IMG/VR virus record: IMGVR_UViG_3300028829_006118
Coordinates: 1 to 35,225 of that record
DNA length: 35,225 nt
Strand: one strand, 5' to 3'
Source of the DNA: a virus
The translations under genes were made by a program, and so were the position numbers. The notes under the pieces were generated by a model, which did no database searches, had not been told where the DNA came from, and worked only from the letters and a program-made list of their open reading frames with translations. Shown here one piece after another: positions 1 to 35,225 of the stretch. How positions within the stretch are numbered: the first letter of the stretch is position 1; every line of letters begins with the position of its first letter.

Positions 1-324
1 CTCTATACGTTGGGTGACTGTGTCTTCCGCTAGGTTCTGCTCCAGGTGTGCCTTTGATAGGAATCCAAAGATACCCATTGATGTGATACAGATCAACACG
101 AGCACCGCCGCGGTCAGATACGTTTTAAGTAGCCAACGGGTGTGCTTCCAATTCCTGTACAGCCACGAGGCCGTGACCAGTTTGCCCACTTCCAACACTG
201 ATCCCATTATGACCACGGGCCAGAATGCACCAGGGAAAATGGTCGCCAGTCCAATCACGGAGTAGAAAATAGCCACTCCTGAAATAGACAGTGCTGATAG
301 TAGTGTTAAGATCGCAATAAACAT
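1..324 (-). CDS. Membrane protein, N-terminal part (runs off the left edge)
   Basis: An open frame starts at the ATG complementary to 322-324 and stays open for 108 codons to position 1, so the C-terminal part is missing. It begins MFIAILTLLSALSISGVAIF and has three hydrophobic stretches, at about residues 3-20, 24-45 and 70-92, with a basic loop (YRNWKHTRWLLKT) between the second and third. The end visible here (FLSKAHLEQNLAEDTVTQR) turns hydrophilic and could lead into a coiled coil. Similar multi-spanning N-termini occur in uncharacterised proteins of marine T4-like phages; I do not know the function. An extended -10 candidate (TGCTATAGT, minus strand, about 339-347) lies just upstream with no convincing -35. 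Confidence 0.75.
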   Translation of the reverse strand, partial: MFIAILTLLSALSISGVAIFYSVIGLATIFPGAFWPVVIMGSVLEVGKLVTASWLYRNWKHTRWLLKTYLTAAVLVLICITSMGIFGFLSKAHLEQNLAEDTVTQRIE

Positions 325-388
325 TTTATTCTGTATTTACTATAGCAGAATCGCAGTTTTAGTGCTAGTGAAACCTTTGGTAATTTGA

Positions 389-1024
389 TTACTCTGCTGA
401 GTAAGTCAGTGCGTTGTCTGTAGGTGTTTGGTTCGCAGTGTTTGGTCGGAAAGTTGACACTTCAGCCACTGTGATCGCTTCAACTATCTCACCTTCAGCC
501 GCCATCACTTGAGCAACTGTGACTTCTAGGTCCGCGATATTACCCGCACCTGAAGTTGGATTGAACACACTCATTTTCTCTGTGTGATCAGCGTTTAAGG
601 CCTCCGCAATCTTGTCTCTGATGAATTGTGCTTTGGTTGTAGTAGTTGTTGAACCGTCAATTGTTGTACCTGTAGTTGGTACGAAGTCTGCGTTCTCAAA
701 TATTAACGTAAAATTTAAATCTGTGATTGGTGAATCACCTGCATCACTGGCATACGTAGTGACAATATTCGCTAATTGAACATTAGATCTGATCTGTAAT
801 TTTTCCATCATTAATTTAAATCGCAATAGTCCTCTAGATACAAGCAATGATTGTGCCAACGTAGTTGGTTTTGTAGCAAAGTCATCTGCATGACATGGTG
901 AACATCTTCCACCACCTGTTGTTTCTGAGTCTAAAAAGGCCGATTGAGCAATATCCACCGTGAACATCTGTCCAGGAGGAGTTGCTAATGATACTGCCAT
1001 TGATTTTGGTTCTACTGTTGCCAT
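389..1024 (-). CDS. Hypothetical late protein, possibly virion-associated
   Basis: A 211-residue protein without signal peptide or membrane segment. It has a CxxC pair near residue 40 (GGGRCSPCHADDF), a Thr-rich run (TTGTTIDGSTTTTTKAQF) in the middle and an Ala/Val-rich C-terminal half. The composition resembles virion decoration or tail proteins rather than an enzyme. The start is supported by an AAAGGA Shine-Dalgarno about 9 nt upstream and by two NATAAATA late-promoter octamers within 50 bp. T-ending codons dominate, as in the 132-residue gene at 30059-30457, which also has a late promoter; that suggests strong expression. No family is recognised, and the virion role is inferred from promoter type and composition only. 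Confidence 0.7.
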   Translation of the reverse strand: MATVEPKSMAVSLATPPGQMFTVDIAQSAFLDSETTGGGRCSPCHADDFATKPTTLAQSLLVSRGLLRFKLMMEKLQIRSNVQLANIVTTYASDAGDSPITDLNFTLIFENADFVPTTGTTIDGSTTTTTKAQFIRDKIAEALNADHTEKMSVFNPTSGAGNIADLEVTVAQVMAAEGEIVEAITVAEVSTFRPNTANQTPTDNALTYSAE

Positions 1025-1052
1025 AGTGTTTAAATCCTTTGTCTTATGTACT

Positions 1053-1073
1053 TATTTATATGAATTATTTATA
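1053..1073 (-). promoter_or_regulatory. Two tandem T4-type late promoters (TATAAATA)
   Basis: The plus strand reads TATTTATA at 1053-1060 and again at 1066-1073, giving two perfect TATAAATA octamers on the minus strand, 29 and 42 bp upstream of the ATG at 1024. TATAAATA is the T4 late-promoter consensus read by the gp55 sigma factor. The upstream copy overlaps the ancestral stop codon of the duplicated-tail gene described at 1118-1555. Confidence 0.75.
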
Positions 1074-1117
1074 AAAGGACCAACTTGGCGTGCCAATATA
1101 TTTGCAGGCATTGTTGG

Positions 1118-1555
1118 TCATGTGCCGTTCTTTGCCGTTAACTTTGATGTATGATTGGTAGGTTGCCGTTCTTTGCCGTTAACTTTGATGTATGATTGGT
1201 AGGTACGGCAGTATCCTCCGGATATTGGGTATGAATGTATCACACGCACCTTGCCCGCGGCCAGACGCTTCTTGCTATACCAACTGACGATCTTGCCGTT
1301 CTGTGTGTTTGTTAGGGCGAAAAACACCGCTGATTCGTGCATCTTCTTCTCTTCCCTCTTAAGGCTGAATCTCAAGAACTGGGTGCTTCTGAACAGGAAT
1401 GCAGGCATACTGTACTCCAACTCATTGCCCAACCAAATCGGAGGAGGCATGTCACCTATGAATCTTTTTGCGTCCCCAGGCTTGTGGCTGTCCGCCAGTG
1501 CTGACGTGGTCAGCAGTAGGCTAGTCAATACTGTGATAACCTTGAACAATCTCAT
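1118..1555 (-). CDS. Secreted surface-antigen-like protein with a frameshifted C-terminus
   Basis: The product starts MRLFKVITVLTSLLLTTSALA, a clear signal peptide with an AxA site; an alternative ATG lies 9 nt upstream at 1564. The mature part has a basic middle region (FSLKREEKKMH) and ends with GYCRTYQSYIKVNGKER, which resembles the CREYQ...IGG motif of the 17-kDa/RT0821 surface-antigen family. After that motif the reading frame enters the second copy of a 41-bp tandem duplication, yields PTNHTSKLTAKNGT and stops at 1118. If one copy is removed, the frame continues as HMTNNACKYIGTPSWSFYK and stops at 1065, restoring the Cys and Trp typical of the family C-terminus. The gene is therefore either recently mutated or misassembled. 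It overlaps the upstream gene by about 35 nt. Confidence 0.7.
   Translation of the reverse strand: MRLFKVITVLTSLLLTTSALADSHKPGDAKRFIGDMPPPIWLGNELEYSMPAFLFRSTQFLRFSLKREEKKMHESAVFFALTNTQNGKIVSWYSKKRLAAGKVRVIHSYPISGGYCRTYQSYIKVNGKERQPTNHTSKLTAKNGT
1123..1204. repeat. Perfect 41-bp tandem duplication
   Basis: Positions 1123-1163 and 1164-1204 are identical 41-bp units, each starting TGCCGTTCTTTGCCGTTAAC and ending ATGATTGGTAGGT. The unit lies inside the 3-prime end of a minus-strand gene. Because 41 is not a multiple of three, it shifts the reading frame. Perfect identity suggests a recent slippage event or an assembly artefact. Confidence 0.95.
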
Positions 1556-1874
1556 AATCTCCATCCATCTTGTGACAGGCTATCTGTCTCTGTGTTACTA
1601 CTACTTCGCCTATTGGCATGTCCCAGGTGTACATCTCGCAACTGTCCGCGATGCCCATGTCAAATAGGAAATCACCCGCACCGTCATTGCACACCATCTT
1701 CTCTTCTGTGAGGTTCTCTATGACATCACCCTGTTCGTTGACCACTTTTATCTTTGTGACTTCAAGATCACAGTACTGATCATTCCATGGACCACCTGCC
1801 TTGGCAGTGGTTGAGAATATGACCAATCCCAGTGTCAGGAATGCCAGGGCAATAAGATAATATAATTTTCTCAT
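1521..1874 (-). CDS. Small secreted Cys-containing protein
   Basis: A 117-residue protein with an N-terminal signal peptide (MRKLYYLIALAFLTLGLVIF, then STTAKAGG, cleavage likely after AKA). The mature protein is acidic and carries Cys residues in QYCDLE, KMVCND, DSCEMY and IACHKM, so it probably folds in the periplasm with disulfides. It sits between a lipoprotein gene (4 nt upstream) and the surface-antigen-like gene it overlaps, in one minus-strand run of exported proteins. I recognise no family. An envelope-directed role, such as superinfection exclusion or lysis control, is only a guess from location and export. Confidence 0.7.
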   Translation of the reverse strand: MRKLYYLIALAFLTLGLVIFSTTAKAGGPWNDQYCDLEVTKIKVVNEQGDVIENLTEEKMVCNDGAGDFLFDMGIADSCEMYTWDMPIGEVVVTQRQIACHKMDGDYEIVQGYHSID

Positions 1875-1878
1875 GGCC

Positions 1879-2430
1879 CTAGTTCAGTATCTCTTTTGCT
1901 TGTTCATTGATGCTCTTCGTATCGATCAACGCCAATCTTCTTTTGTTCACTTGATTGATGATCTCCTCTACTTCCTTCTTGCTGACTTCGATCATCACAT
2001 AAACCCTGTAAGATTTAGTCTTTGTAAGGAACATCTCCTGCTTGGTCACTTCATAACCTCTTGCGAGTGTGTCCTCTATGACATTGACGATCACGTCTTG
2101 AGATCCAGCGGTAACATTAAGGTCTTCGTTGGTACCTGCCTCGTTCTTGGTGATTGTCGTTCTGTTGTTCATCTCACCGTTGATTCTATCAACCAATTTG
2201 GCTTTCGCCAATAGTGTGGCCTTCTTCACAGCCAGTTCCATGTCTGGACTCACTGCCGTCGCCGCTTCTTGATACTTGAACATAGTTTCGTGGTTGTAGT
2301 CAACGTACCACTTGGGTGTCTTGTTCACAACTCCACTCTTGTTCATGTCCGGTTTGATCTTGTAGGTAGAACACTGGGCCAGCATTAGGCCTGTAGCCAA
2401 CATCAAGATCACTTTTGTCATGTTCTTCAT
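1879..2430 (-). CDS. LPP20-like lipoprotein
   Basis: The N-terminus MKNMTKVILMLATGLMLAQC is a lipoprotein signal with lipobox LAQC, the lipidated Cys being residue 20. The mature part (KTPKWYVDYN, then a long helix AVKKATLLAKAKLVDRINGE, then a mixed region ending in basic KRRLALIDTK) matches the LPP20 lipoprotein pattern, in which a P-W-Y motif precedes a helix rich in Ala and Lys. An AAGGA Shine-Dalgarno 6 nt upstream supports this start. It follows a 48-residue gene by 9 nt, so both probably share the sigma70 promoter at 2592-2619. The family assignment comes from motif memory, not a search. Confidence 0.7.
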   Translation of the reverse strand: MKNMTKVILMLATGLMLAQCSTYKIKPDMNKSGVVNKTPKWYVDYNHETMFKYQEAATAVSPDMELAVKKATLLAKAKLVDRINGEMNNRTTITKNEAGTNEDLNVTAGSQDVIVNVIEDTLARGYEVTKQEMFLTKTKSYRVYVMIEVSKKEVEEIINQVNKRRLALIDTKSINEQAKEILN

Positions 2431-2438
2431 TTGTTTCC

Positions 2439-2585
2439 TTATCGTGTTAAGTTTGCAATCTGCTCTGATATCCAGTTAGGTACACCGGCAACAACAGGAA
2501 AGTCATTGCTGAACTGTGCCCAACCGTCACCTATCATCGGATATACCGCTAGGAAGATTGCAAATAGTATTATTAATCTAATCAT
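2439..2585 (-). CDS. 48-residue hydrophobic small protein
   Basis: A short frame from the ATG at 2585 to a TAA at 2439-2441. The product begins MIRLIILFAIFLAVYPMIGD, one hydrophobic segment that could be a membrane anchor or signal, followed by a polar part with two Trp residues and the end ISEQIANLTR. Its ATG lies only 6 bp downstream of a near-consensus sigma70 -10 box, so the transcript would start at or next to the A of the ATG. The next gene, the lipoprotein, starts 9 nt after its stop, so it is the first gene of an operon of exported proteins. Function unknown. Confidence 0.55.
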   Translation of the reverse strand: MIRLIILFAIFLAVYPMIGDGWAQFSNDFPVVAGVPNWISEQIANLTR

Positions 2586-2591
2586 ACAACA

Positions 2592-2619
2592 ATTATAGCA
2601 TGTTTTCCAAATGCGTCAA
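2592..2619 (-). promoter_or_regulatory. Sigma70-type promoter, TTGACG-N16-TATAAT
   Basis: On the minus strand a TTGACG -35 box (2614-2619) is followed by a 16-bp spacer and a perfect TATAAT (2592-2597). It points into the lipoprotein operon. The predicted start point falls on the ATG of the 48-residue gene. Confidence 0.8.
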
Positions 2620-2660
2620 CCAGAGTTGATCTTGCTAGAAGTGTTGATTTTATTGGGGTT

Positions 2661-2906
2661 TTATGCCAGCCAACTGTACACACCACGGATTGCCAGTAAA
2701 AGATACATCAGTTCCATCAATGCCCTGGGTGTGTCTTTGTCCTTTATGCCCATCCATATCCAGATGCTACAAGAAATCAGTGCCACGGACCATCCGATCC
2801 ATTGCACGTCAGGATTACCACCACTGAGTGTGAACGCACTTACCATAGCCAGGATAAATCCCAACCATCTCCAACCGTCTATCTTTTGGTAGTATCTGAT
2901 CTTCAT
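2661..2906 (-). CDS. Small three-span membrane protein
   Basis: The start MKIRYYQKIDGW was chosen because its ATG overlaps the TAA of the upstream gene (TAATG), a junction used repeatedly in this window; a longer frame to 2957 is open but unlikely. The 81-residue product has three hydrophobic segments (GFILAMVSAFTLSG, WIGWSVALISCSIWIWMG, LMELMYLLLAIRGVYSW) joined by short charged loops. The spacing recalls the repeating helices of small transporters such as PnuC-type proteins, but it is too short to be one and I assign no function. Confidence 0.6.
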   Translation of the reverse strand: MKIRYYQKIDGWRWLGFILAMVSAFTLSGGNPDVQWIGWSVALISCSIWIWMGIKDKDTPRALMELMYLLLAIRGVYSWLA

Positions 2907-3268
2907 TACTTGTTGCCCTTCATGGCGGTGATCTCTTTTGCACCTTGTTCGTCCCATACAGGAACAAGATTGCTCTTGTGCATCAGTCCTATGCCCAACA
3001 ACTTACGTTCACCGGAGTAGGCCTGTGGTTCCGCCTTCCTGCCACCATTGACAGGTATCTTGTCACCACACTTGGGTTGGTTGGGGTCTGCTTCGTACTT
3101 GGGTATGTCGTAACCCTTGAATCTTTTTGAGGCCTGCTTCAGTGTGTAGGTGTCAAGGCCCTGCGATGCTAACCACTCCTCGTGATTGGCCTGTGCCTCT
3201 CTGTTCCGTCTAGAGTTCTCGATCTTGTGCTTGATGCGTTTAGGCAGTTTCATTTGTATGAATCCCAT
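2906..3268 (-). CDS. Conserved phage hypothetical protein (GERKLLGIG motif)
   Basis: A basic protein of up to 120 residues with an N-terminal charged helix (KRIKHKIENSRRNREAQ), a central KGYDIPKYEA segment, a CGDKIPVNGGRKAEP segment and the C-terminal motif YSGERKLLGIGLMHKSNLVPV. I recognise this motif from uncharacterised proteins of marine T4-like phages. The predicted transcript start of the promoter at 3274-3302 falls on the first ATG. Translation therefore begins either leaderless at 3268 or at the internal ATG at 3253 (MKLPKRIKHK). The gene is coupled to the small membrane protein downstream by a TAATG overlap. Confidence 0.7.
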   Translation of the reverse strand: MGFIQMKLPKRIKHKIENSRRNREAQANHEEWLASQGLDTYTLKQASKRFKGYDIPKYEADPNQPKCGDKIPVNGGRKAEPQAYSGERKLLGIGLMHKSNLVPVWDEQGAKEITAMKGNK

Positions 3269-3273
3269 TCTAA

Positions 3274-3302
3274 ATTATACTACTAGGGTAATTTATTGTC
3301 AA
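3274..3302 (-). promoter_or_regulatory. Consensus sigma70 promoter, TTGACA-N17-TATAAT
   Basis: The minus strand reads TTGACA (3297-3302), a 17-bp spacer and TATAAT (3274-3279), a perfect match to the bacterial housekeeping consensus. It lies across the stop codon of the endolysin gene and only 5 bp upstream of the ATG at 3268. Confidence 0.88.
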
Positions 3303-3927
3303 CTATGGCGGAAAGTATGATCTTTTGGTAATTTGGATTGGTGCTCCAGGCAGTCATGCCTGACAACAGTTCACTGTAGTTCCATTCACCAGCGTCTAAC
3401 TGTTTTGCCCTATTTCCTCTGAATTTCTCATATGCAGGGTGCGTGTTCAAAATCCTGATCATGTCCTTGACTGATTGGCATTTGGTCTCGTATTTCTTCA
3501 CACCCCAACTGGCCTCGAGGTTACCCAGTGCTTTCATGTGCGGTGTGTTCTCCAGATCCCAGGTCCTCACACCAAACAGTGCATTGCCTTCACGTGCGAA
3601 CCTGCTTTTGCCCCACGCACTCTCTATGCCCGCCATGGCGATCACTATGCTGATAGGTACCCGCTTGTGTTTGTCTGTGGTCCAATTCAGGTATGCCACA
3701 CAGGTGCTGGTTGCGTTTATGAATGATGTCTTGTCCGTGAACTCGAATTCTGGTTCTTTCAATCCAAGTTCCTCTATTATACGCATCTCGTTCTTGTGGA
3801 ACTCGTCCTCTATCTTGGTGACCACGTGTTTGTTTGGATTGAACGTGCCGGCCACGTAGGTGGCCACCGTGACGAACACAAACACCAACACGGTGTAGAA
3901 AAAAGTTTTTATGCGTTTGTTGAACAT
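3283..3927 (-). CDS. Membrane-anchored glucosaminidase (Bax/FlgJ, GH73-like), probable endolysin
   Basis: A 214-residue protein with an uncleaved-looking N-terminal membrane segment (FFYTVLVFVFVTVATYVAG, residues 9-27). From about residue 90 the mannosyl-glycoprotein endo-beta-N-acetylglucosaminidase signature appears: ISIVIAMAGIESAWGKSRFA with probable catalytic Glu102, then NALFGVRTW, KKYETKCQSVKDMIRILNTH and a C-terminal YQKIILSAI helix. This combination is that of Bax and of the FlgJ C-terminal domain, which cut glycan strands of peptidoglycan. In a phage it is most simply the lysis enzyme, exported and held by its anchor as in signal-arrest-release endolysins. No holin was recognised next to it. 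Confidence 0.85.
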   Translation of the reverse strand: MFNKRIKTFFYTVLVFVFVTVATYVAGTFNPNKHVVTKIEDEFHKNEMRIIEELGLKEPEFEFTDKTSFINATSTCVAYLNWTTDKHKRVPISIVIAMAGIESAWGKSRFAREGNALFGVRTWDLENTPHMKALGNLEASWGVKKYETKCQSVKDMIRILNTHPAYEKFRGNRAKQLDAGEWNYSELLSGMTAWSTNPNYQKIILSAIVDNKLP

Positions 3928-3938
3928 GTTTTAATTAG

Positions 3939-4003
3939 TTAGTGGGCCGAGATTTTTATGCATATGGCCTCGTTGGCGCTATGGGGGTACTCGAGCCCAC
4001 TAA
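3939..4003. other. 65-bp inverted-repeat element between genes
   Basis: The arms TTAGTGGGC (3939-3947) and GCCCACTAA (3995-4003) are perfectly complementary. An inner pair CGAG (3948-3951) and CTCG (3990-3993) extends the stem with one bulged A. The 38-nt interior contains GGCC and could form a second hairpin. It fills most of the gap between the endolysin gene and the gene ending at 4010. There is no U-tract on either strand, so it is not a typical intrinsic terminator, and a tRNA reading fails because no T-arm is present. A structured RNA, processing site or protein-binding dyad are all possible. Confidence 0.55.
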
Positions 4004-4009
4004 TCAAAT

Positions 4010-4363
4010 TTATACCGCAACTTTTTGTTCTGTCGCTGGTTCTGTTGTTTCTGCTTCGTACTTGGCTTTGTACTCTGCTTCTGCATTTCTCATAGCATTG
4101 TTCCAGTCTGCTTTACTTAGACCAGTGAACCTTGTTATGATACCATCACTCATTATCTTGAATGATCCGCACAACTTGTGAGAACCGTCATCTGAGATCT
4201 TGTGCACCACACCTGTAGCCTTACCATCGGCATTCTCTCTGCCCATGATGTACATGTAGTTTCCTGATCTACCTCTCCACTTGTTGTTTGTCTGTGTGTC
4301 TTCCTGGCATCTAGATCTGATCTGATCTATAACCAAACTTGCTTTTGCTGAACATTTATACAT
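4010..4363 (-). CDS. Conserved phage hypothetical protein
   Basis: The start at 4363 (MYKCSAKASLVIDQ) is fixed by a strong AAAGGAGAG Shine-Dalgarno and by the promoter at 4389-4417, whose transcript begins near 4382; the longer open frame to 4417 would not be transcribed from it. The 117-residue product has the segments RGRSGNYMYIMGRENADG, HKISDDGSHKLCGSFKI and ITRFTGLSKADWNNAM, and ends in an acidic Ala/Glu/Thr-rich tail. It looks like a small cytoplasmic or virion protein of marine T4-like phages. Codon use favours T-ending codons, as in strongly expressed genes of this window. Function unknown. Confidence 0.7.
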   Translation of the reverse strand: MYKCSAKASLVIDQIRSRCQEDTQTNNKWRGRSGNYMYIMGRENADGKATGVVHKISDDGSHKLCGSFKIMSDGIITRFTGLSKADWNNAMRNAEAEYKAKYEAETTEPATEQKVAV

Positions 4364-4388
4364 TGTCTTTCTCTCCTTTGTTACCACT

Positions 4389-4417
4389 ATTGTACATGGT
4401 AATGGTATTTCCGTCAA
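4389..4417 (-). promoter_or_regulatory. Sigma70-type promoter, TTGACG-N17-TACAAT
   Basis: The minus strand has TTGACG (4412-4417), a 17-bp spacer and TACAAT (4389-4394). It is embedded in the last codons of the PP-loop gene and gives the 117-residue gene its own transcript. Confidence 0.75.
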
Positions 4418-5520
4418 CTGGCGAATTTGTCTTGTAAAATGGGGATTTTTTGTGAGTATCTTCCCACGGATTTCACAATTTCGTGTTCTTTTTCTAGGCC
4501 GTATGGTAGATCGCTGTAAAGTTCTGATATTTTTTTATGAGTCTTATAGATTTTATCTATGAAATCCTGTCTGCCAAGTTTTTTTACTTCCTGATAAAAT
4601 CTCCGGGTTTTTCTGTTAAAATTAAAATTTGTTTTCCCAAGTAGTGCCACATTGATAAAATGATAAGGAGTCTTGTGAAATCCAGAGGCTTCCAATAATG
4701 AAATCTGTTCTTTATGACTGTTTGTGTGGAAACCAATCAATTGGTCATTGGTAAGTCTCTCATTAACCTTCAAGTGATCTAATGTGGCGTACGCCAGGGC
4801 GGCCACCAACTCGGGATTTTCTTTGTCCAAGAAGAAAGGCACAGTGTTGCTCAGTCCCATCATTTCGCCAACTGTGTTGTCGGTCACTGTCCAATACAAT
4901 TTTCCATCTTCGATTAGAAATTTTGGTTTTTCATATCCCATCAAGACAATCGAATCTTCATCCTGACCTTTGGCCGTTTCCACTATGTCCGGGACCGAGT
5001 AGACCCTGAACGGCAGGTTATTGCCTGCAACTAGTCTTTCATTATAGAACCAATCCGGATCATCTACGAATTGTAGATCCTTCTCTGTTGGATGTAATTC
5101 GGTGCATTTACCAATCTTTGTGCCCTCGTACTTTTTCGCCAATTTTATGCCTGCTTGGTACTCGAGGTTGGTTCTTACATTTCCTGTCAAACTGATCATC
5201 TGTGTGACAGTCTCGTCAATGTAGATGTCGTTGTCAACGCATAACTTCAGTATAGTGTAAGAATCGGTGCCACCGCTGTAACATATGCTAAGTCTGTTAT
5301 ATTTCTTTCTAAGATCCTTGAGCCTGTGCACCATGAGATCTCTCAGGTATTGTACGCTAGTGTTTCTCGGCCTTTTAAAATTTGCTAATGAGTTTGTGAG
5401 GTCTTCGTCCAACACGAACTCTGGGAAATGCCCACTGGACTTTTGCTCCTTGAAGGCCTGGAAAATGTTGTGGAACTTTTTTTCTCCACACCGATAATAT
5501 AAATTGAAGTTATATGACAT
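4414..5520 (-). CDS. PP-loop ATPase of the asparagine-synthase/N-type superfamily
   Basis: From the ATG at 5520 (MSYNFNLYYRCGEKKF; AGGA 5 nt upstream) the protein has 368 residues. Residues 76-95 read RLSICYSGGTDSYTILKLCV, with the SGGTDS pyrophosphate-binding loop at 82-87. That loop marks enzymes that adenylate a carboxylate or carbonyl before attack by an amine or sulfur nucleophile. No glutaminase domain precedes it, so ammonia or another nucleophile would come from a partner. The C-terminal half has many charged helices and a basic stretch (NFNRKTRRFYQEVKKLGRQ). It stands at the head of the accessory block with oxygenases and a second PP-loop protein. The product is not known; tRNA modification and glycan amidation are both open. 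Confidence 0.72.
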   Translation of the reverse strand: MSYNFNLYYRCGEKKFHNIFQAFKEQKSSGHFPEFVLDEDLTNSLANFKRPRNTSVQYLRDLMVHRLKDLRKKYNRLSICYSGGTDSYTILKLCVDNDIYIDETVTQMISLTGNVRTNLEYQAGIKLAKKYEGTKIGKCTELHPTEKDLQFVDDPDWFYNERLVAGNNLPFRVYSVPDIVETAKGQDEDSIVLMGYEKPKFLIEDGKLYWTVTDNTVGEMMGLSNTVPFFLDKENPELVAALAYATLDHLKVNERLTNDQLIGFHTNSHKEQISLLEASGFHKTPYHFINVALLGKTNFNFNRKTRRFYQEVKKLGRQDFIDKIYKTHKKISELYSDLPYGLEKEHEIVKSVGRYSQKIPILQDKFAS

Positions 5521-5537
5521 GTAGATCCTGTAGCGAC

Positions 5538-5566
5538 ATTTTAACACGCCGCTACAAGAAAGTCAA
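5538..5566 (-). promoter_or_regulatory. Sigma70-type promoter TTGACT-N17-TAAAAT overlapping a dyad
   Basis: The minus strand reads TTGACT (5561-5566), a 17-bp spacer and TAAAAT (5538-5543), about 18 bp upstream of the PP-loop ATG. A 7-bp inverted repeat, TGTAGCG (5529-5535) and CGCTACA (5550-5556), brackets the -10 box, so it could be an operator or form a hairpin in read-through mRNA from the upstream oxygenase gene. Confidence 0.65.
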
Positions 5567-5575
5567 TTTAAAGTA

Positions 5576-6355
5576 TTATGCTACTCTTTTTGATCTGTTT
5601 TTTGCAAGTTCTTTACAGTCTACAACTACCGGAGCACCTTGGTGCTTCATAATGTTGTCTAACCATTCGTTTCTTTTTGCAACAAACATGAACGCATTTC
5701 TAACTCTGTCCTTAGATAAGTTCCAAGTTGAGTGTGCAACTTTGTCCTGATTGAATGCCAACCATTGACCTTTTTGTAAGTTCAATGAGATATCACTGTC
5801 ACTAGTTTGGAATCTGAAACCAAAGTCTGCGTTAGAGTTGTCGTTTAACTGAACGAAAATTCTAACTGTTTGACCATGTGTCATTCCTTTTTGGTTGTCA
5901 AAGTCCGTATGTAGAGGCATCACGTGGCCTGGTTGTTGTTGGAAAATCCTAACTCTAGTCATTTCACACTGAAACCAGTCAATCATTGATGCTATTTGAG
6001 GACAGTCATAGTATGCTTGGGTCCATTTGTAATCTTTCGGATCTTCTTCAGTCCAGTAATCTTCACTAGCCTGGTTGTAAGATTCATTTGTTCCGTCTGC
6101 AGATTTGAAAGACAGGTTTTTGTAACCGTCTTGTTGTCCTTTTTCTTTGTCAACTTTAGCCATTTCTCCCCATGCTTTTGGCACTTCATGAAATGATTGT
6201 GTTGCTAACTCTTCTTCAAAGTCACCTTTGAAGTAGATGTTAGGTGCTACGATTCCAAGTTCACCGTTGTAACCAACGTCCTTGTAACCTTTAATATCTT
6301 GAACTACTCCGTCAGCGTCCTGAGGTGCATATGCAAGTTTATCGTTGTAAGCCAT
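5576..6355 (-). CDS. 2-oxoglutarate/Fe(II) oxygenase, aspartyl-hydroxylase-like
   Basis: A 259-residue protein with an AAGGAG Shine-Dalgarno. The double-stranded beta-helix core starts near residue 130: MTRVRIFQQQPGHVMPLHTD holds the first two metal ligands His149 and Asp151; VRIFVQLNDN follows; AFNQDKVAHSTWN holds the third ligand His208; and Arg219 (DRVRN) is placed to bind the 2-oxoglutarate carboxylate. This order is that of aspartyl/asparaginyl beta-hydroxylases, which hydroxylate protein side chains or small molecules using oxygen. It differs in sequence from the four oxygenases at 9825-12877, and its T-rich codon use resembles strongly expressed genes here, so it may be an older resident. 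Substrate unknown. Confidence 0.8.
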   Translation of the reverse strand: MAYNDKLAYAPQDADGVVQDIKGYKDVGYNGELGIVAPNIYFKGDFEEELATQSFHEVPKAWGEMAKVDKEKGQQDGYKNLSFKSADGTNESYNQASEDYWTEEDPKDYKWTQAYYDCPQIASMIDWFQCEMTRVRIFQQQPGHVMPLHTDFDNQKGMTHGQTVRIFVQLNDNSNADFGFRFQTSDSDISLNLQKGQWLAFNQDKVAHSTWNLSKDRVRNAFMFVAKRNEWLDNIMKHQGAPVVVDCKELAKNRSKRVA

Positions 6356-6403
6356 GTTGCTTCTCCTTTTTTATTAATAAAAGACTCCGCAATATTTAGT
6401 GCC

Positions 6404-7504
6404 TTATGATGGTTTGTTTAATAAATCTGCTATTATATGAATGTCCTTAAACTTGTACTTGTAATTCATGTCAAAATCAAGCAGATTTTTTGGTAGTAAT
6501 TCGGCATTTGGCATGCTATCGTGGAATGATTTGCAGGCTTTAAGTAGATTCAAAGGACCTCTACTGAAGGTCTTGCGGACTGGATAGAGATGGTGTAATT
6601 TTCCGTAGAGTTTGTCTCTTAATTTTTTATTTGAAATCAATATAGGCAATGAGCAATACACGTGGGTGTTGCCTTTGGGCACTATTGGAAACTGGATATT
6701 GTCATTTGTCACGTAGTATGTCAGGTGTTTTACAAAATCTCGGCGCTCCTTTATCCTATCTTTGAGTCTAGGTAACTGTTTTCTTATGAGACAGGCGCAA
6801 ATTTCGGTCATCCTAAAGTTGTGTCCAAAATCTCCGTCAAGGCCTTCTCCGTGGTTCCTAGACAACATCATACGTTTTGCCAGTTTTTTGTTGTTTGTGA
6901 TCACTATGCCACCTTCTCCGCAGTTGAGATGTTTGTGCCAGTTGAAACTGAATCCGCCGATGTCTGTGAGAGTCCCGGTGTATTTGTTGTTCACCTTACT
7001 ACCTATCGCCTGTGCAGTATCGGATATAGTGTATAGTCCATGTTGCTTTGCTAATTTTAAAACAGGATCTATATTACATGACTGTCCGTGCATTTCTGTT
7101 ACCAATATGGCACCTGTGATATTTGTGATTTTTTCTTTGATTTTTTGAGGATCAATGTTGAAAGTACTTGGATCGATATCAGCGAATACGGGAGTGCAGT
7201 TGTTTTTGACTATTGCTGACACGGTTGCACTCATGCTCCATGGACTACAAATTATTTCTGAGCCTTGATCTAATTTCAAACTTTCTATCGCTATCTCTAG
7301 TCCGGATGTCCAACTGTTCACGGCAACAGCATACTTGCATCTAAAATATCTACAAAATTCTTTCTCTAAAGATTTTACCTGGTCTCCGCCATAGAAACTT
7401 TCTCCAGGACCAGCGTTGAAGCCAGATAGGTTTTCTTGCTTCAACAATTTTGATACCTCGATGATGTCTTTCAGATCGATGGTTTGCTGTTTCTTTACTA
7501 GCAT
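6404..7504 (-). CDS. DegT/DnrJ/EryC1-type sugar aminotransferase
   Basis: A 366-residue fold-type I PLP enzyme of usual family length. Visible motifs are NAGPGESFYGGDQVKSLEKE at the N-terminus, AVNSWTSGLEIAI (cofactor phosphate contact), the cofactor-binding Asp162 in TISDTAQAIGSK, and GGFSFNWHKHLNCGEGG with the Schiff-base Lys191. Family members transaminate keto groups on nucleotide-linked sugars or cyclitols for surface polysaccharides and antibiotics. Its ATG overlaps the stop of the oxygenase remnant (TAATG), so it is translated in the same operon as the asparagine-synthase-like gene. The block has low GC, which suggests acquisition from outside. It would supply an amino sugar; the sugar is not identifiable. 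Confidence 0.85.
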   Translation of the reverse strand: MLVKKQQTIDLKDIIEVSKLLKQENLSGFNAGPGESFYGGDQVKSLEKEFCRYFRCKYAVAVNSWTSGLEIAIESLKLDQGSEIICSPWSMSATVSAIVKNNCTPVFADIDPSTFNIDPQKIKEKITNITGAILVTEMHGQSCNIDPVLKLAKQHGLYTISDTAQAIGSKVNNKYTGTLTDIGGFSFNWHKHLNCGEGGIVITNNKKLAKRMMLSRNHGEGLDGDFGHNFRMTEICACLIRKQLPRLKDRIKERRDFVKHLTYYVTNDNIQFPIVPKGNTHVYCSLPILISNKKLRDKLYGKLHHLYPVRKTFSRGPLNLLKACKSFHDSMPNAELLPKNLLDFDMNYKYKFKDIHIIADLLNKPS

Positions 7505-7638
7505 TATTTCCTCACACCGGTGATCGTGAGTGTGTGCTTGGGAGCAATACCAAAGTTTGCACTAGCATGTAACACGCCCGTCGAGACAATGTAAGTGTCG
7601 CTTGGTTTCCGATTGGCTATCACTGCTATGTTTTTCAT
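7504..7638 (-). pseudogene. C-terminal remnant of a 2OG/Fe(II) oxygenase (44 codons)
   Basis: A 44-codon frame with an ATG at 7638 and a TAA at 7504-7506. Its last 37 residues align with the C-terminus of the oxygenase at 9825-10445: KPSDTYIVSTGVLHASANFG here against KPGDAYIIPPNVFHASANFG there, then IAPKHTLTITGV against IAPKYSLTITGV. Only the third metal ligand (LHASAN) remains; the HxD half of the domain is absent. It is joined to its neighbours by ATGA at the start and TAATG at the end, so it may still be translated and may keep ribosomes flowing between the flanking genes. It is probably the scar left when the flanking genes were inserted into an oxygenase array. Confidence 0.75.
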
Positions 7639-8909
7639 ACTAATTTGTTCCCGTCCATAGCACTTATATTCTGATCCTCACCTAACTTTATTTCTTTGCC
7701 TGCAAATCCTATCTTACTATCAACTGCTAATGAATAGTTGTTTTCTCTCATATATTCGTACATCCAATTCTTGTATCTTTTATTCTTAAGTTCTTGTGTG
7801 GTGTTCAACCATGCCTGGACAAGGTTTACATCCAGCAAAGGTTCTTTGTGCTGGATACCGTAGTACCCCGTGATTATGTCTAGACGGGAAACCAATTGAC
7901 TCTGCCTATTCAAATACTCATGCCACGGCCAGGCAACCTCTAACTTCTGTGGGAAGAGTCCTCCGAATAAACTGTTATGTCCCATTTGTTGACCAACATA
8001 GCCATAGTCGGAATACATTTCATCACCGCCATTTCCAGATAGTATATTTGACTTTTTAATTTTGTTCATGTACTTGCACACCCTAGCAACGGCTTCGCCG
8101 GCCTCTGAGAATATTTCTTTTTGAACGTAAATTGATTCCAGGTTCTTTCTTTCCTGTCCATCCATTTGTCCATCTTCTAACAGTATCCTTCCCTTATGAC
8201 TTTGTATCCTTTTGGCAAGGACTGTTTTATCTTCTGTGTTCGCAAAACTTACACTGAAATTTGTGTGTCCTAACTTTGCCACTGCACATGAAATCACCCC
8301 ACTATCATATCCACTGCTCAACGTAGTGATACTTTGTTCATCGAACCTCATTTTCACGCTCTCTTCAAGTGCATCAAATACTTTTGTGTGAGCGTTATCT
8401 TTTTGAGACAGGTTCCATTTTTTGATAGTGTGCTTTTGCACCGCTCCGTTCTTCTTATCTAAAACCAACATGGTGTCGGCACCAAGTGGATAGGCATGGC
8501 GTTTTTGATTTCGTATCATGTCGGGCATACTACAAAACCAAAATGTTCCATCAGGATCAACAGCAACAAAAACCTGTTTGGTTTTCCATACATCAGTTGC
8601 GATTATATGGTATCTATGGGTGTTGATGTAAATGCTGTAATCGCCGTTTACTGTGTTCAACAATTCTTTTATCTGTTCAACATCGTCAGTCAAATTGTCA
8701 GCGATACTTTGGAATCCAGCACCATAACAGAAGCCATCTGATACAAGGAAACCATTCTTACCTTTAAACACTCCACTGTGGTCTCGTGATTGCCTGTGTA
8801 TGATATTCACGTCGTCTAATTTTTTCTCAGATGTGACTTGTCCTCTCCTTAAGAAAATATCCGTAGGCACCGGAACATATTTGCTGTTACTGACGTAGAA
8901 ACTACTCAT
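7635..8909 (-). CDS. Asparagine-synthase-like amidotransferase without a catalytic N-terminal Cys
   Basis: A 424-residue protein shaped like a short AsnB. The N-terminal 170 residues have the beta-rich layout of a class II glutamine amidotransferase (NGDYSIYINTHRYHIIATD, GTFWFCSMPDMIRN), but residue 2 is Ser instead of the nucleophilic Cys, so glutaminase activity is not expected. The synthetase half carries the PP-loop TTLSSGYDSGVIS (SSGYDSG at 198-204) and the family motif NILSGNGGDEMYSDYGY near 288-304, then KEPLLDVNLVQAWL. Such enzymes activate a carboxylate with ATP and join it to ammonia or an amine. The ends overlap both neighbours, in line with operon translation with the SGNH-like gene and the aminotransferase. 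Confidence 0.82.
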   Translation of the reverse strand: MSSFYVSNSKYVPVPTDIFLRRGQVTSEKKLDDVNIIHRQSRDHSGVFKGKNGFLVSDGFCYGAGFQSIADNLTDDVEQIKELLNTVNGDYSIYINTHRYHIIATDVWKTKQVFVAVDPDGTFWFCSMPDMIRNQKRHAYPLGADTMLVLDKKNGAVQKHTIKKWNLSQKDNAHTKVFDALEESVKMRFDEQSITTLSSGYDSGVISCAVAKLGHTNFSVSFANTEDKTVLAKRIQSHKGRILLEDGQMDGQERKNLESIYVQKEIFSEAGEAVARVCKYMNKIKKSNILSGNGGDEMYSDYGYVGQQMGHNSLFGGLFPQKLEVAWPWHEYLNRQSQLVSRLDIITGYYGIQHKEPLLDVNLVQAWLNTTQELKNKRYKNWMYEYMRENNYSLAVDSKIGFAGKEIKLGEDQNISAMDGNKLV

Positions 8910-9828
8910 AATGGTGTCCTTCCGTCAATTGCTGTGCAAACTGTTTGAAAAAGTTTTCAATGATGTGAGATCGCACACTGAAAAACTTCTCATGTGTAAA
9001 TTCATTATCTTCCTTAGCATTGAAAGGAGCATCTTTACAATCTGTGTCTTTGTAGTAATCACTGAACTCCATGACTGTTTTTTTTATTGCTTCAATATTG
9101 TTTTTATTTTTATAACTCTTGTCTAGCCTAGGCTTTATGTATTCTATGAAATATTTGAAATGAGCGTATGCACTAGGATGGAAGTCCCAAGCATTCTGGT
9201 ACATGAACAGTGCCTTGTCTTTGTGTAGATAATTTAAAAGTCCATGGTGTGGGTCATCTAGAAATTTACTTTTATCTATAATTTTATACACCGTGTCAAA
9301 CAAAGGATTTTTAAAATACTTTTCTAAGTCTATAGTTTTTCCAAGTCCTGCACGTTCTCTTCTGTGTGATAGGTCACTGAATAGATCCTGCCATGAAAGG
9401 AAGTTATATTTTATGTTATTCGATATCGCATGATTCTGTGCATCAACTATCACTTCTGCTTGTTTGTAAAGTGCGTGAAATAGGCTGAAATGTTTTTTAT
9501 AATCAATGCTATCAGTGTTAAGTGGTACAAACATTTGATCCCTAAATGCAAAACTGTTTGACCACAAGGAGTTTTTTATATAGTGTGGCATACGGTCTTG
9601 GTTATATTTTATATCGATGCCATGGTCTAGTCTATCATTACCTGACCACATTATTACAACGTGATCGTTTTTTTTGACTTTGGTTAAGAACAATCTTTTG
9701 AATGCATCGTTGCCAAGTCCTGGCCTACCATATATTTTGATATCATGATCATAGTGTAACTTGCAGAGGTCTGCCCATGTTGGATAAATCCAATTTGTAA
9801 AACTACACCCAATCAGTCTTAAAGTCAT
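8902..9828 (-). CDS. SGNH/GDSL-like protein
   Basis: The start MTLRLIGCSFTNW at 9828 forms an ATGA overlap with the upstream oxygenase, so a longer frame to 9933 is rejected. The 308-residue protein shows the block pattern of SGNH hydrolases: GCSFT at residues 7-11 (Ser nucleophile position), GRPGLGNDAF (Gly and Asn oxyanion residues), VVIMWSGNDRLDHG, and AWDFHPSAYAHFKYFI with the Asp-x-His pair. Members hydrolyse or transfer acyl groups on lipids and sugars. Similar proteins beside glycan genes in marine phages are uncharacterised. A second, distinct SGNH-like gene lies at 24786. The enzyme class is inferred from spaced motifs; acetyl-esterase or transferase activity is open. Confidence 0.65.
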   Translation of the reverse strand: MTLRLIGCSFTNWIYPTWADLCKLHYDHDIKIYGRPGLGNDAFKRLFLTKVKKNDHVVIMWSGNDRLDHGIDIKYNQDRMPHYIKNSLWSNSFAFRDQMFVPLNTDSIDYKKHFSLFHALYKQAEVIVDAQNHAISNNIKYNFLSWQDLFSDLSHRRERAGLGKTIDLEKYFKNPLFDTVYKIIDKSKFLDDPHHGLLNYLHKDKALFMYQNAWDFHPSAYAHFKYFIEYIKPRLDKSYKNKNNIEAIKKTVMEFSDYYKDTDCKDAPFNAKEDNEFTHEKFFSVRSHIIENFFKQFAQQLTEGHHYE

Positions 9829-10445
9829 TTGTCTACCCCTGTTATGGTCAATGAGTATTTTGGTGCGATGCCGAAGTTTGCACTTGCATGGAAAACATTT
9901 GGTGGAATAATGTAAGCATCTCCTGGTTTCCAATTTGCGACTATGTTGTCATGCACTTGTAGGACATGCCCCCAGTCCCAATCGCTGATGGCGACAAAGA
10001 ACCTTGTTGGATTATGTTCACCATAAAGTTTTTTAAATCCTTCTAAACCATCGCTGTGCAATGGCAGGCACTGTCCTGGGAGGTATTCCAAAAGCCTTAC
10101 AAGTGCCTTGTCTTTATCAATCCCTAGCATGTCAAAGTTGCTGGTTCCTATCAAGTCCTTCAATTTTTTGTTGTGTTCTGGTTCCAATCCCCAATTACTT
10201 TCTGTGGTGTTGTGTTTGTTGTATCCTATCCAGTTTGCATTGATGGCCTGTTCGTTGCCCATTGCACTTAGGAATGGACGAGGATGCCATGATTTTACAA
10301 CGGCTTTGTCTCTGTTTTTTGTTGCAAAGGTTGTAAAATCTACCGGATCAATGTCCAGTCGACAATGCTTTCGTATTTCTATGTGTACGGCAAGATCTAC
10401 ATCTCTGTCAAAGAGATATTTCTTAAAATATTGATTGTCAAACAT
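9825..10445 (-). CDS. 2OG/Fe(II) oxygenase (paralogue A)
   Basis: A 206-residue protein whose C-terminal half is a compact double-stranded beta-helix: LLEYLPGQCLPLHSDGLEGF with ligands His130 and Asp132, RFFVAISDWDWGHVLQ, NWKPGDAYIIPPNVFHASAN with third ligand His186, and IAPKYSLTITG at the end. The block order (YLPGQ, HxD, SDWDWGHVLQ, WKPGD, HASANFG) recurs in the genes at 11219 and 12227 and partly in the one at 10519, showing a paralogous family made by duplication. It is coupled by TAATG to a 25-codon gene upstream and by ATGA to the SGNH-like gene downstream. Substrate unknown; the fold is shared with prolyl and aspartyl hydroxylases. Confidence 0.82.
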   Translation of the reverse strand: MFDNQYFKKYLFDRDVDLAVHIEIRKHCRLDIDPVDFTTFATKNRDKAVVKSWHPRPFLSAMGNEQAINANWIGYNKHNTTESNWGLEPEHNKKLKDLIGTSNFDMLGIDKDKALVRLLEYLPGQCLPLHSDGLEGFKKLYGEHNPTRFFVAISDWDWGHVLQVHDNIVANWKPGDAYIIPPNVFHASANFGIAPKYSLTITGVDK

Positions 10446-10522
10446 TACCTGAGGAAAACTGACGTCTTGTGCTTGATAGGTTTAGCAAAAATTTTTCTTA
10501 TCGCTTTCAAAAGTCTCTTCAT
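10445..10522 (-). CDS. 25-residue cationic microprotein
   Basis: A 26-codon frame fills the gap between two oxygenase genes exactly. Its ATG overlaps the upstream stop (ATGA at 10519-10522) and its TAA overlaps the downstream start (TAATG at 10443-10447). The product, MKRLLKAIRKIFAKPIKHK and a short tail, has about ten basic residues and no acidic ones, and can form an amphipathic helix. It could be a membrane-active or nucleic-acid-binding peptide, or only a coupling peptide that carries ribosomes to the next gene. The exact fit at both ends argues that it is translated. Confidence 0.45.
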   Translation of the reverse strand: MKRLLKAIRKIFAKPIKHKTSVFLR

Positions 10523-11235
10523 TTTAGTTCTCCACTCCAGTGTATCGTTATCTTTGGATTTATACCAGCGTTGGCACTTCCGTGATAAATGCCCGGCTTC
10601 AGGTCCCAAAGGTCACCTGCTTTCCATTGATTGAAACAGTGATTGCCATAATGGAAGAAATGTCCAAAGTCCCAATCACGCACAAACACCATGTATCTCC
10701 GTAATACAGTGTAGTCCGCTTTTGCTTCTCCTGTTCTTCTGATAAAACTGCTATAGGTATCTGTATGACTCCAGATTGTGTGTCCAGGCGGTTGCACGAA
10801 AAGACTCACGCCCATCTTATCATCTTTCAGATTTGGAAACATTTTCTTTAAAGGTTCATAATATTCACCAAACTCCTCGTTGGCTATTTTGAAATATTGA
10901 CTGTTGTGTTCGTTGTGTGTGTTGTGCTTCAATGCCAAAAGTGCCTGCTCCTTGATAGGCATGGCATTTACATTGTCGTTGGCGTGCATCACTGCATCGT
11001 TCTGTTCATCATACCACCAATACTTTTGTGGAGTTAGATGTTCATTACATTTTTTGATTGCCCAATCACCTAATGCTTTCCAATCGAAGTCTGTGATGTT
11101 GTGCATGAAACAAGACGCATCATCATGATCCCTTTTCATTGGATCCCAGTGCCATGGGTACTGATCTAGTATCTCTTCAGGAACTGCTTGTTTTGGATCT
11201 AGTCTCTGTTCAGGTATCTTATAATTTAACTTCAT
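10519..11235 (-). CDS. 2OG/Fe(II) oxygenase (paralogue B, divergent)
   Basis: A 238-residue protein with a 140-residue N-terminal region unlike the other paralogues (WHWDPMKRDHDDASCFMHNI, KYWWYDEQNDAVMHAND). The core follows: GVSLFVQPPGHTIWSHTDTY with ligands His157 and Asp159, RRYMVFVRDWDFGHFFHYG, QWKAGDLWDLKPGIYHGSAN with third ligand His218, and NPKITIHWSG. It keeps all three metal ligands. The start overlaps the upstream oxygenase by 17 nt and the stop overlaps the 25-codon gene, so it belongs to the same operon. The PPGH and RDWDFGH variants suggest a substrate different from that of paralogue A. Confidence 0.82.
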   Translation of the reverse strand: MKLNYKIPEQRLDPKQAVPEEILDQYPWHWDPMKRDHDDASCFMHNITDFDWKALGDWAIKKCNEHLTPQKYWWYDEQNDAVMHANDNVNAMPIKEQALLALKHNTHNEHNSQYFKIANEEFGEYYEPLKKMFPNLKDDKMGVSLFVQPPGHTIWSHTDTYSSFIRRTGEAKADYTVLRRYMVFVRDWDFGHFFHYGNHCFNQWKAGDLWDLKPGIYHGSANAGINPKITIHWSGELK

Positions 11236-12031
11236 TGGTCATTGCTCCACTGATGCTACAGGTCAATTTCAATCTCATGCCCATGTTAGCAGAACAGTGA
11301 GGCTGAGGGATTGGCAAGTCATACACTTCGCCTTTCTTCCATCTTGGGAAATAACTGTTCTGGAACTGTAGAACATGACCCCAATGCCAGTCAGTGATCA
11401 TGACCAGGTACCTCTTGATCGGACCTAGGTCACACATCTGAGCATCTATGTCGGGATTTAAATTTTTATTGTTCCTACACCAGTTTCCGAGATTGTCATG
11501 ATGCCATGGAAGTATTTGTCCTGGCAAATATGCCAACAACCTTATCAGTGCGGTGTCATAGTCTATTCCTATTTTATCTTCCCATACTTGACGAGAACCT
11601 AATAGTTCTTTTATTTTGTCGTTACTGCCTCCGTAAAGTCCCCAATTGTACTCTATAGTGTTTCTTGCGTTATACCCACACTTCATTGGAAGGTTCATAG
11701 TCAATTCGCTGACACCGTTATGGTATGGACGTTTCTCATAGAACTTTTTCTGACAAGAGTCTTTATTATCCATCATGAAATCTGTAAAATCTTGTTCATT
11801 AATATCTAAACATGATAAAGGTCTCGCTTCGTATTCCGTGGTTAGGTCAGACCCTATATCTTTGGCCCATTTCTCGTATTCTTTGTCTGGTCTGTTTTCA
11901 ATAAAATCCCATAATGTGACCTCTGGCTGTTTTGCCATCAAACTAGTCTCGACATATATTTTTGGATCGTCTGGAATATCTTTATAGTTAGACATCACCT
12001 GACTTGGCTTTAATTTTCTTTTAGTCTGCAT
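11219..12031 (-). CDS. 2OG/Fe(II) oxygenase (paralogue C)
   Basis: The largest of the tandem oxygenases, with 270 residues; the ATG at 12031 has a strong AGGAG Shine-Dalgarno. The core reads LIRLLAYLPGQILPWHHDNL (ligands His177 and Asp179), KRYLVMITDWHWGHVLQFQ with Arg207, RWKKGEVYDLPIPQPHCSAN (third ligand His245) and KLTCSISG. It is close to paralogue A and shares the middle segment ARNTIEYNWGLYGGSNDKIK, comparable to NTTESNWGLEPEHNKKLK. It is the first gene of the operon that runs through to the aminotransferase and has its own sigma70-type promoter at 12051-12079. All active-site ligands are present, so it should be an enzyme; its target is unknown. Confidence 0.82.
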   Translation of the reverse strand: MQTKRKLKPSQVMSNYKDIPDDPKIYVETSLMAKQPEVTLWDFIENRPDKEYEKWAKDIGSDLTTEYEARPLSCLDINEQDFTDFMMDNKDSCQKKFYEKRPYHNGVSELTMNLPMKCGYNARNTIEYNWGLYGGSNDKIKELLGSRQVWEDKIGIDYDTALIRLLAYLPGQILPWHHDNLGNWCRNNKNLNPDIDAQMCDLGPIKRYLVMITDWHWGHVLQFQNSYFPRWKKGEVYDLPIPQPHCSANMGMRLKLTCSISGAMTNEVKL

Positions 12032-12050
12032 TATTATCTCCTACTTGTCA

Positions 12051-12079
12051 AGCATAGCACAGAAGGCAATAGGAGTCAA
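12051..12079 (-). promoter_or_regulatory. Sigma70-type promoter with extended -10, TTGACT-N17-TATGCT
   Basis: The minus strand reads TTGACT (12074-12079), a 17-bp spacer ending in TGC, and TATGCT (12051-12056). The TGn extension compensates for a weak -10. The start point would be near 12044, just upstream of the AGGAG of the first tandem oxygenase gene. Confidence 0.6.
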
Positions 12080-12226
12080 GATATTGTTCGTGTGCTACGC
12101 TTATGTTAAGAGTTAGCGATTAATCGCACACGGCACGGCCCTTTCATACGGCTTTCCCAATTAAGGTAATAACAGGTCGCTTTGTTTGCCGACGTCACTG
12201 TGATAGTGGCGCTACAAATATATTTA
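12080..12226 (-). other. Intergenic stretch with dyads and a late-promoter octamer
   Basis: This gap holds no open frame that I can support. It contains the 12-bp palindrome GCGATTAATCGC (12116-12127), overlapped by a second dyad CGTGTGC (12089-12095) and GCACACG (12126-12132); the two structures exclude each other. A GATAAATA octamer on the minus strand (12221-12228) could be a late promoter giving a leader of about 185 nt to the oxygenase operon. Function is inference. Confidence 0.4.
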
Positions 12227-12877
12227 TCAATCTTTTATGAGTCCTGTGAAACTTACGGTATACTGGGGTGAATATCCAAAATTGCTTGATGCATGTCCTG
12301 TACCAAACGGTATTTCATAGACATCTCCCGCCTTCCAATGCGTAATGACCGATTTTGAAATTTGGAATGCGTGTCCATCTTTCCAGTCTTGGATGCTGAA
12401 CCAATATCTTCTGACCTTCGAGTGATCAACATTTGGAAAAAGATTCTTATAGGCATTGTTAGCGTCTTGGTGCCATGCAACGCCGTGCCCGGGCATCTTT
12501 ACAAGAAGTCGTACAAGCACCGTGTCGGGATCTGCATTAAGTTTGATTATGTTGTCCATACCTAATAAATCCTTTAATTTTTCATTAGCATCACCATTTA
12601 CACCGTAATTCAGTTCAAAACTGTTTTCTTTATTACGTCCTAAAACATTATTGACTTCTGCCCATTTCTTTTCATTCTCACTGAAATGGTCCTTTGGATA
12701 TTCCCACTTCTGTTGTGCCAAATCAAAGTTGTCTAATGTAAATTGAATCCATGGTTGTTCATCAACATTTAGATTGCAAAAACGATCTATGACTAGTGTT
12801 TCTTGTGCATTAAAATATTCTTCCATCTCGCTCCAAGGTCTGTCTTGGATCAGTTTGATGTAATCTGCTTTTTGCAT
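12227..12877 (-). CDS. 2OG/Fe(II) oxygenase (paralogue D)
   Basis: A 216-residue protein with core LVRLLVKMPGHGVAWHQDAN (ligands His136 and Asp138), RRYWFSIQDWKDGHAFQIS with Arg157, HWKAGDVYEIPFGTGHASSN (third ligand His195) and PQYTVSFTG. It shares the GVNGDANEKLKDLLGMDN segment with paralogues A and C (LKDLIGTSN, KELLGSRQ), so it belongs to the same expansion. It is translated right after the upstream gene, 4 nt from stop to start. It is separated from the other tandem copies by the 195-bp structured gap. Function unknown beyond probable 2-oxoglutarate-dependent hydroxylation. Confidence 0.82.
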   Translation of the reverse strand: MQKADYIKLIQDRPWSEMEEYFNAQETLVIDRFCNLNVDEQPWIQFTLDNFDLAQQKWEYPKDHFSENEKKWAEVNNVLGRNKENSFELNYGVNGDANEKLKDLLGMDNIIKLNADPDTVLVRLLVKMPGHGVAWHQDANNAYKNLFPNVDHSKVRRYWFSIQDWKDGHAFQISKSVITHWKAGDVYEIPFGTGHASSNFGYSPQYTVSFTGLIKD

Positions 12878-12881
12878 AGAA

Positions 12882-13379
12882 CTATTTAAGATTGGCTAAA
12901 ATCCTTGCTTCTCTTTGTGCGGATAATCTTTTTTCATCGTCAAGGTCTTCTTGACTCTTTTGTTTCTCTGGTTCCAGTTTGGTGGGTGCCTCTATGGGAA
13001 ATCCACAGTTATCAAACCATCTGCCATCCGCTGTGCTGATACACGGACTGTAGAAGTTGTTATTGTCGTTAGTGATCGGATCCTTGCGTGTCAGTAATCT
13101 TCTCTTCTTGTATAACTTGCCTGCGTATATCGAACCGTCTTTCTGAAGCAAGTGGTCATCGTACAGTGAACCATACACCCTGTCTATCATGATGTACTCG
13201 TCTCCATCCTCGTCCTTTTTCTTCTTTGCTTTGTCATAGATGGCAGGCAGTGTGTTTAGGGTGTTGACATAATACCTGTTGGTGTATGAATGGTACTTCT
13301 GTTGTTCGAACCTGTTAGGCGAAGAGTCCGTGATCTTGCCCAGTCCTTCCAGTAATTTCTTTGTTTTCTCGCTTGGCAT
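12882..13379 (-). CDS. Hypothetical basic protein
   Basis: The start MPSEKTKKLLEGLGK at 13379 is preferred over an ATG four codons upstream at 13391. The 165-residue product is rich in Lys, Asp and Tyr: KYHSYTNRYYVNTLNTLPAI, a KAKKKKDEDGDEYIMIDR segment, KLYKKRRLLTRKDPI, a single DGRWFDNCGFPIEAP segment and a charged C-terminal helix (QEDLDDEKRLSAQREARIL). There is no signal peptide or membrane segment. Its mRNA has a leader of about 130 nt from a strong promoter. It is the first gene of a transcript that continues into oxygenase paralogue D. I recognise no family. Confidence 0.6.
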   Translation of the reverse strand: MPSEKTKKLLEGLGKITDSSPNRFEQQKYHSYTNRYYVNTLNTLPAIYDKAKKKKDEDGDEYIMIDRVYGSLYDDHLLQKDGSIYAGKLYKKRRLLTRKDPITNDNNNFYSPCISTADGRWFDNCGFPIEAPTKLEPEKQKSQEDLDDEKRLSAQREARILANLK

Positions 13380-13391
13380 AATGATTAGCAT

Positions 13392-13518
13392 TCCACCAGT
13401 CCGTTATCGACTCCAACCTCGCCTTTCGGCTATCCTATAACATCATCGACATAGAGTGTCTCTAATATTTAGATTGCAAATGAGAATTGGTATCTTACCA
13501 GCTCTGGTGGATTTGCTG
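13392..13518 (-). promoter_or_regulatory. Long, possibly structured 5-prime leader
   Basis: Between the promoter at 13525-13552 and the start codon lie about 130 untranslated nt. Read on the minus strand they contain CCACCAG near the 5-prime end and CTGGTGG near the start codon, which can pair over about 120 nt. They also hold a local ACCAG-AG-CTGGT hairpin, a GCC-GAAA-GGC tetraloop hairpin and a TCTAAATATTAGA dyad. This is the layout of a riboswitch or structured leader, but I do not recognise a known class. Confidence 0.4.
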
Positions 13519-13524
13519 TTTTTA

Positions 13525-13552
13525 ATTATACACAAATACTAGGATAAGTCAA
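13525..13552 (-). promoter_or_regulatory. Sigma70-type promoter, TTGACT-N16-TATAAT
   Basis: The minus strand has TTGACT (13547-13552), a 16-bp spacer and a perfect TATAAT (13525-13530). The -35 lies inside the 3-prime end of the upstream gene. The start point is near 13518, giving a leader of about 130 nt. Confidence 0.78.
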
Positions 13553-14069
13553 CCACGCCCAACATTTTAAAGTGATCATGTATAGAATAGGTGTCCGGAT
13601 CTATGGTTTTGCCACGCACATCCTTGATCACTTTTGTGTAGCCAGCCAACTTGTATCTACGGAATGGGTACTCCCAGTTACCTGCTTGTTGCCAATCACC
13701 TTCCAGTATGTGTTTGTCTGTGTCATCTATAAGGCACAATGGCATCTGTAGTACAAGTTCCGCTGATATCTTGTCGTGTAGGTATGCGGTTATGATCTTG
13801 TTCTGAGGTATCACGTGTTCGAGATGTTGTTTGCCCTCCATGTCCTGTGCCCGGTAATGGTATCCCATGGGTGCCAACTGCTTCTGCATGGATCTTATAT
13901 AAAGTACAAGCGAAGTTTTTATGTGCTTCTTTGTTACCTGGCTCCAACGGTCATTGAACAGATCCGCTTTCATGTGGTCTATATATTCGGCCAGTTCCTT
14001 GAGTTCTGGCCTTCCCTTGCTCTTGAAGTTGATCTCTGGTAGGTTAGTAAGGTTTTGGAAGTCTATCAT
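13539..14069 (-). CDS. Hypothetical phage protein
   Basis: The start at 14069 (MIDFQNLTNLPEINF) is preferred because AGAGG lies 9 nt upstream of it; the ATG at 14078 abuts the Shine-Dalgarno. The 176-residue protein is soluble, with helices such as RPELKELAEYIDHMKADLF and SAELVLQMPLCLIDDTDKHI and the segment GKQHLEHVIPQNKIITAYL. The latter recalls HNH-type nuclease fragments (H-x-x-P-x-x), but the remaining zinc or metal residues are not seen, so no nuclease is claimed. It overlaps the small gene upstream by 26 nt. Confidence 0.62.
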   Translation of the reverse strand: MIDFQNLTNLPEINFKSKGRPELKELAEYIDHMKADLFNDRWSQVTKKHIKTSLVLYIRSMQKQLAPMGYHYRAQDMEGKQHLEHVIPQNKIITAYLHDKISAELVLQMPLCLIDDTDKHILEGDWQQAGNWEYPFRRYKLAGYTKVIKDVRGKTIDPDTYSIHDHFKMLGVVDLS

Positions 14070-14235
14070 TGAATTCATCCTCTGTTATCATTTCCAGTTC
14101 AACTGCGTCCGCACCATCTTTATAATGTTGCTCAACTGCTTCCATTATGTCTTTGTACGGTAGACCATACCCGTATTCCTCCGTCTTGCCATTTTTAGTG
14201 ACAAGACAGATATAGTAACTCAATTTACTTGACAT
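14044..14235 (-). CDS. Small acidic hypothetical protein
   Basis: A 63-residue protein (MSSKLSYYICLVTKNGKTEE at the start, EDEFNDRLPKPY at the end) with a likely beta-alpha fold and no membrane segment. It overlaps the ParB-like gene upstream by 11 nt and the gene downstream by 26 nt, so all three are one translational unit. The PYKDIMEAVEQHYKDGADAV helix resembles small phage proteins that adapt or inhibit host enzymes, but nothing specific can be said. Confidence 0.55.
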   Translation of the reverse strand: MSSKLSYYICLVTKNGKTEEYGYGLPYKDIMEAVEQHYKDGADAVELEMITEDEFNDRLPKPY

Positions 14236-15304
14236 ACTTGTTGAACGCCGTCTGTGCCTCTGAGTCTGGTGCTATGTCACCCTCGTCCAGTTTAAGAGTC
14301 ACGTTAGGCATGTAACTGGGTTCAAAACTCTCAGGTTGTTCTATCTGATAGGTCTCTTTCAGCATGTGGCCCATTGCCACTGGTGCGTCCCAGCCAACAC
14401 CGTTGGCGTGTTGCCATTGTTTCTTCGTGGCCGTGTGTAGCAGTGTGGCACTTGGACACACTTCCTTGAGACTCATCAGCATCTTCAACATCCAGTCCTC
14501 GGGCAGTCTGCTCAATCTCTTGGCCTCCGCACCCATCTGGTACTGTTTCATCAGTCCTATGAAAAGGCCTTGGTTGATCTCTCCGCCCTCTTCGTCGCCG
14601 TAGATGACTCTGATGGCCGTGAGTGCGTCCTTCAATCCCTGTTCGCCCGCCATCTTGATTCCCTTGTATGCGTAATCAAAATGTGAGAAGTAATGTTTGT
14701 TTGGTCCACACTTGCCTGGGCTCTTCCTGACACGTTTGGGTTCGAGGTCGATCTCACACTCGTCGAAAACCTTCTGTACCGCGTGTGCAGTAGCAACCCT
14801 CTCTGTTTCAGTTTCTCCCATCTTGTATCTGTGTAACAGGCATCTGTGTATCTCCTCTGTGCCTGCTCTCAATATGCCCGAGTCGTTCACTATCTCGAAC
14901 GCTTCTGCGTCGAAGGCCGGTTCATCTGTTTCCACTATTGTGACCGGTATCTTGGTCCAACCCAACAATGCCAATGCCACTGCCCTGTGTTGTCCGTCGA
15001 ATATGTAAAGTGTCTCTCCGTCTGAACGTTTGACCGCTGACACAGGACAACATACCCTTGGGTCGAACTTCTTCATGATATTCATGACATGTCCCGCCCT
15101 CACGTCTCTCTGCACGGAGTAGTTGAATGCGAAGTGCTCCAACGGATGGTCTTCAACACCCCGGGGCAACAGTCGGCCTTTTGCTATTTGATTCTGTAGA
15201 TTTACTTTGGCTTCTGCCAATTTACTGTTCCAGTTTGGAACATCTTCTGGTGCTTCTTTCTTGACTTCGTTTACAACGTCTAGAAGCATTTTTACTTTGC
15301 TCAT
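14225..15304 (-). CDS. ParB/sulfiredoxin-like domain protein
   Basis: A 359-residue protein with an AGGAG Shine-Dalgarno. Residues from about 60 to 140 form a ParB-like nuclease/NTPase module: FNYSVQRDVRAGHVMNIMKK, RSDGETLYIFDGQHRAVALA (the DGQHR motif) and LLGWTKIPVTIVETDE. The DGQHRxxA motif contacts nucleotide or phosphate in ParB, Srx and related phage proteins. The rest is alpha-helical, with a basic patch (EPKRVRKSPGKCGPNKHY) that may bind nucleic acid. It lies directly behind the strongest minus-strand promoter of the window. Partition is unlikely for a lytic phage; a DNA-binding or nuclease role is the better guess. Confidence 0.75.
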   Translation of the reverse strand: MSKVKMLLDVVNEVKKEAPEDVPNWNSKLAEAKVNLQNQIAKGRLLPRGVEDHPLEHFAFNYSVQRDVRAGHVMNIMKKFDPRVCCPVSAVKRSDGETLYIFDGQHRAVALALLGWTKIPVTIVETDEPAFDAEAFEIVNDSGILRAGTEEIHRCLLHRYKMGETETERVATAHAVQKVFDECEIDLEPKRVRKSPGKCGPNKHYFSHFDYAYKGIKMAGEQGLKDALTAIRVIYGDEEGGEINQGLFIGLMKQYQMGAEAKRLSRLPEDWMLKMLMSLKEVCPSATLLHTATKKQWQHANGVGWDAPVAMGHMLKETYQIEQPESFEPSYMPNVTLKLDEGDIAPDSEAQTAFNKYVK

Positions 15305-15377
15305 ATGATCTCCTATGGTTAATGAGTGTAACCGAGGGCAAAATTCCTACGATAGGATCAACCCCAATTACATCACT

Positions 15378-15405
15378 ATTATAGCATATTTCTGAGATCT
15401 GTCAA
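15378..15405 (-). promoter_or_regulatory. Consensus sigma70 promoter, TTGACA-N16-TATAAT
   Basis: On the minus strand TTGACA (15400-15405), a 16-bp spacer and TATAAT (15378-15383) match the consensus at all twelve positions. The start point, near 15371, gives the ParB-like gene a leader of about 65 nt. The promoter sits just behind the stop of the small secreted protein at 15407. Confidence 0.88.
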
Positions 15406-15406
15406 C

Positions 15407-15619
15407 CTAGGCTTCGTTGTTTTGTGCCACATACAGGCAAGAATGTGCCTCACTCTCGATGTAGTAGCCAAAATCCTCGAAGGTCTTCATCATGTCTAGT
15501 GCTTTCACATCAGCCGCTTCTGTGCATTTGGCCTCTGTCTTGTACCATTTCACCGGATCCTCTTCGAACAGGGTACAGGGATTACCAAGTGTGCATATGA
15601 CTACGAGTACTTTCCACAT
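15407..15619 (-). CDS. Small secreted four-Cys protein (copy 1)
   Basis: A 70-residue protein with a short hydrophobic start (MWKVLVVICTLGNPC) and Cys at 9, 15, 32 and 61. The last three Cys have the same spacing (17 and 29) as Cys18, 35 and 64 of the plus-strand protein at 16954-17169, so the two are paralogues. Aromatic residues in KWYKTEAKC and EDFGYYIES are also matched in position. The N-terminus looks like a signal peptide, and paired Cys would form disulfides in the periplasm. It follows the 91-residue gene by 8 nt. Function unknown. Confidence 0.6.
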   Translation of the reverse strand: MWKVLVVICTLGNPCTLFEEDPVKWYKTEAKCTEAADVKALDMMKTFEDFGYYIESEAHSCLYVAQNNEA

Positions 15620-15627
15620 ACTATTAA

Positions 15628-15903
15628 TTACCTCATTTTCTTCTTGCCCAAGAGGTCCCTCACGGTGTCTTTACAGGCATCATGCCAGTATATGCCAGAC
15701 TCTCGTAATTTCTCGTTGGCTGTACGCAGTTTCTCCATCTTGCGTTCTATGATCTTGAATTGTTTGATAGTTAGAGTTCGGTCCACCTGTTTCTCCAACT
15801 TGTTCAGCACCGAATCAATCGCAGGGCAAGTGATGTCAGGCACTTTCGGAGCCTTCTTACGGATCTTGGACCAATAAGCGGTCTTCGTCTTTGGTCTCTT
15901 CAC
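15628..15903 (-). CDS. Basic coiled-coil hypothetical protein
   Basis: A 91-residue, strongly basic protein with N-terminal KRPKTKTAYWSKIRKKAPKV, a long helix with heptad character (SVLNKLEKQVDRTLTIKQFK then IIERKMEKLRTANEKLRE) and a C-terminal HDACKDTVRDLLGKKKMR. It could bind nucleic acid or be an assembly factor. A dyad (CACAC at 15901-15905 and GTGTG at 15916-15920) overlaps its start codon. No family recognised. Confidence 0.6.
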   Translation of the reverse strand: MKRPKTKTAYWSKIRKKAPKVPDITCPAIDSVLNKLEKQVDRTLTIKQFKIIERKMEKLRTANEKLRESGIYWHDACKDTVRDLLGKKKMR

Positions 15904-15939
15904 ACTAATATTTAGGTGTGAATCATGGGTAGTAATGTG

Positions 15940-16140
15940 CTAGTGTTTGGTGATGACCCACGCTCGGTGGTAGAAGTCGTCTATGTTCCGCTGTATCAGG
16001 GATTTGGCCATCTCCGTGGCCTTGGTCTCGTCATCGTATGGACCGTATTTCTTTTCTGTGTCATGATCTATGGTGTTCTGATCGTTGGGGTCTTTGTGCG
16101 TGCCTTCTATAACCCAATATCTGTTTGTGGTCTTGCCCAT
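15940..16140 (-). CDS. Small hypothetical protein
   Basis: A 66-residue soluble protein (MGKTTNRYWVIEGTHKDPND at the start; DFYHRAWVITKH at the end) rich in Asp, Thr and His. The RYWVIEGTHKD and YDDETKATEMAKSLIQRNID pattern predicts one small alpha/beta domain. Its ATG begins directly after the TAA of the 24-codon gene upstream with no base between, so translation is probably coupled. Function unknown. Confidence 0.58.
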   Translation of the reverse strand: MGKTTNRYWVIEGTHKDPNDQNTIDHDTEKKYGPYDDETKATEMAKSLIQRNIDDFYHRAWVITKH

Positions 16141-16215
16141 TTATATTAAAGTGATGCAACCGTATATGAAAATTGATGTGTAAACGACGATGATCCCCCA
16201 CATCACTCTGCTCAT
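16141..16215 (-). CDS. 24-residue single-span membrane microprotein
   Basis: A 25-codon frame with an ATG at 16215 overlapping the stop of the upstream gene (ATGA) and a TAA at 16141-16143 directly followed by the ATG of the next gene. The peptide MSRVMWGIIVVYTSIFIYGC plus ITLI is almost entirely hydrophobic with one basic residue at the N-terminus, as expected for a membrane-inserted miniprotein. The exact junctions on both sides support translation, but a frame this short could arise by chance. Confidence 0.45.
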   Translation of the reverse strand: MSRVMWGIIVVYTSIFIYGCITLI

Positions 16216-16331
16216 TTGATCTTGTGTCTCTTCTCGTGGTTCCTGTGGCCCTTGTGTCTGCCCATGTAGTACTCTCCAGGCTCGTAGTCCCAGACCTTGC
16301 CGTGATGTCCACGCACATCTGCGTAGGCCAT
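16212..16331 (-). CDS. Small His/Lys-rich protein (start uncertain)
   Basis: From the ATG at 16331 the frame encodes 39 residues (MAYADVRGHHGKVWDYEPGE, then YYMGRHKGHRNHEKRHKIK). The same frame stays open upstream to a GTG at 16373, which would add VSHNPLVKLLVKLR for 53 residues; neither start has a good Shine-Dalgarno. The C-terminus is very basic and His-rich, suggesting nucleic-acid or metal binding. I have the impression of similar short proteins with a YEPGEYYMG motif in other marine T4-like phages, but cannot verify it. Confidence 0.5.
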   Translation of the reverse strand: MAYADVRGHHGKVWDYEPGEYYMGRHKGHRNHEKRHKIK

Positions 16332-16386
16332 TCTTAGTTTGACCAGTAATTTAACTAATGGGTTGTGGCTCACTTTCACTTTGGTT

Positions 16387-16590
16387 CTAACGTCCTATCT
16401 TTTTCTTCCTACCTAGTGGTATCTGTTGATCTTTGATGAAGAGCTCTCCGCCCTTTGTCATCCACTCGATAGTTATCATCTTTGATTTAGAACTGCCCTG
16501 AAATGATTTCACTGCCTTCTTGAAAGACATAGCCTCTACTTCTTTAGTCTCTGTTCCGTCTGTGATTTTGAATATTCTATTTTTTGGCAT
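16387..16590 (-). CDS. Small basic hypothetical protein
   Basis: The start MPKNRIFKITDGTETKEVEA at 16590 (an in-frame ATG lies 6 nt upstream at 16596) is preferred over the longer frame to 16662, which would run back across the tmRNA promoter. The 67-68-residue product has a central helix AMSFKKAVKSFQGSSKSKMI and a C-terminal QIPLGRKKKIGR, and is probably a small beta-alpha-beta protein binding nucleic acid. It is transcribed away from the tmRNA, so the region 16590-16650 is a divergent intergenic region. Confidence 0.58.
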   Translation of the reverse strand: MPKNRIFKITDGTETKEVEAMSFKKAVKSFQGSSKSKMITIEWMTKGGELFIKDQQIPLGRKKKIGR

Positions 16591-16611
16591 ATACATTAAT
16601 TTAGCACAGAA

Positions 16612-16640
16612 TTGACAGAACGTCAACCTTAAGGTATAAT
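16612..16640 (+). promoter_or_regulatory. Consensus sigma70 promoter of the tmRNA gene
   Basis: The plus strand reads TTGACA (16612-16617), exactly 17 bp of spacer and TATAAT (16635-16640), a full match to the consensus. The expected start point is near 16647, a few nt before the acceptor piece of the tmRNA. Confidence 0.88.
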
Positions 16641-16653
16641 TATATTTGTAAAT

Positions 16654-16945
16654 GTTGATCAAGATGAAATAAACATTTCGGACAGGAGTTCGAATCTCCT
16701 CACCTCCACCAATTTATTACGGGTGGCTTATGTAATCCCTTCCGGGGGTGTACTTGGTTTCGACGGGTGTGTAAAGATCTTGGGAGTTTATCCAGTAGGC
16801 ACGAGGTAACGTCCAGTTTTTAAATGCAAACAAAAAAGCATTAGGGTTTGCTGACCTAACAGTCAGTATGCCTGAATTGAGATTAGCGGCGTAATAACCA
16901 ATAATTTCAGGGGTTTGGCCCACCTTGCAACAGAACGGGCCTTAA
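16654..16945 (+). ncRNA. ssrA: Two-piece (circularly permuted) tmRNA
   Basis: tmRNA frees ribosomes stalled on broken mRNA and tags the peptide for proteolysis. In the permuted form the 3-prime acceptor piece is encoded first. Here the acceptor piece (about 16654-16711) has ATTTCGGAC, identical to the E. coli tmRNA segment, a T-arm with GAGTTCGAATCTC, and CACCTCC-A-CCA. A 32-nt segment to be excised follows. The coding piece then starts GGGGGTG (16744-16750), which pairs with CACCTCC (16701-16707) over seven pairs, one of them G-U, and continues TTTCGACGGG, the tmRNA D-loop-like signature. ATCTTG (16777-16782) pairs with CAAGAT (16660-16665) as helix P2. The tag frame lies at 16826-16894 and a GGCCC/GGGCC stem (16917-16941) follows. 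The 3-prime end is approximate. Confidence 0.92.
16826..16894 (+). other. tmRNA tag-peptide reading frame (22 codons)
   Basis: The resume codon is GCA at 16826, preceded by the usual A/T-rich stretch. The frame reads ANKKALGFADL then TVSMPELRLAA and ends in tandem TAA TAA (16892-16897). It begins Ala-Asn and ends Leu-Ala-Ala, matching the pattern of bacterial tags (E. coli ANDENYALAA) whose LAA end is read by ClpXP. It is about twice the E. coli tag length. The start codon is inferred from that pattern. Confidence 0.8.
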
Positions 16946-16953
16946 ATACTGTT

Positions 16954-17169
16954 ATGTTCAAACTATTCGCGACCATGTGCTTCCTGGTCAACGGTGCCGT
17001 AGAGTGCACCAATTATGACGACAGCATGGCCACGGTATATGCGGATCTGGCCAGTTGTGAGAAAGATGCGGAGTATCGTTTCTATGGCATGGCAGAAGTC
17101 TTCCAAGCATACAATCAACCATACGAAAAAATATTAGTGGGCTGTAAAGAGGCCGATGACGATTCCTAA
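16954..17169 (+). CDS. Small secreted four-Cys protein (copy 2)
   Basis: From the ATG at 16954 (MFKLFATMCFLVNGAVEC) the protein has 71 residues; a longer frame from 16915 would start inside the tmRNA and is rejected. Cys residues are at 9, 18, 35 and 64. The spacing from the second to the fourth Cys equals that of the protein at 15407-15619, making these paralogues on opposite strands flanking the tmRNA. The hydrophobic start looks like a signal peptide, and the C-terminus is acidic (CKEADDDS). There is no Shine-Dalgarno; it may be read from the tmRNA transcript. Its stop overlaps that of the convergent gene at 17166. Confidence 0.58.
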   Translation: MFKLFATMCFLVNGAVECTNYDDSMATVYADLASCEKDAEYRFYGMAEVFQAYNQPYEKILVGCKEADDDS

Positions 17170-18398
17170 CTGAGCGTGTTCGCTGATTCGTTGAGATCCA
17201 AACTGCGAGCAATTTCATCCCTGTCAAACTGATTCATGTTGCCCAGAAGTGTTCCACTCAAGGCGGTGATGTTCCTGTTTGCGGTGGTGATTCCCAACTG
17301 TTCACAACTTTTGATGATCTGTTGCTCAACAGTGAACCTGTCATAGTTTGCAGTGTCTATCCTCGAATCACGCTGGGCCTTGGCCGCCACAGCCGCCAGG
17401 TCAGTTGCATCAGTCACATCAGGCAGTCCACTGTCCGCTAACACCTGGTCGATTATGGCACTCTTGTCAGAGTCCGTGTCGGTGGTGTAGATTGGATTCA
17501 AATTTTGTTTCTCTGTTTGGTAATTCTCGAAGTATGTCTGCCACTGTTTGTTTTGTGCCACACGGCTCATCAGCGTTCTCAACGTGTCGTCCTCAGCGAG
17601 TGCTGAATAACTTATGTTGTTGGACAGTGTTTCGATGTAGGTACCTATGTTCACGAGATTGGAATTCTCCAGTGCGACCTGTGTGTTGACCTTCTCCCTC
17701 TGTGCGATCAGGTTGTTCCTGTGGGTCAAGTACGGTTCACTTGCCAGTGCGTTGTTCAGGTTGGTGTGTGCTGTTGCCACTGCTGTGGCGAAGGTGTCTA
17801 AAGTTTGTTGGAAGTCTGTGGAGTCTGCCACCACACTGTTTATGAAGTTCTTTAGGTTGTCGTATGCTGTCTCCAATGCTGTCTCTGTGGCCAGGTCAGC
17901 GGTCACGATGAAGTTGATTGACTCCAACAGTGATGTGAACACTGGTGCTGAACTGTCCTCCGTGGACAAGAAAATGTTGTTCAATGTGCCTAGGTGATCA
18001 TTGACTGCCCTCGCTTTGTCTGAAGCATCTACACCATACAGTTCAGGTATGAGGCCCTGCACCGTCTGTACCTGTTGCAGTACCTCTAGGAATGTGGCTG
18101 GTGTTGGATTATCAGCATCGTCCAGTGGTATGATCGTGGCGTCAATTATCGATGCTGTATGTCTCACAAGGTCTCCGAGAGTCCTGCCGAGATTTAGATG
18201 CGTGACATTGTTGATTGTATCTTTAAGGTCGTTCTTCTGTGATGTAGTCAAAACACTGTTACTGGCTATCACCGAATCAAGTTGTGAACCTTTCAGTACC
18301 CATCCGACTTTCAATGTGTTGACGGCATTCTCTAACGCCTGGTTTGAGAAGTTTGGTTCATTCTCTACTAGTGATGTTAATCCTTTGTTGACTGTCAT
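17166..18398 (-). CDS. Large helical protein, probably structural
   Basis: A 410-residue acidic protein made of amphipathic helices rich in Asn, Thr, Ala and Leu (LETAYDNLKNFINSVVAD, TFATAVATAHTNLNNALASE). There is no enzyme motif, signal peptide or membrane segment; Cys occurs only in KSCEQLG near the C-terminus. Long Asn/Thr-rich helical proteins next to a PAAR spike protein fit a tail or baseplate component. The PAAR gene lies 3 nt upstream and could be co-transcribed with it from the late promoter at 18715-18722. The structural role is inferred from composition and position. Confidence 0.6.
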   Translation of the reverse strand: MTVNKGLTSLVENEPNFSNQALENAVNTLKVGWVLKGSQLDSVIASNSVLTTSQKNDLKDTINNVTHLNLGRTLGDLVRHTASIIDATIIPLDDADNPTPATFLEVLQQVQTVQGLIPELYGVDASDKARAVNDHLGTLNNIFLSTEDSSAPVFTSLLESINFIVTADLATETALETAYDNLKNFINSVVADSTDFQQTLDTFATAVATAHTNLNNALASEPYLTHRNNLIAQREKVNTQVALENSNLVNIGTYIETLSNNISYSALAEDDTLRTLMSRVAQNKQWQTYFENYQTEKQNLNPIYTTDTDSDKSAIIDQVLADSGLPDVTDATDLAAVAAKAQRDSRIDTANYDRFTVEQQIIKSCEQLGITTANRNITALSGTLLGNMNQFDRDEIARSLDLNESANTLS

Positions 18399-18400
18399 TG

Positions 18401-18709
18401 TTATCCTGCGAACACGTCAAATGACGCTCCGGTCATTGCACCCCTGTCTGCCCGGTCACCTTTCCTGCCCACTCCTATATTTCCTACGAACACTGATCTT
18501 GAACTGCCTGTGAGTTTGGCTCTGTGCCCAACACATCTAGGTCTGCCACCTACTGTCTTGAGTATAAAGTGTGGTGCCACTCTGTCGCCTCTTTTAAGTA
18601 TTGGTTTGCCGTTTGCGAACACTGTGTACTGAGATGCGTTAACAGGTGCCGTGCTGGAGCATAAATGTCCTGTCCTACATCTGTCTTTGTGTCTTGATAT
18701 CCTTGGCAT
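18401..18709 (-). CDS. PAAR-motif spike-tip protein (T4 gp5.4-like)
   Basis: From MPRISRHKDRCRTGHLC at 18709 the protein has 102 residues. It has the PAAR-type pattern of short beta strands with paired Cys and His: RCRTGHLCSS, FANGKPILKRGDRVAPHFI, GGRPRCVGHRAKLTGSSRSV and FVGNIGVGRKGDRADRGAMT. PAAR proteins form the sharp, metal-binding tip of phage and type VI secretion spikes; gp5.4 does this in T4. The ATG at 18709 stands 5 bp after a CATAAATA late promoter, so the mRNA may be leaderless; an upstream ATG at 18730 would lie upstream of that start point. It follows the nrdB gene in the same direction. Confidence 0.82.
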   Translation of the reverse strand: MPRISRHKDRCRTGHLCSSTAPVNASQYTVFANGKPILKRGDRVAPHFILKTVGGRPRCVGHRAKLTGSSRSVFVGNIGVGRKGDRADRGAMTGASFDVFAG

Positions 18710-18714
18710 AGCAG

Positions 18715-18722
18715 TATTTATG
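18715..18722 (-). promoter_or_regulatory. Late promoter CATAAATA
   Basis: The plus-strand TATTTATG gives CATAAATA on the minus strand, followed by CTGCT and the ATG of the PAAR gene. The same NATAAATA-N5-ATG arrangement occurs at 31838-31851. This is a late-type site for a virion gene, as expected. Confidence 0.7.
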
Positions 18723-18742
18723 GATGCCAAAAACCGCTGGGT

Positions 18743-19843
18743 TTATAACTTAAATTTGCTGAATTGTCCTTTTTTCACGTCTTGTTTTATACCACCTGAG
18801 ATATAAGACTCGACTTCTGTTTCCTGGGGAGCGACTTGCATACCTTTAGAACTCAACCAGTGCTGTGTCCACGGTAGTGGATTCGCTGATGCTGATACAT
18901 CATATATGGGATCATATCCCAGTGCTCTTAATCTCTTGTTGGCAATCCATTCAACGTAGTTGCCTAGTAGTTTCTCGTTCAGTCCTATGATGGATCCGTC
19001 CTTGAACAGGTACTTGGCCCATGCTTTCTCTTCTTCCACACAGTCCTTGAACATCTGGATAACCGTTTTCTCTGTGCCTTTCATGGCCTTGGTCATCTCC
19101 GCGTCATCGCCCTTCTGCCAAGCCTTGATCACGTGTGTTGAAAGGTTCAAGTGTGTGGCTTCGTCCCTGGCGATCAATGATAGGATCTTCGCTGAACCTT
19201 CCATCAGTTTAAGTTCACCAAATGCGAATGTACAAGCGAATGATATGTAGAACCTCAAGCCTTCTAATAAATTTACAGTGTTCATTGCTAGGTACAGTTG
19301 TCTTTTTAATTCAAGCATGTCTACTTTCTTGCCAACTGCATGATCCAAAGCCATTGATCCAAACTTGTCGTATTCGTGCGTCACACTCTTTGCTCTCTTT
19401 AGGATCTCCTTGTCTTCTAGTATTGTGTCAAACACCTCCGCTGGATCTGAGTACACGTTTTTCATGATGTGCGTGTAACTTCTTGAGTGTATGGTTTCAA
19501 AGAAGTCCCATGTCACTATGCAACCTTCCAGTTCTGGATTAGATACGTATGGTAGGAACATTAAACTAGGTCCTCTTCCCTGCACTGAATCCAACAGTGT
19601 TTGGTATTTCAAGTTACTGGTGAATATGTGTTTCTGTTCAGGTCTGAAGTTCATGAAGTCCGCCCTGTCCTTCTGTAGAGAGACCTCTTCAGGTCTCCAG
19701 AAGTAACCCAACATGGTCTGGTTCAACTTGTCGAACTGTGGATATCTGAAGTTGTCGTATCTCTGTACGCCACCGTCCTCGCCAAAGAACATAGGCTGTT
19801 TAGTGAAGTCAACTTTCCCCTGGTTAAAAACTGTTTTTGTCAT
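18743..19843 (-). CDS. nrdB: Class Ia ribonucleotide reductase, beta subunit
   Basis: A 366-residue protein of normal family length. It carries the di-iron helices: HIFTSNLKYQTLLDSVQGRG, IVTWDFFETIHSRSYTHIM (Glu-x-x-His), and LSLIARDEATHLNLSTHVIK (Glu-x-x-His). The C-terminal tail VKKGQFSKFKL ends in basic and aromatic residues that may dock on the alpha subunit. The beta subunit makes the tyrosyl radical that starts reduction of ribonucleotides by NrdA, giving dNTPs for phage replication. It begins 15 nt after the nrdA stop, as one operon. The ends and motifs are intact, unlike nrdA. Confidence 0.93.
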   Translation of the reverse strand: MTKTVFNQGKVDFTKQPMFFGEDGGVQRYDNFRYPQFDKLNQTMLGYFWRPEEVSLQKDRADFMNFRPEQKHIFTSNLKYQTLLDSVQGRGPSLMFLPYVSNPELEGCIVTWDFFETIHSRSYTHIMKNVYSDPAEVFDTILEDKEILKRAKSVTHEYDKFGSMALDHAVGKKVDMLELKRQLYLAMNTVNLLEGLRFYISFACTFAFGELKLMEGSAKILSLIARDEATHLNLSTHVIKAWQKGDDAEMTKAMKGTEKTVIQMFKDCVEEEKAWAKYLFKDGSIIGLNEKLLGNYVEWIANKRLRALGYDPIYDVSASANPLPWTQHWLSSKGMQVAPQETEVESYISGGIKQDVKKGQFSKFKL

Positions 19844-19858
19844 AATAATTCTTCGATG

Positions 19859-21499
19859 TTAGATTGTACAGGCGTCGCACTCACCGTCGTCTGCGAGTGT
19901 ACTTATCTGCTCAACTGGATTTTCAGGTTTAAGGATCACATCCTCTCCGTCGTCTTCCAGTTGTGCGGCAATACCCGCTGGTTGTACGTCTTCTTCCTCC
20001 CCTTTGAAGTCGTATGTGTTCTGGTAATAACTTGTCTTCCAACCAAGTTTGTATGCTGTCAGCATGTCCTGTGCCATCACTGACAGAGGTACTTCGTTGT
20101 TCTCGAACTGTAATGGATTGTAACTCCAGTTACCACTGATCGCTTGATCAAAATATTTCTGCATCATTGCCACAACATTGATGTAACCCTCGTTGCTTGG
20201 CATGTCCCATAGCAGTGTGTAATCATTTTTTAGTTTGGGGAACCCTGGTGCTATCTGCTTCAGAGGACCTTTCTTGCTTTTCTTTATGGCCATCAGTGCC
20301 CTCGGTGGCTCGATGCCGTTGGTCTCGTTTGAAACCACTGAACTGCTCTCACTTGGCATCTGTGCCGACAATGTGCTGTGTCTCAATCCATACTTGGCTA
20401 TGTCTTTCCTTAGGCTCTCCCACGCCATTCTCTGTTTGTGTGGTACAATATTATCAACATCCTTCTTGTAGTGATCTATTGGTAGCAAGCCGTCTGCGTA
20501 TTTGGTTCTCTCAAACCCTTCACACTTGCCCTTCTCCATTGCTATGTTGCAACTAGCTCTCAATAAATTATATTGGAACGCCTCAGATAATCTGTCAACT
20601 AGATCCCACGCCTTTGGATCTGAATACTTGACACCGTTCTTGGCCAGGTAGTGTGCAAGTCCGATGTAACCAATTCCGAGACTTCTTCTTTTCTTTGTAG
20701 AAACTTCTGCGGCCTTCACTGGATAGTCTTGGTAGTCAATTATCTGTTCAAGTGCTCGCACACTCAGATCACAGATGTTTTCTAGTTCACTCAAATCATT
20801 TAGTCCACCAACGTTGACCGCTGAAAGGATGCAGAGTGCAATCTCACCTTGTTCGTCGTGTATGTCTTGTATGGGTGTTGTGGGTAGTGTGATCTCTTGA
20901 CAAAGGTTACTCATAGAAACTTTGTCTTTGAATGAACTGTGAGAGTTACAGTGATCCAAGTTCATTATGTAGATACGTCCTGTCTCTGCTCTCTCTTTTA
21001 AAAGATCAAAGAAAAGGTCCTGTGCTGGTACAGTCTTCCTTGGTATGGTTTTGTCTGCCTCATACTTCAAGTACAGGTCATCGAACTCTTCTGTACCAAA
21101 CGCTTCGTACAGTCCCGGAGCCACGTGTGGAGATATAAGAGTGATGTCTTCCTCGTTCATGAATCTCTCATAGAACAATTTAGATATCTGTATAGAGTAA
21201 TCCATTCTTCTTACCCTGTTGTCTTCTGTGCCTTTGTTGTTTTTTAATACCAGAATGTCTTCGATCTCTGGGTGCCATATAGGGAAGTGTACAGTTGCAT
21301 TTCCTCCACGCACACCATTCTGTGTGCAACATCTCACAGTTGACTCGAATTTCTTTAGGAACGGAATCACACCCGTGTGTTGAACCTCCCCTCCCCTGAT
21401 CTTGGAGTTTATGCCTCTGATACGCCCAGCGTTGATTCCAATGCCGGCCCTACGTGCAACATAAAGTCCAATAGCCATGTCACTAGAAAATATACTAGG
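19859..21499 (-). CDS. nrdA: Class Ia ribonucleotide reductase alpha subunit, C-terminal part in the +1 frame
   Basis: The homologous part starts at SIFSSDMAIGLYVARRAGIG and runs about 545 residues to the C-terminal redox pair GECDACTI. Active-site motifs are intact: RAGIGINAGRIRG, GGNATVHFPIW, SMSNLCQEITL (Asn, radical Cys and Glu), ALCILSAVN (second redox Cys), MPSESSSVVSNETNGIEPP and the radical-transfer Tyr pair in KTSYYQNTYD. It lacks the N-terminal ATP cone, which is encoded upstream in another frame. The open frame extends back to 21616, but those 40 codons are out-of-frame reading of the first part. An internal ATG at 21478 has no Shine-Dalgarno. It is joined to the first part only by a +1 shift at CCC TAG (21495-21500). 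Confidence 0.88.
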   Translation of the reverse strand, partial: PSIFSSDMAIGLYVARRAGIGINAGRIRGINSKIRGGEVQHTGVIPFLKKFESTVRCCTQNGVRGGNATVHFPIWHPEIEDILVLKNNKGTEDNRVRRMDYSIQISKLFYERFMNEEDITLISPHVAPGLYEAFGTEEFDDLYLKYEADKTIPRKTVPAQDLFFDLLKERAETGRIYIMNLDHCNSHSSFKDKVSMSNLCQEITLPTTPIQDIHDEQGEIALCILSAVNVGGLNDLSELENICDLSVRALEQIIDYQDYPVKAAEVSTKKRRSLGIGYIGLAHYLAKNGVKYSDPKAWDLVDRLSEAFQYNLLRASCNIAMEKGKCEGFERTKYADGLLPIDHYKKDVDNIVPHKQRMAWESLRKDIAKYGLRHSTLSAQMPSESSSVVSNETNGIEPPRALMAIKKSKKGPLKQIAPGFPKLKNDYTLLWDMPSNEGYINVVAMMQKYFDQAISGNWSYNPLQFENNEVPLSVMAQDMLTAYKLGWKTSYYQNTYDFKGEEEDVQPAGIAAQLEDDGEDVILKPENPVEQISTLADDGECDACTI

Positions 21500-22250
21500 G
21501 TGAATCCACAAGTACACAACTGGCAAACTGACGAATAGGAGTCCTAACACCAGCCATAACAGGTGTCGGTATATTGATTTTGTGCTGGCTAATTGCGTCA
21601 TAATATTTCTTAACATAACTCATCCTTGTTTTTGTTGGGTAGTCCGCGAACAGTGTGGCCGCGATCATCATGTACATGTCTTGTGGTGTCTCGTATATCT
21701 GTCCTGAACTTCTGTCCTGCACTAGATACTTGTCACATATCTGTCTTAGGCCCGCGTAAGTGAATTTGAGATCTCTTTCTCTCTTGATCCACGTGTTGAA
21801 TTTCTTTATGTCAGTCTTTGTGTACTTGTCCAGTATGCCTTTGTCATACACACCCGATCTAACGTTCCTCAGGATCAGTTTCAACAACGGAATGTATTCG
21901 TACTGTCCGTGTGCTTCCTTCCTCACATCATATGAAAGAAGTCTCGCCGCGGCGTACTGATAGTTTGGAGTCTCAAGACTGATGAGATCGTTCGCTGACC
22001 TGACCAAAACATTTTGTATGTCCTTTGTTGTCATGCCATCATAGAACTGTATGTTGGCGTTCATTTCAATCTGTGAACTTGACACTCCAGACAGACCTTC
22101 ACACGCCTCTTCAACGACGAAATGGATTTTGTTTATGTCAAGGTCCTCCAGCCTGCCATCTCTTTTTTGGACTTTGATCGTACTAGAGTTGGTGTTCGGC
22201 ATTAAGGTTTTATATTTTTTGTGTTTGATTTTTGTTTTTGTTGTATCCAT
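21495..22250 (-). CDS. nrdA: Class Ia ribonucleotide reductase alpha subunit, N-terminal part ending at a frameshift
   Basis: 251 residues that include the ATP-cone (TIKVQKRDGRLEDLDINKIH), the NrdA N-domain (LLSYDVRKEAHGQYEYIPLL, DMYMMIAATLFADYP) and the segment TPVMAGVRTPIRQFASCVLV, with the first redox cysteine Cys245. It then reads VDSP and stops at TAG, six residues after that cysteine. Homologues continue here through a short loop into the part encoded at 19859-21499. Compared with E. coli NrdA, the spacing from Cys245 to RAGIG is short by 11 nt, which accounts for the shift. The sequence at the break, TCA CCC TAG T, permits tRNA-Pro to slip +1 from CCC to CCT. Start: ATG at 22250, with an alternative at 22202 (MPNTNSSTIK). 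Confidence 0.88.
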   Translation of the reverse strand: MDTTKTKIKHKKYKTLMPNTNSSTIKVQKRDGRLEDLDINKIHFVVEEACEGLSGVSSSQIEMNANIQFYDGMTTKDIQNVLVRSANDLISLETPNYQYAAARLLSYDVRKEAHGQYEYIPLLKLILRNVRSGVYDKGILDKYTKTDIKKFNTWIKRERDLKFTYAGLRQICDKYLVQDRSSGQIYETPQDMYMMIAATLFADYPTKTRMSYVKKYYDAISQHKINIPTPVMAGVRTPIRQFASCVLVDSP

Positions 22251-22391
22251 ATTTATCTAAATCCGTGTGTTTAACTTTTTTTGTCTTTGTTTGTCATCCG
22301 TCATACGAATAAAATCACAGCGTCGTTATGTAATTTTATAATGTACTAATATTACGACAAAAAAAGTTTTCTGTCTATCTGTTTGTGAAGT
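22251..22391 (-). other. AT-rich upstream region of nrdA
   Basis: 141 bp without an open frame. It is A/T-rich and, on the minus strand, contains TTGTCG followed after 14 bp by TATAAA, a weak promoter candidate at about 22335-22362, and a run of seven A. I see no hairpin with a U-tract for the gene upstream. It probably carries the nrdAB promoter, but no site reaches the quality of the others in this window. Confidence 0.35.
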
Positions 22392-23990
22392 TTATGCCAA
22401 GATTGTGGTCTGGTAATCTATTGTTGCCGCGGTACCTGTGTTGGTAGTTGTGAATTTCAATGCGACAGTTTCTGATCCTGTTGTGGAATCCTTGTCGTCA
22501 AGTGCGGCTGTAAGTTCAACGCCAACATCACTTCCGCTTTCCGTGTAGGTGTCGTCGTAACTGACACCGTTGGTAGAAGCACTCACTACCAGTTCACCGG
22601 TCCTGTCCAGTGTGCCTCTCACAATCTTGTAGGTAATCTTTAAACCTTTACCTGCAAGGGCTGGGTATTCATTGATCGTAGTGGCCGACGATGTGTTGTC
22701 TGCAAGAGTTTGTGATTTTATTGCTTTGGTCTGTATTCCTATACCTTGTAATTCTGGTGCGGCGTTCAAGTTTGAACTACCATCTGATCTACGTAGATCA
22801 GATCTTTCAAAGAAGTCCATAACAGATGAGCATTCATCGTTGTCATACTGTATCACAGGAACTTCACTAAACGTACCTGTGCCTTCGAAGTTGTTGGCCA
22901 CTGTCTTTGAGAAATAGTTTCCATTTGAAACGATTTGTCTTGGTCCTGTGCCTGCATCTGCTCCGGCAGTTGGCTTAACCCAAATGGCCTGCTGTCCTAT
23001 GTCACTCCAACTGGAGTTTGCAAAATGTACATCTCTTGGACCATCAGTCAACCCTGCTGTGCTACCATCCATCTCTGCGCCAAGCAACGCACCGTAGTAG
23101 GCTGTTGCGAAATCACAGTCATGGAATTTTATGTTTGTTGAATTATAACTTATGTCAACTAACCTTGCGAATTTTGTGAATTGGCATTGATTGAACACAA
23201 CGTTTGTCGTGGTGTATACTGCTGTTGAATTGGTTACTGTCACACCTTTTGAATTTGATGCGTCGGCACCACCTGATGCGTATGAGCCTTGGAACTTGAC
23301 ATTGTTGAAATATGCTTTTGTCACTCTGTCTAATGATACTCCACCGTATGCAACAGTGTTTCTCACGGTCATGTTTGAAATCTGTATCTGTGTTGGTGTT
23401 GTGGCACTGGAGTTACCGATGTTGCTACCTACGTTACCTTCGTCGTCCTGCATCACCATCACGGCGTTGTTGCCTGAATTCCTGATGATAGTCTTGTCTG
23501 GGCCCTCACCTACCAAGTGTGCGTGTGGTGGTATCTTCAGTGCGGCGTTGATCCTGTATGTTCCTGCTGGGAAGAAAAGCACCCTCCTTGCCCTTGTGTC
23601 ATCTTTATCTGTGTCCGTGTAAAGTTCGTCTATGGCACTCTGTATGGCCGTGACGTCTGATGTGCTGTCATCACCCGTTGCACCGAAATCCTTGACTGAC
23701 ACGTAATCATCTAATCTCTTTTGTAAGGTCCTCGCAACAGATGTCGTCACAGGAGTTGAATCTCCCAGGTACCCTTGATATGTGTGATTGAGTGCTGTAG
23801 TGAATGCTGAACTGCCTGATGTGACTATCTCTGTGTTGCCCACTGCTGGAGCACCGTCTGCCACTGTGCCGTTTCCGATGAACAATCGCTGTTCGTCTAT
23901 GACCCAACCCAGTTCACCCGCGGCCAGTTGCGGTAGATCCGTTCGTTTACCTCTCCTATGCTGTATGCGGCTTATCTGAACTATGGGCAC
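22392..23990 (-). CDS. Tail fibre or tailspike with a pectate-lyase-type beta helix
   Basis: A 532-residue protein with a GTG start (AGAGGAAA Shine-Dalgarno). The N-terminus MPIVQISRIQHRRGKRTDLP and LAAGELGWVIDEQRLFIGNG is the attachment module common in marine phage fibres. At about 95-110, VSVKDFGATGDDSTSDVTAI is the hallmark opening of the pectate_lyase_3 right-handed beta helix. Repeated short turns follow (NNVKFQGS, FNQCQFTKF, KFHDCDFATA, HFANSSWSDI) to about residue 370, then a C-terminal beta-sandwich-like domain. Such spikes bind and often cleave host polysaccharide. A late promoter lies 39 bp upstream. Whether it is enzymatic cannot be read from the sequence. Confidence 0.82.
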   Translation of the reverse strand: MPIVQISRIQHRRGKRTDLPQLAAGELGWVIDEQRLFIGNGTVADGAPAVGNTEIVTSGSSAFTTALNHTYQGYLGDSTPVTTSVARTLQKRLDDYVSVKDFGATGDDSTSDVTAIQSAIDELYTDTDKDDTRARRVLFFPAGTYRINAALKIPPHAHLVGEGPDKTIIRNSGNNAVMVMQDDEGNVGSNIGNSSATTPTQIQISNMTVRNTVAYGGVSLDRVTKAYFNNVKFQGSYASGGADASNSKGVTVTNSTAVYTTTNVVFNQCQFTKFARLVDISYNSTNIKFHDCDFATAYYGALLGAEMDGSTAGLTDGPRDVHFANSSWSDIGQQAIWVKPTAGADAGTGPRQIVSNGNYFSKTVANNFEGTGTFSEVPVIQYDNDECSSVMDFFERSDLRRSDGSSNLNAAPELQGIGIQTKAIKSQTLADNTSSATTINEYPALAGKGLKITYKIVRGTLDRTGELVVSASTNGVSYDDTYTESGSDVGVELTAALDDKDSTTGSETVALKFTTTNTGTAATIDYQTTILA

Positions 23991-24028
23991 GATTAATGAT
24001 TTCCTCTAAATTTTGTTAACATTTATTG

Positions 24029-24036
24029 TATTTATA
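24029..24036 (-). promoter_or_regulatory. Late promoter TATAAATA
   Basis: A perfect TATAAATA on the minus strand, 39 bp before the GTG of the tail-fibre gene and with its Shine-Dalgarno in between, as expected for a normal leadered late transcript. Confidence 0.8.
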
Positions 24037-24084
24037 CAGTGATCCAAACACGCTTGCCGTCCTTTAACCGCCAGGTCTTGCCCT

Positions 24085-24789
24085 TTAAAGTATCTTTTTA
24101 TAATACTCTTCCAGTTTGGCGTACCACTTGCCCGTCCACTTGTCGTAGTCGTCTACCTCGAACGTTTGATATTCATTGGCCTGTGTGCATATGAATATAC
24201 GGCCAGTCTTTATATCAGTATCATACATCTTGTTGTGTGCTTCCGCATAGGCCACCAGTTGCAGGTAGTAGTCTTCAACCCACTCTTTCTTCTTCAATCT
24301 ACGTGCCTGTTTGAAATCCATTATGGCAGGTTCTCCCTTGTACACACCAACCAGGTCCGTGGTGCCTGCGTATAGTTCTGGATAATACAGAGAAACTTCA
24401 GATCCCCACACTTCTGAGACATTGTTCAAGCCGTTGTCGATTATGACATTGGCCATCCGGTGTGCCTTCTGTTGGATGAGATTGGATCCAGGCGTCCTGT
24501 CCTCGCCTTTCACGTGCCGCTCCAGGCTACGGTGCATGACCGTTCCTATGTTTGCACTCTCCGTGGTGATCTGTTGTGCCTTCACCACACCAATCCTCTT
24601 GCGCCAAGCGTGTAGGTGTGTCATGTCCTTGGTTGCACTCAGCACAGTTGTGACACTGGGCACCTGTCTGCCGTCTGGTGTCTCGTAGTGTCGCTTGTGA
24701 TTCTTGGTCACCCTGGCCAGTTCACCGTATGGGTATCGCTGATTGTACGTGATGCCTTTGTCGGTGAGTATGTCTTTTGATATTTTCAT
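24085..24789 (-). CDS. RecB/Cas4-like PD-(D/E)XK exonuclease
   Basis: A 234-residue protein with the nuclease core in order: an early VPSVTTVLSAT segment, GTVMHRSLERHVKG (His-containing helix), ELYAGTTDLVGVYKGEPAIM then DFKQARRLKKKEW (Asp plus the D-x-K metal and catalytic motif), and DYYLQLVAYAEAHNKMYDT (the QxxxY helix of RecB-type nucleases). These enzymes resect DNA ends in recombination and repair. No iron-sulfur cysteines like those of Cas4 are seen. Its ATG overlaps the stop of the SGNH-like gene (ATGA). A role in phage recombination or host DNA degradation is inferred from the family. Confidence 0.82.
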   Translation of the reverse strand: MKISKDILTDKGITYNQRYPYGELARVTKNHKRHYETPDGRQVPSVTTVLSATKDMTHLHAWRKRIGVVKAQQITTESANIGTVMHRSLERHVKGEDRTPGSNLIQQKAHRMANVIIDNGLNNVSEVWGSEVSLYYPELYAGTTDLVGVYKGEPAIMDFKQARRLKKKEWVEDYYLQLVAYAEAHNKMYDTDIKTGRIFICTQANEYQTFEVDDYDKWTGKWYAKLEEYYKKIL

Positions 24790-25463
24790 TTTTTTGGTAT
24801 CCTGGGTTTGATAACTTTTTCGGCATATAGATTATAAATTTTCGGTGCTGGATGCATGCCGTCCGGAGCAAGATCGTAATTGTTTTCCCTGGTCCAATTC
24901 ATAAGACCTAGATTATAGTCCACCATGTTGATTTTTTCATTCTTAAGGAAGGCCAAGAAGCGATCCTTGGTGTTGTTGTCCTCGAAAATATTGTTCTCTG
25001 CGAACCATACCAGGCAACCACCGTATGTCTTCTCATTGGCGATCTTTAAACAGAACAACAGATCGGTCAGCGACTCACCAACGTTCTGCACGTGCCAGTT
25101 CACATCGTACCAGTCTTCGTTGAAGGCAACGTAATCAACGTGCATTTCACCGTCAACGATGTTCTTTGAACTCGTGTGGAAATTGATATTGACATCCTTG
25201 TTGTCCCTGTTCCTAGTGAAGAAATGGTGATCGGGTGATAGACGGAATCCCAACCTGTCGAGGTACGTTACTTCCCATATCACAAGGTCCTTTGCGTTGA
25301 CACTTTGGTTCAATATGCAGTCCTTGAATCTTCTGACCTGCGTTGTGTTGTCGCCCGCGGGCACTCCGTGGTTGTGTAATATGTATCCCAACTCATCTGC
25401 CAGATTTTTTGGCCAGTCTGTGGACGCTGTGAGACTACAACCAAATGTGTGTAAGGTACCCAT
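24786..25463 (-). CDS. SGNH-like protein (second copy)
   Basis: The start MGTLHTFGCSLTASTDW at 25463 is chosen because a TTGTAA-N17-TATAAT promoter-like sequence (25475-25503) puts the start point just upstream; the frame is open to an ATG at 25472. The 225-residue protein has FGCSLT (Ser nucleophile position), GVPAGDNTTQV (Gly and Asn block), KDLVIWEVTYLDRLG and the C-terminal APDGMHPAPKIYNLYAEKVI with Asp-x-x-His. This is the same plan as the protein at 8902-9828, though overall similarity is low. Hydrolase or acyltransferase activity is inferred from family motifs. It is divergent from the radical SAM gene, 23 bp away. Confidence 0.62.
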   Translation of the reverse strand: MGTLHTFGCSLTASTDWPKNLADELGYILHNHGVPAGDNTTQVRRFKDCILNQSVNAKDLVIWEVTYLDRLGFRLSPDHHFFTRNRDNKDVNINFHTSSKNIVDGEMHVDYVAFNEDWYDVNWHVQNVGESLTDLLFCLKIANEKTYGGCLVWFAENNIFEDNNTKDRFLAFLKNEKINMVDYNLGLMNWTRENNYDLAPDGMHPAPKIYNLYAEKVIKPRIPKK

Positions 25464-25486
25464 AGTAAACATAATTATACATTATA

Positions 25487-26503
25487 ATGTCGTATATTAC
25501 AACCAACAATATTACCAGCATCAACGCCGAACTCACCAATTACTGTAATGCCGCTTGTCCCCTGTGTGCTAGGTATTTCATAGATGGTGTTTTAGACAAG
25601 GAACGTGTAAATTCTAATCACACCACATTGGCTTTTTTAAAAGATAAAATTGGACACAACATAGTCTCCCAATTGGAACGATTTACATCTTGCGGTAATC
25701 TAGGTGATGGTTCTATGAATCCTGAATGTTTGGAGATCTATCAATGGTTACGTGTTGTCAATCCAAATATACGATTACATTTACATTCCAATGGTGGTGC
25801 GCGGACACCAGAGTTCTGGCGAGAGATGGCGAAGATAAATGTCTCTGTGACATTTGCCATAGATGGACTAGAGGATACTAATCATCTGTATAGGAGAAAT
25901 GTTAAATGGTCTAAGTTAATGGAAAATGTTTGTGGATTTATAGATGCTGGCGGAAACGCAGGATGGGCCATGCTAATTTTCAAACACAACGAATCACAGA
26001 TAGAACAGTGTAGGTTGTTGTCAAAGGAATTAGGATTTAATAGTTTCAACATACAGCAATCTGCTAGATGGGCTGATTTTGATTACATAGGCAACTGGAG
26101 AGAGATAGAAAAAGTTCCTGTGGATGGGTATTTCTTAGAAAAATCATCCCAAATGTCTGCTCCTGCGATAGGATCCGGAGGTAACAGTTCAAGAATAAAT
26201 GTTACTAAAAATGATTTTGCTACAAAAAAAATAAATTGTCAATCACACGATATAAAAAATAATAAAATTGAGATATACCTTGCGGCGAACGGAGATGTGT
26301 CTCCCTGTTGTTGGTTGGGCGATCTCAAACGTCATGAATCAAAAAATATAATAAAAGACTACGACAAAGTTAACCTTCATCATACATCTTTGGAAGACAT
26401 ACTATCTGGAGACTATTTCAAACAACTATGTGATGGTATCGCCGGTTTAGAAAATGCTTATAGGTTGCACACATGTTATTTCACATGTGGAGTAAATTCT
26501 TAG
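25487..26503 (+). CDS. Radical SAM protein with a SPASM-like C-terminus
   Basis: A 338-residue protein with the 4Fe-4S cluster motif Cys20-x3-Cys24-x2-Cys27 in LTNYCNAACPLCARYF, a glycine-rich SAM-binding stretch (LERFTSCGNLGDGSM), VTFAIDGLEDTNHLYRR and WAMLIFKHNESQI strands of the TIM barrel. The C-terminal Cys set (INCQSH, DVSPCCWLGD, LHTCYFTCGV) is suited to auxiliary clusters as in SPASM proteins. Such enzymes modify peptides, sugars or other small molecules through a 5-prime-deoxyadenosyl radical. It is a lone plus-strand gene with visibly lower GC than its neighbours and no Shine-Dalgarno, in line with recent acquisition. Its stop faces the stop at 26505. Substrate unknown. Confidence 0.85.
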   Translation: MSYITTNNITSINAELTNYCNAACPLCARYFIDGVLDKERVNSNHTTLAFLKDKIGHNIVSQLERFTSCGNLGDGSMNPECLEIYQWLRVVNPNIRLHLHSNGGARTPEFWREMAKINVSVTFAIDGLEDTNHLYRRNVKWSKLMENVCGFIDAGGNAGWAMLIFKHNESQIEQCRLLSKELGFNSFNIQQSARWADFDYIGNWREIEKVPVDGYFLEKSSQMSAPAIGSGGNSSRINVTKNDFATKKINCQSHDIKNNKIEIYLAANGDVSPCCWLGDLKRHESKNIIKDYDKVNLHHTSLEDILSGDYFKQLCDGIAGLENAYRLHTCYFTCGVNS

Positions 26504-26504
26504 A

Positions 26505-26861
26505 TTATTTCCGTCTATTCATGGCCGACCTGGCCATCTTCTTGACCACATCAGTGCTTCCTTGGTCATCATAGTCCATCGCAGGATCCTTCTCTGCTTC
26601 CTTGTCCGTCTTGACAATGATCTTCTCGTTGTCGAAGTCTGCCACCACGTTCTTAAGGTCACCATCCTGGTCATAGATCCTCTTGAACACATCATAGTTG
26701 AATGCTGGGTAACCGGTGTTGCTCATGATCTGTTTCACAGCGTCCATGCTGATGTCCGTGGCCTGGTCCTTCTCGTCGGCGTCGCCCTTCATGTTCAACA
26801 GGATGTTGATCAGGGCTGACTCTAGGTCTGTGTCGCTTTTGTTGAATTCGAAAAATCTCAC
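26505..26861 (-). CDS. Conserved phage hypothetical protein
   Basis: A 118-residue acidic protein beginning MRFFEFNKSDTDLESALINI and ending in a basic KKMARSAMNRRK. The core (ISMDAVKQIMSNTGYPAFNY then DVFKRIYDQDGDLKNVVADF) has a layout I associate with uncharacterised proteins of marine T4-like phages. It lies 4 nt downstream of the 285-residue gene and is likely co-transcribed with it. No enzymatic motif is visible. Confidence 0.68.
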   Translation of the reverse strand: MRFFEFNKSDTDLESALINILLNMKGDADEKDQATDISMDAVKQIMSNTGYPAFNYDVFKRIYDQDGDLKNVVADFDNEKIIVKTDKEAEKDPAMDYDDQGSTDVVKKMARSAMNRRK

Positions 26862-26865
26862 GGGA

Positions 26866-27723
26866 CTACTTCCCCGCTAGTCTACTGAACAATCTGTTTG
26901 ATGCTTCAAACACTTCTTTGGATTCTCTTTGCTCTCTGCCCTCAGGTTCTGTTCCACCCGCTTCAGCGTCAGAGGCTCCAAACTCATCTGTCTCTGCATC
27001 CACTTCTGAGTCCAGTGAGTCTAGATCTGTGTCCATGTCCATCGTGTCATCGGCGCCCATTGGTTCTGATGCTACTTCTTCTCCGGTCAATATTCTTACA
27101 CCGTTGTCTAGTTCTTGCCTAGTTGTCGTTAAAGTCGCTTCCGCCTGTTCAATCGCTGGTTGGATTTTTTGCATGAAAGCATCTGCCTTGTCTGCTCCCA
27201 TTTCGTCTCTGATTCTGTCTGCAAGTTCTAACATTCCTTCTGTCTTCATTGATGCTAGATCTTCCAAGTAACCTGTTACTTTGTCCATCATGTCCTTGGC
27301 CGCTAAAATTAATTCTGATTGTTCTTCAACACCTTCTTTGGTCATTATCTTGCTGACTATCTTCTTCTCGTCTTGGTCCAGTGCCTGTCCCTTGTCCAGT
27401 TTGCTTTTCGCTGACAGTGTCGTTGTTGCTACCTTGGTCATTGGGTCTGATGAACCACCGTACTCTGCAAGTTTCCTCTCTTGTATCGCTTGGTTGATGA
27501 TGTCCAGCATCATTTGATTCTTCTGGTAACCGTCGTCCTTGAGTTCCTGTCCGAAGTGTGTGTTCTGTGTGATCTCGTGTATCTTAGTTCTCACGTGATT
27601 GGCGTAGTCCTGCAGTTCTTCCTCGTTGAACTGTGACAGATCCATTGTCATGTTGAATCTAGATTCGAATTCTTTCAGCAATGATTCTGTTGTGATAGGT
27701 TTTGTAAGGTCTAAGCTCTTCAT
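26866..27723 (-). CDS. Helical acidic protein, possibly structural or scaffold-like
   Basis: A 285-residue protein that is almost entirely helical and acidic. It has a charged N-terminal domain (LLKEFESRFNMTMDLSQFNE, HVRTKIHEITQNTHFGQE), a Lys/Asp region (KSKLDKGQALDQDEKKIVSK), helices with coiled-coil character, a very acidic linker (DTMDMDTDLDSLDSEVDAET) and a short helix (EVFEASNRLFSRLAGK) at the C-terminus. Acidic helical proteins of this form occur as phage scaffolds and virion internal proteins, but I cannot assign it. A late promoter AATAAATA lies 9 bp upstream of the ATG. Confidence 0.65.
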   Translation of the reverse strand: MKSLDLTKPITTESLLKEFESRFNMTMDLSQFNEEELQDYANHVRTKIHEITQNTHFGQELKDDGYQKNQMMLDIINQAIQERKLAEYGGSSDPMTKVATTTLSAKSKLDKGQALDQDEKKIVSKIMTKEGVEEQSELILAAKDMMDKVTGYLEDLASMKTEGMLELADRIRDEMGADKADAFMQKIQPAIEQAEATLTTTRQELDNGVRILTGEEVASEPMGADDTMDMDTDLDSLDSEVDAETDEFGASDAEAGGTEPEGREQRESKEVFEASNRLFSRLAGK

Positions 27724-27731
27724 ACTGTGTT

Positions 27732-27739
27732 TATTTATT
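27732..27739 (-). promoter_or_regulatory. Late promoter AATAAATA
   Basis: The minus strand reads AATAAATA followed by CACAGT and then the ATG region of the 285-residue gene. The short distance (8 bp) leaves almost no leader, again suggesting a leaderless or near-leaderless late mRNA. Confidence 0.55.
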
Positions 27740-27741
27740 AT

Positions 27742-28245
27742 CTATGCTCCGAACGTGTCACTAAAGATCTGCTGTATGTTGGCCTTGCATTCGTCCGCTA
27801 GGCGGTTAGCGACATCCAGCCTGTCCCAGTACACGTCTTCCATCTGTTCATCCTTGTTCTTCTGTGCTTCCTTTATCATGCGTTTGGCACTCTGTATGTC
27901 AAACAGTTGCGATGCGTGTTTGGCATCCACTTCCAGTATGTTGCTGGGTATGTTCTTGCCGTCGGCCAGGTAGTGTGCGACCAATATGGCGGTCTGCTTG
28001 AGATTTATGTCTTCGTGTAGTAACTTGGCCTCCATCATGTCCGCTATCACGTACACGTACCTGGTGCCCGTGTGTTTCTTGGGCACTATGGCTATGTTGC
28101 CTATCAGGATGCCTTTGGAGAACTGTTTGGGTAAGTGACGGAATGGCCTTCGAGCCTGCTCCCGGTGTGCCAGGTCCGCCAGTTTGGACTTCAGCCCGTA
28201 GGCCTCTATCTGTTTTACCAGTTCTGATTTATTTTTTCCTGTCAT
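27742..28245 (-). CDS. Hypothetical phage protein
   Basis: The start MTGKNKSELVKQIEAYGLKS at 28245 is preferred over an upstream ATG at 28254. The 167-residue protein has a basic N-terminal helix, the segment HREQARRPFRHLPKQFSKGI, a beta-rich middle (LIGNIAIVPKKHTGTRYVYV), and long C-terminal helices (FDIQSAKRMIKEAQKNKDEQ, EDVYWDRLDVANRLADECKA). It is soluble with no catalytic motif that I recognise. It overlaps the 77-residue gene upstream by 17 nt. Confidence 0.62.
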   Translation of the reverse strand: MTGKNKSELVKQIEAYGLKSKLADLAHREQARRPFRHLPKQFSKGILIGNIAIVPKKHTGTRYVYVIADMMEAKLLHEDINLKQTAILVAHYLADGKNIPSNILEVDAKHASQLFDIQSAKRMIKEAQKNKDEQMEDVYWDRLDVANRLADECKANIQQIFSDTFGA

Positions 28246-28462
28246 TAGCAACAAACTTTATTTTCCTATTTAAAGCATATTGCATGTGGGTGTCAAGTTT
28301 CTTACGCACGAACACCGCCTTGTCCGCCAAACGCTTGGCCCTGTCCGCATCCTCTGGTGACAGTTGATCACTCCTGAATGATTCTGTTGCGTGTGCCTGT
28401 ATGAATTCAACGTCCGTGTCTGTGACGTAGACCTTGGCCCGGGGTGCTATCTGTATGAACAT
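28229..28462 (-). CDS. Small hypothetical protein
   Basis: A 77-residue basic protein (MFIQIAPRAKVYVTDTDVEF at the start; ALNRKIKFVANDRKK at the end) with a predicted beta-hairpin followed by two helices (LSPEDADRAKRLADKAVFVR). It overlaps the downstream gene and follows the coiled-coil protein gene by 12 nt, so it is probably part of the same transcript. No function assigned. Confidence 0.58.
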   Translation of the reverse strand: MFIQIAPRAKVYVTDTDVEFIQAHATESFRSDQLSPEDADRAKRLADKAVFVRKKLDTHMQYALNRKIKFVANDRKK

Positions 28463-28474
28463 CTATTGGTAATT

Positions 28475-28789
28475 TTAACCTGGCATCTTCATCAGGATCA
28501 CCACCACTGTAGATAGTAAGCCTGCGACCACTGTGCCCGCTGTTGCTATGATTGTCTTCTGACTGCTTTTGTGACTGGCCGACATATCCTCATTCATCTT
28601 GGCCAACCTTACTTCGATCGCACTCAACCTGTCGTGTAATCCTTTGTATCTCTCTGAACAAAGGTCCACGTGTGCTTCAAGGTTCTGTTTCTCTAATTCT
28701 GTTGTACTCATCAATATAATGTATTCTCTTAATTCCTGTTTGATCTCTCTGATCTCCGCTGTTATAGCCTGGAACTGTGCCTGTCGCAT
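28475..28789 (-). CDS. Coiled-coil protein with a C-terminal membrane anchor
   Basis: A 104-residue protein with a long heptad-like helix (ITAEIREIKQELREYIILMS, ELEKQNLEAHVDLCSERYKG, LHDRLSAIEVRLAKMNEDMS) and a C-terminal hydrophobic segment (TIIATAGTVVAGLLSTVVVI) ending LMKMPG. This tail-anchored coiled-coil layout occurs in small phage proteins, including some lysis-related ones, but there is no direct evidence for lysis here. An internal ATG at 28711 (MSTTELEKQ) is an alternative start. A GATAAATA octamer at 28839-28846 could be its late promoter. Confidence 0.65.
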   Translation of the reverse strand: MRQAQFQAITAEIREIKQELREYIILMSTTELEKQNLEAHVDLCSERYKGLHDRLSAIEVRLAKMNEDMSASHKSSQKTIIATAGTVVAGLLSTVVVILMKMPG

Positions 28790-28837
28790 TGCCTAGATGA
28801 GCCTTTATAAGTGTTAATTTTGTGCCTAAATGTACTG

Positions 28838-29353
28838 TTATTTATCAGTGGGGCCGGCGTATGAAAAGTACGTGTTTATGATGCCGCCTGCCAGTGCTCC
28901 GATCACCTTCTGTCTGTCAGTGCCTTGCATCTCCTTGGTGACGAAGGTCTGTACGGGCAGGTGTGCTGTGTTGTCACACTCGGCCACCACTGGCACAAGA
29001 TTGAAGTCCTCCACCAGGCTCGCCGTCGGGTCTGCGAAGTCTCCATACACCCCTGACTGCTCAGTGAAGAACTGGAAGTGCCAGGTGTTGTGTTTGCCTT
29101 CGTAGTAAGATCCAAATGCGTGGTTGCCCAGATCGGGCAGTTCCATTTTCTGTGGGGCGTGATCCCAGGTGATGTTACCCCTCATCTGTAACAGTTGTAG
29201 CATCGTAGAGAAATTGCTGTTTTGGTTCCGTGCCACTGCTAGGGTGTGCTTGTCGTGTACCTCGTTGCCCGCCGAAGTAGTGAAGGGGAATTGCTGTTTG
29301 AGGTTGCCGTTGTCGGTGATGTCCACCAGCGTGTGGATCCTGTACTCGTGCAT
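28838..29353 (-). CDS. Conserved phage hypothetical protein, possibly virion
   Basis: A 171-residue protein of mixed beta structure (MHEYRIHTLVDITDNGNLKQ; QQFPFTTSAGNEVHDKHTLA; KHNTWHFQFFTEQSGVYGDF; HLPVQTFVTKEMQGTDRQKV) and a hydrophobic C-terminal segment (VIGALAGGIINTYFSYAGP). The pattern recalls hypothetical proteins of marine T4-like phages. The start overlaps the stop of the upstream gene by one base (TAATG). Function unknown. Confidence 0.68.
   Translation of the reverse strand: MHEYRIHTLVDITDNGNLKQQFPFTTSAGNEVHDKHTLAVARNQNSNFSTMLQLLQMRGNITWDHAPQKMELPDLGNHAFGSYYEGKHNTWHFQFFTEQSGVYGDFADPTASLVEDFNLVPVVAECDNTAHLPVQTFVTKEMQGTDRQKVIGALAGGIINTYFSYAGPTDK
28839..28846 (-). promoter_or_regulatory. 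Possible late promoter GATAAATA
   Basis: On the minus strand GATAAATA overlaps the stop codon of the 171-residue gene, 50 bp upstream of the coiled-coil gene. The first base deviates from T4 consensus but fits NATAAATA. Confidence 0.45.
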
Positions 29354-29985
29354 TATTTGGCCTTCTTGTAGTACCAGACATCTGGTGCCAGGTAGTCTTC
29401 CAACTTCTGACGAAGTTCGGCACTGTCCTCGACCAGTTTCTTGAACTTGGGTGTGATGGTCTCGTGTATCTTGATCACTGACTTGTCCTTCTTGTATCGT
29501 GGACGCACTTTCTCAATGCCGTAAGGACATTTGAAATCATATTGTTTTGCCAGTGCCTCTATCTTGTCACTCAGGTCGTTGTCTAGTTTTATCAGATGCT
29601 TGACTTCCTTGACACCATCTATCTGATCTGAGTAACGCCAGGTGTATCTGTCGAAGTGTGGGAACCATTCCATTATGTCGTCGTGTTGCCACCATTCGTA
29701 CTCTCCCCAACAGGTGCTCCACTCCGTGATGCCGTCCCAGTATCTCTGTTCTGGTTCTTTGAGTATTGCGAACACGTCCTTGTCATAGGACTCTAACTTG
29801 TCTTTCTCTATTTCTTTGAATTCATTGAGGTGGAATTCGTTGAGCCATGCAATCATGCTGTGCACCGCACCACCTGTCAGGTGTAGCCACCCTGCCTTGT
29901 CGTTGATATCTATGATCACTGGCTCCTTGAGTCGCATTCCGTTATCGGGCCGTCTCATTATTTCAAGGATTGTCTGGATGCTCAT
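29353..29985 (-). CDS. Conserved phage hypothetical protein
   Basis: A 210-residue soluble protein rich in Trp and acidic residues: MSIQTILEIMRRPDNGMRLK, IIDINDKAGWLHLTGGAVHS, the Trp cluster YWDGITEWSTCWGEYEWWQH, EWFPHFDRYTWRYSDQIDGV and a Lys-rich C-terminal half (EKVRPRYKKDKSVIKIHETI). No catalytic motif is evident. It is the first gene after a strong terminator at 30003-30035 and is coupled to the next gene by TAATG; I see no clear promoter in the 17 bp between. Confidence 0.65.
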   Translation of the reverse strand: MSIQTILEIMRRPDNGMRLKEPVIIDINDKAGWLHLTGGAVHSMIAWLNEFHLNEFKEIEKDKLESYDKDVFAILKEPEQRYWDGITEWSTCWGEYEWWQHDDIMEWFPHFDRYTWRYSDQIDGVKEVKHLIKLDNDLSDKIEALAKQYDFKCPYGIEKVRPRYKKDKSVIKIHETITPKFKKLVEDSAELRQKLEDYLAPDVWYYKKAK

Positions 29986-30002
29986 ATGTATAATTTAGCC
30001 GT

Positions 30003-30035
30003 AAAAAAAGAGTGGGCCTTAAAAAGACCCACTCT
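30003..30035 (-). terminator. Intrinsic terminator
   Basis: On the minus strand an 8-bp stem (AGAGTGGG and CCCACTCT, plus-strand 30009-30016 and 30028-30035) with an 11-nt loop is followed by seven U (30003-30009). It closes the transcript of the 132-residue gene ending at 30059. It is the clearest terminator in the window. Confidence 0.9.
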
Positions 30036-30058
30036 GGTAATTGTTAATCTAAAAACTA

Positions 30059-30457
30059 TTAACTTATTGCCGCCGCAGTTAAGATACCAAGTTTAGTTTC
30101 TGTAACTGTTGCTGAACTGATTGTGGCAGATACTTTTCCACCACCATTCAACGCTCTGATGGCTGTTTGTAAAGCCGCGATCGTTGTAGTAGAAGAGATT
30201 GAATCTAGACAGTCTGTTCTTGTACCGTAAGTTTTTTGTGTGTTAGTGTCTGCTAATGGACCTTCCATTAACACTGGCACACCGTTGTTTTCGATTGTTG
30301 CTCTAGTTAATTCTAAACCAGCAGTTGATCCTGATGCAGATAAGTCTGAAGTCTCAGCGTTCATGGCGTTGATAAAATCAACAGTGAAGAACGTCATATC
30401 TACTGAACCTACTTCGTAGTTTTCATTTCTAGAGAAGTTGTTTTTTGCTATTGGCAT
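30059..30457 (-). CDS. Small abundant-type late protein
   Basis: A 132-residue protein with no signal peptide or enzyme motif: MPIAKNNFSRNENYEVGSVD, FFTVDFINAMNAETSDLSAS, RTDCLDSISSTTTIAALQTA, then NGGGKVSATISSATVTETKL and an Ala-rich end. A perfect late promoter, a stem-loop at the mRNA 5-prime end, a strong AAGGAGG Shine-Dalgarno, T-ending codon preference and a dedicated terminator make it a self-contained highly expressed unit, so a virion decoration or other abundant late protein is likely. I recognise no family. Confidence 0.7.
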   Translation of the reverse strand: MPIAKNNFSRNENYEVGSVDMTFFTVDFINAMNAETSDLSASGSTAGLELTRATIENNGVPVLMEGPLADTNTQKTYGTRTDCLDSISSTTTIAALQTAIRALNGGGKVSATISSATVTETKLGILTAAAIS

Positions 30458-30492
30458 TGTAATATCCTCCTTTTTTTCTGATTTACATACCT

Positions 30493-30513
30493 TTGATTAC
30501 ACTCTGTAATCAA
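30493..30513 (-). promoter_or_regulatory. 5-prime stem-loop in a late mRNA leader
   Basis: TTGATTAC (30493-30500) and GTAATCAA (30506-30513) form a perfect 8-bp stem with a 5-nt loop. With a start point near 30515, the stem sits at the extreme 5-prime end of the transcript. Such terminal stems protect mRNA from RNase E-type decay. Confidence 0.65.
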
Positions 30514-30521
30514 GTTGTAAG

Positions 30522-30529
30522 TATTTATA
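30522..30529 (-). promoter_or_regulatory. Late promoter TATAAATA
   Basis: A perfect TATAAATA on the minus strand, 65 bp upstream of the ATG at 30457 and just upstream of the stem-loop. It heads the single-gene unit that closes at the terminator at 30003. Confidence 0.82.
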
Positions 30530-30557
30530 CCTAGATCTGGTAAATTATGCTGTAATA

Positions 30558-31175
30558 TTAAGATTTAGTCCAAATTTCGTCACTATTGACACGTGATTGA
30601 TATGTGTATCCAAGACCTGTGAGTATTTCTTTGGCTTTATGCACTATCAAAGGTCTCTTACGCCTCTTCATCTCGATGTTGATCGTGGGACTGTTTGTCT
30701 TTAGTGTGTTCCGGGCACCTTCCAGCAACGGTATCTCAAACCCATCCACGTCTATCTTGACGTAGTCAACATCTGTGAGATTGAAACTGTCCAGTGTCCT
30801 ACATTCTATGTCGCCGTCATTGGGTTCAGTGTCTCCCAACACGTCGTTCAGGTGCGTGGCGTTGACACCTTGCGTGGCGTTGTGCGAGTGACTGCTCAGT
30901 CCATACGGATGCAGTGTTACATTGTTTTCCTTGATGTTCCTGTTGAAGCACTCTCTGAAGTTGGGGTTTGGTTCGAAGCATATCACATGGTCAAACTTCC
31001 GAGACAGGGATCTCGTCCATTCACCCACGTGGGCGCCTATGTCTACAGCGTTCCTCCATTGGCTCACGTACCTGAGACCGTTATCCCTTTGCTGTTTCTG
31101 TGTGTCCGCTTGTTCAGTTAAAGTTGGTTCGGCTTGCCACCTGTTGTATACCCAGAAACTACTTTCGCTTGGCAT
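30558..31175 (-). CDS. FkbM-family methyltransferase
   Basis: From MPSESSFWVYNRWQAEPTLT at 31175 the protein has 205 residues; the frame is open to 31259 but those codons overlap the Cys-rich gene in another frame. The SAM-binding motif I is NAVDIGAHVGEWTRSL (residues 43-58), followed by DHVICFEPNPNFRECFNRNI (acidic loop), then CRTLDSFNLTDVDYVKIDVD and GFEIPLLEGARNTL, typical of FkbM. These enzymes O-methylate sugars or hydroxyl groups of glycans and natural products. It is adjacent to the divergent glycosyltransferase-like gene cluster, suggesting capping or marking of a surface glycan. The target is not determinable. Confidence 0.85.
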   Translation of the reverse strand: MPSESSFWVYNRWQAEPTLTEQADTQKQQRDNGLRYVSQWRNAVDIGAHVGEWTRSLSRKFDHVICFEPNPNFRECFNRNIKENNVTLHPYGLSSHSHNATQGVNATHLNDVLGDTEPNDGDIECRTLDSFNLTDVDYVKIDVDGFEIPLLEGARNTLKTNSPTINIEMKRRKRPLIVHKAKEILTGLGYTYQSRVNSDEIWTKS

Positions 31176-31281
31176 CACATTCCTTACACGCACAGTCAGG
31201 ACAGTCCCTGCACTCGGTACAAGATTGTCTACAGTGCTGTTCGCATCCACACTTCTCACAAATAAACTTTATCATCGTCAT
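31159..31281 (-). CDS. Cys-rich 40-residue protein, metal-binding type
   Basis: A short frame from ATG 31281, which overlaps the upstream stop as ATGA, to TAG at 31159-31161. The product starts MTMIKFICEKCGCEQHCRQS and contains ten Cys in 40 residues, arranged C-x2-C-x1-C-x3-C-x3-C-x2-C-x2-C-x2-C-x1-C-x2-C. The CxC and CxxC spacing is that of zinc- or copper-cluster proteins such as metallothioneins, or of a small zinc ribbon. It ends ECDAKRK. An AAGGA Shine-Dalgarno precedes it. It overlaps the start of the FkbM gene by 17 nt in a different frame. The ten regularly placed Cys make a chance frame improbable. Confidence 0.65.
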   Translation of the reverse strand: MTMIKFICEKCGCEQHCRQSCTECRDCPDCACKECDAKRK

Positions 31282-31838
31282 AATTCCTTGAATTTCTTCA
31301 GTATGTCCGTGTTTGGCAACTTAGACTGTAGTTGCTGTTGCAGTCTGTGTAAGGTCTGCATCTTCATTTTTGAATTCAAATTGTTGTAATCGGCCACTGC
31401 TCGCCTGATGTTCTTAAGGTTGGCATCTTGTATGTTGAGGGATCTCTCTAAATTGGTAAGGTTCTTGAAGTGATCCTCCCAGGTCCTCAGGTATCTCCTC
31501 AGTGCCATTACGGGCACCGGCTGTCTCTGCCTCATGGCCTGTGCTTGATTCTTGTTCTTGAGTTTCTTGGTGATCTCAGGATCGCCTGCCACTATGGCCA
31601 ACATGTTGGCTAGATCGTTGTTGATCATTCTCACCTGGTCAAACGTGCCTTTTGCCATAGTTTGGTTTGCGTATGCTTTAACAAACTCTGCTGTGTTTTT
31701 GTTTTGACTCATCAAGGCCAACGCTAGGAAACTTAGATAAATTCGTTCTGTGACCTCTGGGAAAGTGAATCTCTGCAAGTCACTATGCCTTCTTATTACC
31801 TTGCCTTCAGATACATACTTTAAAAATGGTGTTAACAT
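31278..31838 (-). CDS. Conserved phage helical protein
   Basis: The start MLTPFLKYVSEGKVIRRHSD at 31838 is fixed by the late promoter 5 bp upstream; the frame is open to 31907 but that would include the promoter and the neighbouring gene. The 186-residue product is helical: ERIYLSFLALALMSQNKNTA, DQVRMINNDLANMLAIVAGD, MALRRYLRTWEDHFKNLTNL, NLKNIRRAVADYNNLNSKMK. It is basic overall with no membrane segment or enzyme motif. In marine T4-like phages similar proteins occur near the ligase-like gene family found here at 32854; a virion or assembly function is possible. Confidence 0.66.
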   Translation of the reverse strand: MLTPFLKYVSEGKVIRRHSDLQRFTFPEVTERIYLSFLALALMSQNKNTAEFVKAYANQTMAKGTFDQVRMINNDLANMLAIVAGDPEITKKLKNKNQAQAMRQRQPVPVMALRRYLRTWEDHFKNLTNLERSLNIQDANLKNIRRAVADYNNLNSKMKMQTLHRLQQQLQSKLPNTDILKKFKEL

Positions 31839-31843
31839 ACGAG

Positions 31844-31851
31844 TATTTATA
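31844..31851 (-). promoter_or_regulatory. Late promoter TATAAATA, leaderless arrangement
   Basis: A perfect TATAAATA on the minus strand followed by CTCGT and ATG (31838). Late transcription starts about six bases after the octamer, so the mRNA would begin at the start codon itself. Confidence 0.75.
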
Positions 31852-31857
31852 GGGCAA

Positions 31858-32883
31858 ATGCAACGAAACTTTATTCTCACAGACGTCATGAAGACCGGCC
31901 ACCACACGGCACTAGACGATTTTATCAGACATCACAGTCTGTCTGATCAAACGTTTGATACCACCGGCGAGTATTATACCTTGCACAACTACGATCTAGA
32001 CAGTTATGATCGCAAGTTTGCCGTCATAGACACGGGCAAACAGAATGATCGGATCAAAGACAACAAGGAATTTGCCTTAGAATTACAAAAACGTTGTGCC
32101 CTACTACACAGCCAGGGTTTTGTGTTCATCAAGGCCAACCCGTGGGAGTCACAAGATAATATTAAACAGATAACACAGTACCCAGAAATAGAAATAGAGC
32201 ATATCAAGTGGACCGGTGGGGTAAGTTGGTTTTGGTATTACATGTACAACAAACACAAGAACAATAAGTTCAATTTTGATCACACAAATAAAAAATATGA
32301 CTTCCTGTATCTCAATAAGGAACCAAGAGCACACAGGAAAAAATTGTACAACAAATTATTTGACAATGGTATATTAGAAAACAGTCTGCACACACGTTGG
32401 CCTGACAGGAAACTGCCTGCGGAGTATGAACTGCCATGGGCACAGGACTATCCACAGTACGGCATGGACCAAGACATATACGAGAGGCCTTACAACGACA
32501 CTGCTTGTAGCATTGTGTCTGAGACCAACGACAACGACTATGAAGTTTTTATGACAGAGAAAATATGGAAACCAATTATAGCACAACAACTTTTTGTGGT
32601 GCATGGCAATTATCTATATCTCCAGAAGTTGAGGGATATGGGTTTCAGAACTTTTAACAACTACTTCGAAGAAGCATATGACTTGGACAGAGATCCTGAT
32701 ATAAGAATCAACACCATTGTTGATGTGTGTGACCGATTGCGTGACGCTCCATGGCAAGACATGTATCTGCAGAGCCAAGCATTAAGACAACACAATCATA
32801 ATAACTTTTTCAACAAAGAGAAATTAAGTTTAGCGATTAATGATACGTTGAATCTATTTCTTGAATTTGCTGATAGCCGTTAA
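31858..32883 (+). CDS. Glycosyltransferase-like protein (fucosyltransferase-type C-terminus)
   Basis: From MQRNFILTDVMKTGHHTALD at 31858 the protein has 341 residues; the upstream extension to 31750 overlaps a gene on the other strand. The C-terminal half has YDFLYLNKEPRAHRKKLYNK, YNDTACSIVSETNDNDYEVF, then MTEKIWKPIIAQQLFVVHGN and LRDMGFRTFNNYFEEAYDLD. The spaced pattern of acidic ETN, TEK, a hydrophobic strand ending in HGN, and the GFRTFNNYFEEAYD loop resembles GT10-type fucosyltransferases and related marine phage proteins. The plus-strand orientation and proximity to an FkbM methyltransferase support glycan modification. The donor and acceptor are unknown. Its 3-prime end overlaps the minus-strand gene at 32854 by 30 bp. 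Confidence 0.7.
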   Translation: MQRNFILTDVMKTGHHTALDDFIRHHSLSDQTFDTTGEYYTLHNYDLDSYDRKFAVIDTGKQNDRIKDNKEFALELQKRCALLHSQGFVFIKANPWESQDNIKQITQYPEIEIEHIKWTGGVSWFWYYMYNKHKNNKFNFDHTNKKYDFLYLNKEPRAHRKKLYNKLFDNGILENSLHTRWPDRKLPAEYELPWAQDYPQYGMDQDIYERPYNDTACSIVSETNDNDYEVFMTEKIWKPIIAQQLFVVHGNYLYLQKLRDMGFRTFNNYFEEAYDLDRDPDIRINTIVDVCDRLRDAPWQDMYLQSQALRQHNHNNFFNKEKLSLAINDTLNLFLEFADSR

Positions 32884-34068
32884 ATTTCTTCTTGAGAATC
32901 CTAACCTATCTACCAACTTAACAGCATTTCCTGACCGATCAACAGCAACAAATCCTTCTGGTTCTGTGACTTCTAGTCCGCCATCCGTCTGTTGGAATGA
33001 TCCTATGGCCTGTGCCTGGTTCATCTTCTTCAGCACGAATGCCTTCATGGTCTGCACCGCCCTGTAGAATGTGAGCATAGCCTGTAGAGGTTTCTTGGCC
33101 CTGTTAAGGAACACTGGCATCTGTTTCATCTTGTCCTGTCTCAGTTGTAACGCCTTCTGTGCCTTGAGTCCTGACATCTGCTGTTGCATCCTGTCGGTGT
33201 AGAACTTCTTGAATCCTAGCATGAACTTGTTGGCGTCATTTGGGAGTTCACCTTCCCTGACCCGTGCGTTGATGTACATCTGGAACATGGGTATGAAGTC
33301 TTGATTCTGTCCTAAGACACTGGATAGATCACGTGGTACAGCATTCAACAATCCTTCTAACTTTTCTATACCGTTGTAGAACTGTTTTGTCTCGTCGTCT
33401 GTGAACTTGGCACTGCCTGACACGTCCTTGTATGTGGCATTGTCAAAGAACACGTCATTGCTCTTGGCAAATGAACTTACATCCGCTCCACCCTTTGCGT
33501 TCATGTCTGCTAAACTGTCGCCCACATAAGTCGTGTGGAATATGATTCCCACCTTGGCTCTGTCTATCTGTTTGCCCAAGTCTGATTGCTCTGGCACTGC
33601 GTAGGTTATTGTGTTTGGAGTAAATGTTAAATTAGGTTTGCCATCTACGTTCTTACGAACTATGTCCTCGTCTGTGAACAACAGATCACCCTGCACCACA
33701 CCTTGTATGTTCAGTTTCTTGAGATGCACTAGACACTTCAACAACTTCTGTCCTAGGTCATCCGTCCCGTGGTTGTTTGCTATGTCTCGCTTTGTATAAT
33801 TGATTTTTGCGTTCTTGGCGAACACCGATTTTGTGCCCACGAAGAACTTACCATTGTCTGGATTGGTGCCACACACCACGGCCGGCGCACCGTCCCATTT
33901 CACAGAAACACTCATGGCTTCTGAACTTGATCCTTTGAGTGTTAATAGTAGTCCCCGGAAATATTCTAACACGGCCTTGCCACCTTCGTAACCGTCAGTG
34001 ATCACGATGTCCTCGATGTGTTCTAGGTGCGTCCTTTTGAATTCTGTAAGGACATCTTCTATCAACAT
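32854..34068 (-). CDS. DUF6267-like protein with a ligase-type KxDG motif
   Basis: A 404-residue protein conserved in marine T4-like phages. The sequence MSVSVKWDGAPAVVCGTNPD contains KWDG, the position and form of motif I (K-x-D-G) of ATP-dependent polynucleotide ligases and capping enzymes. After it come GKFFVGTKSVFAKNAK, IQGVVQGDLLFTDEDIV and DRAKVGIIFHTTYVGDSLAD, which could serve as motifs III to V. The C-terminal half is helical and basic (KFYTDRMQQQMSGLKAQKAL). A nucleotidyltransferase joining nucleic acid ends is inferred from the motifs alone; the C-terminal motif VI is not identified. The family name is from memory. It is followed 2 nt upstream by a 99-residue gene. Confidence 0.7.
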   Translation of the reverse strand: MLIEDVLTEFKRTHLEHIEDIVITDGYEGGKAVLEYFRGLLLTLKGSSSEAMSVSVKWDGAPAVVCGTNPDNGKFFVGTKSVFAKNAKINYTKRDIANNHGTDDLGQKLLKCLVHLKKLNIQGVVQGDLLFTDEDIVRKNVDGKPNLTFTPNTITYAVPEQSDLGKQIDRAKVGIIFHTTYVGDSLADMNAKGGADVSSFAKSNDVFFDNATYKDVSGSAKFTDDETKQFYNGIEKLEGLLNAVPRDLSSVLGQNQDFIPMFQMYINARVREGELPNDANKFMLGFKKFYTDRMQQQMSGLKAQKALQLRQDKMKQMPVFLNRAKKPLQAMLTFYRAVQTMKAFVLKKMNQAQAIGSFQQTDGGLEVTEPEGFVAVDRSGNAVKLVDRLGFSRRNLTAISKFKK

Positions 34069-34070
34069 TA

Positions 34071-34370
34071 TTAATCCTCTTGGTATTCGCCGTCTTTGAT
34101 TTTAAGTACGTTCTCTTTGACGTCTCTGTTCTCTTTGATACGGGCAACGCCTTTGCTGAACTTGGATGCGTCCATGTTCTTGAGTGCTGAGTTGAATTTC
34201 TTCTCCAGTTTGAATGCAGTGTCCTGGTCGAAGTTCTCCCTGATGTATGTCATAAGCCTAATAGCACTTTCTAAGATGTGCGAGGCCCTGCTCTCCACCA
34301 CTTCTTCTTTGTCCCTTTTCAAGGGCATTGAGCTCAATTCTTCTAATAGACTTCTAGTGTGTTTTTGCAT
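34071..34370 (-). CDS. Conserved phage small protein
   Basis: A 99-residue highly charged helical protein (MQKHTRSLLEELSSMPLKRD; VVESRASHILESAIRLMTYI; FKLEKKFNSALKNMDASKFS; basic C-terminus). The VESRASxILxSAIRLM segment is a motif I associate with uncharacterised proteins of marine T4-like phages. A weak sigma70-like sequence (TAGACT, 16 bp, TACAAT on the minus strand) lies upstream. It precedes the ligase-like gene by 2 nt. Function unknown. Confidence 0.66.
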   Translation of the reverse strand: MQKHTRSLLEELSSMPLKRDKEEVVESRASHILESAIRLMTYIRENFDQDTAFKLEKKFNSALKNMDASKFSKGVARIKENRDVKENVLKIKDGEYQED

Positions 34371-34442
34371 TGTAGGTATTTAATCCTTATTGTAGCATAA
34401 TAAAAGCAAAAGTCTACTGTATTTTTCAAATAACTATTTTAA

Positions 34443-34880
34443 ATGAAATTATCGAAAAATCAGATAAGGATTATGTATTCGTACCAGGATCCGGATCTAG
34501 ACATTGAGGACGACTTCTGGCCCATAATGGGGGTACTGATTACCATATTGGGATTGTGGACAGGATTTGTACATTTCATTGATGCTGTCACTATGGACAT
34601 GATCCCATGGTGGGTGGAACCATTCACCATAGCACCTTTCATGTTTCTGCTTATTATGAAGGAGAGATTTGATTCACTGAACCCATTGCATTGGTGGCCC
34701 ATGTTCTGTGGCTACAATGTCACACTGCCTGACAGAGAAGTGATCACCATCCGGCCTTTAGACCAAGAAAGGATCATGGAGCAGTACGGTGGAATGATGA
34801 ACGTTCATATCGTTGATTTTGAAACACTGAGATTCAGGAGACGCAAGGACGCAGTGATCTTTAATCTGATGCACGGGTGA
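34443..34880 (+). CDS. Two-span membrane protein
   Basis: A 145-residue protein from the ATG at 34443, or 135 residues from the ATG at 34473 (MYSYQDPDLDIEDDFWPIMG), which has an AAGGA but too close. Two hydrophobic segments, WPIMGVLITILGLWTGFVHF and WWVEPFTIAPFMFLLIM, flank a short loop, so both ends would face the cytoplasm. A soluble C-terminal domain follows (NPLHWWPMFCGYNVTLPDRE; RIMEQYGGMMNVHIVDFETL; RRRKDAVIFNLMHG). It is a lone plus-strand gene. Function unknown; its 3-prime end overlaps the minus-strand gene at 34861 by 20 bp. Confidence 0.65.
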   Translation: MKLSKNQIRIMYSYQDPDLDIEDDFWPIMGVLITILGLWTGFVHFIDAVTMDMIPWWVEPFTIAPFMFLLIMKERFDSLNPLHWWPMFCGYNVTLPDREVITIRPLDQERIMEQYGGMMNVHIVDFETLRFRRRKDAVIFNLMHG

Positions 34881-35025
34881 AAACAGCGCCGTACTTCTTC
34901 TCATACAGTTTAAGTTTGTCTGACAGTTCTTTGACGATCTGTTGATAGTCCGCGACCTGCACTTCTAGGTTGCCTATCTGAGCCCTCAGTAATCTGACTT
35001 CGTCCTTACTTGCCCTGTCCTGCAT
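34861..35025 (-). CDS. Small coiled-coil protein
   Basis: A 54-residue frame from ATG 35025 to TAA 34861-34863: MQDRASKDEVRLLRAQIGNL, then EVQVADYQQIVKELSDKLKL and YEKKYGAVFTRASD. Leu, Ile and Val recur at heptad positions, giving a single coiled-coil helix. It overlaps the 46-residue gene upstream by 20 nt and the convergent membrane-protein gene by 20 nt. Coiled-coil miniproteins may oligomerise or bind host factors; no function known. Confidence 0.58.
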   Translation of the reverse strand: MQDRASKDEVRLLRAQIGNLEVQVADYQQIVKELSDKLKLYEKKYGAVFTRASD

Positions 35026-35146
35026 AAGCCTTGTAAGATCTTTTCTTGGCCTTGTTCATAGAGCTCATCTTGATCCTGCTCTTGTTCTTGCCCTGAGAGG
35101 TCTTCTTAGGTTTACCTGGTGTGTATCCTGAAACATTTATTGCCAT
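35006..35146 (-). CDS. 46-residue very basic small protein
   Basis: A frame from ATG 35146 to TAA 35006-35008: MAINVSGYTPGKPKKTSQGK, then NKSRIKMSSMNKAKKRSYKA and YAGQGK. About one third of the residues are Lys or Arg and there is no acidic residue, which suggests nucleic-acid or ribosome binding. Small proteins with a similar SGYTPGKPKKxSQGKNKxxR start are, from memory, present in other marine T4-like phages. A promoter candidate lies 9 bp upstream. Confidence 0.6.
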   Translation of the reverse strand: MAINVSGYTPGKPKKTSQGKNKSRIKMSSMNKAKKRSYKAYAGQGK

Positions 35147-35154
35147 AAACATAT

Positions 35155-35181
35155 ATTATAGTAGACAGTTGTTTTAGTCAA
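35155..35181 (-). promoter_or_regulatory. Promoter candidate TTGACT-N15-TATAAT
   Basis: The minus strand has TTGACT (35176-35181), a 15-bp spacer and TATAAT (35155-35160). The spacer is shorter than ideal, so it may be weak. It would drive the two small genes at 34861-35146. Confidence 0.5.
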
Positions 35182-35190
35182 GTGTATAAT
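35162..35190 (+). promoter_or_regulatory. Promoter candidate TAGACA-N17-TATAAT
   Basis: The plus strand reads TAGACA (35162-35167), a 17-bp spacer and TATAAT (35185-35190). It interleaves with the minus-strand candidate, making a compact divergent promoter pair for genes on either side of 35150-35200. Confidence 0.55.
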
Positions 35191-35203
35191 GTAAATATTA
35201 TTA

Positions 35204-35225
35204 TGATCAAATATCAATTGAGATG
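35204..35225 (+). CDS. Possible start of a plus-strand gene (cut by the window edge)
   Basis: An ATG at 35204, 13 bp after the plus-strand TATAAT, opens a frame reading MIKYQLR to the end of the window. Only seven codons are visible and there is no Shine-Dalgarno, so this rests on the promoter alone. Confidence 0.3.

Follow-up and report, generated by a model that had tools for sequence, protein, structure and literature searches.

A complete two-piece tmRNA gene with a long tag in a T4-like marine phage, most likely of SAR11

A complete, circularly permuted (two-piece) tmRNA gene was identified on the plus strand at positions 16648–16945 of a 35,225-base IMG/VR virus record, the whole of which is referred to here as the window. 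The record carries T4-like (Kyanoviridae-type) genes, and we consider it highly probable that the gene specifies a functional tmRNA, encoded by a T4-like phage of the sea whose host is most likely SAR11, which would carry out ribosome rescue and tagging in dependence on its host. That phages can encode tmRNAs is already known.

ARAGORN and the covariance models concur on a phage-borne permuted tmRNA, as had been predicted from the sequence alone. The gene scores 96.1 bits with the Rfam model tmRNA_permuted (RF04321; gathering cut-off 47), lower than the host genes found (mostly approximately 115–165 bits), which fits divergence of the phage gene, and ARAGORN calls a permuted tmRNA at 16616–16985. 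Of the two Rfam families named in the original prediction, alpha_tmRNA (RF01849) was recovered at 76 bits against a gathering cut-off of 50, with the match ending at 16946, whereas cyano_tmRNA (RF01851) did not reach its cut-off, being absent from the gathering-threshold matches, in which overlapping members of a clan are represented by the best one alone. The pieces follow the permuted order, i.e. a CCA-ending piece, an intervening segment, and then the 5′ acceptor strand and the tag (Table 1). The predicted acceptor helix (GGGGGTG with CACCTCC) and P2 core (CAAGAT with ATCTTG) were both recovered, as was the 32-nt segment between the encoded CCA and the 5′ G, and the two tmRNA signatures are present as ATTTCGGAC (16675–16683) and TTTCGACGGG (16758–16767). 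The gene begins slightly upstream of the predicted extent of 16654–16945, with P2 pairing from 16648 (16648–16652 with 16787–16791, and 16660–16665 with 16777–16782).

Table 1 Features of the tmRNA locus, in window coordinates
Feature	Position	Strand	Basis or remark
Divergent small gene (MPKNRIFK...)	16387–16596	−	Conserved neighbour, found in 14 or more of 21 loci
σ70-type promoter of the tmRNA gene, TTGACA-N17-TATAAT	16612–16640	+	12/12 consensus match
Inverted repeat TTGAC-N5-GTCAA	16612–16626		1 in window versus 0.10 expected
Acceptor (tRNA-like 3′) piece	16648–16711	+	RF04321 alignment, covariation; 5′ end putative
P2 5′ strands	16648–16652 and 16660–16665	+	Within acceptor piece
Inner stem	16674–16680	+	Acceptor piece
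T arm	16684–16700	+	Acceptor piece
Acceptor 3′ strand, CACCUCC	16701–16707	+	
A73	16708	+	
Encoded CCA	16709–16711	+	
Intervening segment, 32 nt	16712–16743	+	Between CCA and acceptor 5′ G; excision predicted
Coding (mRNA-like) piece	16744–16945	+	RF01849 match, pair counts; 3′ end approximate
Acceptor 5′ strand, GGGGGUG	16744–16750	+	Followed by D-loop region
P2 3′ strands	16764–16769, 16777–16782, 16787–16791	+	Coding piece
Pseudoknot-like element before resume codon	16792–16812	+	Stems of 2–3 bp, CC/GG and ACG/CGU; by eye
Tag reading frame	16826–16897	+	Resume codon GCA; ARAGORN, 21 of 21 relatives
3′ H-type pseudoknot	16910–16941	+	GGGGU/ACCUU and GGCCC/GGGCC; 90–92% of cells paired
71-aa Cys-containing protein gene	16954–17169	+	Directly downstream of tmRNA

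Selection on the helices was assessed by a pair count that covered 39 named pairs across 21 aligned loci, which comprise 20 distinct sequences. Paired cells make up 95.8% of the total, versus 73.6 ± 1.0% in shuffled alignments and 36.8–49.7% with the partners slid. Among the 20 distinct sequences, 175 cells are changed on both sides of a pair versus 55.4 ± 6.4 in shuffles, and both-sided change is found in 26 of the 39 pairs. All helices of the tRNA-like domain show heavy compensatory change, by which the acceptor, T and P2 helices are kept across the 20 sequences, with change at two pairs of the acceptor helix, and the 3′ pseudoknot covaries also. The G3·U70 alanine identity pair is invariant, the column pair 134–181 reading U-G in all 20 distinct sequences. 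The compensatory change and the invariant G3·U70 together argue that the RNA is under selection, and the tmRNA is therefore very probably functional. Folding energy of the region alone, taken as a single sequence, is not unusual (z −0.48) and was discarded as uninformative. In the stretch before the resume codon, the two short stems of the pseudoknot-like element appear by eye to change together, relatives having either GGU/ACC with CUG/CAG or CGU/ACG with CCG/CGG; as the loop is one base longer in some variants than in others, this element was left out of the formal pair count. Within the intervening segment, the motif GGTGGCTTATGTAATCCC is near-identical across most relatives in the alignment, while the surrounding helices vary. 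A hairpin in this segment (ATTAC/GTAAT) and a pairing of its GGUGG with CCACC at the acceptor end were also considered, and both lacked covariation support. Tag-based scans recovered genes of this kind on at least 30 viral contigs, and 22 of the 28 whole records searched exceed the Rfam cut-off.

The consensus promoter proposed for the gene is present, and its TTGACA is kept in all 21 related loci with TATAAT or TTAAAT 17 nt further on, which shows that the promoter, too, is under selection. Perfect σ70 sites number three in the window, versus 0.075 expected from mononucleotide shuffles, the other two lying on the minus strand at 15405 and 3302. The inverted repeat at the −35 region occurs at the same position in 10 of the 21 related loci, and a minus-strand promoter-like site extends from 16626 to 16598. 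We infer that the repeat combines the −35 elements of two divergent promoters, which overlap there; a repressor operator fits less well, because most loci have a related divergent gene on their upstream side. Homologues of this small divergent gene were found in Pelagibacter phages only, among 50,697 phage records. On the downstream side, the 71-aa protein has a hydrophobic N-terminus and conserved cysteines, and a related ORF occupies the same place in 14 of the 21 loci; the protein has no match in Pfam, PHROG or NCBIfam and none in INPHARED. Its gene is probably co-transcribed with the tmRNA. As no terminator-like site was found between the two, the 3′ end of the coding piece is probably formed by processing. 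The position of the locus is fixed across the phage clade, and the T4-like (Kyanoviridae-type) genes on the 35-kb contig bear out the original view of a tmRNA embedded among phage genes. The fixed neighbourhood, the divergent promoter arrangement and the clade-specific 22–25-aa tag go beyond what that first view could show.

The ribonucleotide reductase and DUF6267 proteins of the virus are closest to those of T4-like cyanophages and Pelagibacter phage HTVC008M (77% to the latter for nrdA), and a contig that shares its gene order and tag has been assigned to a Candidatus Pelagibacter MAG. Taken by itself, the binning would be weak host evidence, because the bin holds another permuted tmRNA, a divergent one that lies next to phage-like genes (contig 10), and no ordinary SAR11 tmRNA was found in it. 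The kinship of nrdA and DUF6267, the homologues of the divergent gene and the MAG contig together point, indirectly, to SAR11 as the likely host, and the virus would therefore most likely be a SAR11 (Pelagibacter) myophage. No smpB was found in 15 phage records searched, 13 of which are contigs and possibly fragments, suggesting that the SmpB of the host would be used. The nrdA gene itself (19859–22250, minus strand) is present as two ORFs, with a few codons missing relative to its relatives and a stop at approximately 21497; the relatives are intact (800–801 aa), and the split reflects either an assembly error or a real break. The window further encodes a radical SAM protein (25487–26503, plus strand) and, on the minus strand, a sugar aminotransferase (6404–7504), an asparagine-synthase-like protein (7635–8909) and an FkbM methyltransferase (30558–31259), which are likely host-surface or auxiliary metabolic genes.

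The tag called by ARAGORN is ANKKALGFADLTVSMPELRLAA, a peptide of 22 aa whose frame opens with the alanine resume codon GCA and closes with GCG GCG TAA TAA. Across the clade tags range from 22 to 25 aa, the middle varying in sequence and length, while ANK(K/R)ALGFAD forms the first ten residues and (L/M)RLAA the C-terminus in all 21 loci. The K/R alternative at codon 4 is the sole amino-acid change among the first ten tag codons, codons 1, 2, 6, 7, 10, 12 and that of the last Ala vary synonymously, and the N- and C-terminal parts are held by purifying selection at the amino-acid level. An RNA hairpin (GCAAAC/GTTTGC) was rejected as the main cause of the tag's conservation, because genes of one type (L015) change GCA AAC to GCT AAT, which weakens the hairpin and keeps Ala-Asn. 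Host tags are 9 aa long in sampled SAR11 (ANDKFALAA) and 9–15 aa in other sampled alphaproteobacteria, and the commonest length in the tmRNA database is 10 (PMC11915505). The long tag is thus atypical of the presumed SAR11 host, and may therefore do more than, or something other than, the host tag. A tag that is under purifying selection and clearly unlike sampled host tags indicates that the peptide itself, and not only the release of the ribosome, is selected in the virus. The peptide was not found in INPHARED (50,697 phage records), and a search of 190 alphaproteobacterial genomes returned none except the Pelagibacter MAG contig. When the KK form of the tag was searched for in the genomes of 84,980 species, only this contig and two non-tmRNA genes came up.

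We propose that host RNA polymerase transcribes the gene from the σ70-type promoter early in infection, and that host RNase P and 3′ trimming enzymes would then remove the 32-nt segment, leaving the acceptor and coding pieces held together by the acceptor and P2 helices. The RNA would be charged with alanine by the host AlaRS via G3·U70 and delivered to stalled ribosomes by host SmpB and EF-Tu. Translation would resume at the GCA at 16826, adding the 22-aa tag ending in RLAA and freeing the ribosome, and the tagged fragment would be marked for ClpXP-type proteolysis by the host. In this way the phage may keep ribosome rescue running during the degradation of mRNA and host RNA.

The length of the tag raises the question of whether the RNA serves instead as a re-tagging device, which would out-compete the host tmRNA and add a longer, phage-specific peptide to stalled proteins. 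We consider this rather unlikely; the outcomes that it could have are handover to a different adaptor or protease, sparing of the proteins, or selective recycling of host proteins. Such a device would agree with a tag of 22–25 aa against 9–15 aa in sampled hosts, and with purifying selection on ANK(K/R)ALGFAD and LRLAA around a middle that varies in sequence and length. Long tags are found in unrelated viral one-piece tmRNAs as well: in a comparison unmatched for host or phylogeny, and using ARAGORN tag calls of which a few look doubtful, 12 of 22 unique viral one-piece tags have at least 18 residues, whereas only 1 of 42 tags from hosts in two phyla does (p ~1e-8), but the tags of viral permuted tmRNAs outside the clade are not longer than those of hosts (p 0.23). 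The C-terminus moreover is still -LAA, like that of ordinary degradation tags, and no adaptor or protease partner was found. A narrower proposal, which we offer only tentatively, is that the SAR11-type myophage clade evolved a lengthened, conserved tag that carries a further recognition element in addition to its C-terminal degron, letting the phage redirect the place and the speed at which stalled proteins are broken down; if so, the long tags of viral one-piece tmRNAs that are unrelated would represent parallel cases.

Host-dependent rescue and tagging is also to be preferred over two further readings. Mycobacteriophage DS6A likewise encodes a tmRNA-related RNA, which consists of the tRNA-like domain and lacks a coding part, and offers a precedent of a truncated phage tmRNA with inhibition (PMC4131195). 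A comparable competitor or dominant-negative RNA, tying up host SmpB, seems very improbable for the present gene, which is complete: the full tag frame with its resume codon and double stop is conserved along with the 3′ pseudoknot, as, it appears, is the pseudoknot-like region before the resume codon. Since tmRNA genes are, as is generally known, common integration sites (PMC11915505), the locus might also be something that integration left behind, either an attachment-site remnant or a host tmRNA gene carried along as a passenger copy. This was rejected, its probability being close to negligible: the gene is complete and has its own promoter, compensatory evolution extends over many phages at one locus that is fixed across the clade, the proteins scanned yielded no integrase, and in the tree the gene lies close neither to SAR11 nor to other host genes. 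Recent capture from a SAR11 host was likewise rejected, as the phage genes form a clade of their own (100/100 support) on a long branch.

Permuted tmRNAs in phages are not new as a kind and are already catalogued, which answers the question raised with the original prediction, having been described in Methylophilales phage Melnitz (MZ577097), where a two-piece ssrA was reported (PMC9004378), and annotated in Pelagibacter phage Mosig (MT647606); two-piece genes account for 53 of 133 unique phage tmRNAs, mostly marine (PMC9004378). In the tree, the present clade stands apart from the genes of hosts, Mosig, HTVC008M and Melnitz, and it is apparently unlisted in the collections compared here (the tmRNA Website set lying outside them). 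Melnitz is similarly a T4-like marine phage of the Kyanoviridae, and its permuted tmRNA is of the alphaproteobacterial type and reported near an early promoter (PMC9004378). It differs in its tag (ANDNYVPVDYALAA, 14 aa), in its placement elsewhere in the tree and in its surroundings, adjoining a late-transcription coactivator, whereas the present gene lies beside the PAAR/nrd region. Mosig and HTVC008M, which the nrdA and DUF6267 proteins mark as the nearest isolates, are SAR11 myophages that also carry permuted tmRNAs, but at a different locus, outside the present clade and with tags of 9 aa (GEDNFALAA) and 10 aa (ANFNEYALAA), respectively, versus 22–25 aa here. The tmRNA of alphaproteobacterial hosts (RF01849, Caulobacter type) shares the gene order, the acceptor and P2 pairing and the 3′ pseudoknot, with the shorter tags of 9–15 aa setting it apart from the phage clade. 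The HTVC008M gene (KC465899, 45121–45462) is unannotated in its GenBank record. Among the IMG/VR loci examined (L144–L222), viral one-piece tmRNAs often have tags that far exceed the sampled host one-piece tags in length, at 20–31 aa, and that fall into several unrelated sequences.
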